NCBI GenBank assembly: GCA_937925855.1
Contig: CALAMO010000034.1
Coordinates: 1-51,775 of the forward strand
From: an uncultured Thiotrichaceae bacterium
GTDB lineage: Bacteria; Pseudomonadota; Gammaproteobacteria; Thiotrichales; Thiotrichaceae
Direction of reading: 5' to 3'
DNA: 51,775 nt
In this document: positions 1-51,775 of the stretch, piece by piece
How the letters are laid out: each line of letters begins with the position of its first letter
Position numbering within the stretch: position 1 is the stretch's first letter
Program-made: the position numbers and the translations under genes
The notes under the pieces: generated by a model
The model's input: only the letters and a program-made list of their open reading frames with translations
Told to the model about the DNA's origin: nothing
The model's database searches: none

Positions 1-102
1 GTCATGGTACCACCTGATCCCATCCCGAACTCAGCAGTGAAACGTGGCATCGCCGATGGTAGTGTGGGGTCTCCCCATGTGAGAGTAGGTCAATGCCAGA
101 CT
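1..102 (+). rRNA. rrf: 5S ribosomal RNA, 3' part
   Basis: The sequence matches the conserved 5S core, including the CCGAACTCAG segment, the GATGGTAGTGTGGGG segment and the closing GCCAGA end. About the first 16-18 nt lie outside the window. It is the end of a ribosomal RNA operon whose 16S and 23S genes would be upstream. A strong terminator follows. Confidence 0.93.
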
Positions 103-111
103 CTCAAACAG

Positions 112-159
112 AAAGCCCGTTATCGAAATCCAATGTGATTAAGATAGCGGGCTTTTTTT
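112..159 (+). terminator. Rho-independent terminator of the rRNA operon
   Basis: AAAGCCCGTTATC (112-124) pairs with GATAGCGGGCTTT (143-155) with a single G-T wobble, and the stem runs into a T tract. It lies 10 nt after the 5S gene, as expected for the end of an rrn transcript. Confidence 0.9.
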
Positions 160-347
160 ATGTGCGACAGGATAGTTTGTTGCTGGCCATAAAAAAAGGC
201 TATCTGATCGTGCTGGGGTGAAAAATGCGCGTATCGCCCAGTGTGGTCTGAGCGATGTCATTGAGTCATCATTAGCGTAATTAAAGGGGTTTGGTGCAGC
301 AACTTTACGCTTCATCAGCTTTGCTGTAAGAATGTTGATTTTCTGGC

Positions 348-376
348 TTGACGCTCACAAAATCAGGGCGTATAGT
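348..376 (+). promoter_or_regulatory. Sigma-70 promoter of the tRNA operon
   Basis: TTGACG (348-353), a 17-bp spacer and TATAGT (371-376) form a near-consensus promoter about 44 bp before tRNA-Pro. The GC-rich TCGCG after the -10 resembles discriminators of stringently controlled stable-RNA promoters. The rest of 160-419 holds no recognisable gene. Confidence 0.75.
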
Positions 377-419
377 TCGCGAACTTGAAACGAAGTACTA
401 CAGATTTAAGGTAGTCAGT

Positions 420-496
420 CGGGGTATAGCGCAGTCTGGTAGCGCGCCTGCTTTGGGTGCAGGATGTCGGGAGTTCGAATCTCTCTACCCCGACCA
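420..496 (+). tRNA. tRNA-Pro (anticodon TGG)
   Basis: Acceptor CGGGGTA pairs with TACCCCG, followed by A and an encoded CCA. The anticodon stem CCTGC/GCAGG encloses loop TTTGGGT, giving anticodon TGG. The T loop has the GTTCGAAT form. It is the first gene of the Pro-Arg-His-Leu tRNA cluster. Confidence 0.97.
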
Positions 497-522
497 ATTT
501 CAAGTTTTAAATGCTTCAGTCT

Positions 523-599
<77 letters not shown>

Positions 600-634
600 T
601 TCGATGTCCGCAGGCACACAACGAAGTCTTTAAT

Positions 635-711
635 GGTGGCTGTAGCTCAGTTGGTAGAGTCCAGGATTGTGATTCCTGTTGTCGCGGGTTCGAGCCCCGT
701 CAGCCACCCCA
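635..711 (+). tRNA. tRNA-His (anticodon GTG)
   Basis: Acceptor GTGGCTG (636-642) pairs with CAGCCAC (701-707). The extra G at 635 sits opposite C708, the G-1:C73 pair typical of tRNA-His. Stem CAGGA/TCCTG encloses loop TTGTGAT, giving GTG. CCA is encoded. Confidence 0.97.
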
Positions 712-774
712 TTTGCAATTCACTTATTTTGGTTATACAAGTGTTGTTATGCTGTGTATAATCGCCTCCTTTTA

Positions 775-859
<85 letters not shown>

Positions 860-931
860 TTTTAAACATTCAACTATTTATTGAAGACCTTCGTGATCAT
901 TGGGAATCGCGAGGGTGGCAAGAGGTATGGC

Positions 932-2260
932 ATGCAAGTCTCTTTAGAAACAACCGGTTCCATCGAGCGTAAAATGACGGTGACGTTACCCACTGAACAA
1001 GTCGATGGCGAAGTCGATAAGCGCCTTAAGGCACTGCGTGGGCGCGTTCGTATTGATGGTTTTCGCCCTGGTAAGGTTCCGTTCACTGTTGTTAAGCAGC
1101 GTTATAGTGACTCTGTACGTCAGGAAGTGGTGGGGGATGTACTGGAGAAAAGCTTCCGTGAAGCTACGCAGCAGGAAACATTACGTGTTGCGGGCCTTCC
1201 TTCGATTGAAATGAATGCGATGGCGGAAGGCCAGCCATTGGAATATGTGGCGACGTTTCAGGTTTATCCTGAATTTGAAGTGGGTGATGTTGCTACGTTA
1301 GAAGTGACTCGCCATTCTGCTGAAATCGTTGAGGCAGATATTGACAGCATGATCGAAGTTATCCGTGAGCAGCAAAAAACCTGGATGGATAGCGAAGCTA
1401 AAGCAGAAGAAGGCCATAAAGTCATTGTCGACTTTGAGGGTTCTTTGGATGGCGAGTTATTTGAAGGTGGAACAGCCGAGGATTTTGAGCTGGAACTGGG
1501 TTCTGGTCGCATGCTCAAGGATTTTGAAGCCGCGCTGCTTGGCATGAGTGCGGGTGAAGAGAAAGTTGCTGATGTCACGTTTCCTGAAGACTATCAGGCA
1601 GAAAACCTGCAAGGCAAAACAGCGCAGTTTAAGCTAAGTGTCAAGGCGGTTCAGATTGCTGAGTTACCTGAAGTCAACGCTGAATTTATCCAGCAGTTTG
1701 GGGTCGATGGTTCAATGGAAATGTTCCGCGATGAAGTCAAAGGCAATATGGAACGTGAGCTGTCCAATACGCTGAAAGGCCGCTTAAAGCAGCAGGTCAT
1801 GAATGGTTTGGCTGATATGCATGAGATTGATCTGCCATCGACGTTGGTGACTGACGAATTGAAGCGCGTTAAAGAAGAGTTTGCGCAAAATTCGGGTGCA
1901 CCTGCGGAGAGTCTGCAAAATCTGCCGGATGACTTGTTTAAGCCGCAGGCTGAGCGTCGGGTTAAGTTGGGTTTGATCGTTGGTGAAATTATTCGCCAGA
2001 AAGATATGCAGCGTGATCAGGGACGGGTGGACGCTATGTTGGAAACGCTGGCCGCTTCTTATGAAGACCCGCAGGAACTGATTAGCTATTACCGTAATAC
2101 GCCGCAGGCGATGCAGACCCTCGAAGCGGCGGTGATGGAAGAGATGATCGTTGACTGGGTGGTGGATACCGCAAAAGTCACCGACGAACAAAGTGATTTT
2201 AATAGTATTATGAATCCTGAGCCTGCCGCAGCGGAAGTCGCAGAAGAGGCGGCAGCCTAA
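932..2260 (+). CDS. tig: Trigger factor, ribosome-bound chaperone and prolyl isomerase
   Basis: Trigger factor binds the ribosome at the exit tunnel and shields nascent chains. The product is 442 aa, close to the usual 430-440. The N-terminal domain carries the ribosome-binding signature GFRPGKVP. An FKBP-type isomerase domain follows at roughly residues 150-240, and then the helical substrate-binding C domain. I chose the ATG at 932 because MQVS is the canonical family start and AGAGG lies 6 nt upstream; an in-frame extension to 881 lacks support. The gene follows tRNA-Leu and precedes clpP by 24 bp, the standard order in this lineage. The tail is rich in Ala and Glu. Confidence 0.96.
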   Translation: MQVSLETTGSIERKMTVTLPTEQVDGEVDKRLKALRGRVRIDGFRPGKVPFTVVKQRYSDSVRQEVVGDVLEKSFREATQQETLRVAGLPSIEMNAMAEGQPLEYVATFQVYPEFEVGDVATLEVTRHSAEIVEADIDSMIEVIREQQKTWMDSEAKAEEGHKVIVDFEGSLDGELFEGGTAEDFELELGSGRMLKDFEAALLGMSAGEEKVADVTFPEDYQAENLQGKTAQFKLSVKAVQIAELPEVNAEFIQQFGVDGSMEMFRDEVKGNMERELSNTLKGRLKQQVMNGLADMHEIDLPSTLVTDELKRVKEEFAQNSGAPAESLQNLPDDLFKPQAERRVKLGLIVGEIIRQKDMQRDQGRVDAMLETLAASYEDPQELISYYRNTPQAMQTLEAAVMEEMIVDWVVDTAKVTDEQSDFNSIMNPEPAAAEVAEEAAA

Positions 2261-2284
2261 GGTTCGATAAGTCGGAGTTATTTC

Positions 2285-2911
2285 ATGTCTTACAATAATA
2301 GCGGTTTGGATGCTAAAGCATTAAATCTAGTTCCTATGGTGGTCGAGCAGTCTTCCCGTGGTGAGCGCGCTTACGATATTTACTCGCGCCTGCTGAAGGA
2401 GCGCGTTATTTTTTGCGTTGGTCCTGTTGAAGACTATATGGCTAATGTGATTGTGGCGCAGCTGCTATTCCTGGAATCTGAAAACCCTGAGAAAGATATT
2501 TATCTTTATATTAACTCGCCGGGCGGTGTGGTGACTTCGGGAATGTCTATCTACGACACGATGCAGTTTATCAAACCAGATGTGAGCACCCTGTGTATTG
2601 GGCAGGCTGCCAGCATGGGGGCTGTACTGCTAGCGGGTGGTGCAGAGGGTAAGCGCTGTGCCTTGCCACATTCCAGAGTGATGATCCACCAGCCTCTAGG
2701 CGGTTTTCAGGGGCAAGCATCCGATATTGAGATTCATGCGCGTGAAATTTTGAAAATACGTGAAGAACTTAATGCCGTATTGGCGGGCCACACAGGTAAG
2801 CCACTTGAAGATATTGCTAAGGATACGGATCGTGATAACTTTATGACCGCTGTAGAGGCCAAAGATTATGGACTCATTGACAGCATTTTGACGCGGCGCG
2901 ACCTCGCCTAA
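2285..2911 (+). CDS. clpP: ATP-dependent Clp protease, proteolytic subunit
   Basis: ClpP is a serine peptidase that forms a 14-mer chamber and degrades substrates fed by ClpX or ClpA. The 208-aa length matches the family. The catalytic triad is visible as Ser110 in GQAASMGA, His135 in MIHQP and Asp184 in DRDNF. A CGGAG ribosome site precedes the ATG. It sits 24 bp after tig and is followed by a strong hairpin terminator, so clpX, 316 bp downstream, probably has its own promoter in addition to readthrough. Confidence 0.97.
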
Positions 2912-2945
2912 ATTTCACATTGTCGTTTAGTTCTGTGTTTTCCTA

Positions 2946-2972
2946 AAAACAGCCTGTTTCGCAGGCTGTTTT
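2946..2972. terminator. Hairpin terminator after clpP
   Basis: AAAACAGCCTG and CAGGCTGTTTT form a perfect 11-bp stem around a 5-nt loop. A run of T on one side and of A on the other allows it to act in both directions. It lies 35 bp past clpP. Confidence 0.85.
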
Positions 2973-3157
2973 CAGTTGTGCGGCGCGGATATTGGACGTT
3001 TTCATGCCTGTGGAATGAAACTTTTTCATAGCTGTCACTGTAAAATCACAGTATTCTAAAGCCATTGTCTTGTTTATAGCGCGCTTTTTAGGGTCTCCTG
3101 TGCAAAGTCATGCAGAATGCGGGTTGAAATTGTTGATTCTGGAAGCACATAGTACAG

Positions 3158-3187
3158 ATGAGCATCAATAAAATGAGCATCAATAAA
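3158..3187 (+). repeat. Two tandem copies of a 15-bp unit upstream of clpX
   Basis: ATGAGCATCAATAAA occurs twice, at 3158-3172 and 3173-3187, with no mismatch and no gap. Each copy contains an ATG in the same frame, so the duplication also duplicates a possible start codon. The rest of the clpP-clpX gap (2973-3157) shows only a short ACTGT/ACAGT inverted repeat around 3036-3051 and a weak promoter-like TTGAAA at 3124. Confidence 0.85.
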
Positions 3188-3235
3188 TTGTATCGGTTGG
3201 CTGGGCTGGCTGAAGAAAGAGGTTCTGATGAGTAA
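3158..3235 (+). CDS. Possible 25-codon leader reading frame overlapping the clpX start
   Basis: A frame starting at either repeated ATG (3158 or 3173) runs for 25 or 20 codons and stops at TAA 3233-3235, overlapping the first 8 bases of clpX. The encoded peptide begins with MSINK twice. The ribosome site is poor: GGAAG lies about 11 nt before the first ATG. Its stop just inside clpX would suit translational coupling. This is my inference; chance remains quite possible because the frame is short. Confidence 0.3.
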
Positions 3236-4514
3236 GGATAAGAAGGGAAGTCAAGATAGCGGTAAATTACTGTATTGCTCTTTCTGTGGCAAAAGTCAGC
3301 ACGAGGTGCGCAAACTGATTGCTGGGCCTTCTGTATTCATCTGCGATGAGTGCGTCGATTTATGTAATGACATTATTCAAGAGGAAATGCACGCTAATCA
3401 GGATGAAGCGGATGATAATTCTGCTTTACCAACGCCGCGTGAAATTAACACCAGCCTTGATGATTACGTTATTGGCCAGGGTCTGGCAAAAAAAGTGCTG
3501 TCTGTTGCTGTATACAACCACTATAAGCGCCTGAGTAAGCAGGGCGCTAAAGAAGGGGTCGAGCTGGCAAAGAGCAATATTTTGCTTATTGGTCCCACCG
3601 GTAGTGGTAAAACCTTGTTGGCTGAAACGCTGGCGCGGCTGTTGAATGTACCGTTCACTATTGCAGATGCAACTACCCTTACTGAGGCAGGTTATGTCGG
3701 CGAGGATGTCGAGAACATCATTCAGAAATTGCTACAGAAATGCGATTATGATGTGGAAAAAGCCCAGAATGGCATTGTCTACATTGATGAGATCGATAAA
3801 ATTTCCCGTAAATCTGATAATCCTTCTATCACCCGTGATGTGTCGGGCGAAGGGGTGCAGCAGGCGCTACTTAAGCTCATTGAAGGGACTATTGCCTCTG
3901 TACCGCCTCAGGGTGGAAGAAAGCATCCTCAGCAAGAGTTTCTCCAGGTCGATACCAAGAACATTCTGTTTATTTGCGGGGGGGCCTTCGCAGGTATGGA
4001 TAAAGTGATCCGAGATCGTACGGAGAAGGGCAGTATCGGCTTTGCGGCCTCAGTAAAAGCACCGGATGACAGCCGCAGCTTTGGTGAAGTCATTCGTGAT
4101 ATTGAAGCGGAAGACTTAGTGCGCTATGGCCTGATCCCTGAATTCGTGGGTCGCCTACCCGTGGTGGCAACGCTACAGGAATTGGACGAAGATGCGCTAG
4201 TGCGGATTCTGACCGAGCCGAAAAATGCACTGACTAAGCAATATGGCCGCTTATTTGAAATGGAAAGTGCTGAGCTGGTGTTTCGGGATGATGCTTTACA
4301 TGCGATTGCACGTAAGGCAATGGAGCGTAAAACCGGTGCGCGTGGCCTGCGTACGATCATGGAAAAAATTCTGCTGGATACCATGTACGATCTGCCATCT
4401 AGCGATATGGTAAGCAAAGTCGTCGTGGATGAGTCTGTGGTTGATGGTGATGCTGTGCCTTACCTGATTTATGAAAACACAGAGCAACCCAAAGCCGCTG
4501 CATCTGCGGAGTAA
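3228..4514 (+). CDS. clpX: ClpX, ATPase and unfoldase subunit of Clp protease
   Basis: ClpX is a hexameric AAA+ unfoldase that recognises substrate tags and threads proteins into ClpP. The 428-aa product starts with a C4 zinc-binding domain (Cys17, Cys20, Cys39, Cys42). Walker A GPTGSGKT is at 122-129. The pore loop GYVGED, Walker B VYIDEIDK and the [18 protein letters not shown] segment are all present. AGAGG lies 5 nt before the ATG. Downstream is lon after 110 bp, the usual order. Confidence 0.97.
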
Positions 4515-4584
4515 TCTATTTTACAAGGGTGGGGGAGGTCATCTGTTTCGGTGGTGCTTTCTCTCGCCCGTTGTATACGTTGGT

Positions 4585-4603
4585 TCAATCAATATACGAT
4601 TGA
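4585..4603. promoter_or_regulatory. Short inverted repeat upstream of lon
   Basis: TCAATC (4585-4590) and GATTGA (4598-4603) form a perfect 6-bp inverted repeat with a 7-bp centre, 22 bp before the lon start codon. It could be a small operator or mRNA hairpin in the lon leader. No convincing heat-shock promoter was identified by eye. Confidence 0.3.
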
Positions 4604-4624
4604 TGACAGAGGTAATAAAATCTG

Positions 4625-7066
4625 ATGCCTGAAGATACTAAGCAGCAAAGCAAGCGTGATTCGCTCATTGTTCCGGTCTTACCATTGCGCGATGTTGTGG
4701 TTTACCCGCACATGGTTATCCCTTTGTTTGTTGGGCGACATAAATCAATCCGCGCACTGGATGCGGCGATGGAGGCTGATAAGCAGGTATTGCTGGTTGC
4801 GCAACGCAGTGCTGAAGCCGATGACCCTGCGCTAGATGATGTCCATGCCGTTGGAACGTTGGCGACCATACTTCAGCTGCTTAAATTGCCGGATGGCACG
4901 TTGAAAGTGCTGGTGGAGGGCCTTGAGCGCGCTGAGATGGTGGCCCTGGATGTTAACAGTACGTATCTTGCGGCAGAGATTGAAATTCAACATTCTGAAA
5001 TGAATGTGGACGAGCGTAAAGCGGAGGTGTTAGGGCGTTCACTTATCGGCTTGTTTGAGCAGTACGTTAAACTGAATAAAAAGATTCCGCCTGAAATATT
5101 GTCTTCGCTGGCCAGTATCGATGATCCGGTGCGCTTGGGAGATACGATTGCCGCCCACCTAGGATTAAAAATAGATGAGAAGCAGGAAATTCTCGAAACC
5201 TTAGATGTTGAAAAGCGTATCCAGCACCTGATGGAGCTAATTGAGAATGAACTTGATCTGTTGCAGGTAGAGAAGAAAATTCGTGGTCGAGTCAAGCAGC
5301 AAATGGAACGCAGCCAGCGAGAGTATTATCTGAATGAGCAAATGAAGGCGATTCAGAAAGAACTTGGCGATATGGATGAAAGTCCAGGCGAAGTCGAAGA
5401 ATTGGGCCGCAAAATAGCTAAAGCCGGTATGCCGAAAGAGGCGAAAGATAAAGCGAATAACGAACTTAATAAGCTGAAGATGATGTCGCCGATGTCGGCT
5501 GAGGCGACGGTAGTGCGTAACTACGTTGACTGGATGGTGGGCCTGCCGTGGAAGAAAAAGTCACGGGTGTTGGCCGACCTGTCTGAGGCTGAGAAGATTC
5601 TAAATGAGGATCATTACGGCCTGGATGAGGTAAAGGAGCGCATTCTAGAATTTCTGGCGGTACAGCAGCGAGTGAAAAAGCTTAAAGGGCCTATTCTCTG
5701 CTTGGTTGGGCCGCCGGGCGTTGGTAAAACCTCGCTTGGGCAATCGTTGGCGCGGGCTACGGGGCGCAAATTTTCTCGCATGGCGCTGGGCGGCGTGCGA
5801 GACGAAGCTGAGATTCGCGGCCATCGCCGCACTTATATCGGTTCTTTACCGGGCAAAATTATCCAGAACTTGTCGCGGGTAGGGACGCGCAATCCGCTGT
5901 TCCTACTCGATGAAATCGATAAAATGGCAACAGATTTTAGAGGCGACCCGGCTTCTGCGCTGTTGGAAGTGCTTGATCCTGAGCAAAACCATACTTTCGC
6001 GGATCATTATCTTGAGGTTGATTTTGATCTTTCTGATGTAATGTTTGTCGCCACATCAAACAGTATGAATATTCCAGGACCGTTATTGGATCGGATGGAA
6101 GTGATCCGCATACCGGGTTATACCGAAGAAGAAAAGCTTAATATTGCAAAAAGCTACCTTATCCCTAAGCAGCTCAAAGCCAATGGTCTGCAAAAAGGTG
6201 AGCTGTCAGTAAGCGATTCGGCGGTGCTGGAAGTGATTCGGCATTACACACGTGAGGCGGGTGTCAGAAATCTAGATCGTGAGTTGTCTAAACTCTGCCG
6301 TAAAGCCGTCAAACAGCATTTGCTGACGGGTAAAAAGCGCTCCGCAGTAACCCCTAAGAACATTGAGAAATACCTTGGGGTACGCCGCTTCGATTATGGG
6401 CGGGCTGATAAAGAGAATCAGATTGGTCAGGTTACTGGTCTGGCTTGGACGGCGGTAGGCGGTGATTTACTGACGATTGAAAGCGCGTTGTTGCCGGGCC
6501 GTGGCTCGATAAAAAGCACGGGTCGCTTAGGTGAGGTGATGAAAGAGTCCATCCATGCAGCAGAGACGGTGGTGAAAAGCCGTTCGCGTATGTTGGGCTT
6601 GACGCGACAGTTTTTAGGTAAACGTAATGTGCACATTCATGTGCCGGAAGGCGCAACACCCAAAGATGGCCCTAGTGCGGGTATTGGGATGGTGACCGCT
6701 ATTGTGTCGGCAATGACCAATATTCCAGTGCGGGCGGATGTAGCTATGACGGGGGAGATTACACTGCGGGGCGAGGTATTGCCGATTGGTGGTTTGAAGG
6801 AAAAATTGCTGGCAGCACATCGTGGTGGTGTGAAGCGGGTGCTGATTCCAAAAGACAACGAAAAAGATCTGGCAGAGGTTCCCGATGTGGTTAAAAAGGG
6901 ACTTGAGATTCGTTCTGTTAAATGGATTGATGAAGTTTTAGCGTTGGCATTGGAGAAAATGCCTGAGTCATTACGGGCTGAGGACGACTTAGACGATGAA
7001 GAACCGGCGGGCAAAACCGCTGTATCTCCGGGCGATGAGGAGCATGAGAGCGCCCGTACGCACTGA
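4625..7066 (+). CDS. lon: Lon ATP-dependent serine protease
   Basis: Lon degrades misfolded and regulatory cytosolic proteins. The 813-aa product has the N-terminal substrate-binding LAN domain starting at [15 protein letters not shown] and a coiled-coil linker. The AAA+ module carries Walker A GPPGVGKT at 362-369. The protease domain has catalytic Ser684 in PKDGPSAG and Lys727 in GGLKEK, the same 43-residue spacing as in E. coli Lon. The acidic tail after about residue 770 is a common lineage-specific extension. AGAGG lies 12 nt before the ATG. It follows clpX and precedes hupB. Confidence 0.97.
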
Positions 7067-7101
7067 GATGCTAAGAAATAGGGTTGTTATGATCCATTTA
7101 G

Positions 7102-7131
7102 TTGACACCCCGAAAAGGTCGCTGGTATAAC
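7102..7131 (+). promoter_or_regulatory. Sigma-70 promoter of hupB
   Basis: TTGACA (7102-7107), an 18-bp spacer and TATAAC (7126-7131) form a strong promoter about 100 bp before the hupB start. It gives hupB its own transcript in addition to any readthrough from lon. Confidence 0.75.
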
Positions 7132-7230
7132 AGTGGTGCATATTCACACGAGTGGCTTTTTTGCTACAGGGCGTATGAGTGGATGTTCCGGTTTCCCCTG
7201 TTAAATAACGAATTCATAAGGAATCTTTTT

Positions 7231-7503
7231 ATGAACAAAACAGAATTAATTGACGAGGTCTCTGCCAAGTCTGGTTTAACGAAGGCAGATGCTGATCGAG
7301 CTTATAAAGCGATGGTTGATGTGGTCTCTGAGCAACTCGCTAAAGGTGAGCAAATCTCGCTGATTGGCTTTGGTACCTTCTTGGTACGTGAGCGTCAAGC
7401 ACGCACCGGACGCAATCCTCGCACGGGTGATGCGATCGATATTGCAGCAGCAAAAATTCCTGCATTTAAGGCTGGCAAAGCGTTAAAAGATGCAGTAAAC
7501 TAG
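7231..7503 (+). CDS. hupB: DNA-binding protein HU, beta type
   Basis: HU is a small dimeric nucleoid protein that bends DNA. The 90-aa product begins MNKTELID and contains the DNA-binding arm with GFGTF and RTGRNPRTG, both hallmarks of the family. The start at 7231 gives the standard length and has AAGGAA upstream. A longer in-frame reading back to 7102 would overlap the promoter and has no family support. Position after lon and before tRNA-Val is typical of Pseudomonas-like gammaproteobacteria. Confidence 0.96.
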   Translation: MNKTELIDEVSAKSGLTKADADRAYKAMVDVVSEQLAKGEQISLIGFGTFLVRERQARTGRNPRTGDAIDIAAAKIPAFKAGKALKDAVN

Positions 7504-7519
7504 CCGCCTTTCCAATGAC

Positions 7520-7595
7520 GGGTGATTAGCTCAGTTGGTAGAGCGTCGCCCTTACAAGGCGAATGTCGGGGGTTCAAGTCCCTCATCACCCACCA
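7520..7595 (+). tRNA. tRNA-Val (anticodon TAC)
   Basis: Acceptor GGGTGAT pairs with ATCACCC, then A and an encoded CCA. Stem TCGCC/GGCGA encloses CTTACAA, giving TAC. It starts 16 bp after hupB and may share its transcript. Confidence 0.97.
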
Positions 7596-7609
7596 CCGTT
7601 TATTGGATT

Positions 7610-7686
7610 GGAGCGGTAGTTCAGTTGGTTAGAATACCGGCCTGTCACGCCGGGGGTCGCGGGTTCGAGTCCCGTCCGCTCCGCCA
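7610..7686 (+). tRNA. tRNA-Asp (anticodon GTC)
   Basis: Acceptor GGAGCGG pairs with CCGCTCC, then the G discriminator and CCA. Stem CCGGC/GCCGG encloses CTGTCAC, giving GTC. It lies 14 nt after tRNA-Val. Confidence 0.97.
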
Positions 7687-7789
7687 CTATGACAACGTTA
7701 AATATTCTTTATTTTCTTTGGGGATTCCTTCCCCTCATCGTCAGCTTTTTGTATGATGCCGATCTACTTAAATAATACGCAGAAAAAAT

Positions 7790-9676
7790 ATGTTACAAGC
7801 AATTCATGACAAGGCGAAGGGCTGGGTTGCCTATGCCATCGTTGGCTTCATCAGTATCCCATTCGTGCTTTTTGGTATTAATTCCTATTTCGAGGGCGGC
7901 AGTGCGGCACCGGCTGCAATTGTCAACGGTGAGGAAATTGATTCCAGAGAGGTTCAGAATCAACTGGCACAATTAAGGCAGCAATTTGGGCGTATGGGCG
8001 CAAATTTGGGGGACGAACAGCTGCGACAGATCGCTCTAGATAATGTGATCAACCGTGCTTTATTACGCCAAAAAGCTGATGAGGCGGGTTACCGTGCTAG
8101 TTCAACTGAAGTGGCTAATACGATCAGGCAGTACTTTCAGGCTGATGGGCAGTTTGACGCCGAGCAGTATCAGCGTTATCTAACCACGCAGCGCCGCAAT
8201 CAGGGCGAATTCGAGAACCAAATACGTGAAGACTTGACCCAGGGGCATTTTCAGCAGGCGATTGTGGGCACGGCTTTTGTACCCAAAAGCCAGGCTGAAT
8301 ACTACCAGTCGCTGCGCCAGCAAACACGTGATGTCGAAACCTTTACGCTTAAAATGGCTGACTTTGAAGCGCAAGTGACTATCAGCGACGAACAGGTTGC
8401 CGACTATTTTGAAAAAAATAAAGAACGCTATATGACCGAGGAAAGGGTCAAGCTGGCTTACCTAGATATAGATCAGACTGTGCTGGCTGAATCCATCTTG
8501 GTTACTGACGAAGAGCTGGAAGCTCATTATGATGAAAACGCAAGCGAGTATGTGACGCCAGAAGAACGTGAGGTGAGCCATATCCTAGTTGAAATCAAGG
8601 ATGAAGACGAAGCAGCGGCGCAGGCCAAAGCTGATGGGCTCTATCAGGCGATTAGCTCGGGTGAGCGGACATTTGAAGACGTTGCGCAGAATGATTCTGA
8701 TGACAAAGTGGCTGCTGAGAATAAGGGTCTGCTGGGCAGTGTTGTTGTCGGTGACTGGGGGGCAGATTTTGAGAAAGCGGTTTTTGCGCTGGAAGTGAAC
8801 GTGGTGTCTGAGCCGGTGAAAACTGAAGCAGGCTATGAAATTCTGCGGGTCAACAGCATTACCGAGGCGGTGCAAGAATCCTTTGCTGAGGTGAAAGAAA
8901 GCTTAGCGGAAAATTATCGAGCGACAAAAGCGGCTGATTTGTATCTGGACAAAACAGATCAGGTGCAAACACTGGCCTATGAGCAAAGTGGAGATTTAGC
9001 GCCAGCAGCAGAAGCCGCTGGTATTGAAATCCAGCAGACAGATTGGGTCACCCGCAGCAGTGGTGAAGGTGTGGGGGCTAATCCGCAGCTTAGACAGGTC
9101 GCTTTCTCTGATGAGGTCTTAGTCGAACGTAAAAACTCTGAGCCGATTGAATTAAAAGATACTCAGGCCGTGGTTATCAGGGTCATCGAACATGAGCCGG
9201 CTGAGCAAAAGCCGCTAGACGAGGTAAAGGCTGAAATTGTAGCCGCCTTAACGACGCAGGAAGCGCGTAGCCTTACTGCTAGCAAAGGGGAGGAGTTGTT
9301 AACAAAGTTGGCTGAAACAAATGATTGGTCTGCACTCACAGAAAGTGGCTTGGGTGATGCAGCGGCTGTTGATAAAGCCGGTAAAGTGGAACGCACCGGT
9401 AGTGAAATGTCGCCTGTTGTCGTTGGCAAAGTATTTGGCATGGCGCGCCCGGAGGCCGATAAGCGTAGTTGGGACAGTGCGGTATTGCCCGAGGGCGACT
9501 ATGTTCTGATCGCGTTAAACGGCGTTGAAGATGGTGCGACCGAGGTAGACGAGGCGGCTGGTCAGTTGTTTACTGGTTCGGTAAGCCGACGTGAGTCTGG
9601 GGCTTTACTTAAAGCGCTGCGAGAGCGGGCTGAAGTTGAGTTGAAAACGGAAAACCTTTCATCCGATAGCTACTGA
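7790..9676 (+). CDS. ppiD: PpiD-like membrane-anchored periplasmic folding chaperone
   Basis: PpiD is anchored by one N-terminal helix beside the Sec translocon and assists periplasmic and outer-membrane protein folding. The 628-aa product has a short basic N terminus, a membrane segment at about residues 13-32 (AYAIVGFISIPFVLFGI) and a SurA-type N domain rich in Gln. A parvulin domain lies at about 255-360, starting EREVSHILVEI and containing the GLLG segment. A less conserved C-terminal chaperone region follows. The ribosome site is weak. The hupB-tRNA-ppiD order supports the call. Confidence 0.9.
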   Translation: MLQAIHDKAKGWVAYAIVGFISIPFVLFGINSYFEGGSAAPAAIVNGEEIDSREVQNQLAQLRQQFGRMGANLGDEQLRQIALDNVINRALLRQKADEAGYRASSTEVANTIRQYFQADGQFDAEQYQRYLTTQRRNQGEFENQIREDLTQGHFQQAIVGTAFVPKSQAEYYQSLRQQTRDVETFTLKMADFEAQVTISDEQVADYFEKNKERYMTEERVKLAYLDIDQTVLAESILVTDEELEAHYDENASEYVTPEEREVSHILVEIKDEDEAAAQAKADGLYQAISSGERTFEDVAQNDSDDKVAAENKGLLGSVVVGDWGADFEKAVFALEVNVVSEPVKTEAGYEILRVNSITEAVQESFAEVKESLAENYRATKAADLYLDKTDQVQTLAYEQSGDLAPAAEAAGIEIQQTDWVTRSSGEGVGANPQLRQVAFSDEVLVERKNSEPIELKDTQAVVIRVIEHEPAEQKPLDEVKAEIVAALTTQEARSLTASKGEELLTKLAETNDWSALTESGLGDAAAVDKAGKVERTGSEMSPVVVGKVFGMARPEADKRSWDSAVLPEGDYVLIALNGVEDGATEVDEAAGQLFTGSVSRRESGALLKALRERAEVELKTENLSSDSY

Positions 9677-9719
9677 TCATGCCTCGCCTGTTAAATAATC
9701 GTGTTGCCTGTGAGCTGAG

Positions 9720-11003
9720 ATGAACGTTCATCTTAAGGCGTTGGGCTGTCGCTTGAATGAGGCTGAGTTGGAGCAGTGGTCACAAAGCTTTCGGGCAAGC
9801 GGTCACAGTATTGTAGCGGACACGCCGGATGCTGATGTGGTGGTGTTGAATACCTGCGCGGTCACGAATGAAGCGTCCGCTAAATCGCGGCGTCTGATTA
9901 ATCGCTTATACCGCGATAATCCCGCTGCGCGCTTGGTGGTTAGTGGCTGTTATGCGACGCTACAGACAGACGAAGTAGCCGATACGCTGGGCGTTGACTT
10001 AGTGGTGCCCAATAGCGAAAAAGACCAGCTGCCACAGCAGGTTATCAGTCAGTTTAATCTGCCGGCAATGCCTAAAATAGCAACTGAGCCAGGAGAATCT
10101 GGATTATTTTTGCGCGGTCGGCACCGTGCCTTTATTAAGATTCAAGATGGCTGCCGTTACCGCTGTACGTTCTGTATCGTAACTGTGGCGCGTGGCGATG
10201 AACGCAGCCGTAGCGAAGCAGAAATTATCACTGAGATTAACCGACTGCATGCGCAAGGCGTGCAAGAAATCGTTTTGACGGGCGTGCATGTCGGCGGTTA
10301 TGGCAGTGATTTACCAGACAGCAGTTTGTATGTCTTGGTCAAGCGCATTCTGGCTGAAACCGATATGCCACGCATTCGTTTTGCTTCAGTAGAACCCTGG
10401 GATTTACCGGAAGGTTTCTTTGCGTTATTCAGCAATACACGGCTGATGCCGCATATGCACCTACCGATTCAAAGCGGGGCCGATTCTGTGTTACGGCGGA
10501 TGGCTCGGCGCTGTAAAACGACAGAATTTAGTGCATTACTGGCACAGGCCAGACGCGAAGTGCCCGGTTTTAACGTGACGACTGATATTATTGTAGGTTT
10601 CCCGGGGGAGACTGAAGAGGAGTGGGCGCAGACGCTGGCGTTTGTGGAGCAAACCGGCTTTGGGCACATCCATATTTTTAATTACTCCGCGCGTGCGGGC
10701 ACTAAGGCTGCAGGCTTAGCGAATCCTGTCGCGGAACCCGTGCGTAAACAGCGCAGCCAGCAATTACACCAGCTTGGCGAACAGCTGAAGCAGGATTGGC
10801 TGCAGCAACAAGCAGGTACAAGCGCAGCGGTGCTGTGGGAGCGGCGCAAGGAAGTCAATGGGCAGGCTGTATATAGTGGCTATACGCCAAATTATTGTAA
10901 GGTGCGCTATCCCACTGCGCTGTCAGCCGATTTAGAAAATAAGGTGACAACCGTGTCCTTGTCGCCGGATGCACAGCACGATGGTCTGTTGTGTGCGCAG
11001 TGA
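9720..11003 (+). CDS. mtaB: tRNA (t6A37) methylthiotransferase, MtaB family
   Basis: MtaB is a radical-SAM enzyme that adds a methylthio group to t6A at position 37 of tRNAs reading ANN codons. The 427-aa product has the N-terminal iron-sulfur cysteines Cys10, Cys46 and Cys77, and the radical-SAM CxxxCxxC motif with Cys145, Cys149 and Cys152. The opening KALGCRLNEAE favours MtaB over MiaB and RimO, which share the same fold. A short C-terminal TRAM-like region follows. The gene lies 43 bp after ppiD and probably shares its transcript. Confidence 0.88.
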   Translation: MNVHLKALGCRLNEAELEQWSQSFRASGHSIVADTPDADVVVLNTCAVTNEASAKSRRLINRLYRDNPAARLVVSGCYATLQTDEVADTLGVDLVVPNSEKDQLPQQVISQFNLPAMPKIATEPGESGLFLRGRHRAFIKIQDGCRYRCTFCIVTVARGDERSRSEAEIITEINRLHAQGVQEIVLTGVHVGGYGSDLPDSSLYVLVKRILAETDMPRIRFASVEPWDLPEGFFALFSNTRLMPHMHLPIQSGADSVLRRMARRCKTTEFSALLAQARREVPGFNVTTDIIVGFPGETEEEWAQTLAFVEQTGFGHIHIFNYSARAGTKAAGLANPVAEPVRKQRSQQLHQLGEQLKQDWLQQQAGTSAAVLWERRKEVNGQAVYSGYTPNYCKVRYPTALSADLENKVTTVSLSPDAQHDGLLCAQ

Positions 11004-11016
11004 GTCCAAGGCGGCG

Positions 11017-11604
11017 TTGAAAGTAGGTACCCCTCTACTCTATTGGGCCGCTCTATGGCTGCTGCACACTTCATTGTCTGCTTGTGTGCCATCCGATGAG
11101 GCAATGGTGCGCGAGGCGACTCATAAATTCTGGCAGAGTATTTTGGTAGGCGACCTGGAAGCTGCCAAAAGACAGTCAACCTGGGATAGCACGCAATACC
11201 TAAAGCTGCTGGCTGATCAGCCATTAAATGCGCAGCGCTTTGAAGTCGGTGAGCTGTTGATTAAGGATGGCGTGGCTGAAGTGGCGACGTTGCTGTACCG
11301 CGAAGGCAGTGCAGCGGAAGTGCCAGTGCGCACTGTGCTGGTGCGTTACGAGCAGGGCTGGCTGGTTGATGTACAAAAAACCTTGGGCTCGATGGTTAGC
11401 GGCACAATGCAGTCCATTGTGGGGCAGCTGAATAGCTTCATGCAGGATGGCCTTAATAATTTGGATGACGCACTGAGTCAGCACCTCGATGAATTGGGTA
11501 AAAGCTTGCAACAGGGGCTGGACGAGCTACAACAAGAGTTCGAGAAGCTGCCAGATTCGGTCACACCAAAGCCCAAGGCTGGGCAAAGCCAGCAGGCGAT
11601 CTGA
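11017..11604 (+). CDS. Predicted lipoprotein of unknown function
   Basis: The product has a lipoprotein signal ending in LSAC, followed by a domain with an FWQSILVGDLEAAKR segment. That segment resembles small NTF2-like lipoprotein domains such as DUF4878, but the resemblance is weak. The last 60 residues form an amphipathic helix with regular Leu spacing. The start is uncertain. TTG at 11017 has CAAGG 5 nt upstream, gives a 23-residue signal peptide and lies just past the mtaB stop. ATG 10981 and GTG 10993 are in frame but overlap mtaB and lack ribosome sites. It is probably the last gene of the ppiD-mtaB unit. Confidence 0.7.
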   Translation: MKVGTPLLYWAALWLLHTSLSACVPSDEAMVREATHKFWQSILVGDLEAAKRQSTWDSTQYLKLLADQPLNAQRFEVGELLIKDGVAEVATLLYREGSAAEVPVRTVLVRYEQGWLVDVQKTLGSMVSGTMQSIVGQLNSFMQDGLNNLDDALSQHLDELGKSLQQGLDELQQEFEKLPDSVTPKPKAGQSQQAI

Positions 11605-11897
11605 CCCAAGTATTTGAATGCAAGCATCTGCTTTTCCCCGGTTGTAAAATCCATTCTGCTGCTAAGTCTATTATAGGCGCTCATGCCTAGGTTTATTATT
11701 CTTGTCTGTCCCGTTATTGCTAGTCCCTTTTGTGCTGCTGAAATGAATATTACTGGGCACGGTGAATGGTGTTTCGCTGTGGCTGTTAATTCTTATCATT
11801 TAGCTCACTAATTATTCAATAATAATTTATATATGGAACTATACTCTATAAACTGAACTCATACTTAACAACCCCTAATCTATGGTCATAGTAGTCC
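11605..11897. other. Intergenic region without a recognisable gene
   Basis: This 293-bp stretch becomes very AT-rich after about 11790. It contains a TATACT at 11840-11845 that could be a -10 element for the gene at 11898, but no -35 match sits at the right distance. No hairpin terminator was seen for the upstream lipoprotein. Confidence 0.4.
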
Positions 11898-13124
11898 ATG
11901 CCTAAATTAATCGTTAAGCAAAACAATGGTATCTCTCCGCCACGTAGCAGTAGGGCTATGTGGTTGTCTCTCTGTGGTTTGCTTTCCATCTTGGTCGCAG
12001 TGGCGGTGGCTGCTTTCTATTTTACTCGGCCGTCATTGCCGGGGGCTGATCTTGAACCATTGGCTTTTAGTAGTATGCATGATGAAGGCGCGATGGCAGG
12101 TTATCAGGCTCTGCATGCGGTGCTCGGTGATTTGATGGCTGAGTATGAAGGCTTGGCAGGTCGTGGCGCGGATGATTATCAGAAAAATCTAATGTTGCGG
12201 GGTAAGGCGGAGAGTATTCTGCGGCACCTAGAGGCTATGGAAGTATCCTCTGGACAGCTGGGCTTGAGCACGCAAGAGGCGGGTGAAGCCACGGAGCGAC
12301 ATCAGTTTTATAAAGACTTCTGGCAGGCAAAGCGGCATTTCCGTGAGTTGCGAGTAAACCGTTTTGAACGCACGGAGATTGCCAAGGTTGATGTCAAGGA
12401 CGCCAGCGTGCAAGTCGAAGCCGCAAAGGTGGCCGCTGGTTTGCAAGCGGAAACCACAAAGCTTGATGGCGTTCAAACCGAAGCCGCACTGATTAATGGC
12501 AGCATACAACCGGAGGCTGAGAAAGTTGATGGGGTTAACGCCCAAGCCAAGTCGTCTGGTTTTAAGTTTGCCAAACCACCAGCGGGGATGGAGCTGCCTG
12601 CCGGGTTTTGTGATTTGAGTGATGCTAATAGCAGCTGTAAACCTGAAGCAAGTGCCGCTATCGAAGGTGCTGAGCTACCTGCGGTGGATGAGCTTGCTTT
12701 GCCGGATGAATGGGAACTGCCGCCGCTTGCAGACGATGTGCTGCCAGCCGATGATAATATTGCAGCAGTTAAAGTGGATGAGCCGGCTAAGAAGCCTAAA
12801 TTTCAGTTTGCAAAACCACCAGCAGGCATGGCGATGCCTACCGGGTTTTGCGACCTAAGTCAGGCTGATAATAGCTGTAAGCCTGAAGCAGGGACACTGG
12901 CCGATACAGATTTACCGGCACTGGATGATTTGGCGTTGCCGGAAGACCTAGCGTTACCGAATGATACTGATTTGGCGTTGCCGGAAGACCTAACCTTGCC
13001 CAATGATACTGATTTGGCGTTGCCAGAAGACCTAGCCTTGCCGGAAGGTGGTTTGTTGTCTGATGTGGATCAGCCTGTTCTGAATGAAACCGAGCTTGAT
13101 AGCACCGGCCAGAACAAGCTTTGA
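11898..13124 (+). CDS. Membrane-anchored repeat protein of unknown function
   Basis: I do not recognise this 408-aa protein. It has a basic N terminus, one membrane helix at about residues 22-42 and a helical region to about 155, so most of it is predicted to be periplasmic. The rest consists of three repeat types. Residues 171-217 hold five 10-11-residue units of the form [VLI]Q-x-E. Two 30-residue modules at 222-251 and 302-331 share FAKPPAGM and a C-x8-C pair (Cys238/247 and 318/327). Acidic Leu-Pro repeats based on DLALPEDL occupy 344-384. No Shine-Dalgarno sequence precedes the ATG. The duplicated Cys pair suggests disulfides or metal binding; this is inference. Confidence 0.75.
   Translation: MPKLIVKQNNGISPPRSSRAMWLSLCGLLSILVAVAVAAFYFTRPSLPGADLEPLAFSSMHDEGAMAGYQALHAVLGDLMAEYEGLAGRGADDYQKNLMLRGKAESILRHLEAMEVSSGQLGLSTQEAGEATERHQFYKDFWQAKRHFRELRVNRFERTEIAKVDVKDASVQVEAAKVAAGLQAETTKLDGVQTEAALINGSIQPEAEKVDGVNAQAKSSGFKFAKPPAGMELPAGFCDLSDANSSCKPEASAAIEGAELPAVDELALPDEWELPPLADDVLPADDNIAAVKVDEPAKKPKFQFAKPPAGMAMPTGFCDLSQADNSCKPEAGTLADTDLPALDDLALPEDLALPNDTDLALPEDLTLPNDTDLALPEDLALPEGGLLSDVDQPVLNETELDSTGQNKL
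12408..12548 (+). repeat. Degenerate in-frame repeats encoding 10-11-residue units
   Basis: Five successive units begin VQVEAAK, LQAETTK, VQTEAAL, IQPEAEK and VNAQAK within the unknown protein (residues 171-217). They are diverged at the DNA level, which implies an older expansion than the 42-bp repeats further on. Confidence 0.7.
12561..12890 (+). repeat. Two 90-bp coding modules 240 bp apart
   Basis: Copies at 12561-12650 and 12801-12890 encode near-identical 30-residue modules with FAKPPAGM, GFCDLS and SCKPEA. Both cysteines are conserved in each copy at identical spacing. The 150 bp between them encode an acidic Pro-rich linker. Confidence 0.85.
12927..13043 (+). repeat. Tandem 42-bp repeats encoding acidic Leu-Pro units
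   Basis: Units at 12927-12968 and 12969-13010 and a partial third at 13011-13043 repeat with a 42-bp period and only a few substitutions. They encode DLALPEDLxLPNDT. Their high similarity and in-frame length suggest copy number can vary between strains. Confidence 0.88.
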
Positions 13125-13209
13125 GCGTTGGGTTGTCTTATGATTTTCCATGCAGATTGGCACAGGATTAAGCACACCTATAAGCGCAAGATTAACATAA
13201 GAGCGTCCA

Positions 13210-14997
13210 TCATAACGCCTCCGTATCCATTGCCAATAATACCTCACCCGACTCACAAACCGTGGTCGCATAGCCCGTGGCCTGCGAGCCATAGGTAATC
13301 AGGAAAAAGCGTGCCAGCTGTTGCAGATTATGCAGGTAAACCGTATCGCCCTCGCCATTTGTCAGCTGCTTATTTGCCGCCAACGCCAGACGGCACATCT
13401 GCCAGCTGCCAGCCACCGTCCCCAACAGATAAAGAAACGGCACCGCACCCGCCAGCACCTGTGCCATGCCATCCTTACCCTGTGCCAGTAACCAGTCTGT
13501 AGCCGTTTGCAGCGCATCCAGCTGCGAATTCAACCGCTGCGCCAAATCGCTCAGCGTATCCCGTTGCTCCAGCAAGCTAGCCGTAGCGCGTATATCGTCC
13601 ATTAGCTCCAGCAGGGTCGCCCCATTTTCACGCAATAGCTTACGCCCAATCAGGTCATTAGCCTGAATACCCGTCGTGCCTTCGTAAATGGTGGTAATAC
13701 GCGCATCGCGGAAGTACTGCGCAATACCCGTTTCTTCCACAAAACCCATGCCGCCAAATACCTGAATCGCATCATCACAGACTTCGTTGCCCACCTCGGT
13801 ACACCAGCCCTTAGCCACCGGCATTAACAAATCAATATAGCGCTGATGCTTGGCCGCAATCGCCTTCTCGGGGTGATGCTGTGCGGTGTCAAACCAGCCT
13901 GCTGCGGTATAAAGCAAAGTACGCATCGCCATTACCCGCGCCCGCATACCGATCACCTGCCGTTTTACATCGGGGTGCGTGAGAATCGGCTGTCCGGTTG
14001 TGCCGGTGACCGCATTACGCCCCTGTACCCGCGTCTGCGCATAATCCAGGGCATACTGATACGCCCGCTCCGCCAGCGCCATGCCCTGCACGCCAACGCC
14101 AAAACGCGCCTCGTTCATCATCACGAACATGGTTTCCAGCCCGCGATTGGCTTCCCCAAGCAGATAGCCCGTCGCCCCGCCATTATCGCCATAGCTCAGC
14201 GCACAGGTCGGGCTGCCGTGAATACCCATTTTGCGCTCGATGGCGATACAGCGAATATCGTTCTGTTCAGCCGGCTCACCCGCCGCATCCAACAGGTACT
14301 TCGGCACAATAAACAGCGATAAACCTTTCACGCCCGCTGGCGCATCCGGCAAACGGGCCAACACTAAATGCACAATATTCGGCGTGATGTCATGCTCACC
14401 GTAGGAGATATAAATCTTCTGCCCAAACAGCTTATAGCTGCCGTCGGCCTGTGGTTCAGCTTTAGTGCGCGTCGCCGCCAGATCGGAACCCGCCTGTGGC
14501 TCAGTCAGGTTCATGGTGCTGCCCCACTCACCGCTTACCACCTTATGTAACCAAGTTTGCTTCTGTTCCTCGCTGGCGGCGATTAGCAGGGCTTTAGTCT
14601 GGCTGATATTAAGATGCGGCAGCATAGTAAACGCGAGGTTATTCGAGAACCACATCTCCCACGTCGGCGTAGACACCAGCGTCGGCAAGCCTTGTCCACC
14701 GAACGCTGTCGGTGCCGCCAGACTAATCCAGCCCAGCTCACAAAACTGCTCATAAGCCTCCGGCCAGCCATCCGGGGTATGTACCACGCCATCTTCCAGC
14801 CGACACCCCTGTTGATCACCCACCTGATTCAGCGGTGCTAATACTTCCCCAGCAAACTTTCCCGCTTCCTCCAGAATCGCCGCCGCCATCTCTGGTGTCG
14901 CTTCATCACAGCCGGGCAACTGGCTAATCTCAGACAAACCCGCCAGCTCATTCATAATGAACTGCATGTCCCGTAACGGCGGCGTGTAATCAACCAT
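13210..14997 (-). CDS. Acyl-CoA dehydrogenase, DmdC-like long family
   Basis: This FAD enzyme introduces a double bond at C2-C3 of an acyl-CoA. The 595-aa length, the late catalytic segment YEGTTGIQANDLIGRK and the extra C-terminal helical domain place it with the long acyl-CoA dehydrogenases that include DmdC and phenylpropanoyl-CoA-type enzymes. TMNLTEPQAGSD is the flavin and substrate loop. It is the last gene of the minus-strand operon, 6 bp after the dehydrogenase at 15004. In this context I infer that it oxidises phenylpropanoyl-CoA or dihydroferuloyl-CoA, feeding saturated side chains into the pathway. A role in methylmercaptopropionate metabolism is less likely because the CoA ligase here is of the feruloyl type. 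Confidence 0.85.
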   Translation of the reverse strand: MVDYTPPLRDMQFIMNELAGLSEISQLPGCDEATPEMAAAILEEAGKFAGEVLAPLNQVGDQQGCRLEDGVVHTPDGWPEAYEQFCELGWISLAAPTAFGGQGLPTLVSTPTWEMWFSNNLAFTMLPHLNISQTKALLIAASEEQKQTWLHKVVSGEWGSTMNLTEPQAGSDLAATRTKAEPQADGSYKLFGQKIYISYGEHDITPNIVHLVLARLPDAPAGVKGLSLFIVPKYLLDAAGEPAEQNDIRCIAIERKMGIHGSPTCALSYGDNGGATGYLLGEANRGLETMFVMMNEARFGVGVQGMALAERAYQYALDYAQTRVQGRNAVTGTTGQPILTHPDVKRQVIGMRARVMAMRTLLYTAAGWFDTAQHHPEKAIAAKHQRYIDLLMPVAKGWCTEVGNEVCDDAIQVFGGMGFVEETGIAQYFRDARITTIYEGTTGIQANDLIGRKLLRENGATLLELMDDIRATASLLEQRDTLSDLAQRLNSQLDALQTATDWLLAQGKDGMAQVLAGAVPFLYLLGTVAGSWQMCRLALAANKQLTNGEGDTVYLHNLQQLARFFLITYGSQATGYATTVCESGEVLLAMDTEAL

Positions 14998-15003
14998 TAG
15001 CGT

Positions 15004-15771
15004 CTACCTCGGAGCCATGCGCAGCGCGCCATCTAAACGGATGGTTTCACCGTTTAACATAGTGTTAGCGATAATATGTTTGACCATCTCAGCGTACTCA
15101 GCAGGCTTGCCTAGGCGCGATGGATAAGGAATAGAAGCCCCGAGTGATTCCTGTACGTCCTCCGGCAACGCTTCCAGCATCGGCGTTAGAAACAGCCCCG
15201 GTGCAATCGTCATCACGCGGATACCCTGACGTGATAAATCACGCGCCATTGGTAGAGTCATCGACACAATCCCGCCTTTTGACGCGGCGTAAGCTGTCTG
15301 TCCTATTTGGCCATCGTAAGCAGCTATTGACGCGGTATTGATAATCACCCCGCGCTCATCATCAGCCAGCGGTTCATTCTCCTGCATCGCGGCGGCGGCT
15401 AATCGGGCCATATTGAAACTGCCTATCAGATTGACCTGAATAGTTTTGCTGAACATGTCCAGTGGGTGCGGGCCGTGTTTACCAACGGTTTTAGCGGCAC
15501 CGCCGATGCCCGCGCAGTTGATGAGGCCGCGTAGCTTGCCAAAGTGGCTGACTGCCAGATCGACAGTGGCCTGGCCGTCTGCTTCGCTGGTGACGTCGGT
15601 ATTGTGGAATAGGGCACGATTGCCCAGTTCGGTGGCTAGCGCCTCGCCTTGTTCGGTGTTCATGTCGGCGATGATGATGTTTGCGCCGGATTCGTGTAGG
15701 GCGTGGGTGGTGGCTGCGCCGAGGCCGGAAGCTCCGCCGGTGATGATGAAAGTGTTTCCTGAAATTTCCAT
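15004..15771 (-). CDS. Short-chain dehydrogenase, 3-hydroxyacyl-CoA dehydrogenase type
   Basis: The 255-aa product has the classical SDR cofactor motif TGGASGLG near residue 12, the NCAG motif and the catalytic YAASK. Similarity of the overall pattern ([16 protein letters not shown] near the end) is to HSD10-like 3-hydroxyacyl-CoA dehydrogenases. An acidic residue after the second strand (ADMN) points to NAD. I infer that it oxidises the 3-hydroxy-3-arylpropanoyl-CoA formed by the neighbouring hydratase. It lies 337 bp downstream of the hydratase, with a repeat element between, and 6 bp before the acyl-CoA dehydrogenase. Confidence 0.85.
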
Positions 15772-15838
15772 TTTTTGTTCCGCGGTGTTTGTTAGGTTGT
15801 GGTTCGGAATGCTTTTGGGGGAGAATTTTTAGGGCGTC

Positions 15839-16020
15839 GAACCCCTCCCCAGCCCTCCCCTTATCAAGGGAGGGAGCCTTATCTCAGTTCTTGTAACAGT
15901 AGTGCAAACAGCGAGACATCCATCCTACCCAATGGTCGCTTCTTTCAATTTTCCACATATTCTCGAATATGGCACAACTAAATTCCCTCCCTTGATAAGG
16001 GGAGGGTTAGGGAGGGGTTC
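15839..16020. repeat. 182-bp element with 38-bp inverted termini
   Basis: The left arm 15839-15876 and the right arm 15983-16020 are reverse complements at about 35 of 38 positions. Both arms contain CCCTCCCTTGATAAGGGGAG or its complement. The approximately 106-bp interior has no coding frame. This looks like a non-autonomous mobile element or a large REP-type hairpin. It lies between two genes of one operon, so it would be present in the mRNA. No target duplication is clear. Confidence 0.75.
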
Positions 16021-16106
16021 AACGGTCTCAAAAGCTCCCACATTCTAAGATCTTGGGCATTATCTTGGGGAGGGGTTCAACAGTCTCAAAAGTCCCCACA
16101 CTCTAA
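16011..16106. repeat. Two direct 38-bp copies at the edge of the inverted-repeat element
   Basis: Copies at 16011-16048 and 16069-16106 share GGAGGGGTTCAAC, GTCTCAAAAG and TCTAA with a few mismatches and are offset by 58 bp. The first copy starts inside the right arm of the inverted-repeat element. The second ends 3 bp from the hydratase stop codon. This suggests part of the element was duplicated. Confidence 0.7.
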
Positions 16107-16108
16107 TT

Positions 16109-16879
16109 CTAGCTTCTCGGCCCACCACCCTTCCGCGTCAAAAACGCCCCAATCCGCTCCTGCACCTCAGGACTAGTCTGCGTCAACGCCGCCGTCAGCG
16201 ACTCCGTAAACAAGCCATCATCCGACGCCATATTATGAATCCGTGAAATCGCCGACACCATCGCCCAATTCGCCATCGCCGCATTCTCAGCAATCCGCAA
16301 CGCCAGCTCTTGCGCTTTTTGCAGGCTTTCACCTGCACCGACCTGATAATGCGCCAGCCCCAACTGCAAGCCCTCATCAGCATCCAGAATCCGCCCGGTC
16401 AGCATCATTTCACACATCCTATTGGGGCCAATTACCCGCGATACCCGTACCGATGCGCCGCCGCCGACAAACACACCGTGGCGTCCTTCCGGCAGCTGAT
16501 AGATCGTATTCGGTTCTGATACGCGCACATGAGTGGCTGTTGCCAGCTCCAGCCCGCCGCCAATCACTGCGCCCTGCATCGCACAAACTACCGGGATGCC
16601 GCCGTTTTCAATGCGGTCAAAAATACGGTGCCAGCCGCGTGAATGCTGCATCACCGCGAAAGGCTCCCGGTGCTGTAGTTCGGATAAATCCAGCCCGGCG
16701 CAAAAATGCTTGCCTTCGCCCGCCAGAATGATCACCCGTGTGCCTTCCGGGGTGTTATTAAATGCCTGTTCGACGGCTTCCAGTAAGCGGTCGCTAATCG
16801 CATTGCGTTTTTCCGGGCGGTTTAGGGTGATGGTGTAGATATTGTCCGCAACCGCCGTTTTTACCAGCTGCTCACTCAT
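16109..16879 (-). CDS. Enoyl-CoA hydratase, crotonase family
   Basis: The 256-aa product has both crotonase oxyanion segments (HFCAGLDL and GAVIGGGLELA) and the two glutamates expected for hydration, in GGGLELA and LPEGRHG. Its start overlaps the amidohydrolase stop by 4 bp (ATGA), so translation is coupled. I infer that it adds water to feruloyl-CoA or related cinnamoyl-CoA thioesters. The classic hydratase/aldolase (HCHL/Ech) that releases vanillin directly is a different, somewhat longer subgroup. Presence of the SDR and the amidohydrolase argues for a stepwise route instead. Confidence 0.85.
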   Translation of the reverse strand: MSEQLVKTAVADNIYTITLNRPEKRNAISDRLLEAVEQAFNNTPEGTRVIILAGEGKHFCAGLDLSELQHREPFAVMQHSRGWHRIFDRIENGGIPVVCAMQGAVIGGGLELATATHVRVSEPNTIYQLPEGRHGVFVGGGASVRVSRVIGPNRMCEMMLTGRILDADEGLQLGLAHYQVGAGESLQKAQELALRIAENAAMANWAMVSAISRIHNMASDDGLFTESLTAALTQTSPEVQERIGAFLTRKGGGPRS

Positions 16880-17766
16880 GCGTCTTCCTTATTGCCCAGC
16901 TTACTTTTCAAACCCAGTACCCGCATGGCGTTTTCCTTAAAAATCAGCGGTTTTAATTCCGGTTTAAAGCCCGCGACCTCAAAGTCCTGCATCCAGCGAT
17001 CCGGGGTAATCAGCGGAAAATCAGAGCCAAACAACACCTTTTTTTTCAGCATGGTATTGGCGTATTGCACCAGTTCTTTCGGGAAATATTTCGGCGACCA
17101 GCCGGACAGGTCGATAAACACATTGGGTTTGTGCATGCACACTGACAGTGCTTCCGCCTGCCAAGGCCAGGAAGGGTGGGCGATAATAATCTTCATATCC
17201 GGGAAGTCTGCGCCGACATCGTCCAGATGAATCGGATTAGAGTACTTGAGGCGCAAGCCACCACCACCCGGCATGCCGGTACCGATGCCTGAGTGGCCGC
17301 TATGGAAAATCGCCGGTAATTTGTATTCTGCAATCAATTCATAAAACGGGTAAGCCATGCGGTCATTGGGGAAAAAGCCCTGTACCGTCGGGTGGAATTT
17401 AAAACCTTTAATGCCGTAATCTTCGATCAGGCGACGCGCCTCACGCAGCCCCATCTTGCCTTTATGCGGATCAATACTGCCGAAGGCCATCATCATGTCG
17501 CTGTTTTCCAGCGCGGCTTCGGCGATCTCTTCATTCGGAATGCGCCGTCGCCCCAGTTCAAACTCAGCATCGACGGTAAACATCACCAGGCCGATTTTAC
17601 GTTCGCGATAATATTCAATGGTTTCGGGGATGGTCGGGCGTTTAGAAAACTTAAAGTATTTTTCGGCGGCCTCGTCAAATTCTTTACCGAATTCGTCCAC
17701 CGGACAGCGGCATGAGACTTCCGCGTGGGTGTGTATATCAATGGCGACTAAGTCATCCACGTTCAT
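16876..17766 (-). CDS. ACMSD-type amidohydrolase, putative aryl-beta-ketoacyl-CoA hydrolase
   Basis: The 296-aa product is an amidohydrolase-2 family member. It has the metal-binding HTH motif (His12, His14), later histidines in FHSGHSG and IIAHPSWPW, and the terminal metal aspartate in LFGSDFP. I chose the ATG at 17766 because AGGA lies 8 nt upstream and the metal motif then begins at the usual position. From memory, a homologue acts as a 4-hydroxyphenyl-beta-ketoacyl-CoA hydrolase in the Agrobacterium hydroxycinnamate pathway, replacing a thiolase. The gene order here suits that role. A decarboxylase function, known in the same family, remains possible. Confidence 0.75.
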   Translation of the reverse strand: MNVDDLVAIDIHTHAEVSCRCPVDEFGKEFDEAAEKYFKFSKRPTIPETIEYYRERKIGLVMFTVDAEFELGRRRIPNEEIAEAALENSDMMMAFGSIDPHKGKMGLREARRLIEDYGIKGFKFHPTVQGFFPNDRMAYPFYELIAEYKLPAIFHSGHSGIGTGMPGGGGLRLKYSNPIHLDDVGADFPDMKIIIAHPSWPWQAEALSVCMHKPNVFIDLSGWSPKYFPKELVQYANTMLKKKVLFGSDFPLITPDRWMQDFEVAGFKPELKPLIFKENAMRVLGLKSKLGNKEDA

Positions 17767-17859
17767 GGTTTTTTCCTGGTAAATAGCATGGTATAAATTC
17801 TTAGCCGCATAACTCATCTGCACTAAGGAGCTTGAGCGTTAGCATCCTTGATAGGTTTT

Positions 17860-19728
17860 TCATGCGGGCTTAGGGGTAATAATTCGGTTGGCGGGCTGGC
17901 CCTTGTAAAAATTCTCGATGAGTTCAGCGCGCTGCTGCAATACGGCGCGTTGGTTAATCGAGCCTTTATCCGTCACTTCATTGCGATCACCGGAAGGCGG
18001 TGTGTCCAGCAGCATGAGTCCTACGACCCGACTGGCTGAGCCGGTTGCTTGTTGATTTACCTGCTCCAGCACACCTGTAAAAAAATCCATAACCGTCGGC
18101 TGATAGAGAACTTCTGCGGGGGCAGTACTCTCAGCGACACCTGCAAGCTGAGTAATGTGCTCCATACGCGGAAACAATAAAGCGCCGACCCTATCGCGGT
18201 TTATCCCGGTAATCACGGCGTCCTGTACATAGGGTGCGCCCGCTGCAATTAGTTGTGCGCGTAACGGCCCGACGCTAACGAAAGTGCCGGAACTGAGCTT
18301 AAAGTCTTCTGCAATACGGCCATCGAAAACACAGCCCAATTCCGGCGCGTCCGGGTCAGCAAACGCTACCGCATCACCGGTGCGATAAAAACCGTCCTCA
18401 TCAAACACTTCAGCCGTTTGTACCGGGTCACGCCAGTAACCGGGCATCACATGCGGGCCGCGAAAACGCGCTTCCAGTTTGTCATCGACCGGCACCAGTC
18501 TGGCTTCGCAGCCGGGGTTCGGAATGCCAATATAGCCGGAGCCAACCAGCGGGCCACCGGTAAACATTGCGCTGGGCGCAGTTTCGGTCATACCCAGTCC
18601 GGTGACTACCCGAATACGCTGCCCGCAGTGGGCTTCACTTACCCGGTCTAGTTTGTCCCAGGATGCCTGCGCTAAACCAGCACCGGCAAAAAAGAAGGTC
18701 TCAATCCTGCGGTAAAAGCATTCCCGCAGCTCAGCATCCTGCGCTAAGGCATCGGCCAGCATCTCCCAACACTTCGGCACGTCAAAATGGATGGTGGGCG
18801 AGATTTCTTTCAGGTTTCTCAGCGTTTCTGCAAAACCGGCCTCGGTGGGTTTACCGTCGCTGATATACAAGGTGCCGCCGTTATACAGAACAAGGCCAAT
18901 ATTGTGGCTGCCACCGAAGGTGTGATTCCAGGGTAGCCAGTCGATAATCACTGGCGGTTGTTCGCCCAAACCTGCCAGGGTTTGCAGCAGCATTTGCTGG
19001 TTGGAACATAGCATGCGCTGCGTGGTGGTCACCGCTTTTGGCATTTTGGTGGAGCCGGAGGTAAAGACAAATTTTGCGATGGTGTCCGGCCCGATGGCGT
19101 CATGGATGCTATCAATGTCGGTGGGTGTTGTTGCCGCCAGTTCATTGAATGCGATGCTACTTCTACCCGCTACTTGCCCATTGCCTAATACGATCTGCAC
19201 ATCATCCGCAAACACCGCGTTGATGGCCTTATCATACAGTGCGCCATCGCTGGCATAGACCAAACCGGGTGTCAGCAAATCTGCCATATGGCGCAGCTTG
19301 GCATAATCACTCGACATCAGCGAGGCCATAGGAGATACCGCACAATACGGCACCCCGGCATACAGCGCCGCCAATGCCATTTGCAGATGTTCCAGATCGT
19401 TACCGGAGAGGATCATAATGGGACGATCCGGGGATAGGTCGAGCTGCGATAAGCCCTGCGCAATGGCGCGCACCCGGCTCAGCATTTCAGCGTAGTTAAT
19501 ATGTTGCCATGCGCCGGAAGTATCACGTTTAGCCGCCAGCGAGCGTTGCGGGTAATCTCTGGCACCGGATATTAAACGTTCCGTTATTTTATCAGGATAA
19601 GCCTGCAGCGTGGTTTTGGGGTGAAGTGCCCAGCCGCCATTATCCAGTGGTGTGACCTTCGCTTCAGTACCACCGATGCTGGTGGGGCGGTATAAGCTGG
19701 AATGGTAATCAACGCGGGTTAAAGCCAC
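17860..19728 (-). CDS. fcs: Feruloyl-CoA synthase-like acyl-CoA ligase
   Basis: This AMP-forming ligase would activate ferulate or another hydroxycinnamate with ATP and CoA. The 622-aa product has the ATP loop FTSGSTKMPKAV, the GMTETAPS segment, YRTGD and the C-terminal KLSSGTFVSVGPLR pattern characteristic of the feruloyl-CoA synthase group. The start is GTG, with GGAGGAG 5 nt upstream. It is the first gene of the operon. Its promoter lies in the operator region shared with the divergent regulator at 19863. Substrate is inferred from family and from the neighbouring vanA. Confidence 0.85.
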   Translation of the reverse strand: MALTRVDYHSSLYRPTSIGGTEAKVTPLDNGGWALHPKTTLQAYPDKITERLISGARDYPQRSLAAKRDTSGAWQHINYAEMLSRVRAIAQGLSQLDLSPDRPIMILSGNDLEHLQMALAALYAGVPYCAVSPMASLMSSDYAKLRHMADLLTPGLVYASDGALYDKAINAVFADDVQIVLGNGQVAGRSSIAFNELAATTPTDIDSIHDAIGPDTIAKFVFTSGSTKMPKAVTTTQRMLCSNQQMLLQTLAGLGEQPPVIIDWLPWNHTFGGSHNIGLVLYNGGTLYISDGKPTEAGFAETLRNLKEISPTIHFDVPKCWEMLADALAQDAELRECFYRRIETFFFAGAGLAQASWDKLDRVSEAHCGQRIRVVTGLGMTETAPSAMFTGGPLVGSGYIGIPNPGCEARLVPVDDKLEARFRGPHVMPGYWRDPVQTAEVFDEDGFYRTGDAVAFADPDAPELGCVFDGRIAEDFKLSSGTFVSVGPLRAQLIAAGAPYVQDAVITGINRDRVGALLFPRMEHITQLAGVAESTAPAEVLYQPTVMDFFTGVLEQVNQQATGSASRVVGLMLLDTPPSGDRNEVTDKGSINQRAVLQQRAELIENFYKGQPANRIITPKPA

Positions 19729-19760
19729 TTTCTCCTCCGGGGGCGCTATGTTGCATAGAA

Positions 19761-19821
19761 ATTATCACCCAATAAACTAACTTGTCAAACAGTTGTTCAT
19801 TAAGTTAGTTTGATTTATAGT
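19761..19821. promoter_or_regulatory. Divergent fcs/regulator promoters with embedded operator
   Basis: A perfect 10-bp inverted repeat, AAACTAACTT (19774-19783) and AAGTTAGTTT (19802-19811), brackets CAAACAGTTGTTCA. On the minus strand TTGACA (19788-19783), N16 and GATAAT (19766-19761) form the fcs promoter. On the plus strand TTGTTC (19793-19798), N17 and TATAGT (19816-19821) form the regulator promoter. Both -35 elements fall inside the repeat, so a bound repressor would block both. A 26-bp portion recurs before vanA at 21885-21910. Confidence 0.7.
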
Positions 19822-19862
19822 TAAATCAACATCCACCGACAAATAAACTCTTAAGAGGCCGC

Positions 19863-20744
19863 GTGAAACAAGCACTATCTCCCGAAGCTGCGGGTTTTAA
19901 AGACGGTACTGTATTGGAGCAGGCAGTGCTGCGCTTTGCCCATGAACAGCCGCAATTGGGTCAGGCTAGCGTTGCACGACAGCTGCAACAGTCAGGTCTA
20001 CAGATTTCTGCTTCCGGGGTGCGTTATATCTGGAAAAAGCACAATCTGGAAACCATTGCCAAGCGTTTACAGGCGCTCACAGCCGGTGATACAGGAGTAG
20101 CCCTGAGTAAAAATCAGCAGGATTTATTAGATCGCAGTCAATTGACTCGTGGTCTACAGCAAGAAGGCATGGCAGCGGGCGAGGCGGAAAACGGACGCCG
20201 CAGTATTTTACTGAACACCGCTGCCGAATTATTCGCCGAGAAAGGTTTCGATCGCACCTCGATGCGTGATATAGCCAGTCATGCTGGCCTTTTGCCCGGC
20301 TCGGTTTACCACCATTTTTCTTCCAAGACAGCGCTGTTCCTGACTATCCATCAGGAGGGGTTCAATACGATAATGGCGCGGGTCAAAGCCGCTGCGGATG
20401 AAGGCACTGACCCATGGGACAGTTTGGTACAGGCGCTGAGTGTGCATATTGATGGTATGGTGGGTGATTCGCCACCGGTACAACGCCTGACCGGACACAG
20501 TCTGGCGATGACCGATCACCCCGAACTGCGCGACCAGATTCAACCGTACCGTGAAGCTTATGAAAACATTATCCGCCGGTTGATTGATGACCTTCCTTTG
20601 CGACAGGATAGCGATAGAACTTTATTGCGTCTGACCTTATTGGGGGCCAGCAATTGGGTTTTTGTTTGGTATCGCGAGGGAGGTAAGACAACACAGGAAA
20701 TTGCTCAGGGTATGGTTAATATGGTACGTGTTGGGGTGGACTGA
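19863..20744 (+). CDS. TetR-family regulator with N-terminal transposase-type HTH
   Basis: The 293-aa protein carries two DNA-binding regions. Residues 1-75 contain a winged-helix-like segment (QASVARQLQQSG, SASGVRYIWKKHNLE, KRLQAL) that closely resembles the N-terminal HTH of IS3/IS481-type transposases. Residues about 105-160 are a standard TetR HTH (AAELFAEKGFDRTSMRDIA, GSVYHHFSSK), followed by a helical ligand domain. The start is GTG with AAGAGG upstream. It is divergent from fcs and has a paralogue at 21962. I infer autoregulation and control of the hydroxycinnamate genes, with a CoA thioester or aromatic acid as possible effector. Confidence 0.85.
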   Translation: MKQALSPEAAGFKDGTVLEQAVLRFAHEQPQLGQASVARQLQQSGLQISASGVRYIWKKHNLETIAKRLQALTAGDTGVALSKNQQDLLDRSQLTRGLQQEGMAAGEAENGRRSILLNTAAELFAEKGFDRTSMRDIASHAGLLPGSVYHHFSSKTALFLTIHQEGFNTIMARVKAAADEGTDPWDSLVQALSVHIDGMVGDSPPVQRLTGHSLAMTDHPELRDQIQPYREAYENIIRRLIDDLPLRQDSDRTLLRLTLLGASNWVFVWYREGGKTTQEIAQGMVNMVRVGVD

Positions 20745-20772
20745 AAAGTCTTAAAATCCTTGCCTCTATCAC

Positions 20773-21810
20773 TCACGCAACGGTCTTTTGTTCCCGCGCC
20801 AACATTTGCTTAATCTTACGGCGAGATAATACACCGCCGCTGTCAATATTCAGTTTTAACAGGCGTCGGTCAGGGTTGCGCAATAGGTTCTGCTGTTGCT
20901 GTTCCAGCATGGCGAGGTCTTCGCTGAAAATTTTGTGTTGGTTTACCCGGATTTGTTCGCTGAGCTGTTCGTCATCGACTTTGAAATGCCGCGCCATTCC
21001 CCAGAAGTACCACATTCTGGTTTCTGTTTCCGGGGTGAGGAAGTCAATGACTGTACCGCCCGCCCGGTATTCTGCCGGGGCGTCAAAACCGCCTTTGCCC
21101 GCCACCGCAACCCCAACATCAATCATAATGTGGCTGGGCAGGGTAAAGCGGCAGATTTGCCAGCGGTCTACGGCCTGCTCCGGGTCAAGGCCGTTGGCTC
21201 TCATTGCTGCCTGCCAGAACGGCGGGGCAATGATGTTTTCCATCAGGCGGCTGGTGATGACGGTATCGCCTTCGGCATAGCTTTTCACTGGAGCCTGTTC
21301 AATTTCTTCCTGTCCGATGGAGTCCCGGTGTACGTAGTTTTCATGGGTCAAATCCATCAGGTTATCCACCATCAGACGATAGTCACAGTCAATATGAAAC
21401 ATACCGGTACCCACCGCCCATTCCGGGTTATCGGCCCACAGCGGTGTCGGTATATCATCGACGTTCGCTCGCTCAGGCTCGCCGGGCCATACCCAGATAT
21501 AGTCGAAGCGTTCCGCCACCGGATAGGCTTTATTACAGGGAAACTGTTCAACCCGCTGTTGTGGCATAGCCGCCGGTTTACCGTCACCGCCCATCATCAG
21601 GCCGTGATAACCACACACCAGATTCTCACCCTCGACAAAGCCCAGCGATAAGGGTGCACCACGGTGCGGGCAGAAATCCTCAACCGCAGCAATCGTGCCC
21701 GAGGCTTTACGGAAGAAGACGATTTTTTCATTGCAGATGGTGCGGCCTAAAGGTTTGTCTTTAACCTCATCGACTGAGGCGGCAACGTACCAGTTGTTTT
21801 TGCTGAACAT
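20773..21810 (-). CDS. vanA: Vanillate O-demethylase, oxygenase subunit
   Basis: VanA is a Rieske non-heme iron oxygenase that converts vanillate to protocatechuate and formaldehyde. The 345-aa product begins MFSKNNWYVA and has the Rieske ligands Cys47, His49, Cys66 and His69, and the mononuclear iron site DNLMDLTHENYVH (His156, His161). WYFWGMARHF and the KIFSEDLAMLEQQQ end are typical of VanA. ATG 21810 is preceded by GAGGAG. An upstream in-frame extension to 21861 is unlikely. The reductase partner VanB is not in the window. The gene is convergent with the regulator at 19863 and divergent from the one at 21962. Confidence 0.92.
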   Translation of the reverse strand: MFSKNNWYVAASVDEVKDKPLGRTICNEKIVFFRKASGTIAAVEDFCPHRGAPLSLGFVEGENLVCGYHGLMMGGDGKPAAMPQQRVEQFPCNKAYPVAERFDYIWVWPGEPERANVDDIPTPLWADNPEWAVGTGMFHIDCDYRLMVDNLMDLTHENYVHRDSIGQEEIEQAPVKSYAEGDTVITSRLMENIIAPPFWQAAMRANGLDPEQAVDRWQICRFTLPSHIMIDVGVAVAGKGGFDAPAEYRAGGTVIDFLTPETETRMWYFWGMARHFKVDDEQLSEQIRVNQHKIFSEDLAMLEQQQQNLLRNPDRRLLKLNIDSGGVLSRRKIKQMLAREQKTVA

Positions 21811-21861
21811 AATCGTTTGGTCTCCTCTTCCAGCGCAATGAGCAGGACTTGCATAATGCAA

Positions 21862-21923
21862 ATTAGCACCCGGTTAGGCAATGCGTCAAACACCTGTTTG
21901 CTAAGTTAGTCATAGACTATGAT
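21862..21923. promoter_or_regulatory. Divergent vanA/regulator promoters with embedded operator
   Basis: CAAACACCTGTTTG (21887-21900) is a perfect palindrome followed by TAAGTTAGT (21902-21910). The segment 21885-21910 matches the fcs operator region (GTCAAACA, TGTT and TAAGTTAGT at the same spacing). On the minus strand TTGACG (21889-21884), N16 and GCTAAT (21867-21862) give the vanA promoter, the same geometry as fcs. On the plus strand CTGTTT (21894-21899), N18 and TATGAT (21918-21923) could drive the second regulator. Confidence 0.65.
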
Positions 21924-21961
21924 GACGCTAATATGGATACGGTGCAGCCATAGGAAATCAG

Positions 21962-22833
21962 ATGAAACAGGCGTTAAAAACAGCATCAGGCGAGAACGGT
22001 AGGGCTGAACAGAAAGTCCTGCATTTTGCCAGCAACCATCCTGGGCTGGGTCAGGCCGCCGTTGTATCCAGGCTGAAGCAGGAAGGAACTCAAATCTCTC
22101 CCTCAGCGTTCGTTATATCTGGAAAAAGCATGGATTGGAAATTGCTGCAAAACGATTAAAGGCATTAGCTGATAGTGGTAAAGGTGAGCAGCTCAGCGAA
22201 AATCAGCAGAAATTGCTGGATCGTAATTTGCTCACCCATGATTTGCAGCTAAAGGGTACGGTTGCAGGCAATAGTGAAGGCGGGCGACGCAGCATTCTGC
22301 CCAACACTGCGGCGGAGCTGTTTGCTGAAAAAGGTTTTGATCGCACGTCGATGCGTGATATTGCCAGCCGCGCCGGTTTACTACCCGGCTCGGTGTATCA
22401 TTATTTTGCATCAAAGACAGAACTGTTCCTGACCATACACCAGGATGGTTTCAATACGGTGAGGGCGCAGGTCAAAGCCGCAGCGGAAGAGGGGACTGAC
22501 CCATGGGATAGCTTGGTGCGGGCGCTGAGTGTGCATATTGGCGGTATGGTGGGCGACTCGCCACCGATTCAGCGCTTGACCGGACACAGTCTGGCGATGA
22601 CTGATCACCCGGAACTGCGCGACCAGATTCAACCGTACCGTGAAGCGTATGAAAATATTATCCGCCAGTTAATTGATGACCTTCCTTTGCGGCAAGATAG
22701 CGATCGAACATTATTACGCCTTACTTTATTAAGGGCTAGCAACTGGGTGTTTATCTGGTATCGTGCTGGTGGCATGACGCCGCAGGAAATTGCTTGGGGT
22801 ATGGTTGAAATGCTGCGTAATGGTGTGGCTTAA
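21962..22833 (+). pseudogene. Frameshifted paralogue of the HTH-TetR regulator
   Basis: The gene starts normally at ATG 21962 with AGGA 6 nt upstream and encodes the transposase-type HTH. A one-base deletion in the Gly codon near 22106-22107 shifts the frame, and the first frame stops at 22159. The correct frame resumes at GTT 22108 (reading VRYIWKKHGLE) and continues through a complete TetR domain to 22833. By eye the TetR part is 85-90% identical to the regulator at 19863, with identical DNA stretches longer than 20 bases. A TTG at 22135 could allow a 232-aa TetR-only product. It may be a real decay event or a sequencing error. Confidence 0.8.
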
Positions 22834-22858
22834 ATCGATTGTTTGAGTAAACAGGAAC

Positions 22859-23617
22859 ATGGAATCAGATATTTCGCTTCTCGGCCAGCTTGACTGGTTG
22901 ACGCTGGTACTAGTGGCTATTGCCGCCTTCGTGACCGCTTTATTTCACTCGGTCGCAGGGTTTGCGGGGGCGCTTTTATTGTCAGTGTGTCTGGCTCCGC
23001 TTATAGGGATACGCGCGGTGGTGCCGGTGGTTGCCTTTGCGATGGTGATTAGTAATATCAATCGCATTTTCTTGTTTCGTGCTGCTATCGACTGGAAAGC
23101 CTATCGTGCCATTATGATAACGGGTTTGCCCGGTATTATTTTGGGGGCGGTGATTTACCTTTATCTGCCGGTAAAGGCGATTGCTATCGTGATGGGCTGC
23201 TTTCTCCTAATTTCTATTCCCCTGCGCCGAGTGTTTAAAAAACGCAATTATAATGTCGGCTATCGTGGCTTAACGGCGGTAGGCAGTGTCTATGGTGTGA
23301 TTTCGGGCACTGTTTTTGGTGGCGGTATGATATTGGGGCCATTTCTGCTTGGCGCGGGTATTGTGGGGCAGGGGCTTGTGGGGACCGTGGCGGCGATGGG
23401 CTTAACCCTAAATGTGACAAAGAGCATTGTGTTTGGGGCGGGAGACTTACTGAGTCGCGAACTGATTTCATTGGGTTTCGTGGTTGGCTTATGCACGATT
23501 CCCGGGGGAATGTTGGGGAAATGGATCGTCAAAAACGCTAGCATTGCGGTGCATACGGTAGTGGTTGAGGTGCTTATGTTTGTGGGGGGAGGCTACTTTC
23601 TTTATCAGGGTATTTGA
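22859..23617 (+). CDS. TauE/SafE-family membrane transporter
   Basis: The 252-aa product has about eight hydrophobic segments and the family features HSVAGFAGALLLS near the N terminus and a matching GTVFGGGMILGPFLL in the second half, an internal duplication typical of TauE/SafE (former DUF81). Members export sulfite or sulfonates, and others carry organic acids. It lies 25 bp after the frameshifted regulator on the same strand, so it may belong to the hydroxycinnamate regulon as an aromatic-acid carrier. That substrate is inference. AGGA sits very close to the ATG. Confidence 0.82.
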   Translation: MESDISLLGQLDWLTLVLVAIAAFVTALFHSVAGFAGALLLSVCLAPLIGIRAVVPVVAFAMVISNINRIFLFRAAIDWKAYRAIMITGLPGIILGAVIYLYLPVKAIAIVMGCFLLISIPLRRVFKKRNYNVGYRGLTAVGSVYGVISGTVFGGGMILGPFLLGAGIVGQGLVGTVAAMGLTLNVTKSIVFGAGDLLSRELISLGFVVGLCTIPGGMLGKWIVKNASIAVHTVVVEVLMFVGGGYFLYQGI

Positions 23618-23619
23618 TA

Positions 23620-24222
23620 TTAGCACTGTCCCACCAGCAAAAACACACTAAACATGCCCTGTGGTTTCTTGATGACGCTGGCGTCAACCACTGCCACATC
23701 CTTAAAACCGGCCGCCGTTGCCATGTCAGCGATGGCCTTACGCTCAAAACCGAAATGATGTACGCCGGTATCCTCAGTATGAAAACTGCCATCTTCCTGG
23801 TCAAGGTCAGCCAGTGCAACAAAGCCACCCGTCTTCACCAGCTGACGGAGCTTCTGCAACAGCGCTGCCACGTCTTTAATATGATGCAGGGTCATTGATG
23901 AAACAATGCCATCGAATTGTTCTGCGATGTCTTCCCGTTCAAGGTTGATGTTGCGTATCTCCAGTGCACAAGCAAGTTTATCCTGCTTATTTTGCAGTGC
24001 CGCTGTCATGGAGGTTGAGACATCGATTGCCGTAATTTTGCCCGCATGTGGCGCGATACGTTCTAGCAGCAGCCCCGTACCTGCACCAAAATCCATGAGG
24101 TGCATGGTTTGCGTAAGCGGTATGTGGTCAATAATCGTTTGTGCGATGTTATCAACGTTAGTAACGCGCCTTTGATTGCGCTCATAGTGGCTGGCTTTAT
24201 GCGCGAAAAAATCTTTATTCAC
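23620..24222 (-). CDS. Class I SAM-dependent methyltransferase
   Basis: The 200-aa product has the SAM-binding motif LMDFGAGTGLLLERI, an acidic residue after the second strand (AIDVS) and the post-motif SSMTLHHIKD, as in small-molecule methyltransferases of the UbiE/Methyltransf_11 type. I chose GTG at 24222 because AAGGGAG lies 6 nt upstream; an in-frame ATG at 24249 would overlap that ribosome site. It converges on the TauE gene with a 2-bp gap. The substrate cannot be read from sequence. Confidence 0.8.
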   Translation of the reverse strand: MNKDFFAHKASHYERNQRRVTNVDNIAQTIIDHIPLTQTMHLMDFGAGTGLLLERIAPHAGKITAIDVSTSMTAALQNKQDKLACALEIRNINLEREDIAEQFDGIVSSMTLHHIKDVAALLQKLRQLVKTGGFVALADLDQEDGSFHTEDTGVHHFGFERKAIADMATAAGFKDVAVVDASVIKKPQGMFSVFLLVGQC

Positions 24223-24527
24223 GGGTGGCTCCCTTTTAAGTCTTGTCACTTGTGAGTGTTAAGCGAATTTCTGTCGAGTTGTTTTATTCAGTATACCTGC
24301 GGTATTGCAGTATTTGATAATGGCTATAGAGCGTTATTACGGGAGTGAAGCATAGTTTTTTGGGAGTAGAGTTCGCCAGCTTGTGAACGTTATTTGCCAC
24401 CACGACTACCAATAAAACATGAGTCGTAGAAAAAATGCACACAGCAGTTCAGGAGCGCTGTGAAATCACACCGGACGGTAAAATGTTAGATCAATCCGTA
24501 CGAAATTAACGTTGCTTATAGGTTGGG
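24223..24527. other. Intergenic region without a recognisable gene
   Basis: This 305-bp divergent region between the methyltransferase and the lipoprotein shows no coding frame longer than about 15 codons, no hairpin with a T tract and no promoter close to consensus. It is moderately AT-rich. Confidence 0.4.
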
Positions 24528-24944
24528 ATGATGAAAAGGATAAACTATTGCTTAGTCGTACTAGGCTTTGTGTTTCTGGCAGGCTGTACCTCGACAGGGG
24601 TTAAAGTTGAGAGTAATCAGGTGGCAAAACTCCAGAAGGGTGTGACAACCGAGCAGGAGGTGGTGGCGATGTTAGGTAAACCGACTGCAATCACGGTGTT
24701 GCCTGACCGGAAATACCTGCATTATAATTATCAGATGAGCGATCAAATGGGGCGCAGTGCGGCGTCGTCAGCTGCCGCAATTGTGGGTGGAATGATTGCT
24801 GGGCCTTTGGGCTCGATGGCGGGCAGTATGGCGGGTAATAGCATGACTGCGAATAGTGCACGGGAACGTCTGAGTATTGAACTTGATCCTAAAACTATGA
24901 AAGTGATTAATTACCGGCATGAGAAATCGCAAACGGGTGGCTGA
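24528..24944 (+). CDS. BamE/SmpA-OmlA-like outer-membrane lipoprotein
   Basis: The 138-aa product has a lipoprotein signal with LAGC (Cys20) and a SmpA/OmlA-type fold segment: KLQKGVTTEQEVVAMLGKP, then YLHYNYQ. The middle holds a glycine-zipper-like hydrophobic stretch with GGMIAG, GPLGSMAG and SMAGNS. BamE itself helps assemble outer-membrane proteins and is shorter, without the glycine zipper, so this is probably a paralogue. The second ATG at 24531 is an equally good start. Confidence 0.75.
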   Translation: MMKRINYCLVVLGFVFLAGCTSTGVKVESNQVAKLQKGVTTEQEVVAMLGKPTAITVLPDRKYLHYNYQMSDQMGRSAASSAAAIVGGMIAGPLGSMAGSMAGNSMTANSARERLSIELDPKTMKVINYRHEKSQTGG

Positions 24945-24993
24945 TTTTTCTGGCAGAATATAGCGTTCTGAAGCAGCGCGTATACTAACGCTC

Positions 24994-25980
24994 ATGAAGT
25001 ACGTCGAAGTTATTGCGAACCAGGGCAGCTCGGATACCGTGGCTGCCATCTCAGAAAAAGTAAAAGCCAGTGATTTTCGCCTGGGTATGGTGGGCGAGGA
25101 CGGGATGCGGGCCATGCGTCTGTTGGTGGCTGATAATCAGGTTCAGAATCTGCTGGATTTGCTGGAAAATATTCTAGGTGCGCAGCCTACCGCCCGCATT
25201 ATGGTGCTGCCGGTGGAGGTATCGCTGCCGCGCCTGGGTGTAGATCAGGAAAAATATCAGGACTCTGCCATCTCGCTGCGCGAAGCCTTGCATCAGGAGG
25301 TCAGCAAAGGTGCTCGCCTCGATATGAATTACATCGTGCTACTGATGTTGTCTACTGTGGTGGCGGCGATTGGCATGATTGAGAATAATGTTGCGGTAGT
25401 GATTGGCGCAATGGTGATTGCGCCGCTGCTAACGCCAAACCTGGCGTTGAGTTTGGGCACAGCGCTGGGTGATATTGAGCTGATGCGCAAGTCGGCGCTG
25501 ACGCTGCTGGTTGGTATTGCGTTGGCGGTGCTGATGTGTGCTGCGTTGGGTGCCTGGTGGCCTGAAACACTGAGCGGTGATCAATTTCCTGAGTTAATGT
25601 CACGCACACAGGCGGGCTGGAGTGCAGTTGCACTTGCTTTGGCATCCGGTGCGGCGGCGGCTTTATCATTGACCAGCGGTTTATCCAGCGTGTTGGTTGG
25701 GGTAATGGTGGCGGTGGCTTTGTTACCCCCCGCGAGCACGGTTGGCATTATGTTGGGGCAGGGCAATTTAGGGCTGGCGGCGGGTGCGGCACTGCTGTTG
25801 GCGATTAATATCGTCTGTGTGAACCTGGCGAGTAAGCTGGTGTTTTACGTGAAGGATATTCGCCCGCGTAAGCGCACGGATAAAGACAAAGCCAGTGGAG
25901 CGATGCGGGTTTACATCTTGGTTTGGGCGCTGACGCTGCTGCTGTTGATGCTGGTGGTTTATTTGCGAGCTGCTCGATAA
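24994..25980 (+). CDS. DUF389 family integral membrane protein
   Basis: The 328-aa product has an N-terminal soluble domain of about 110 residues, then a hydrophobic region starting MNYIVLLMLSTVVAAIGMIENNVAVVIGAMVIAPLLTP, the signature of DUF389 (TIGR00341). About six or seven membrane segments follow, ending in a short cytoplasmic basic loop and a last helix. Function of this family is not established. It sits 49 bp after the BamE-like lipoprotein. Confidence 0.85.
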   Translation: MKYVEVIANQGSSDTVAAISEKVKASDFRLGMVGEDGMRAMRLLVADNQVQNLLDLLENILGAQPTARIMVLPVEVSLPRLGVDQEKYQDSAISLREALHQEVSKGARLDMNYIVLLMLSTVVAAIGMIENNVAVVIGAMVIAPLLTPNLALSLGTALGDIELMRKSALTLLVGIALAVLMCAALGAWWPETLSGDQFPELMSRTQAGWSAVALALASGAAAALSLTSGLSSVLVGVMVAVALLPPASTVGIMLGQGNLGLAAGAALLLAINIVCVNLASKLVFYVKDIRPRKRTDKDKASGAMRVYILVWALTLLLLMLVVYLRAAR

Positions 25981-26077
25981 GAGAGAAAATTCCCTAAACC
26001 AGATGACATAATATCTTCTGTAAATAGCTGGGCTAACTTGCGGCGTCCAAATGAATCTTGGATCCGTCTAGTGATAT

Positions 26078-26998
26078 TCAGTTAGTACTAGTCTGTGCCA
26101 GACGCCGCTCACGCTGAAAAATATACAGGCCGGAGGCAACCAGAATCGCGGTGCCTAGCCAAGTAGTCAGTGTCGGTATATCATCAAATAACCACCAGCC
26201 GAGTAGTGCGGCCACAATCAGCTCAACGTATTGGAACGGCGCTAGCAGCGAGGCATCGGCATATTTAAAGGCCATGGTCATGATGAGGTGCCCCACCGCC
26301 GCCAACAAGCCCACCAGGATAAGACGCCACCATTGCCATAGTTCTGGCCAGCCTAACTCAAATACTGGCCAGTTCAGGGGCTGTAGCAGGATAATGGCAA
26401 GCGCGGTCAACGCAAAACCAAAAAAGCCCGACCAGAATTGCATGCTCAGTGGTGATAAGCCTTCGCCGGTGGCGGTGCTGCGCGCCAGTTTACGGGTGAA
26501 CATGATATAAAAAGAGAAATTCAATGCGGTGCCCAGGGGTAGCACCGCCCGCCAGCCAAAGATTTCATGGCTGGGCTGAATAATAATTACTGCGCCTATC
26601 ATGCCAACGGTGACTGCCAGCAAACGTCGCCAGCCTGCTACTTCGTTCAGTATCCACGGTGCCAGTAAGGTCACAATCAGTGGCATCACGAAAAAGATCG
26701 CCAGCGCATCGGCAATCGGCATCACTTGTATCGCTGTGAAAAAGCATAGGGTGGCGGCGGATAACGTGAAGGCGCGCAGTAAATGCAGGCGTAATTCTAA
26801 GCCGGTTGGCCAATACAGTATGCGCCAGACAAACGGCACGAGAAACAAGCTCTGGAAGAAAAAGCGCGCCAGCACAATCAGCCCGGCCGCAATCGTTACG
26901 CCCATGCTTTTTGAGGTGGCGTCCATCAGTGGCAGAATGATGCAGGCGATGATCATGAGGTAAACGCCGCGCGTGAGTTGCTGATCGGTTTGGCTCAT
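26078..26998 (-). CDS. EamA/DMT-family transporter
   Basis: The 306-aa product has ten hydrophobic segments in two repeated halves and the positively charged end expected of drug/metabolite transporters of the EamA type. Its ATG overlaps the stop of the DUF1853 gene by 4 bp (ATGA). It ends a three-gene minus-strand operon with overlapping genes. It converges on the DUF389 gene across 97 bp without a clear terminator. The substrate is unknown. Confidence 0.85.
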   Translation of the reverse strand: MSQTDQQLTRGVYLMIIACIILPLMDATSKSMGVTIAAGLIVLARFFFQSLFLVPFVWRILYWPTGLELRLHLLRAFTLSAATLCFFTAIQVMPIADALAIFFVMPLIVTLLAPWILNEVAGWRRLLAVTVGMIGAVIIIQPSHEIFGWRAVLPLGTALNFSFYIMFTRKLARSTATGEGLSPLSMQFWSGFFGFALTALAIILLQPLNWPVFELGWPELWQWWRLILVGLLAAVGHLIMTMAFKYADASLLAPFQYVELIVAALLGWWLFDDIPTLTTWLGTAILVASGLYIFQRERRLAQTSTN

Positions 26999-27900
26999 GG
27001 TTTGTTTGCTGCCGGAGGGGTTGAAGTGTTGCTGGGTATGCGGGCTTTCCAGCCTGCGGGCAGCAGGAAAAAGCGCTCGCGCTCTGTCTGGCCGCTATAA
27101 TTCGCGTATAACGTCGCTGTATCCAGCTTGGCGGGCAAGGTGACTAAGGCCGCTTCTGCCGCGTCGTGTACTGTCGCCAGCCAGCGCTGTTTGCCTAGGC
27201 ATAAGTAAGACGAGGTGCGCTGAGGGGTAGTCGGCAACTCGTACCACCGTCCGTATAAGTGCTGCGGATTAACAAAGTGAGTTGTTGGCACTGCATCTGC
27301 GGGATAAAACAAGCGTCCTTTAATTAAGCAGGCCGCTTCATCGGCTGAGTAGGGCAGGTGTTTGGGATACTTGCGCGCCAACTGTGTTTGGTGGGTGCAC
27401 AAATGTTGGAATTTGCGATCCAGCCGATCTTTCAGGTTGGGGCCATGCCAGTTTGCCATCTGATTTAAATCACCTGTCCCTAGGTAAAACTTAACAGAGA
27501 CCTCCAGGTGAACCCGCTTGCCGCTGCTATGTTCCTGTACCAAGAAGTCGAGCTCGCCCAGTGTTTGTTGGGCGTTATGTAGCTGGTAGTTGCGCAGCAG
27601 CAACTCATAATTTGGACTGATGTGGAACCAGTGTGCCACTAGGGTTTCAAAGTAGTGCCCGAGGCGCTGTGATTTGGCAGTTGCAATGGCGTCTAATAAG
27701 GGCGCGGGGTGTTTGTCCAGCTGGTGCAGTGCGGGTAAGCAGGCCGCGTATTCGCGCTGCATGTGCGCCGTATCCCACCAGTTGACCGCGTTAATATTGC
27801 CGCTGATTAACGGTGGGCTAGCGATAACCCAGGCGAGGTCTTGTACGCAGCGCTGCTTGAAAGGCGGTGGGGCTGAACGGGTCTCAGCATGGGTTGCCAT
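26995..27900 (-). CDS. DUF1853 family protein
   Basis: The 301-aa product matches the pattern of DUF1853: an N-terminal LAWVIASPPL segment, RLGHYFETLVAHWF, and GELDFLVQEH followed by HLEVSVKFYLG. The last two segments have the E-x-D and E-x-x-x-K layout of a PD-(D/E)XK nuclease-like core. Function is not established; the nuclease reading is my inference. Its start overlaps the stop of the upstream unknown gene by 1 bp (TGATG), and its stop overlaps the transporter start. Confidence 0.8.
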   Translation of the reverse strand: MATHAETRSAPPPFKQRCVQDLAWVIASPPLISGNINAVNWWDTAHMQREYAACLPALHQLDKHPAPLLDAIATAKSQRLGHYFETLVAHWFHISPNYELLLRNYQLHNAQQTLGELDFLVQEHSSGKRVHLEVSVKFYLGTGDLNQMANWHGPNLKDRLDRKFQHLCTHQTQLARKYPKHLPYSADEAACLIKGRLFYPADAVPTTHFVNPQHLYGRWYELPTTPQRTSSYLCLGKQRWLATVHDAAEAALVTLPAKLDTATLYANYSGQTERERFFLLPAGWKARIPSNTSTPPAANKP

Positions 27901-28874
27901 CAGCGTTTCGATTTGGCCGTGCGGCGTTTCCAGTGCTGCAAGTCCACGACTTTTTCACCTTCACTCGCTCGTTGGCCGCGCAGGTCGCCCAGTAGGATAG
28001 AGGGGTTGCCCGCCAGAAATTCACTCATTAGCCGTAGCTTTAGGCTGTTTGGGAATTTTTCCTTGCTGTCTTCATTTTCCAGGGCTTCGGCTTCGGCGTG
28101 GGTTAGTGAACTGACTAGCATTTCCCAGCGCTCTAACAGCGCATTTTGCAGCTGGTCACCGTTGGTCTCTAAGCGATTGAGCACGTCCTCTGGCAGCGAT
28201 TCCAAATAGGCATCCAGGTTTTCCATGACATTTTCATTATGTACCGCATCCAGGGTGTCGATAATATCTTGCAGCCATTGCTTCTCGGTGTGCTGTGCCA
28301 GATAGTCATGATCGTGGACGGGCTGGCCGTTTTCCAGCATGCCGTGAGCCATGCCATGTTTTTGCCATAGAATATTGAGCTTTGGGATATAGCTTGGCAG
28401 CTGGCTGATTGGGTTTTCTGGAGTGTCGTCGGTGGTGTCGGTGTTTGTCGTCGGCGTAAATAAACGCGGGCTGATATTCTGGCTGAGCTGACAGGCTTGA
28501 TAGAGCGCGCTAGTATACTGAAAAGGATCAAAGGTAAACGAGATGATATTCTCATCGAAGTCATCAGCTTCTGGGCCGAGTTCGATATTGAGAAACGGTT
28601 CGTAGTGCTCATAGACCAGATCCCAAATAATTTTACCGTCGTGGTGGCGAGCAAAAACAGCAGATTCGACCTGAAAGCGCGGGTTGTCAGGGCTGGCGGT
28701 GACTATCCAGTAATCGCCGGTGCTTTGCGTGCTGTTGACCAGTGCGCCCAGTGCAACAAACTCCAGTGGAACGTGGAAAACCTGCGCTTGGCTTTTGTAA
28801 TTATCCTGTACACTGAGGCTGGCCTGCGCCATACCGCCCTCCAGGACGATTGTGATTGAGAGACTTTGATCCAT
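27900..28874 (-). CDS. Hypothetical protein, first gene of the DUF1853 operon
   Basis: I do not recognise this 324-aa protein. The first 150 residues look beta-rich (SLSITIVLEGG, DYWIVTASP, ENIISFTFDPFQY). The second half is helical and acidic, and the last 25 residues are strongly basic (HWKRRTAKSKR). No signal peptide or membrane segment is seen with the start at 28874. A longer reading to 29003 is in frame but would run into the divergent upstream region. The ribosome site is weak. Its stop overlaps the DUF1853 start, which indicates coupled expression. Confidence 0.6.
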   Translation of the reverse strand: MDQSLSITIVLEGGMAQASLSVQDNYKSQAQVFHVPLEFVALGALVNSTQSTGDYWIVTASPDNPRFQVESAVFARHHDGKIIWDLVYEHYEPFLNIELGPEADDFDENIISFTFDPFQYTSALYQACQLSQNISPRLFTPTTNTDTTDDTPENPISQLPSYIPKLNILWQKHGMAHGMLENGQPVHDHDYLAQHTEKQWLQDIIDTLDAVHNENVMENLDAYLESLPEDVLNRLETNGDQLQNALLERWEMLVSSLTHAEAEALENEDSKEKFPNSLKLRLMSEFLAGNPSILLGDLRGQRASEGEKVVDLQHWKRRTAKSKR

Positions 28875-29018
28875 AGAGCGAGTATATACGTGAATGCTTG
28901 CTCGGTGGCAATGGTCGCGACTGAATAGTAGTATGCGGCTATAGTATGTGCTTCCGGCCAAGTACCGTATTGTTAGTGTGGTATGGTCATAGATAACCGT
29001 CATTAAAGAGTTTTGCTC

Positions 29019-29942
29019 ATGGTTGATTGGGTGTTAAGTCGTGCGTTGGATATGTTGCTGGCCCTGCTGCTGGTTGCGCTGGTGCTGTGGTTTATGCTGA
29101 CCCAGCCGGTATTCTCGCGGGCGGAGGATACCCCGCCCGCGCTGCGGCTTGATCGTACCGTGTTGGAAGCGCATTTGCGCGAGGTGATGGCGGTTCCGGT
29201 GGGAGCTGGTGATGATCAGGCGCGCTTGCTGGCGACGACCAACTACCTGCGGAAGCGCTTGGCTGGGGTGGACAGCGTGGAACAGCTGGAGCGCGGAGCG
29301 CATCTGCGCATTCTGCGCCTGAAGGCCGGTAAGCAGTTTAAACGCAGAGCATTCATCGGTTTGCACTATGTGGTGACGGAGAAGCCGATTTTGGAAGCGG
29401 CAGAAATTGCGACGAGTCTGACTGAGCTTGCTTATGCGGTTGCTGCGGCTGAGTCGGTGCACACGCAGCTCGATCTGACTATCTTTGTGCATCAGGCGCA
29501 AGGGCTGGAGCAGGGGTTGGCCGATGCTAGTATTTTCCATGTGGATCAGGTCGCACGTCAGCTTAAAGAAGGTGACTTTGGTGTGATATTTGCTCCAGGT
29601 CTGCGAGTGCCTGACGCAGTTTATGCCACGGATCAGTGGCGCTATTTTGATTATTTACTGCCGGAAACACAGGATGGCCTGAGTGTGTTTGGGCGGCTGA
29701 AAGATGTGTTGCAGATTAGGATGCTGAAAGCGCGTTTTCAGCAGCTGGGTATCGCGAATGTGCATTCGTTAAATATTCCGGTGAGTTTTCCCGGTATCAG
29801 TGACTCGCCCTTGAAATATTATTGGGATCGCGATTTGCCGATGGTTTTGATGCGGCCAGACGTACTGATTAATGACAAAGATTTCTATGGGCATGCTGGT
29901 TTTATTAGCGCTTGGTATGCTTTATTAAGTCAGGGCCTATAA
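29019..29942 (+). CDS. Membrane-anchored protein resembling a degenerate M28 peptidase
   Basis: The 307-aa product has an N-terminal membrane helix at about residues 8-28, then a periplasmic domain. TNYLRKRLAG near the start, and DSPLKYYWDRDLPMVLMRPD with NDKDFYG near the end, recall the frame of M28 aminopeptidases (SDHxxYWxxGxPAxMxTDTAFxRNPxYH). The histidine and carboxylate metal ligands expected there are mostly absent, so it is probably not an active peptidase. This is a by-eye resemblance. ATG 29019 has AAAGAG upstream. It is divergent from the unknown gene at 28874 and followed by rnpB. Confidence 0.6.
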   Translation: MVDWVLSRALDMLLALLLVALVLWFMLTQPVFSRAEDTPPALRLDRTVLEAHLREVMAVPVGAGDDQARLLATTNYLRKRLAGVDSVEQLERGAHLRILRLKAGKQFKRRAFIGLHYVVTEKPILEAAEIATSLTELAYAVAAAESVHTQLDLTIFVHQAQGLEQGLADASIFHVDQVARQLKEGDFGVIFAPGLRVPDAVYATDQWRYFDYLLPETQDGLSVFGRLKDVLQIRMLKARFQQLGIANVHSLNIPVSFPGISDSPLKYYWDRDLPMVLMRPDVLINDKDFYGHAGFISAWYALLSQGL

Positions 29943-30060
29943 CGCCTATACCTCAGCTGGGACGGGCGACTGCTCTACTTAAGCCCTGGAGTGTATCTAT
30001 CATGCTGCCTCTACTGGTGCCGTTTGGGTTTTTTGTGCAGCTTTCCTGCGGGTTTTCTGT

Positions 30061-30066
30061 TATAAA
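30061..30066 (+). promoter_or_regulatory. -10 element of rnpB
   Basis: TATAAA at 30061-30066 lies about 7-10 nt before the inferred 5' end of RNase P RNA. No good -35 match is found at 16-18 bp; a TTGTGC at 30033 is too far. The assignment rests mainly on position. Confidence 0.45.
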
Positions 30067-30069
30067 CCA

Positions 30070-30440
30070 TCTAGCCGATCGGGCAATCGCTGCTTTGCTG
30101 CCTCATTTAAGAGTCTGCAAGGGGGAGGAAAGTCCGGGCTCCATAGGGTAGGTCGCCAGGTAACGCCTGGGCAGCGGAAGCTGACGGAAAGTGCCGCAGA
30201 AAATATACCGCCAAAATCCTGTTTATACAGGGCAAGGTAAGGGTGAAAAGGTGCGGTAAGAGCGCACCGCGCAGCTGGCAACAGTTGTGGCAGGGTAAAC
30301 CCCGGCCGGAGCAAGACCAAATAGGAATGCATTGGTGTGACCCGCACTGCATTCGGGTAGGTTGCTAAAGGTATGTGGTGACACATGCCGTAGATGAATG
30401 ATTGTCCTCGACAGAACCCGGCTTACAGATCGGCTAATTC
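30070..30440 (+). ncRNA. rnpB: RNase P RNA (type A)
   Basis: The catalytic RNA that matures tRNA 5' ends is recognised from conserved blocks: GAGGAAAGTCCGGGCTCCAT, GGTAAGGGTGAAAAGGTGCG with GTAAGAGCGCACCG, GGCAGGGTAAACCCCG with GGAGCAAGACCAAATAGG, TAGATGAATGATTGTC and ACAGAACCCGGCTTA. The outer helix P1 is TAGCCGATC (30072-30080) pairing with GATCGGCTA (30429-30437), which sets the ends to within a few nt. Placement just upstream of mraZ is common in Pseudomonas-like bacteria. Confidence 0.95.
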
Positions 30441-30450
30441 CTTTCCTATA

Positions 30451-30525
30451 TCTTAATATCAACAACTTACATCAATAAAGATAAGTGAGATATTAAGATT
30501 TATTCTTATTTCGCTGATTAATATC
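30451..30525. repeat. Three alternating copies of TTAATATC between rnpB and mraZ
   Basis: TCTTAATATC (30451-30460) and GATATTAAGA (30489-30498) are perfect inverted repeats 28 bp apart. A third copy, TTAATATC, lies at 30518-30525. The first pair can form a hairpin extended by CTTAC/GTGAG and is followed by a T-rich stretch, so it may end rnpB transcription. The three copies could alternatively be protein-binding sites. Confidence 0.55.
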
Positions 30526-30607
30526 ATGTATTGTTTTTTGTGCTGAGAAAGTGCTTGCTCATTTACCGGCAAGCCTATGCTGTTTAAAGGGTTTTTTTGC
30601 AATTTCG

Positions 30608-30636
30608 TTGACAGGGTGGGGTAGAGTTTCTATGAT
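30608..30636 (+). promoter_or_regulatory. Promoter of the mra/fts cluster
   Basis: TTGACA (30608-30613), a 17-bp spacer and TATGAT (30631-30636) form a near-perfect sigma-70 promoter about 95 bp before mraZ. It is the likely main promoter of the whole division and cell-wall cluster. Confidence 0.8.
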
Positions 30637-30646
30637 CGTCTGAATT

Positions 30647-30670
30647 GTGGAAAAAAGTGGAAGGAAGTGG
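30647..30670 (+). promoter_or_regulatory. Putative MraZ operator
   Basis: GTGG occurs three times at exact 10-bp intervals (30647, 30657, 30667), starting just after the predicted transcription start. MraZ proteins bind direct TGGG/GTGG-type repeats one DNA turn apart in their own promoters, so this is a good candidate for autorepression. Confidence 0.65.
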
Positions 30671-30688
30671 TTAATTATGTTTTTAAGT

Positions 30689-30715
30689 GGGTTTAACAGC
30701 CATTCTTAAAAACCC
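30689..30715 (+). promoter_or_regulatory. Hairpin in the mraZ leader
   Basis: GGGTTT (30689-30694) can pair with AAACCC (30710-30715) in the mRNA, 15 nt before the mraZ ATG. No Shine-Dalgarno sequence is present there, so the leader structure may affect translation. Confidence 0.35.
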
Positions 30716-30730
30716 GTTAACACAAAAGCA

Positions 30731-31186
30731 ATGTTTCGTGGCATTTCAAACATCTCTATTGATGCAAAAGGTAGGCTGTCTATGCCCGCCAAATATCGTG
30801 ATGCCATCGCGGAAAGTGCTCATGGGCAAATCGTAATCACAGTTGATCACGCGGATAAATGCCTATTGGTTTATCCCATGGATCAGTGGGAAAAGGTCGA
30901 GCGCACGTTAATGGGCTTGCCCAATATGAATCGACGGGTGCGTAATATGCAGCGCTTGATTCTTGGGCATGCCTCCGAGCTTGAGCTGGATGCGCAGGGT
31001 CGAGTGCTGTTGCCAGCTCCGCTACGTGAATATGCTGGCTTAGGCAAGAAAGCGGTACTCGTCGGGCAATCGACTAAGTTTGAATTGTGGGATGCCGATG
31101 TCTGGAACACTGCAAGAGACCTATGGTTAGAAGAGGCGCAAGCTGATGATGAGGCCAATGACATTTTGAGTCAGGTCTCTATGTAG
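30731..31186 (+). CDS. mraZ: MraZ transcriptional regulator and division-cluster gatekeeper
   Basis: MraZ is an AbrB-like DNA-binding protein that forms rings and represses its own operon. The 151-aa length is standard. The start MFRGISNISIDAKGRLSMPA and the second copy DAQGRVLLPAPLREY form the two SpoVT/AbrB half-domains. It is the first gene of the dcw cluster, with candidate operator repeats in its leader. The start is fixed by family conservation because no clear ribosome site exists. rsmH follows after 5 bp. Confidence 0.96.
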   Translation: MFRGISNISIDAKGRLSMPAKYRDAIAESAHGQIVITVDHADKCLLVYPMDQWEKVERTLMGLPNMNRRVRNMQRLILGHASELELDAQGRVLLPAPLREYAGLGKKAVLVGQSTKFELWDADVWNTARDLWLEEAQADDEANDILSQVSM

Positions 31187-31191
31187 CGGGC

Positions 31192-32184
31192 ATGAAGAAA
31201 AAGAGTCTTCAGGCGCAGCATTCTATGGCCACCGCTGGGCAGCATTCAGCTTGGCAGCATGAGACAGTATTACTGGCCGAGGCTGTCCAAGCACTGAATA
31301 TCAAGCCATCCGGTCTTTATGTGGATGGAACGTATGGTCGGGGCGGCCACGCAGATAAAATTTTGTCGCAGTTGGGTAATAATGGACGCTTGTTAGTTAT
31401 CGATAAAGACCCGGAAGCGATTGAAGATGCCAGGATAAAATATAACTCGGATAAGCGTGTTAGTACTTGGCAGGGTTCTTTTCGTGATGTTTCCGCCGCA
31501 CTGGCGGCGACTGGTATAACGGACGGTATTGACGGTTTGTTGTTGGATTTGGGCGTGTCATCACCTCAGCTTGACGATGCACGACGTGGTTTCAGTTTTA
31601 TGCGCGATGGGGCTTTGGATATGCGTATGAATCCTGCTGTTGGCGACAGCGCCGCGCAGTGGCTGCAGCAAGCCAGTGAGAAAGAAATCGCTGATGTGCT
31701 CTGGCACTATGGCGAAGAACGTTTTGCTAAGCGTATTGCTCGTGCGATAAGCCTCAGATGTGCCCAGGGTGGGTTAGCAACAACGCTTGAGCTGGCTGGG
31801 CTAATCGCTGCGGTGGTACCCAAAAAGGAGGCTGGAAAACATCCTGCAACGAGGAGTTTTCAGGCGATCCGTATTAAAGTAAATCAGGAATTAGAAGATG
31901 TTCAGGAGTGTCTGCGTAATGCGCTTACATGTCTGTTGCCAGAAGGGCGTCTGGTTGTGATTAGTTTCCATTCTCTGGAAGACCGTATGGTCAAGCATTT
32001 TATGCGTGATGTATCCACGCCGCCACGGTTACCTAAAGGCCTGCCGGTGATGGATGAGGCTGTGCAGCCCAAGATGCGTCTAGTGGGTAAGGCAGTTAAA
32101 GCCTCTGCTCAGGAAGTCGCGGTTAATGCGCGAGCGCGAAGTGCGGTTATGCGGGTGGCACAAATGAATGGGGGCATTGCCTGA
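31192..32184 (+). CDS. rsmH: 16S rRNA m4C1402 methyltransferase
   Basis: RsmH (MraW) methylates N4 of C1402 in the decoding centre of 16S rRNA. The 330-aa product shows WQHETVLLAEAVQAL, the SAM-binding YVDGTYGRGGHA, LLLDLGVSSPQLDDARRGFS and the terminal NARARSAVMRVA, all family signatures. The N terminus has about 20 extra residues before the conserved start of the domain. It follows mraZ by 5 bp and abuts ftsL. Confidence 0.96.
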   Translation: MKKKSLQAQHSMATAGQHSAWQHETVLLAEAVQALNIKPSGLYVDGTYGRGGHADKILSQLGNNGRLLVIDKDPEAIEDARIKYNSDKRVSTWQGSFRDVSAALAATGITDGIDGLLLDLGVSSPQLDDARRGFSFMRDGALDMRMNPAVGDSAAQWLQQASEKEIADVLWHYGEERFAKRIARAISLRCAQGGLATTLELAGLIAAVVPKKEAGKHPATRSFQAIRIKVNQELEDVQECLRNALTCLLPEGRLVVISFHSLEDRMVKHFMRDVSTPPRLPKGLPVMDEAVQPKMRLVGKAVKASAQEVAVNARARSAVMRVAQMNGGIA

Positions 32185-32185
32185 T

Positions 32186-32458
32186 ATGGATCGCTGGCAG
32201 GCGGGTAGCCTAACGGTGCTTTATGTCCTGGTGATTTCACTGGCTATCACCGTGGTGGTGAATCGCCATCATGCCCGTCAGCTGTTTGTCGATATGCAGC
32301 AATTGGAAAAAGAACGCGATGCCTTGAATGCGACTTGGAGTCGCCTGACGTTGGAATACAGTACACGTCTGAATCAGATTTATGTAGAACGCAATGCCAA
32401 GCGTGAGCTTGGGATGCAAAAACCTTCCGCTGACAATATCAGGATTGTGCGAGAATGA
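32186..32458 (+). CDS. ftsL: Cell division protein FtsL
   Basis: FtsL is a small bitopic protein that forms a complex with FtsB and FtsQ and activates FtsWI. With ATG 32186 it is 90 aa: a short cytoplasmic end, a membrane helix at about 9-26 and a periplasmic leucine-zipper-like coiled coil (LEKERDALNATWSRLTLEY). An in-frame ATG at 32168 would add six residues and overlap rsmH. It overlaps ftsI by 4 bp. Position between rsmH and ftsI makes the call firm despite low sequence conservation. Confidence 0.92.
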   Translation: MDRWQAGSLTVLYVLVISLAITVVVNRHHARQLFVDMQQLEKERDALNATWSRLTLEYSTRLNQIYVERNAKRELGMQKPSADNIRIVRE

Positions 32459-34284
32459 GACGCCGTAAAGCCACATCGCCGATTTTCCAGGGCAGACGCT
32501 TGTTCCTGATGCTGGCACTGATCAGTGTGATTGGTGTATTGATGCTGCGCGCTATCTGGCTGGAAATATTCCAACAGGAAATGTTGCAGGAGAAGGCGGG
32601 CCAGCGCCAAACAAGGGTGATTAGTATTCCGGCCTATCGCGGCATGATTGTGGATCGCAATGGTGAGCCGATGGCGGTCAGTTCACCAGTGAAGTCTCTG
32701 TATAGCAATCCCGTGATGTTGCTGAGCGCTTATCGCCAGCTGAACGATGCGCATGAGGCAGCACAGCAACAGGTCAGTGTGGCGAAAGCCTCGGCTCAGC
32801 AGCGGGTGAATAGCCAGCTTGCCAATGAGCGTCTGGCGACGTTTAATCAAGGGTTGGCTGATATTGAACAGGCCCTGCAAATGGAGCCGGATGCTTTGCT
32901 CGCCCGCATCCGGGCGAATCAGGAAAGCAGCTTTCTCTATCTGGGGCGGCATCTGTCGCCGGAAGTGGTCGACGATATTCTTGACCTGGAGCTGCCGGGT
33001 ATTGCCAGTAAATCTGAATATCGCCGTTTCTACCCCTTGGCAGAAACCTCCGGCCATGTGGTCGGGCTGACCGATATTGATGGCAAAGGGATTGAGGGTG
33101 TCGAGAAAGCGATGGATATGCACCTCGCTGGGCGCAACGGACGTAAGCGAGTTGTGCTGGATGGTCGGCGCCATATTATCGAAGATATTGAAAGCATTGA
33201 GGATATGGTGCCAGGGCAGGCTGCCCGTTTAAGTATTGATCGACGCATTCAATACATAGCCTATAAGGCGCTGAAAACACAGGTCTATAAGTTGAAGGCG
33301 CAGGCTGGCTCATTGGTGGTGATGGACGCACACAATGGTGAAATTTTGGCGATGGCCAATCTGCCGTCATTTAACCCGAATAACCGCAAAACGTTGGAGG
33401 CGCGGCGCTACCGCAATCGTGCGGTGACGGATAAGTTTGAGCCGGGTTCAACGATGAAGCCGTTAACTATTGCTGCCGCTTTAGAGTCGCGTGCGATTGG
33501 ACCAGACGTGCAAATTAATACCTCGCCGGGCCTCATAAAGTTTGGCAAGTACACGGTACGTGACCCCAAAGACTATGGTGCAGTTTCGCTCTCAACGCTG
33601 CTGGCGAAATCCAGCAATGTGGGCGCAAGTCGCGTGGCATTATTGATGAACCCGCGTGCCCACTGGATGTTTTTGAATCGGGTGGGTTTTGGGCGTGTGC
33701 CTGATGCGGGCCTATCCGGTGAGACGCAGGGGCTGTTAGGCAATTACAGCGAGTGGGGTAAGGTTGACCGAGCGTCGCACGGCTACGGTTATGGCCTGTC
33801 AACTAGCCTCTTGCAATTGACACATGCCTACGCGCCGTTTGCTGCCGGTGGGCGCTTTATGCCGGTCACAATCTATAAACGTGATACTCCGCCACGGGGG
33901 CAGCAGGTCATGACGCCGGATAATGCGCGGGCGGTGCTGAAGATGATGGAGTCGGTGGTGCGCGCTGGGACGGGTAAACGTGCCATTGTGGATGGCTACC
34001 GCGTTGCGGGTAAAACCGGTACGGCCTATAAATACATTCGTGGCAAGTACCGCAAAGATAAATTTCTTACCAGTTTTATTGGTGTTGCCCCGGCAAGTCG
34101 CCCACGACTAGTCGTTGCCGTACAGATTGACGAGCCTAAGATTGATGACAGCGGTGGCCGGGCGGCGGCGCCGGTGTTTGCTAAAGTCATGGCGGAGTCG
34201 TTGCGGCTGCTGGATATACCACCGGATGATTTACCTCGGCTGCAACAGGCTGATGTGGAACAGGATGATGGAGGCGAGACATGA
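32455..34284 (+). CDS. ftsI: Penicillin-binding protein 3, septal transpeptidase
   Basis: FtsI cross-links septal peptidoglycan together with FtsW. The 609-aa product has a membrane helix at about 18-38, a PBP dimer domain, and a transpeptidase domain with active-site Ser332 in STMK, the SSN motif (KSSNVGAS) and KTGT (KTGTAYKY). The linker at about residues 90-130 is Gln/Ala rich and longer than in E. coli, which has 588 residues. Start codon ATGA overlaps ftsL and the stop overlaps murE. Confidence 0.96.
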   Translation: MRRRKATSPIFQGRRLFLMLALISVIGVLMLRAIWLEIFQQEMLQEKAGQRQTRVISIPAYRGMIVDRNGEPMAVSSPVKSLYSNPVMLLSAYRQLNDAHEAAQQQVSVAKASAQQRVNSQLANERLATFNQGLADIEQALQMEPDALLARIRANQESSFLYLGRHLSPEVVDDILDLELPGIASKSEYRRFYPLAETSGHVVGLTDIDGKGIEGVEKAMDMHLAGRNGRKRVVLDGRRHIIEDIESIEDMVPGQAARLSIDRRIQYIAYKALKTQVYKLKAQAGSLVVMDAHNGEILAMANLPSFNPNNRKTLEARRYRNRAVTDKFEPGSTMKPLTIAAALESRAIGPDVQINTSPGLIKFGKYTVRDPKDYGAVSLSTLLAKSSNVGASRVALLMNPRAHWMFLNRVGFGRVPDAGLSGETQGLLGNYSEWGKVDRASHGYGYGLSTSLLQLTHAYAPFAAGGRFMPVTIYKRDTPPRGQQVMTPDNARAVLKMMESVVRAGTGKRAIVDGYRVAGKTGTAYKYIRGKYRKDKFLTSFIGVAPASRPRLVVAVQIDEPKIDDSGGRAAAPVFAKVMAESLRLLDIPPDDLPRLQQADVEQDDGGET

Positions 34285-35876
34285 GGCGGCTGCGTCATCT
34301 ATTGGCTGTGCTGCAGTCAGCACCTGTGGCCAATGTGCCGGATATTGAGGTGTCTGGTTTTGCCTTAGATAACCGGCAGATTAAACTGGGCATGGTATTT
34401 GTGGCCTTGCAGGGTACGCAGCAGCACGGTTTGGCCTATGCCGACGCTGCGGTTGCCGCTGGAGCAGTTGCCATACTGTATCAGCCGATGGCAGCAGCTG
34501 AGACGCAAACCGATGATGGTGCCACACATAATATGCAACAACAGCGTCAGTCCATTGTTGAGGATGGAAGCAGTCCACAGTCTCCGGTCTCTGAGGCGGC
34601 AACAGGGGTGCCAATGATCGCCATTGAGGGACTGGCCACTCAGCTGGGAGCATTGGCCGCGGCCTTCTATGAGCACCCCTCACACGCCATTGAAGTGGTG
34701 GGCGTGACGGGCACGGATGGCAAAACCTCGGTGACCCATTTTATTGCTGCGGCTTTGCAGGCGCTGGGGCAGCAGGCTGGTGTCATCGGTACACTGGGTA
34801 TTGGGCGTCCTGCGGCTTTGCAGGTGGCGACGCACACCACACCGGACGCGATTAGCACACAGTCCCATTTGCGCGCTTTAAGCGACACTGGCTTTACTTC
34901 AGTGGCGATGGAGGTTTCCTCCCACGCGCTAGATCAAGGTCGGGTTGTCGGCGTGAACTTTTCGATAGCGGTGCTGACCAATCTGAGTCGCGATCATCTG
35001 GATTATCACATCACCGAACAGGCTTATGCTGACGCTAAACGCAAGCTGTTTTACTGGCCGAATTTGCGTGCCGTAGTGTTGAATCTGGACGATGACTTTG
35101 GGTGTAAACTGGCCGCAGAACTAGCGGTTGGCGCATCATCCTGTGAGGTGCTGGGTTACGGCGTGGGTCGACCTGCTGATTACCCGGCGCATACGGTGGT
35201 GGCGAGTGCGGCGGTCTTTGATCACACTGGGATTCGCGCTCACATTAGCTCCCCTTGGGGTGCCGGTGAGCTGCACGCGCCGGTATTAGGGCGGTTTAAT
35301 CTGGATAACTTGCTGGCGGCACTGGGTGTGCTGCTGTTACAGGGTCATACGCTAGCGGCTGCGCTGGCTGCGCTGGCTCAGGTGCAGACTGTACCTGGGC
35401 GGATGGAGCGTGTTAACAGTGCTCAGCAAGCCAGTGACCTATTGACGGTGGTGGACTATGCGCATACGCCGGGCGCGCTGGGTTCGGTACTAAGTGCAGT
35501 GCGGGCGCACACCTCGCGTGAGCTGACTTGCGTCTTTGGCTGTGGGGGCGATCGTGATGCTGGGAAACGCCCGCTAATGGCGCAGGCGGCAGAGCAGGCG
35601 GCCGACCGAGTGATTGTGACGGATGATAATCCGCGGAATGAAGATCCACAGGGTATTTTTGCGGATATTCGCCGGGGTTTTGCTCGACCTGAGCAGGTGT
35701 GGTTTGAGCATGATCGGGCGCAGGCCATTCGGCGAGCAATACGTAAGGCGGGTGTGGGCGATACGGTGCTGATTGCCGGTAAAGGCCATGAAACCGTGCA
35801 AATCGTGCAGCAGGAGCAACGGCCTTTTGACGACCGGGAACAGGCGCGGCGGGCGTTGCAGGAGTGTGTGGCATGA
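34281..35876 (+). CDS. murE: UDP-MurNAc-tripeptide synthetase (meso-diaminopimelate adding)
   Basis: MurE adds meso-diaminopimelate to UDP-MurNAc-L-Ala-D-Glu. The 531-aa product has the ATP loop GVTGTDGKTS, the mid-domain SSHALDQGR and the DNPRNEDP motif that selects meso-diaminopimelate over lysine. An unusual hydrophilic, Gln/Thr-rich insertion occupies about residues 70-109 in the N-terminal domain, making the protein longer than the common approximately 495. It overlaps ftsI by 4 bp and murF by 4 bp. Confidence 0.96.
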   Translation: MRRLRHLLAVLQSAPVANVPDIEVSGFALDNRQIKLGMVFVALQGTQQHGLAYADAAVAAGAVAILYQPMAAAETQTDDGATHNMQQQRQSIVEDGSSPQSPVSEAATGVPMIAIEGLATQLGALAAAFYEHPSHAIEVVGVTGTDGKTSVTHFIAAALQALGQQAGVIGTLGIGRPAALQVATHTTPDAISTQSHLRALSDTGFTSVAMEVSSHALDQGRVVGVNFSIAVLTNLSRDHLDYHITEQAYADAKRKLFYWPNLRAVVLNLDDDFGCKLAAELAVGASSCEVLGYGVGRPADYPAHTVVASAAVFDHTGIRAHISSPWGAGELHAPVLGRFNLDNLLAALGVLLLQGHTLAAALAALAQVQTVPGRMERVNSAQQASDLLTVVDYAHTPGALGSVLSAVRAHTSRELTCVFGCGGDRDAGKRPLMAQAAEQAADRVIVTDDNPRNEDPQGIFADIRRGFARPEQVWFEHDRAQAIRRAIRKAGVGDTVLIAGKGHETVQIVQQEQRPFDDREQARRALQECVA

Positions 35877-37246
35877 GTTGGCTGTCACTGTTCGAGCTGG
35901 CCGATATGTGTGGAGGTACGCTGCGCAATATTGATGCTGAAAGCGCACAGAGCATGATGCTGGAACGGGTGGAGCGTGATTCGCGCCAAGTACAGCCCGG
36001 TGACTTGTTTGTGGCGCTGCGCGGGGCCTATTTTGACGCGCATGACTTTGTGCCTGCGGTGGTTGGTCGCGCGAGTGCGGTGATGGTCGAACGGCCAGTT
36101 GAGGCGGCGATTTCGCAAGTTGTAGTGGCGGATGTTCGGGCGGCTATGGGGCAGTTGGCGGCGGCATGGCGTAATTGTTTCAGCGGGCCATTGTTGGCAC
36201 TCACCGGTAGCAACGGTAAGACCACGCTGAAGGAAATGCTAACGGCGATTTTATCTGAGGTCGGCGCAACGCACGCTACCCAGGGGAATCTGAATAATGA
36301 CCTGGGTGTGCCGCTGACTTTGTTTGAACTGCGACCGGAGCAGCATGCCTTTGCGGTTGTCGAGATGGGTGCCAACCACTTCGGTGAGATTGATTACCTC
36401 ACCCACTTGGTACAGCCGCAGATTGCAATTCTGAATAATGCCGGGGCTGCCCATCTGGAAGGTTTTGGCGACATCGCTGGGGTGGCGCGGGCAAAAGGTG
36501 AGATTTTTTCTGGTTTGGCGGCTGAGGGTGTCGCGGTATTAAATGCAGATGATACCTACTTTTCCTATTGGCAGAGCCTGAATGCAGCGCGGCGGACGCT
36601 GAGCTTTGGAATGAACAATACCGCCGCAGATGTGTACGGCGTCATGCAACAAAATAATGTGTTAAGGCTGACCTATGCTGCGCAAACGATCGATATTAAC
36701 CTGCCGCTATTAGGGCGCCACAATGCTATGAACGCACTGGCTGCAGCGGCGGCAGTGATGCCGCTGGGACTGAGTCTGGCACTGGTCAAGCAGGGGTTGG
36801 AGCAATTGCAGCCCGTGCCGGGTCGCCTGTGTCCGCTGCGTGGGGCTGCGGGTGAATTAATCATTGATGACACGTATAACGCAAATCCGACATCGACTCG
36901 GGCGGCGCTTGACGTGTTAGCGCAACAACAGGGGCGTAAATTGTTGGTACTGGGGGATATGGGTGAATTGGGGGCGGATGGTGTCGAGCTTCATGCGGAA
37001 GTTGGACGCTATGCCGCTTCTTTGGGGATTGATGCTTTGTACGGTGTGGGCGACTTGAGCGTGCATGCCTGCGATGCGTTTGGGGCTGGTGCGGTCTCTT
37101 GCCATAACATGGATGAGCTGCTGCGAGCCTTAGACACCCTGCAACTCAATGCCGACAACTGCGTGCTGGTGAAAGGTTCGCGTAGCGCAAAAATGGAACG
37201 AGTCGTGCATGCCCTGGCCGTGCCAGTGGAGGCTGTGCCATGTTAG
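35873..37246 (+). CDS. murF: UDP-MurNAc-tripeptide--D-Ala-D-Ala ligase
   Basis: MurF adds the D-Ala-D-Ala dipeptide to the UDP-MurNAc-tripeptide, the last cytoplasmic ligation of the precursor. The 457-aa product carries the N-terminal recognition domain ([17 protein letters not shown]), the ATP loop [12 protein letters not shown] and the [10 protein letters not shown] motif near residue 337. ATG 35873 overlaps the murE stop as ATGA and has GGAG 8 nt upstream; an in-frame ATG at 35864 is less likely. mraY overlaps its end by 7 bp. Confidence 0.96.
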
Positions 37247-38325
37247 TGCTGTTATTTGAATTTCTCAGTCAGTATATCAGCGCGCTGAATGTGTTCCAGT
37301 ATCTCACTCTGCGCGCCATTATGGGCGTGTTGACTGCGCTATTTATTGCGCTGTGGTTTGGCCCGGCGATGATCACGATGCTGACCCGGCTCAAAATTGG
37401 ACAGTATATTCGCGCAGAAGGGCCTGAAAGTCATCTGGTGAAAGCCGGTACGCCGACTATGGGCGGGGTATTGATTTTGCTAGCGATTGCAGTTTCGACC
37501 TTGCTTTGGGCTGATTTGAGCAATCGCTACACTTGGGTGGTGTTGGGTGTAACGCTGGGCTTTGGCTTAGTGGGGGGCATGGATGATTACCTCAAACTTA
37601 AACGTCAGCAAAGTCTAGGCCTCACCGCGCGCCAAAAGTATATCAGCCTGAGTTTAGTGGGCTTTGCTGCGGCCTGTTATTTATTTGTGAGCGCTCCCAG
37701 CGCAGTAGAAACGACCTTGTATTTGCCCATCTTTAAGGAAGCGCAAATTAATCTGGGCTGGTTATTTATTCCTTGGGTCTATCTGGTGGTCGTCGGGGCG
37801 AGTAATGCGGTTAATTTGACGGATGGCTTGGATGGTTTGGCGATTATGCCAACGATCTTGGTATCTGGTGGCCTTGGGGTTTTTGCCTATGTCAGCGGTC
37901 ATGCGGTGATCGCCGATTATCTCGGGGTGCCGAAGGTCTCTGGGGCGGGCGAAGTGGTGGTGTTTTGTGGTGCCATTTTTGGGGCGGGCCTTGGTTTTCT
38001 CTGGTTTAACACCTATCCCGCTCAGGTGTTTATGGGCGATGTCGGTGCGTTAGCCTTGGGGGCGGCACTGGGTATTGTCGCGGTTGTGGTGCGCCAGGAA
38101 ATAGTACTTGCCATTATGGGTGGGGTGTTTGTACTGGAGACGCTGTCAGTGATTTTGCAGGTCGGCTATTTCAAAGCCAGCGGCGGGAAACGTATTTTTC
38201 GTATGGCGCCGCTGCATCATCACTATGAAAAGAAAGGCTGGGCCGAGCCCAAAGTGATTGTGCGCTTTTGGATAATCACGGTGGTCTTAGTCATGGTGGG
38301 TTTGGCGACCCTGAAAGTGCGTTAG
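37240..38325 (+). CDS. mraY: Phospho-MurNAc-pentapeptide translocase
   Basis: MraY transfers the phospho-MurNAc-pentapeptide to undecaprenyl phosphate, making lipid I at the inner membrane. The 361-aa product has about ten membrane segments. Active-site motifs are [33 protein letters not shown] and the HHHYEKKGW loop. Length and order match the family. The start overlaps murF; murD follows after 50 bp, one of the few real gaps in the cluster. Confidence 0.97.
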
Positions 38326-38375
38326 CGCCAGATTGATTAATCGGAATATTAATAGGAATTTAGGTAGATAGTTTG

Positions 38376-39734
38376 ATGACAACGCTGCCCAACAATCTGG
38401 AACGACTCATCGTTGGCCTTGGTCCAACGGGGTTGTCTGTTGCCCGCTATTTGGGGCGGCAGGGTGCAGCATTTGCCGTGGTGGATAGCCGCCAAAATCC
38501 GCCGGGCTTGGCTGATTTGCAGCATGAATTTCCAGAGGTTCCCTGCCATTTTGGGGATTTCGATGCGCCGCAGTTCGGCTTGGCGCAGCAGCTGATTGTT
38601 AGCCCTGGAGTCTCTGTCATGACGCCACAAATCGCTGCGGCAGCAGCGCGTGGGGCTGAGGTGGTGGGTGATGTTGAGCTGTTTGTGCGGGTGGCACAGG
38701 CGCCGATTGTCGCGATCACCGGTTCCAATGGCAAAAGCAGCGTGACTCAGTTGGTGACTGAGATGGCGCAGGCCGCCGGTTGGCGAGCGTATGCGGTGGG
38801 TAATATCGGTTGGTTTGTGTTAGATGCGCTGCAGGAACCGGTGCCAGATTTATACGTGATGGAACTGTCTAGTTTTCAGCTGGAAACGACACAGTCGCTG
38901 CGGGCACAGGCGGCGGTGGTACTGAACCTGTCTGAAGATCATATGGATCGCTATGCCAGCTTTTCTGATTATATCGCGGCTAAAGCCCGCATTTATCAGC
39001 ACTGTGTGCATGCCGTCTTGAATCGTGATGATGCCGCCGTCATGCGCTTGGGAGCAGCACCCGAGTTTGCGCCAGAGGCCGTGAGCAGCTTTGGTCGACA
39101 GGCTGATCATGATCGTCCCGATGATTTTTGTATGGTAGCTGAAGGTGAGCAGCGCGCTTTGGCGCAGGGCAGCCGCTGTCTGCTACCGGTAGCGGAGATG
39201 CGCCTGCTGGGTGAGCACAACAGTGTGAATGCATTGGCGGCCTTAGCCCTGGGCAGTGCAGTGGGCCTGCCGGAGGCGGCGATGCTGAGTGCGATTCGCA
39301 CGTTCAGCGGTCTGCCCCATCGCACAGAATGGGTGTTTGAGCACAACGGTGTGAACTGGTTTAACGATTCCAAGGGTACCAACGTTGGTGCAACGCTGGC
39401 AGCGTTACAGGGCCTGCCGGGTAAAACCGTGCTGATTGCTGGTGGCCAAGGCAAGGGTGCCGATTTTAGCCCGCTGCGCGCAGCGATTCGCGTACATGCG
39501 CGGGCGGTGATTCTGATCGGGGAAGATGCCACTGCGATTGCACAAATCCTGGTAGGCATTATGCCGCCGCGCTACGCAGAAAGCATGACGGACGCAGTTG
39601 AGTTGGCGCGAGCGCTGGCTGAACCGGGCGATAACGTTTTATTGTCTCCGGCCTGTGCTAGCTTTGATATGTTTGAAAATTACGTCCGGCGTGGCGAAAT
39701 TTTCACCGAAACGGTGCGGAGGTTGGCGGCATGA
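38376..39734 (+). CDS. murD: UDP-MurNAc-L-Ala--D-Glu ligase
   Basis: MurD adds D-glutamate to UDP-MurNAc-L-Ala. The 452-aa product begins with a Rossmann-like domain (LIVGLGPTGLSVARYL), then the ATP loop ITGSNGKSSV, the MELSSFQLE segment and NDSKGTNVGAT. The TTG at 38373 directly before the ATG could also serve as start. AGG at about 38362 is the likely ribosome site. It overlaps ftsW by 4 bp. Confidence 0.95.
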   Translation: MTTLPNNLERLIVGLGPTGLSVARYLGRQGAAFAVVDSRQNPPGLADLQHEFPEVPCHFGDFDAPQFGLAQQLIVSPGVSVMTPQIAAAAARGAEVVGDVELFVRVAQAPIVAITGSNGKSSVTQLVTEMAQAAGWRAYAVGNIGWFVLDALQEPVPDLYVMELSSFQLETTQSLRAQAAVVLNLSEDHMDRYASFSDYIAAKARIYQHCVHAVLNRDDAAVMRLGAAPEFAPEAVSSFGRQADHDRPDDFCMVAEGEQRALAQGSRCLLPVAEMRLLGEHNSVNALAALALGSAVGLPEAAMLSAIRTFSGLPHRTEWVFEHNGVNWFNDSKGTNVGATLAALQGLPGKTVLIAGGQGKGADFSPLRAAIRVHARAVILIGEDATAIAQILVGIMPPRYAESMTDAVELARALAEPGDNVLLSPACASFDMFENYVRRGEIFTETVRRLAA

Positions 39735-40969
39735 GAGCAGATGCTGTGCGCACGACACTTACCTTCGAGACCATAGATTGGTCGCGCTATATTGACCGTG
39801 ATTTGTTATTGGCGCTATTAGCGCTCATCGGAATTGGCGTGGTGATGCTGGGGTCAGCTTCGCTCTGGGTGGCGGAGCGTGATTATGATGATGCTTATCA
39901 TTATTTATACCGGCAGATTGCGTTTGTGGGTCTTGGCGGTTTGTTGGCGCTGGGGATGTATCAGATTCGCCTGAATTTCTGGCAGAGCATGGGGGTGAGG
40001 CTGTTGCCGTTTGTTTTGCTGCTCCTGTTATTGGTGTTGTTACCGGGTATCGGGAAAGAAGTAAACGGCAGTCGGCGCTGGCTGAGTCTGGGCATTATTT
40101 CGATCCAGGTGTCTGAAGTGGTTAAGCTGATCATGATTCTGTATATGGCGGGCTATTTGGTGCGCCACGGCAAGAATCTGGCAACATCGCCGTCGTATCA
40201 GCCGCTGATGATTCCGCTGTTAGTCCTGGGGCTGATGGGTGGACTGTTGATTTTGGAGCCTGATTTTGGTTCGACCGTCATTGTGATCACGGTTGGACTG
40301 GCGATGCTATTTTTGGGCGGTGTAGCCTGGAAGCGCCTTGCTTTATTGTTGGCGGGTGCGCTGGTGGTCATGGTGCCGCTGGCGATGGTGGGGTATCGCG
40401 GTGCCAGGTTGGAGGCCTTCTTAGACCCGTGGGGGCATGAATTAGGTAAGGGTTACCAGACGGTTCATGCACTGATGGCAATTGGTGATGGCGGCTGGTT
40501 TGGTAACGGTTTAGGCGCTGGGGTACAGAAATTGTTTTATCTGCCGGAGGCGCATAACGATTTCATTTTTGCGGTGTTAGCCGAAGAATTTGGCTTTATC
40601 GGCATGGTGATTGTACTGGCGCTGTTTGGCTGGTTGGTGTATCGCGCGTTTGTGATTGGTTTTCGGGCCGATAAACAGGGGCAGCATTTTGGTGCTTATG
40701 TGGCTTATGGCATCGGTTTCTGGATAGGTTTCCAGGTGATTTTACATGTTGGCGTTAATCTTGCAGTTTTACCCCCCAAGGGATTGACGCTGCCGTTGAT
40801 TAGCTATGGAGGCAGTAGCCTACTGATGACACTGGTTGCTATGGCGCTACTTATGCGTGTGCATCGCGACACGCAGATTAGTCTGTTTGGCACGTCGCAT
40901 GCTGGTCAACGCCGCAAAGCAAAGACCATGGTGAAGAGTAAAAAACGTGGGAGGGCGCATGTCAGCTAA
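39731..40969 (+). CDS. ftsW: FtsW, septal peptidoglycan glycosyltransferase
   Basis: FtsW is a SEDS-family glycosyltransferase that polymerises lipid II at the septum with FtsI. The 412-aa product has about ten membrane segments. Conserved features include NGSRRWLSLG, QVSEVVKL, EPDFGSTVI, LPEAHNDFIFAV and the terminal LPLISYGGSSLL. The last 25 residues are very basic and cytoplasmic. It starts with ATGA overlapping murD and overlaps murG by 11 bp. Confidence 0.95.
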   Translation: MRADAVRTTLTFETIDWSRYIDRDLLLALLALIGIGVVMLGSASLWVAERDYDDAYHYLYRQIAFVGLGGLLALGMYQIRLNFWQSMGVRLLPFVLLLLLLVLLPGIGKEVNGSRRWLSLGIISIQVSEVVKLIMILYMAGYLVRHGKNLATSPSYQPLMIPLLVLGLMGGLLILEPDFGSTVIVITVGLAMLFLGGVAWKRLALLLAGALVVMVPLAMVGYRGARLEAFLDPWGHELGKGYQTVHALMAIGDGGWFGNGLGAGVQKLFYLPEAHNDFIFAVLAEEFGFIGMVIVLALFGWLVYRAFVIGFRADKQGQHFGAYVAYGIGFWIGFQVILHVGVNLAVLPPKGLTLPLISYGGSSLLMTLVAMALLMRVHRDTQISLFGTSHAGQRRKAKTMVKSKKRGRAHVS

Positions 40970-42086
40970 GCAACGACAGCGGCCCATCCTGATTACGGCT
41001 GGTGGTACCGGCGGGCATGTTTATCCCGGTTTGGCCGTGGCGCGTGCGCTCATGGCACAGGATATTCCGGTGGTGTGGATGGGTACCCGTGCTGGACTGG
41101 AAGCGCGGGTTATTCCTGAAGCGGGAATTGAGATGGCCTGGCTGACGATTAGCGGTTTGCGTGGTAAAGGTTGGCAGACGCTGCTGGCAGCGCCGTTTAA
41201 ACTGCTGTTGGCGCTGTTGCAATCTGTGAAAATTATGCGCCAGCATCAACCGGCTGCGGTCTTGGGCATGGGGGGCTTTGTTGCCGGGCCGGGTGGCTTA
41301 GTCGCCGCCGTGTTGGGTACGCCTTTGCTCATTCATGAGCAGAATGCGGTGCCGGGGCTGACCAATAAATTATTGGCGCGTTTGAGTCGGCGGGTATTGG
41401 AAGGTTTTCCGGGCACCTTTAGTGCTTTGAAACAGGCCGCTTTCACTGGCAATCCAGTGCGATTAGATATTGCGGGCTTGCCTGCGCCAGCTGAACGTTT
41501 GGCGGCGCGCGCAGCAACGATGGCACCGCTGCGTTTATTGGTACTAGGGGGCAGTCTGGGAGCGGCGGCGCTGAATGAGGTTGTGCCGCAGGCCTTGGCG
41601 CGCTTACCGGTGCGACAACGTCCGCAGGTCAGGCATCAGGCCGGTAGCCGTAATATTGAACGGGCTAAACAACACTACAGTGAGTCGGCAATAGAGGCCG
41701 ACGTAACCGCTTTCATAGTGGATATGGCTGAGGCCTATGGATGGGCCGACTTAATTATATGCCGCGCGGGCGCGCTGACGATTGCTGAAGTCGCAGCGGC
41801 CGGTGTGGCGTCTATTTTGGTACCGTTTCCTTATGCGGTGGACGATCATCAAACGGCCAATGGGGCTTATTTGGTGGATAATGGGGCGGCATTAATGGTG
41901 CAACAACGTGCTTTAAACGCGACGCAGTTGGCAGAGCTCATGCAGGAACTGTGCGCACAGCGTGAGCGCCTGCTGGCGATGGGCACAGCTGCGCGCGCGT
42001 TGGCTAAACCGGATGCTACGCTGAGAGTGGCGGCGCTTTGTGCTGAATATGCAGGATATGACTTTGATAAAGGGCGGCGAGCATGA
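40959..42086 (+). CDS. murG: UDP-GlcNAc:lipid I GlcNAc transferase
   Basis: MurG adds GlcNAc to lipid I, forming lipid II, at the inner face of the membrane. The 375-aa product has the N-terminal loop [14 protein letters not shown], the second loop HEQNAVPG, and the donor-site segments [11 protein letters not shown] and [11 protein letters not shown] with the DDHQTANG motif. ATG 40959 has GGGAGG 4-5 nt upstream. An in-frame GTG at 40947 is less likely because it overlaps that ribosome site. murC overlaps by 4 bp. Confidence 0.96.
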
Positions 42087-43516
42087 TGCGAGCAGGTAAT
42101 GATCATTTGGCCCGGAAGCGGATTAAGCAGCTGCATTTCATTGGTGTTGGTGGTGCAGGCATGGGCGGTATTGCGGAGGTTGTCGCTAACCTGGGTTATG
42201 AAGTCACCGGTTCTGACCTGATCGAGAATGCCATGACGCAGCGCTTGCAGGACCAAGGCGTGCAGGTTTTTAAAGGGCATGCGGCCACCCAGATTAGGGG
42301 TGCGGATGTCATTGTGGTCTCGACCGCGATTGATGAGAGTAATCCAGAGATTCAGGCGGCGCGTGAGCAGCGTATGCCGATTATCAAGCGGGCGGAAATG
42401 CTGGCTGAGCTTATGCGTTTTCGTCATGGAATTGCGGTCGCTGGCACGCACGGTAAGACAACAACAACCAGCCTTACCACCAGTTTGCTGTTAGAGGGCG
42501 GGCTGGATCCCACCTATGTGATTGGCGGTAAGTTATTAAGCTCGGCACGCAACTCTAAGCTGGGTGAGGGCGAGTATTTGGTGGCTGAGGCGGATGAAAG
42601 TGACGCCTCGTTCTTATATTTGCAGCCGATGATTTCGATTGTAACCAATATCGATGCGGATCATTTGTCCACTTACGACGGTGATTTTAGCAAGCTGAAA
42701 AATACCTTCGTGGATTTCCTGCACAACCTGCCGTTTTATGGCTTGGCGGTGCTGTGTACGGACGATGAGAACGTGCGTTCTATCCTACAGGATGTCAATC
42801 GTCCGGTGATTACCTACGGTATTGAGTACCCCGCTGATATTCGTGCAAGCAATGTGCGTTATGACGGTTCACAGAGTCATTTTCGCCTGGAGTTTGCACA
42901 GCATAACCGTAGTCTAGAGCTGACCTTAAATCTGCCAGGTGAACATAATGTGCTGAACGCGCTGGCCGCGATTGCGGTTGCGGCCGAGCTGGATGTAAGT
43001 GATGAGTCCATTGTGAAAGCGCTGCGTGAATTTGAAGGAATCGGGCGTCGGTTTCAGCTGCAAGGTGAAATTGATTTTGGGCGGGGCAAGGTGCTGCTGG
43101 TCGATGATTATGGGCATCACCCAACCGAGATGGCAGCGACGCTACAAGCCGCGCGTAGTGCTTGGCCGAATCGGCGCTTGTTGCAGGTCTTTCAGCCACA
43201 TCGCTATACCCGCACCCGCGACTTGTTTGAAGACTTTGCTCAGGTGTTGTCCGAAGTTGATGTGTTGGTGTTGATGGATGTTTATGCCGCGAATGAAGAT
43301 CCGATTGCCGGAGCGGATGGGCGGGCGCTGGCGCGTGCGATTCGAGTGCGTGGCAAAGTCGATCCGATTTTTGTGGCGGAAGTGGAAGATGTCCCGGCAG
43401 TATTGCGAAATATTGTGCAGGACGGTGATGTTGTCCTCACACAGGGCGCAGGCAGCGTAGGTAGTCTGGCCGCCAGTTTACCGGAAGAACTCGCGGTGAA
43501 TGGGGGGGCTTCATGA
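42083..43516 (+). CDS. murC: UDP-MurNAc--L-alanine ligase
   Basis: MurC adds L-Ala to UDP-MurNAc, the first step of the peptide stem. The 477-aa product starts with the UDP-binding [16 protein letters not shown], followed by the ATP loop [13 protein letters not shown], the [10 protein letters not shown] motif and DDYGHHPTE. It begins with two ATG codons and overlaps both murG and ddl by 4 bp. Confidence 0.97.
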
Positions 43517-44457
43517 GTGCGGATATGAGGCGTTTTGGCCGGGTAGCAGTGTTGTATGGTGGTTTGACAGCTGAACGTGAGGTGTCACTTAATAGTGGTG
43601 CTGCGGTGCTCCAGGGTTTGTTAGCTGCGGGTGTGGATGCGCATGGCATTGATGTCGGTGCAGACATTATCAGCGTTTTACAACAGGGGCGTTTTGACCG
43701 CGTCTTTAATATTTTGCATGGCCGCATGGGTGAAGACGGTGTGATCCAAGGCGCGCTGGAGCTCATGGGTTTGCCTTATACCGGTTGTGGGGTGATGGCC
43801 TCAGCCGTTTGTATGGATAAGCTGGCCAGTAAGCGCATTTGGCAGGGTGCTGGTTTGCCTACACCTGCCTACAGGGTACTGACGGCGGAGACAGATTTTG
43901 CCGAGGTGGTGGCTGAGCTGGGTCTGCCTTTAGTGGTGAAGCCGGTGGGTGAGGGTTCCAGTGTAGGGCTGAGCAAGGTCAAGCACGCCGAGCAGTTAGC
44001 GTCCGCATACCAGCAGGCTGCGCAGTGTGATACCACCGTGCTCGCCGAGCAGTGGATCAACGGTGCTGAGTACACTGTCTCTGTAATAGACGGTGAAGTT
44101 TTACCAGCCATTCGGATAGAGCCAGCGGGTGAGCTTTATGATTATACAGCTAAATACCTGTCGGATGATACGCAGTACCATTGCCCCTGTGGTTTAAGTG
44201 TGGCCGATGAGCAGGCCATACAGCAGCTAGCGTTGCAGGCTTTTCAGGTATTGAATGGCCGTAGCTGGGGGCGGGTTGACTTAATGCGCGGTGCGGATGG
44301 ATGTAATTGGCTGATTGAAGTGAATACTAATCCGGGGATGACGGATCACAGCCTAACGCCGAAAGCAGCGGCGGCAGTGGGTATGAGCTTTAGCGCTTTG
44401 GTCGTGCGTATTTTGGAGACGACCTTGTCTGACTCAGTGGCGGAGGTGTCGGCCTGA
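43513..44457 (+). CDS. ddlB: D-alanine--D-alanine ligase, DdlB type
   Basis: Ddl joins two D-Ala molecules for use by MurF. The 314-aa ATP-grasp enzyme has [17 protein letters not shown], the [13 protein letters not shown] segment, [11 protein letters not shown] and the final substrate site [12 protein letters not shown]. Length matches the DdlB form found inside the division cluster. It overlaps murC by 4 bp and shares one base with the ftsQ start (TGATG). Confidence 0.96.
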
Positions 44458-45425
44458 TGGCTACCCAGCAGCCGCCCCGCAGGACAGCGGCGCGTAAAGT
44501 GGCGACGGTGACTCAGTCGAAGGCAAGTACTAAAACACGTACTAAAGCCCGTAAGTCGCCCGCAGTCCGTCCGTTGAACAAGGCTGCTAAAACCAAGCAG
44601 CCCATGACTAAACGTGCCGTGTTTCGCCGTCAGACGAAAGCACGACGCCAGCCGCTGTGGGTCACGCTAACGCCACGCACGCTGAGCGCTTTAATGGGTG
44701 TTGCGCTGCTGCTAGTGTTTGGGGGCGCGCTCCTGTGGTTAACGGCATGGCTGAGTAATCCTGCGAACCTGTCGATACAGCGTGTTGACTGGCAGAGCGA
44801 GTTTCGTTATCTGGATCGAAACGAGTTACAGGCGCTGATTGAGCCATATGTGCAAACCAATCTGTATCTGCTGGACGAGGTAAAGCTTGAGGTTGAGCTG
44901 GAAAGTCATCCCTGGATTCGTGCGGTGAGTTTGCGCAAGGCCTGGCCAAATGAGCTGCTGTTAAACGTGGAAGAGCAGTTGCCAATCGCCTTTTGGGGCG
45001 AGAATCGGCTGCTGAATCAGTTTGGAGAGACTTTTGTGGCGGAACTGCCGGAAAAACTAGGCGAGTTTCCGCTGATTTACAGCCCTAAAAACAATGGCCG
45101 TGAGATGGCAGAGCGTTTTATCGCGCTGGCGCGTTCCATGAGTAGTGTGGGTTTAAAAATTGCTGAATTGACCGAAGACGAAAGCGGTGCATGGTCCATG
45201 AAGCTGGATGAAGGTCAGGATGTAGTGATTGGGCGCAAAGAACAGGAAAAACGTATCGAGCGTTTCAGAGTGGGGTATACGCAGGCGTTGCGGTCGCGGT
45301 TTAGCGACATTCGCAGCGTGGATCTGCGTTATACCAATGGTTTTGCAATTGAATGGAAGCGTGGCTCGAAAGGAGCCGGAGCGGTCAGTTCCCTGGGGCA
45401 GACTCTGGGAAATCGCGGGAGCTAA
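44457..45425 (+). CDS. ftsQ: Cell division protein FtsQ
   Basis: FtsQ is a bitopic divisome protein that scaffolds FtsB and FtsL. The 322-aa product has a long, strongly basic cytoplasmic tail of about 70 residues rich in Lys, Arg, Thr and Ala, a membrane helix at about 78-98, a POTRA domain starting SIQRVDWQSEFRYLD with HPWIRAVSLRKAWP, and the FtsQ beta domain. The tail is longer than in E. coli and could bind DNA or phospholipid; that is speculation. Confidence 0.93.
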   Translation: MATQQPPRRTAARKVATVTQSKASTKTRTKARKSPAVRPLNKAAKTKQPMTKRAVFRRQTKARRQPLWVTLTPRTLSALMGVALLLVFGGALLWLTAWLSNPANLSIQRVDWQSEFRYLDRNELQALIEPYVQTNLYLLDEVKLEVELESHPWIRAVSLRKAWPNELLLNVEEQLPIAFWGENRLLNQFGETFVAELPEKLGEFPLIYSPKNNGREMAERFIALARSMSSVGLKIAELTEDESGAWSMKLDEGQDVVIGRKEQEKRIERFRVGYTQALRSRFSDIRSVDLRYTNGFAIEWKRGSKGAGAVSSLGQTLGNRGS

Positions 45426-45427
45426 AT

Positions 45428-46666
45428 ATGTCGAAAAAAACTGAGCCAAGTACGATTGTAGCGCTGGACATTGGCACATCTAAAGTCGTTGCTATGGTGG
45501 GTGAGGTCACGGACGAAGGTCGCCTAGAGGTGATTGGAATTGGTTCTTATCCGTCGCGAGGCTTGAAGAAAGGCGTGGTGGTCAATATTGAATCCACGAT
45601 CCAGTCGATTCAGCGGGCGGTGGAAGAGGCCGAACTGATGTCTGGCCTACAGATTGAGTCAGTCTACGTCGGTATCGCCGGTAGCCATGTGCGCAGTTTG
45701 AACTCGCACGGCATTGTGGCGATTAAGGATAAGGAAGTGACGCCGTTTGATGTTGATCGGGTGATGGATGCGGCGCGGGCCGTAGCGATTCCAGCAGATC
45801 AGCGCATTCTGCATGTGCTGCCACAGGAATATGTCATCGATCAGCAGGAAGGGATTCGTGAACCGGTCGGCATGTCCGGTGTGCGCTTGGAGGCGCGGGT
45901 GCATTTAGTGACGGCGGCGCACAGTGCGGCGCAGAACATCGTGAAGTGCGTGGAGCGCTGCGGCCTGCGGGTGGAAGATATTATTTTGGAACAGGTGGCA
46001 TCCAGCTATGCGGTGCTGGAAGAGGACGAAAAAGAACTCGGCGCCTGTTTGGTGGATATTGGTGGCGGCACCAGTGATATTGCGGTTTTTATTAACGGTT
46101 CGATTCACCATACTGCGGTGATCCCGATTGCTGGTGATCAGGTGACCAATGATATTGCGGTCGCCGTTAGAACGCCAACACCTCATGCTGAAACCATCAA
46201 GGTGAAGCATGGCTCGGCGCTGCGTCAGCTGGTGGAAGAAGAGGCGTTTGTCGAGGTGCCGGGTGTGGGTGAGCGTGAAGCCCGCAGTTTGTCGACCCAG
46301 ACGTTGGCCTCGGTGATTGAGCCGCGTTATGAAGAGTTGTTTTCGCTGGTGCTGCAAGAACTGCGGCGCAGTGGTTATGAGGAGCGTATTGGCGCAGGGA
46401 TTGTGTTAACCGGAGGGACTTCAAAAATGCCAGGCGTGGTCGAGCTGGCGGAAGAGGTTTTTCATATGCCGGTGCGTATCGGGATGCCGCGCGATATTGG
46501 TGGCTTACGGGGCGAAGTGCAAAACCCCATTCACTCGACTGGAGTGGGGCTGCTGCTGTATGGAATCGCGCAGCAGGCTTATGGTGAAACTCGGACTTTC
46601 AGTTCAACAGTGGAGACTGAGGGTTTCTGGGATCGCATCAGAAATTGGTTTAACGGAAATTTTTAA
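45428..46666 (+). CDS. ftsA: Cell division protein FtsA
   Basis: FtsA is an actin-like ATPase that ties FtsZ filaments to the membrane and activates the divisome. The 412-aa product has the phosphate-1 motif VALDIGTSKVVAMVG, the FtsA-specific 1C domain, the phosphate-2 motif LVDIGGGTSDIAVF and the adenosine motif VLTGGTSKM. The last residues FWDRIRNWF form the membrane-binding amphipathic helix. ATG 45428 follows the ftsQ stop by 2 bp and has GGGAG upstream. Confidence 0.97.
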   Translation: MSKKTEPSTIVALDIGTSKVVAMVGEVTDEGRLEVIGIGSYPSRGLKKGVVVNIESTIQSIQRAVEEAELMSGLQIESVYVGIAGSHVRSLNSHGIVAIKDKEVTPFDVDRVMDAARAVAIPADQRILHVLPQEYVIDQQEGIREPVGMSGVRLEARVHLVTAAHSAAQNIVKCVERCGLRVEDIILEQVASSYAVLEEDEKELGACLVDIGGGTSDIAVFINGSIHHTAVIPIAGDQVTNDIAVAVRTPTPHAETIKVKHGSALRQLVEEEAFVEVPGVGEREARSLSTQTLASVIEPRYEELFSLVLQELRRSGYEERIGAGIVLTGGTSKMPGVVELAEEVFHMPVRIGMPRDIGGLRGEVQNPIHSTGVGLLLYGIAQQAYGETRTFSSTVETEGFWDRIRNWFNGNF

Positions 46667-46693
46667 TATTGTTATGAATGGAGATAAACGGGC

Positions 46694-47860
46694 ATGTTCG
46701 AATTAATGGATAATATTGACAGTGGTGCCGTCATTAAGGTGGTGGGTGTCGGAGGCGGCGGCGGTAATGCCGTGATAAATATGCTGGAGTCGGGTATCGA
46801 GGGCGTAGATTATATCTGTGCCAATACCGATGCCCAAGCCCTGCAGGGTACTGGCTTAAAAGACATCTTGCAGCTTGGTAGTGCGTTGACAAAAGGTTTG
46901 GGAGCGGGTGCTAATCCAGAAGTCGGGCGGGAAGCTGCGCTGGAAGATCGAGAGCGGATTAAAGAACTGATTAGCGGTTCTGATATGCTGTTTATTACGG
47001 CAGGTATGGGGGGTGGTACTGGCACCGGTGCAGCACCGGTTGTCGCTGAGATTGCCAGCGACCTGGGTATTTTGACAGTGGCAGTGGTGACGAAACCCTT
47101 TCCGTTTGAAGGACCAAAGCGCATGCGCGCTGCTGAGGAAGGCATTGAAGAGTTAGGCAAATATGTGGACTCATTGATTACCATCCCTAATCAAAAGCTG
47201 CTGACTTCGCTTGGGAAGAATGTCTCATTACTGGATGCGTTCAAGGAAGCGAATAATGTCTTGTTGAATGCGGTGCAAGGGATTGCTGAGCTGATTACTC
47301 GCCCTGGATTGATCAACGTGGATTTTGCTGATGTGCGTACTACTATGTCCGGCATGGGTGTGTCCATGATGGGTATGGGGCGTGCTCAGGGTGATGAGCG
47401 TGCGGCTAAAGCGGCTGAGGCGGCTATTTCTAGTCCATTACTGGAAGATATTAGCCTGGACGGTGCTCGCGGTATTTTGGTTAATATTACGGCTGGACTG
47501 GACATGGGTATTCATGAGTTTGAAGAGGTTGGCGAAGTGGTTCGCCGCTTTGCGGCTGATGATGCGACTGTCGTGGTCGGTACGGTGATTGATACTGAAA
47601 TGAGTGATGAAGTGCGCGTGACGCTGGTAGCGACCGGCCTGGAAGATTCTATGGTGGTTGCTCCACCTACGCCGATACAACAGCAGCCAGCCGCCAAGCC
47701 ACGTCCTAATCTGCGCCCGGTGGAGATTGAAGAATCAATGCCGCAAAAGATGGTAGCAGGCAGTGATGTACGTGCTACCGGCTCAGGGCGCTATGATCGG
47801 GGGGGATACGAATCAGGCGTGCTGGATATCCCAGCGTTCTTGCGTAATCAGGCCGACTAA
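46694..47860 (+). CDS. ftsZ: Cell division GTPase FtsZ
   Basis: FtsZ is the tubulin-like GTPase that forms the Z ring. The 388-aa product has [12 protein letters not shown], the GTP-binding tubulin signature GGGTGTG and the [11 protein letters not shown] catalytic T7 loop region. A flexible linker leads to the conserved C-terminal peptide [11 protein letters not shown], which binds FtsA and ZipA. GGAGA lies about 9 nt before the ATG. It is 27 bp after ftsA. Confidence 0.98.
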
Positions 47861-47895
47861 AACCGTGCTGTAAAGACGCTATATGCCCGTGTAAT

Positions 47896-47922
47896 GACCG
47901 ACTGGAATGGAATCCGTCGGTC
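47896..47922. terminator. Hairpin after ftsZ
   Basis: GACCGAC (47896-47902) and GTCGGTC (47916-47922) form a 7-bp stem that can extend by GGA/TCC with one bulge. No T tract follows, so it may slow transcription or stabilise RNA ends rather than terminate fully. Confidence 0.45.
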
Positions 47923-48018
47923 TTACTCATCTGCTTGTGCGGCTACTTTGGGCCATGTCGAGTATTGCTGCCTGTTATTTGTTATCGTGTCTTGCTTATC
48001 ATGTATTAGGACTTTTCG

Positions 48019-48027
48019 TGTTACACT
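48019..48027 (+). promoter_or_regulatory. Extended -10 promoter of lpxC
   Basis: TG at 48019-48020, one base and TACACT (48022-48027) make an extended -10 element about 77 bp before lpxC. No good -35 is seen, which is usual for extended -10 promoters. Confidence 0.5.
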
Positions 48028-48103
48028 ACGCGCGTAAATTTAGGGCGGGTATGCTTTTAACCCTTAGTCAGTGCGGTCACCAATAACAAAGTTGAGGCAA
48101 GCG

Positions 48104-49021
48104 GTGCTTAAACAAAGAACGTTACAAGAGACGGTTTCGACGGTCGGTATTGGCCTGCATTCTGGTAAAAAGGTTGCGATGTGTATTCGTCCGGCGGCCG
48201 TAAATACTGGAATTGTGTTTCGCCGGACTGATTTGGAGGGCTTTCCTGAAATTGCGTTGCACCCTGAACACGTCGGTGAAACCAACCTCTGTACGGCCTT
48301 AGTTGACGGTGATATCAAGGTCGCGACTATCGAACACCTACTGTCAGCCATGGCAGGTTTAGGGATCGATAATGCCTATGTCGATTTGGACGCGCCCGAA
48401 ATTCCCATTATGGATGGCAGTGCCGCCCCCTTCCTCTATTTACTATTATCCGCTGGTATTGCGCAGCAATACAGTGCTAAGCGTTTTATCCGCATTAAAG
48501 AAGCAGTGACGGTCGAGCGCGGTGATGCTTGGGCTTCCCTGCTGCCTTATGATGGTTTCAAAGCGTCTTTCACCATTGATTTTAATCACCCCGCCGTTAA
48601 TTCAACCGGCCAAACTGTGAACATTGATTTCTCTAGCCAGCCTTATGCCAGTGAAATTGCGCGGGCGCGTACCTTTGGTTTTATGAAAGACATTGAAAAG
48701 CTGCGCGCACTGAACCTGACGCTGGGTGGCAGCCTAGAAAATGCGATTGTGCTGGATGAATTTCGGGTATTGAACCCGGATGGTCTGCGCTATCAGGATG
48801 AATTTGTCCGCCATAAAGTGCTGGATGCGATTGGTGATCTGTATACGTTGGGGCATGGTATTATCGGTGCTTTCCACGGCCATAAAGCGGGTCATGCGGT
48901 TAATAATAGCTTGGTGCGCGCACTCTTAAAGCAGCGTGAGTGCTGGGAGTTGGTCACGCTCGATGAAGATCAACAGCAGCATGCTATTTTTTCTGATCCT
49001 TATGTGCTGGCCGGGGTTTGA
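48104..49021 (+). CDS. lpxC: UDP-3-O-acyl-GlcNAc deacetylase
   Basis: LpxC catalyses the committed step of lipid A synthesis using zinc. The 305-aa product opens LKQRTLQETVSTVGIGLHSGKK. The zinc ligands are the His in TIEHLLSAMAG and the His and Asp in RHKVLDAIGDL. GTG 48104 is chosen because it gives the canonical N terminus and has GAGG 6 nt upstream; an in-frame ATG at 48071 would add 11 residues. Placement after ftsZ is conserved in gammaproteobacteria. Confidence 0.96.
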   Translation: MLKQRTLQETVSTVGIGLHSGKKVAMCIRPAAVNTGIVFRRTDLEGFPEIALHPEHVGETNLCTALVDGDIKVATIEHLLSAMAGLGIDNAYVDLDAPEIPIMDGSAAPFLYLLLSAGIAQQYSAKRFIRIKEAVTVERGDAWASLLPYDGFKASFTIDFNHPAVNSTGQTVNIDFSSQPYASEIARARTFGFMKDIEKLRALNLTLGGSLENAIVLDEFRVLNPDGLRYQDEFVRHKVLDAIGDLYTLGHGIIGAFHGHKAGHAVNNSLVRALLKQRECWELVTLDEDQQQHAIFSDPYVLAGV

Positions 49022-49058
49022 GGCGCATTGATTCGTCATCGATTCAGTGCTTGCTGGA

Positions 49059-49466
49059 TCAGTTAATCTGGGCCAGCCTGCGCAATGCATCCTGTAGCTC
49101 CTGATCTTCAATGCCACTGGCAATGCTGCTGAGTACGTCTGCGGTCTTTGTGGACACTGTCTTTCGGCTGAGCTGCCGCCTTTTTTTGGGTAATGGTACG
49201 CTCATTAATTTTATTTCCAGCCGAGTGATGCGTAGCTCAGTCTGTTCGTTGAGATACTGCGTGAGTGGCTTCTGCATAAAGCGGGCCTGTGTGGCGAACT
49301 GAGTGTCATCCGTCAGTAGAATTAAGTGTTTACCCCTTACCAGCGGCCAGAGGCGGTTTTCTAGCGGTAGTGACATAAAACGGCTGATAAGCTGCGTTAA
49401 TCGGTCAACTTGATTTAATTTTTCATGAAGAAAACAACCCTGCATCAGCCCATCGAGGCTTTTCAT
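49059..49466 (-). CDS. DciA-like protein (DUF721)
   Basis: DciA proteins help load the replicative helicase DnaB in bacteria lacking DnaC. The 135-aa product has the DUF721 pattern: LTQLISRFMSLP, then HLILLTDDTQFATQARFMQKPLTQYL and the strand pair RITRLEIKLMSVP. ATG 49466 has GGAG about 6 nt upstream; the in-frame ATGs at 49478 and 49511 are weaker. Opposite orientation between lpxC and an M23 peptidase gene near secA is a known arrangement and supports the call. Confidence 0.75.
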   Translation of the reverse strand: MKSLDGLMQGCFLHEKLNQVDRLTQLISRFMSLPLENRLWPLVRGKHLILLTDDTQFATQARFMQKPLTQYLNEQTELRITRLEIKLMSVPLPKKRRQLSRKTVSTKTADVLSSIASGIEDQELQDALRRLAQIN

Positions 49467-49575
49467 CCTATACTCCATTGCGTTGAGCGATAAGTTTGTC
49501 CAAAACCCCATTTCTCTCTGTCTAACTCGTCCGCCGAGCTAGGCGTCTGGCTTGTACAAAGGAATGTTGTCGGTT

Positions 49576-50541
49576 ATGAAAATGATCTGCATCAGTAGTG
49601 ATGGCTATCGCCGTGCTGCTTTTGATCTGAATTTGATGTTACATCTTCTATTGCTTGCAATCATTATAGCACTGTTGTTGATTGCTTTATCAGTAAACCA
49701 AACGCACGGTTTGTATAAGTTGGCTGAGACACCGCCGCCCAGTTCGCTGCAACCTGAAGCGGCGCATAGAATTGTGACCGCATTGGAGGCGCAGATGGCG
49801 ACCGTGCGTGAAATTCAACAGGCTTACGCCAGTTATACGGTAGACGTGGACACGTTTTCCCAGCGCCTGGGGAATATGGAGGCAGAAATCGTGCGCATTA
49901 ACGCGCTGGCTAAGCGTGTGATCAGGCGCGCACGGCTTGATCCTCGTGAATTTTTATTGGATAAGCCACCGCCTCGTGGTGGGCTGGATGTAAGCTACCG
50001 ACCCGCTAGTGCCCCTCAGGTGTCGACGACTGAATTGATTGATGCGTTTCAAACAATGGAGCTGCAGCTGGCGCGGCAGGAAAATGTATTGGATACGTTG
50101 TATCAAGTGATGGAAGGTCGAGCCATTGCCGCCGAAGTTTCGCCTTCCTTTGTGCCCGTCAAGCAGGGCTATATTTCCTCGCCGTTTGGACTGCGGCGTG
50201 ATCCGTTCAATGGCCGCAGCAGAATGCACCGTGGAATGGATTTCGCGGGTGCTCGCGGCACGGCAGTTCATTCGGTCGCCAGTGGTGTGGTATCATTTGT
50301 TGGGCGTAAAGGTGGCTACGGTATTGTGGTTGAAATTGATCACGGTGATAACCTGATTAGCCGCTATGCGCATCTGGATAAAGCGCTGGTAAAGAAGGGT
50401 GTTGTGATCAAGAAAGCAGGCAAAATTGCCTTGTTAGGGAGTACAGGTCGTTCGACCGGCCCTCATTTGCACTTAGAAATTCTGCACCACGGTGAGCGGA
50501 TTGACCCACAGCGCTACCTAGTGGACGTTAAGCGGTATTAA
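49576..50541 (+). CDS. M23 family metallopeptidase, membrane-anchored
   Basis: The 321-aa product has a membrane helix at about residues 18-40, a coiled-coil region and a LytM/M23 domain from about residue 200. The zinc-site motifs are present: HRGMDFAG (H-x3-D) and HLHLE (H-x-H), so it can be catalytically active as a peptidoglycan endopeptidase. The start is uncertain: ATG 49576 has AAAGGA 12 nt upstream, while ATG 49564 and TTG 49552 are alternatives. It lies between lpxC and secA as in many relatives. Confidence 0.88.
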   Translation: MKMICISSDGYRRAAFDLNLMLHLLLLAIIIALLLIALSVNQTHGLYKLAETPPPSSLQPEAAHRIVTALEAQMATVREIQQAYASYTVDVDTFSQRLGNMEAEIVRINALAKRVIRRARLDPREFLLDKPPPRGGLDVSYRPASAPQVSTTELIDAFQTMELQLARQENVLDTLYQVMEGRAIAAEVSPSFVPVKQGYISSPFGLRRDPFNGRSRMHRGMDFAGARGTAVHSVASGVVSFVGRKGGYGIVVEIDHGDNLISRYAHLDKALVKKGVVIKKAGKIALLGSTGRSTGPHLHLEILHHGERIDPQRYLVDVKRY

Positions 50542-50788
50542 ATTCACCGTATAGCCAGCTAATCAATATATACTAGCCACACCGTAGCGGGTGCTGTTTC
50601 TGAACGGTGTCCCAGGGCCTTTTTGTATAGCGATGGCTTGTTTTATCCGTGTTAAACCCAACATAGAGTAATGAAATATGACTGTGTTGGTGAAAGTGCG
50701 GCCTTATCTGATTAGGCTCGACTGTTCGCATGCTGACATGGGCAAGTGCCGGTACATCACTGGTAAAATTTAGGAGAGATATAAGCAT
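50542..50788. other. Leader region of secA
   Basis: This 247-bp region has no supported gene. A frame on the minus strand here lacks family resemblance. TTGTTT (50638-50643), N18 and CATAGA (50662-50667) form a weak promoter candidate. No SecM-like arrest peptide was found. Confidence 0.4.
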
Positions 50789-51775
50789 ATGCTGGGTTCT
50801 GTTGCCAGGAAGATTTTTGGTAGTCGTAATGACCGTCTGGTCAAGGCGTATTTTAAAATTGTAAAAAACATCAATGCCTATGAAGATGACCTGGCCGCGC
50901 TGAGTGATACCGCGTTACAGGCGAAGACCGCCGCGTTTAAGCAGCGTCTGGCAGACGGTGCCAAGCTGGATGATTTGCTGCCGGAAGCTTTCGCGGTGGT
51001 GCGAGAAGCCAGTAAGCGCGTGCTGGGTATGCGCCACTATGATGTGCAGATGATCGGCGGGATGGTGTTAAACAGTGGTAAGATTGCTGAAATGCGCACT
51101 GGTGAGGGCAAAACGCTGGTTGCGACGCTGTCTGCTTATCTGAATGCACTCACGGGGAACGGCGTACACGTTATCACCGTGAATGACTACCTGGCTCAGC
51201 GTGATGCAGAATGGATGTCCAAGTTATACAGTTTTCTCGGTTTATCGACTGGGGTGATTATTAATGGCCTGGATCAGGCGCAGCGGCGGTCTGCGTACGC
51301 TGCTGATATTACCTACGGCACGAATAACGAATTTGGCTTTGACTACCTGCGTGACAATATGGCGTTCTCACTGGAAGAACGGGTGCAGCGTCCGTTGAGC
51401 TACGCGGTTGTCGATGAGGTGGATTCGATCCTGATTGATGAAGCGCGTACGCCGCTGATTATTTCCGGGCCAAGCCAAGATGCTTCTGGGCTATATCAGG
51501 CAATTAATAAAGTTATTCCTACGCTTACGAAGCAGGAAGAGGAAGACGGCCCCGGTGATTACTCCGTCGATGAAAAAGGCAAGCAGGTCTATTTTACTGA
51601 AGACGGCCAGGAGAATGCAGAAAAACTCCTGCAAGACGCTGGGATTTTAGAGGAAGGCAACGGCCTGTATGACTCGGCCAGCATTGCTGTTTTGCATCAC
51701 CTGAATGCGGGGTTGCGGGCACACGTCTTATTCCAGAAGAATATCGACTACATCGTCAGCGATGGCAAAATCGTA
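50789..51775 (+). CDS. secA: SecA protein translocase ATPase, N-terminal part
   Basis: SecA drives preproteins through SecYEG. The window holds the first 329 residues and the gene runs off the end. It starts [16 protein letters not shown] and has the Walker A motif [43 protein letters not shown] and the DEAD-box variant [21 protein letters not shown], followed by the start of the preprotein cross-linking domain. GGAGAG (50773-50778) precedes the ATG at 50789. No truncation is seen within the visible part. Confidence 0.97.

Follow-up and report, generated by a model that had tools for sequence, protein, structure and literature searches.

An undescribed, lineage-specific family of single-pass envelope proteins with a conserved cysteine pair

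The gene, its locus and its range

The stretch of DNA analysed here (the window; 51,775 nucleotides of contig CALAMO010000034.1 from an uncultured Thiotrichaceae bacterium) carries, downstream of a lipoprotein-like gene, a gene for a membrane protein with a predicted helical domain, a repeat-bearing linker and two cysteine modules (Table 1). A preliminary description of this gene had presented its product as a protein defined by three nested repeat types, namely short [VLI]Q-x-E units, modules with a cysteine pair and tandem DLALPEDL units. The repeats are real, but the protein proved to be one member of a syntenic, lineage-wide family in which 22 of 25 members carry a single module and which, as detailed below, is undescribed.

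Table 1 Features of the window gene and of related loci (window positions unless a locus is named)
Feature	Location	Strand	Details
Whole gene, member of an undescribed single-pass envelope protein family	11898..13124	+	408 aa, ATG start
Conserved, presumably cytoplasmic N-terminus MPKLIVKQ	11898..11921	+	Alignment conservation; orientation from charge
Single membrane helix, residues 17-43	11946..12026	+	Hydropathy and predicted helix H17-43
Predicted periplasmic three-helix bundle, residues 63-160	12084..12377	+	Block-mean pLDDT 89-98
Linker with [VLI]Q-x-E units, four strict and one degenerate	12408..12551	+	
Cysteine module 1, residues 224-251	12567..12650	+	Cys238 and Cys247
Acidic linker joining modules 1 and 2	12651..12806	+	
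Cysteine module 2, residues 304-331	12807..12890	+	Cys318 and Cys327
42-bp tandem repeat coding for the acidic DLALPEDL tail	12926..13043	+	2.8 copies
Neighbour outside the family: order-wide conserved lipoprotein-like gene	10969..11604	+	Homology from about 11044
Kinase-like family member	L021:4697-6265	-	
Kinase-like family member	L100:622-2112	-	
Kinase-like family member	L102:2270-4159	+	
Kinase-like family member	L103:1497-3071	+	
Kinase-like family member	L104:1888-3657	-	
Small exported-looking proteins	L027:6762-7250 and 7338-8006		
Small exported-looking protein	L022:7536-8114		
Small exported-looking protein	L026:9831-10313		
Small exported-looking protein	L031:11359-12042		

Searches covered 63 genomes of the order, comprising three carrier genera (g1, g2 and g4) and 37 genomes in five other genera. 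The family was found in 25 of the 26 genomes of the carrier genera (8/9 in g1, to which the window genome belongs, 16/16 in g2 and 1/1 in g4). We infer that g1 corresponds to Thiolinea and g2 to Thiothrix; the carriers appear to include Thiothrix caldifontis and T. fructosivorans (g2) as well as Thiolinea disciformis and Thiothrix eikelboomii (g1). A published study places disciformis and eikelboomii in Thiolinea (PMC11355018). In the only carrier-genus genome in which no member was seen, G008 (g1, completeness 74%), the contig stops 287 bases from the lipoprotein gene and these bases hold no member, so that the miss may only reflect the contig end. None of the 37 genomes outside the carrier genera yielded a convincing member: two weak matches (G060 and G061), restricted to the helical part (model positions 13–121) of frames of 739–761 amino acids, are regarded as chance, and the L061 frame was rejected as a family member, having no module and resembling by eye a sensor kinase. 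A wider search through 369 genomes of the class, a sample of a larger group, brought up no further full-length member; the sole match outside the carrier genera (G408, E = 7.9e-5) spans model positions 25–117, without the N-terminus or the cysteine tail. Searches with tblastn gave no match in plasmids or phages.

The gene is fixed in position. The order ppiD–mtaB–(lipoprotein)–gene holds in all 13 loci first compared, with the lipoprotein gene present in 12 of them, and lon and clpX lie beyond ppiD in all 12 loci that reach that far, hupB being called in 11 of these (the gene names are our own, those of ppiD and mtaB being backed by Pfam). In an MtaB tree of 23 genomes, with a midpoint root chosen for drawing, the 16 sampled carriers fall on one side of a branch with support of 100/97. 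The next called open reading frame starts at most 265 bases after the lipoprotein gene in seven of nine non-carrier loci, overlapping it in two, and since the shortest family member needs about 390 bases, these seven loci have no room for one. Of the remaining two, G023 has about 660 bases after the lipoprotein gene that are free of any family member, whereas the contig of G058 stops there. The simplest reading is that the carrier clade gained the gene once at its base, whether by origin or by arrival. Its narrow range may instead reflect a failure of homology detection, with divergent relatives elsewhere, a view against which, for this locus, the seven tight loci argue.

Several further features of these loci were recorded. 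The lipoprotein-like gene of the window encodes a C-terminal isoleucine that is invariant in 12 rows, and it matched no Pfam family above cut-off. Downstream, between positions 13210 and 17823, the window carries genes that by eye are acyl-CoA dehydrogenase-, short-chain dehydrogenase- and enoyl-CoA hydratase-like, in the position that FHA, mltD, rnhA and dnaQ genes occupy in most relatives. The otherwise conserved locus of G074 has an extra open reading frame of 426 amino acids with a hydrophobic start between ppiD and mtaB (L098:10767-12047). Within a few kilobases of the family gene, a number of relatives encode two small proteins with short repeats that look exported and abound in Asn, Gly, Met, Pro and Trp (Table 1); the two at L027 have no Pfam match at 0.01, and such proteins are possibly structural or envelope proteins of the lineage. 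A promoter scan returned 2 promoter-like sites against 2.0 expected from shuffles, and 8 terminator-like sites against 1.6 expected; we draw nothing from the latter excess because half of the sites lie inside the gene.

Protein anatomy and selective constraint

All members follow one plan, in which an MPKLxIKQ start is followed by a membrane helix, a helical domain, a linker and a tail of the form LPxGFCxL-x(n)-CKP, with the helical domain missing from two. M1, K3, L4, both cysteines and the proline at position −4 from the first of them are invariant in 25/25 proteins, K7 and Q8 reach 90% or more, and D140, W142, F148, L151 and R152 are conserved within the helical domain of the family alignment. 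The membrane anchor proposed in the preliminary description is borne out by one strong N-terminal hydrophobic segment, beginning near residue 21, with positive charge ahead of it: the best 19-residue hydropathy of the window protein, 2.41, lies at residue 22, and no value above 1.0 occurs past residue 60. Under the positive-inside rule, the positively charged flank of a membrane helix stays on the cytoplasmic side. The charge of the window protein, +4 in residues 1–20 and −2 in residues 43–62, therefore places its C-terminal part outside the inner membrane.

AlphaFold2 predicts for the window protein a helix at residues 17–43, a three-helix bundle with block-mean pLDDT of 89–98 over residues 61–160 and then a low-confidence chain, and a model of a Thiothrix member has the same layout. 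In both models the modules lie off the helices apart from three residues, with block-mean confidences of 54–72 in the window protein and 62–63 in the Thiothrix member, a modest-to-low level at which a loop fold is not established. With the whole window model as query, Foldseek gave 87 matches at E up to 10 and none at 0.001, and the best VIA-align score (Z = 10.2) was to a designed bundle, a level that the tool's own warning describes as common for helical bundles. For both aligners the helical domain is thus a generic three-helix bundle, and we discarded the fold as a guide to function. The domain is retained in 23 of 25 members. Two Thiothrix members, G079 (152 amino acids) and G022 (130 amino acids from the MPKL start), do without it and retain the MPKLxIKQ start, the membrane helix and the cysteine tail, G079 with a Pro-rich stretch in place of the domain; the surrounding gene order identifies both as the same locus.

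The preliminary description knew of no family with this make-up, and a search for a strong match of the whole protein to a described family found none that was convincing, with scattered weak matches only across Pfam, NCBIfam, PHROGs and the PDB. Pfam gave no match above its curated cut-off in 11 members (a weak match, TMF_DNA_bd, had E = 0.001 and 19.5 bits against a cut-off of 35, in the helical part of one of the 11), and NCBIfam gave none above its curated cut-off in 25 members (best TIGR03752, E = 0.0036, in one member). PHROG, for which no curated cut-off exists, yielded nothing convincing (2 of 25 members matched, best E = 0.055), nor did the PDB sequence search, in which a match to NDUA8 (E = 0.09) aligned at model positions 87–137, off the cysteines. 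Among the matches listed in open-licence PMC full text there was no paper on this protein. Assignment to the CX9C (CHCH) proteins, which bear twin CX9C motifs on a helical hairpin, was rejected, as only one pair is present in 22 of 25 members, the spacing ranges from 6 to 10 and the modules, with the exception of three residues, are not on helices in the models.

The layout recalls other bitopic periplasm-spanning proteins without conferring membership in a named family. Proteins of the TonB and TolA type are bitopic and span the periplasm, and the family resembles them, in layout rather than by homology, in its short cytoplasmic N-terminus, single membrane helix, helical or Pro-rich periplasmic spacer and conserved C-terminal element; it differs in that this element is about 30 residues long with a cysteine pair and in an MPKLxIKQ start of its own, and the Pfam scans of 11 members, at E up to 1, contained neither TonB nor TolA. 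Type IV pilins, which have a C-terminal disulfide (D) loop, resemble the family in combining a hydrophobic helix at the N-terminus with a pair of cysteines at the C-terminus. They are set apart by the MPKLxIKQ start and by a membrane helix predicted only from residue 15–17 onwards; no prepilin cleavage motif was seen in the family alignment, and no pilin match was obtained in the 11 members scanned by Pfam.

Selective constraint is unevenly spread along the protein. Pooled over five orthologue pairs, chosen for intermediate distance from eight by omitting a near-identical pair and the two most diverged, pN/pS was 0.18 for residues 1–45, 0.24 for the helical domain, 0.63 for the linker and 0.09 for the cysteine tail, the last from 18–21 codons per pair. 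Fisher tests on nonsynonymous and synonymous changes separated the tail from the linker (p = 9e-9) and from the helical domain (p = 3e-4). One of the five pairs, G006/G004, showed weaker, moderate constraint on the tail (dN/dS = 0.29). These values support the tail as the most constrained segment of the protein, in line with the earlier statement that the cysteine modules are far better conserved between copies than the linker.

The middle of the window protein is by comparison idiosyncratic. Of the five [VLI]Q-x-E units first counted, four are strict (residues 171, 182, 192 and 203) and the fifth, VNAQ at residue 213, is only degenerate; at least four strict copies arose once when the whole protein was shuffled 20,000 times and never when its linker was shuffled as often. 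An array of four occurs only in the window protein among the 25 members. The units themselves are not peculiar to its species, since G005 has three, two of them close together in the linker, and two Thiothrix members have one each. The 42-bp repeat reported to encode the DLALPEDL units was recovered as a tandem repeat (90% matches, score 201), and the resulting Leu-Pro tail is confined to the window species (0/24 other members). The preliminary description expected the copy number of this tail to vary, as it may, and no second strain of the species was found. We take the QxE array and the Leu-Pro tail as fast change of linker sequence.

The cysteine module within and beyond the family

Outside the membrane helix, cysteines occur in all 25 proteins only as module pairs. 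A single further cysteine in the family, C26 of the window protein, lies within that helix. There are 29 modules in total, with one pair in 22 proteins, two in two and three in one, and the proline and both cysteines are invariant in every one of them. Between the cysteines stand 9 residues in 15 modules and 7 residues in another 10; the two modules of the window protein have 8 and one further module has 6, and a row with an undetermined residue in this interval gives 10. The C-x8-C pattern given in the preliminary description accordingly holds for both window modules, which were found as described with their FAKPPAGM lead (FAKPPAGMxxPxGFCDLSxxxxSCKPEA, 28 amino acids each), but not for the family, where the spacing is 6–9 leaving aside that one row. 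Exclusive pairing and a location beyond the cytoplasm, in a genome that also encodes DsbB (81 bits), together point to a disulfide, which would probably close the tail pair into a small loop on the outer side of the inner membrane.

More than one module is present only in G000, G001 and G002. Because these genomes form a clade in the MtaB tree (97/92), the ancestral form is likely to have had one module near the C-terminus. Copies 1 and 2 of G001, with 94% identical DNA, are a recent duplication. Modules 1 and 2 of the window protein differ at pS = 0.56 and pN = 0.09 over 27 aligned codons, and those of G002 at pS = 0.93 and pN = 0.09; given such high pS and low pN, these copies have long been kept by selection and are not fresh duplications.

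A profile search with the module alone, as the preliminary description had proposed, picked out 31 clear matches (E ≤ 3.1e-5, the next match being at 0.03) across the 63 genomes. Of these, 29 lie in family members, where the sequences used to build the profile match by construction, and two lie in another membrane protein, in G001 and G008. Further matches at E of 0.03 to 1, spread over many genomes, were treated as chance. This second protein belongs to a kinase-like family (cluster c14; Table 1) that was matched in 23 of the 63 genomes, all of them g1 and g2, with G002 matched through the module alone and several copies in G001. Its members have a weakly Ser/Thr-kinase-like N-terminal region and a conserved C-terminal domain, with a hydrophobic segment and a long low-complexity linker in between. 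The kinase-like region produced four PDB profile matches, all to PknA (E = 0.03–0.04); three members scanned had no Pfam match at 0.01, and by eye the kinase catalytic residues are apparently missing. The G001 and G008 proteins each carry one module copy in the linker past the membrane segment. As five relatives without the module align on both sides of it, it looks inserted into the linker. The module is common to the family and to these two members of the cluster, whose N-terminal and C-terminal regions are otherwise unrelated to those of the family.

Possible roles in the cell envelope

We postulate, with a probability of roughly 0.4, that the family is a lineage-specific envelope tether, anchored in the inner membrane, whose C-terminal disulfide loop docks on a partner. 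The observations support the anchor, its charge-based orientation, the pairing of the cysteines, the constraint on the tail, the loss of the helical domain in two members and the restriction to one clade; the disulfide, the docking role and the partner we infer. The N-terminal octapeptide would stay in the cytoplasm and make a contact there, one helix would cross the inner membrane, and the three-helix bundle and flexible linker would extend into the periplasm, ending in a short loop, LPxGFC-x(6-9)-CKP, closed by one disulfide. The partner for this loop would sit in the outer periplasm, in the peptidoglycan or at the outer membrane. The two ends would do the work and the middle would be an exchangeable spacer, and multiplication of the loop in the window species and two sister genomes may give higher binding valency. 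In the 22 single-module members the protein ends 2–11 residues after the second cysteine, but the window protein runs on for 81 residues past its last one, and a free terminal loop is therefore not obligatory. The term 'mere spacer' may likewise be too strong for a helical domain that is present in 23 of 25 members at a pN/pS of 0.24, and that may do more than space.

A more tentative and rather doubtful proposal concerns the element itself: LPxGFCxL-x(n)-CKP would have originated a single time in the Thiothrix/Thiolinea lineage, as a portable docking element outside the cytoplasm that forms a disulfide knob for a lineage-specific envelope receptor. It would have been kept on a tether with a changeable middle, multiplied for valency in one subclade and copied into the kinase-like membrane protein to reach the same receptor.

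Alternatively, the protein could act as a thiol redox sensor, in which the periplasmic pair switches between dithiol and disulfide with sulfide or sulfur compounds and the membrane helix relays the change to a cytoplasmic partner of the octapeptide. The invariant cysteine pair, the conserved N-terminus and the recurrence of the module in two kinase-like membrane proteins would suit such a sensor, as would the carriers named above, which are sulfur bacteria according to PMC11355018; Pfam scans, however, revealed no recognisable output domain, and fast-evolving linkers between the two ends would make a poor conformational relay, so that we hold this function to be improbable. We find it similarly hard to favour a division or filament-septum protein, bitopic and situated at septa, that would hold adjoining filament cells while its loop binds septal peptidoglycan or a partner. 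Its bitopic layout, short N-terminus, helical extracytoplasmic domain and C-terminal element fit this role, and the same study describes named carriers as being of the filamentous Thiothrix morphotype (PMC11355018), but Pfam detected no SPOR or other peptidoglycan-binding domain in 11 members, and the locus is one of proteostasis genes rather than a division cluster.

That the upstream lipoprotein and the family protein form a single envelope complex is suggested by their genes, which are adjacent and co-oriented in 12 of 13 loci with gaps of 82–322 bp between the longest open reading frames. The lipoprotein gene is nevertheless order-wide, which weakens a functional pairing: it occurs in 57 of the 63 genomes, 32 of these in genera without the family gene, and G007 has the family gene with no lipoprotein match, making such a complex quite unlikely. 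A short metal-binding motif in place of the disulfide, for which two cysteines per module and up to three modules might speak, is hardly credible, given that the conserved tail columns contain no histidine or further cysteine and that the tail of 22 of the 25 members offers just two cysteines. A pair that never changes while its spacing does is also more readily explained by a disulfide than by a metal site.

The family represents a conserved, positionally fixed gene that none of the libraries searched describes, in a lineage among whose members are filamentous bacteria from wastewater and sulfidic water (PMC11355018). Its evolution suggests that both ends of the protein are the most important parts. 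The module, duplicating within the gene and present in an unrelated membrane protein, offers a small natural case of a portable extracytoplasmic element and could serve as bait for a lineage-specific envelope complex.
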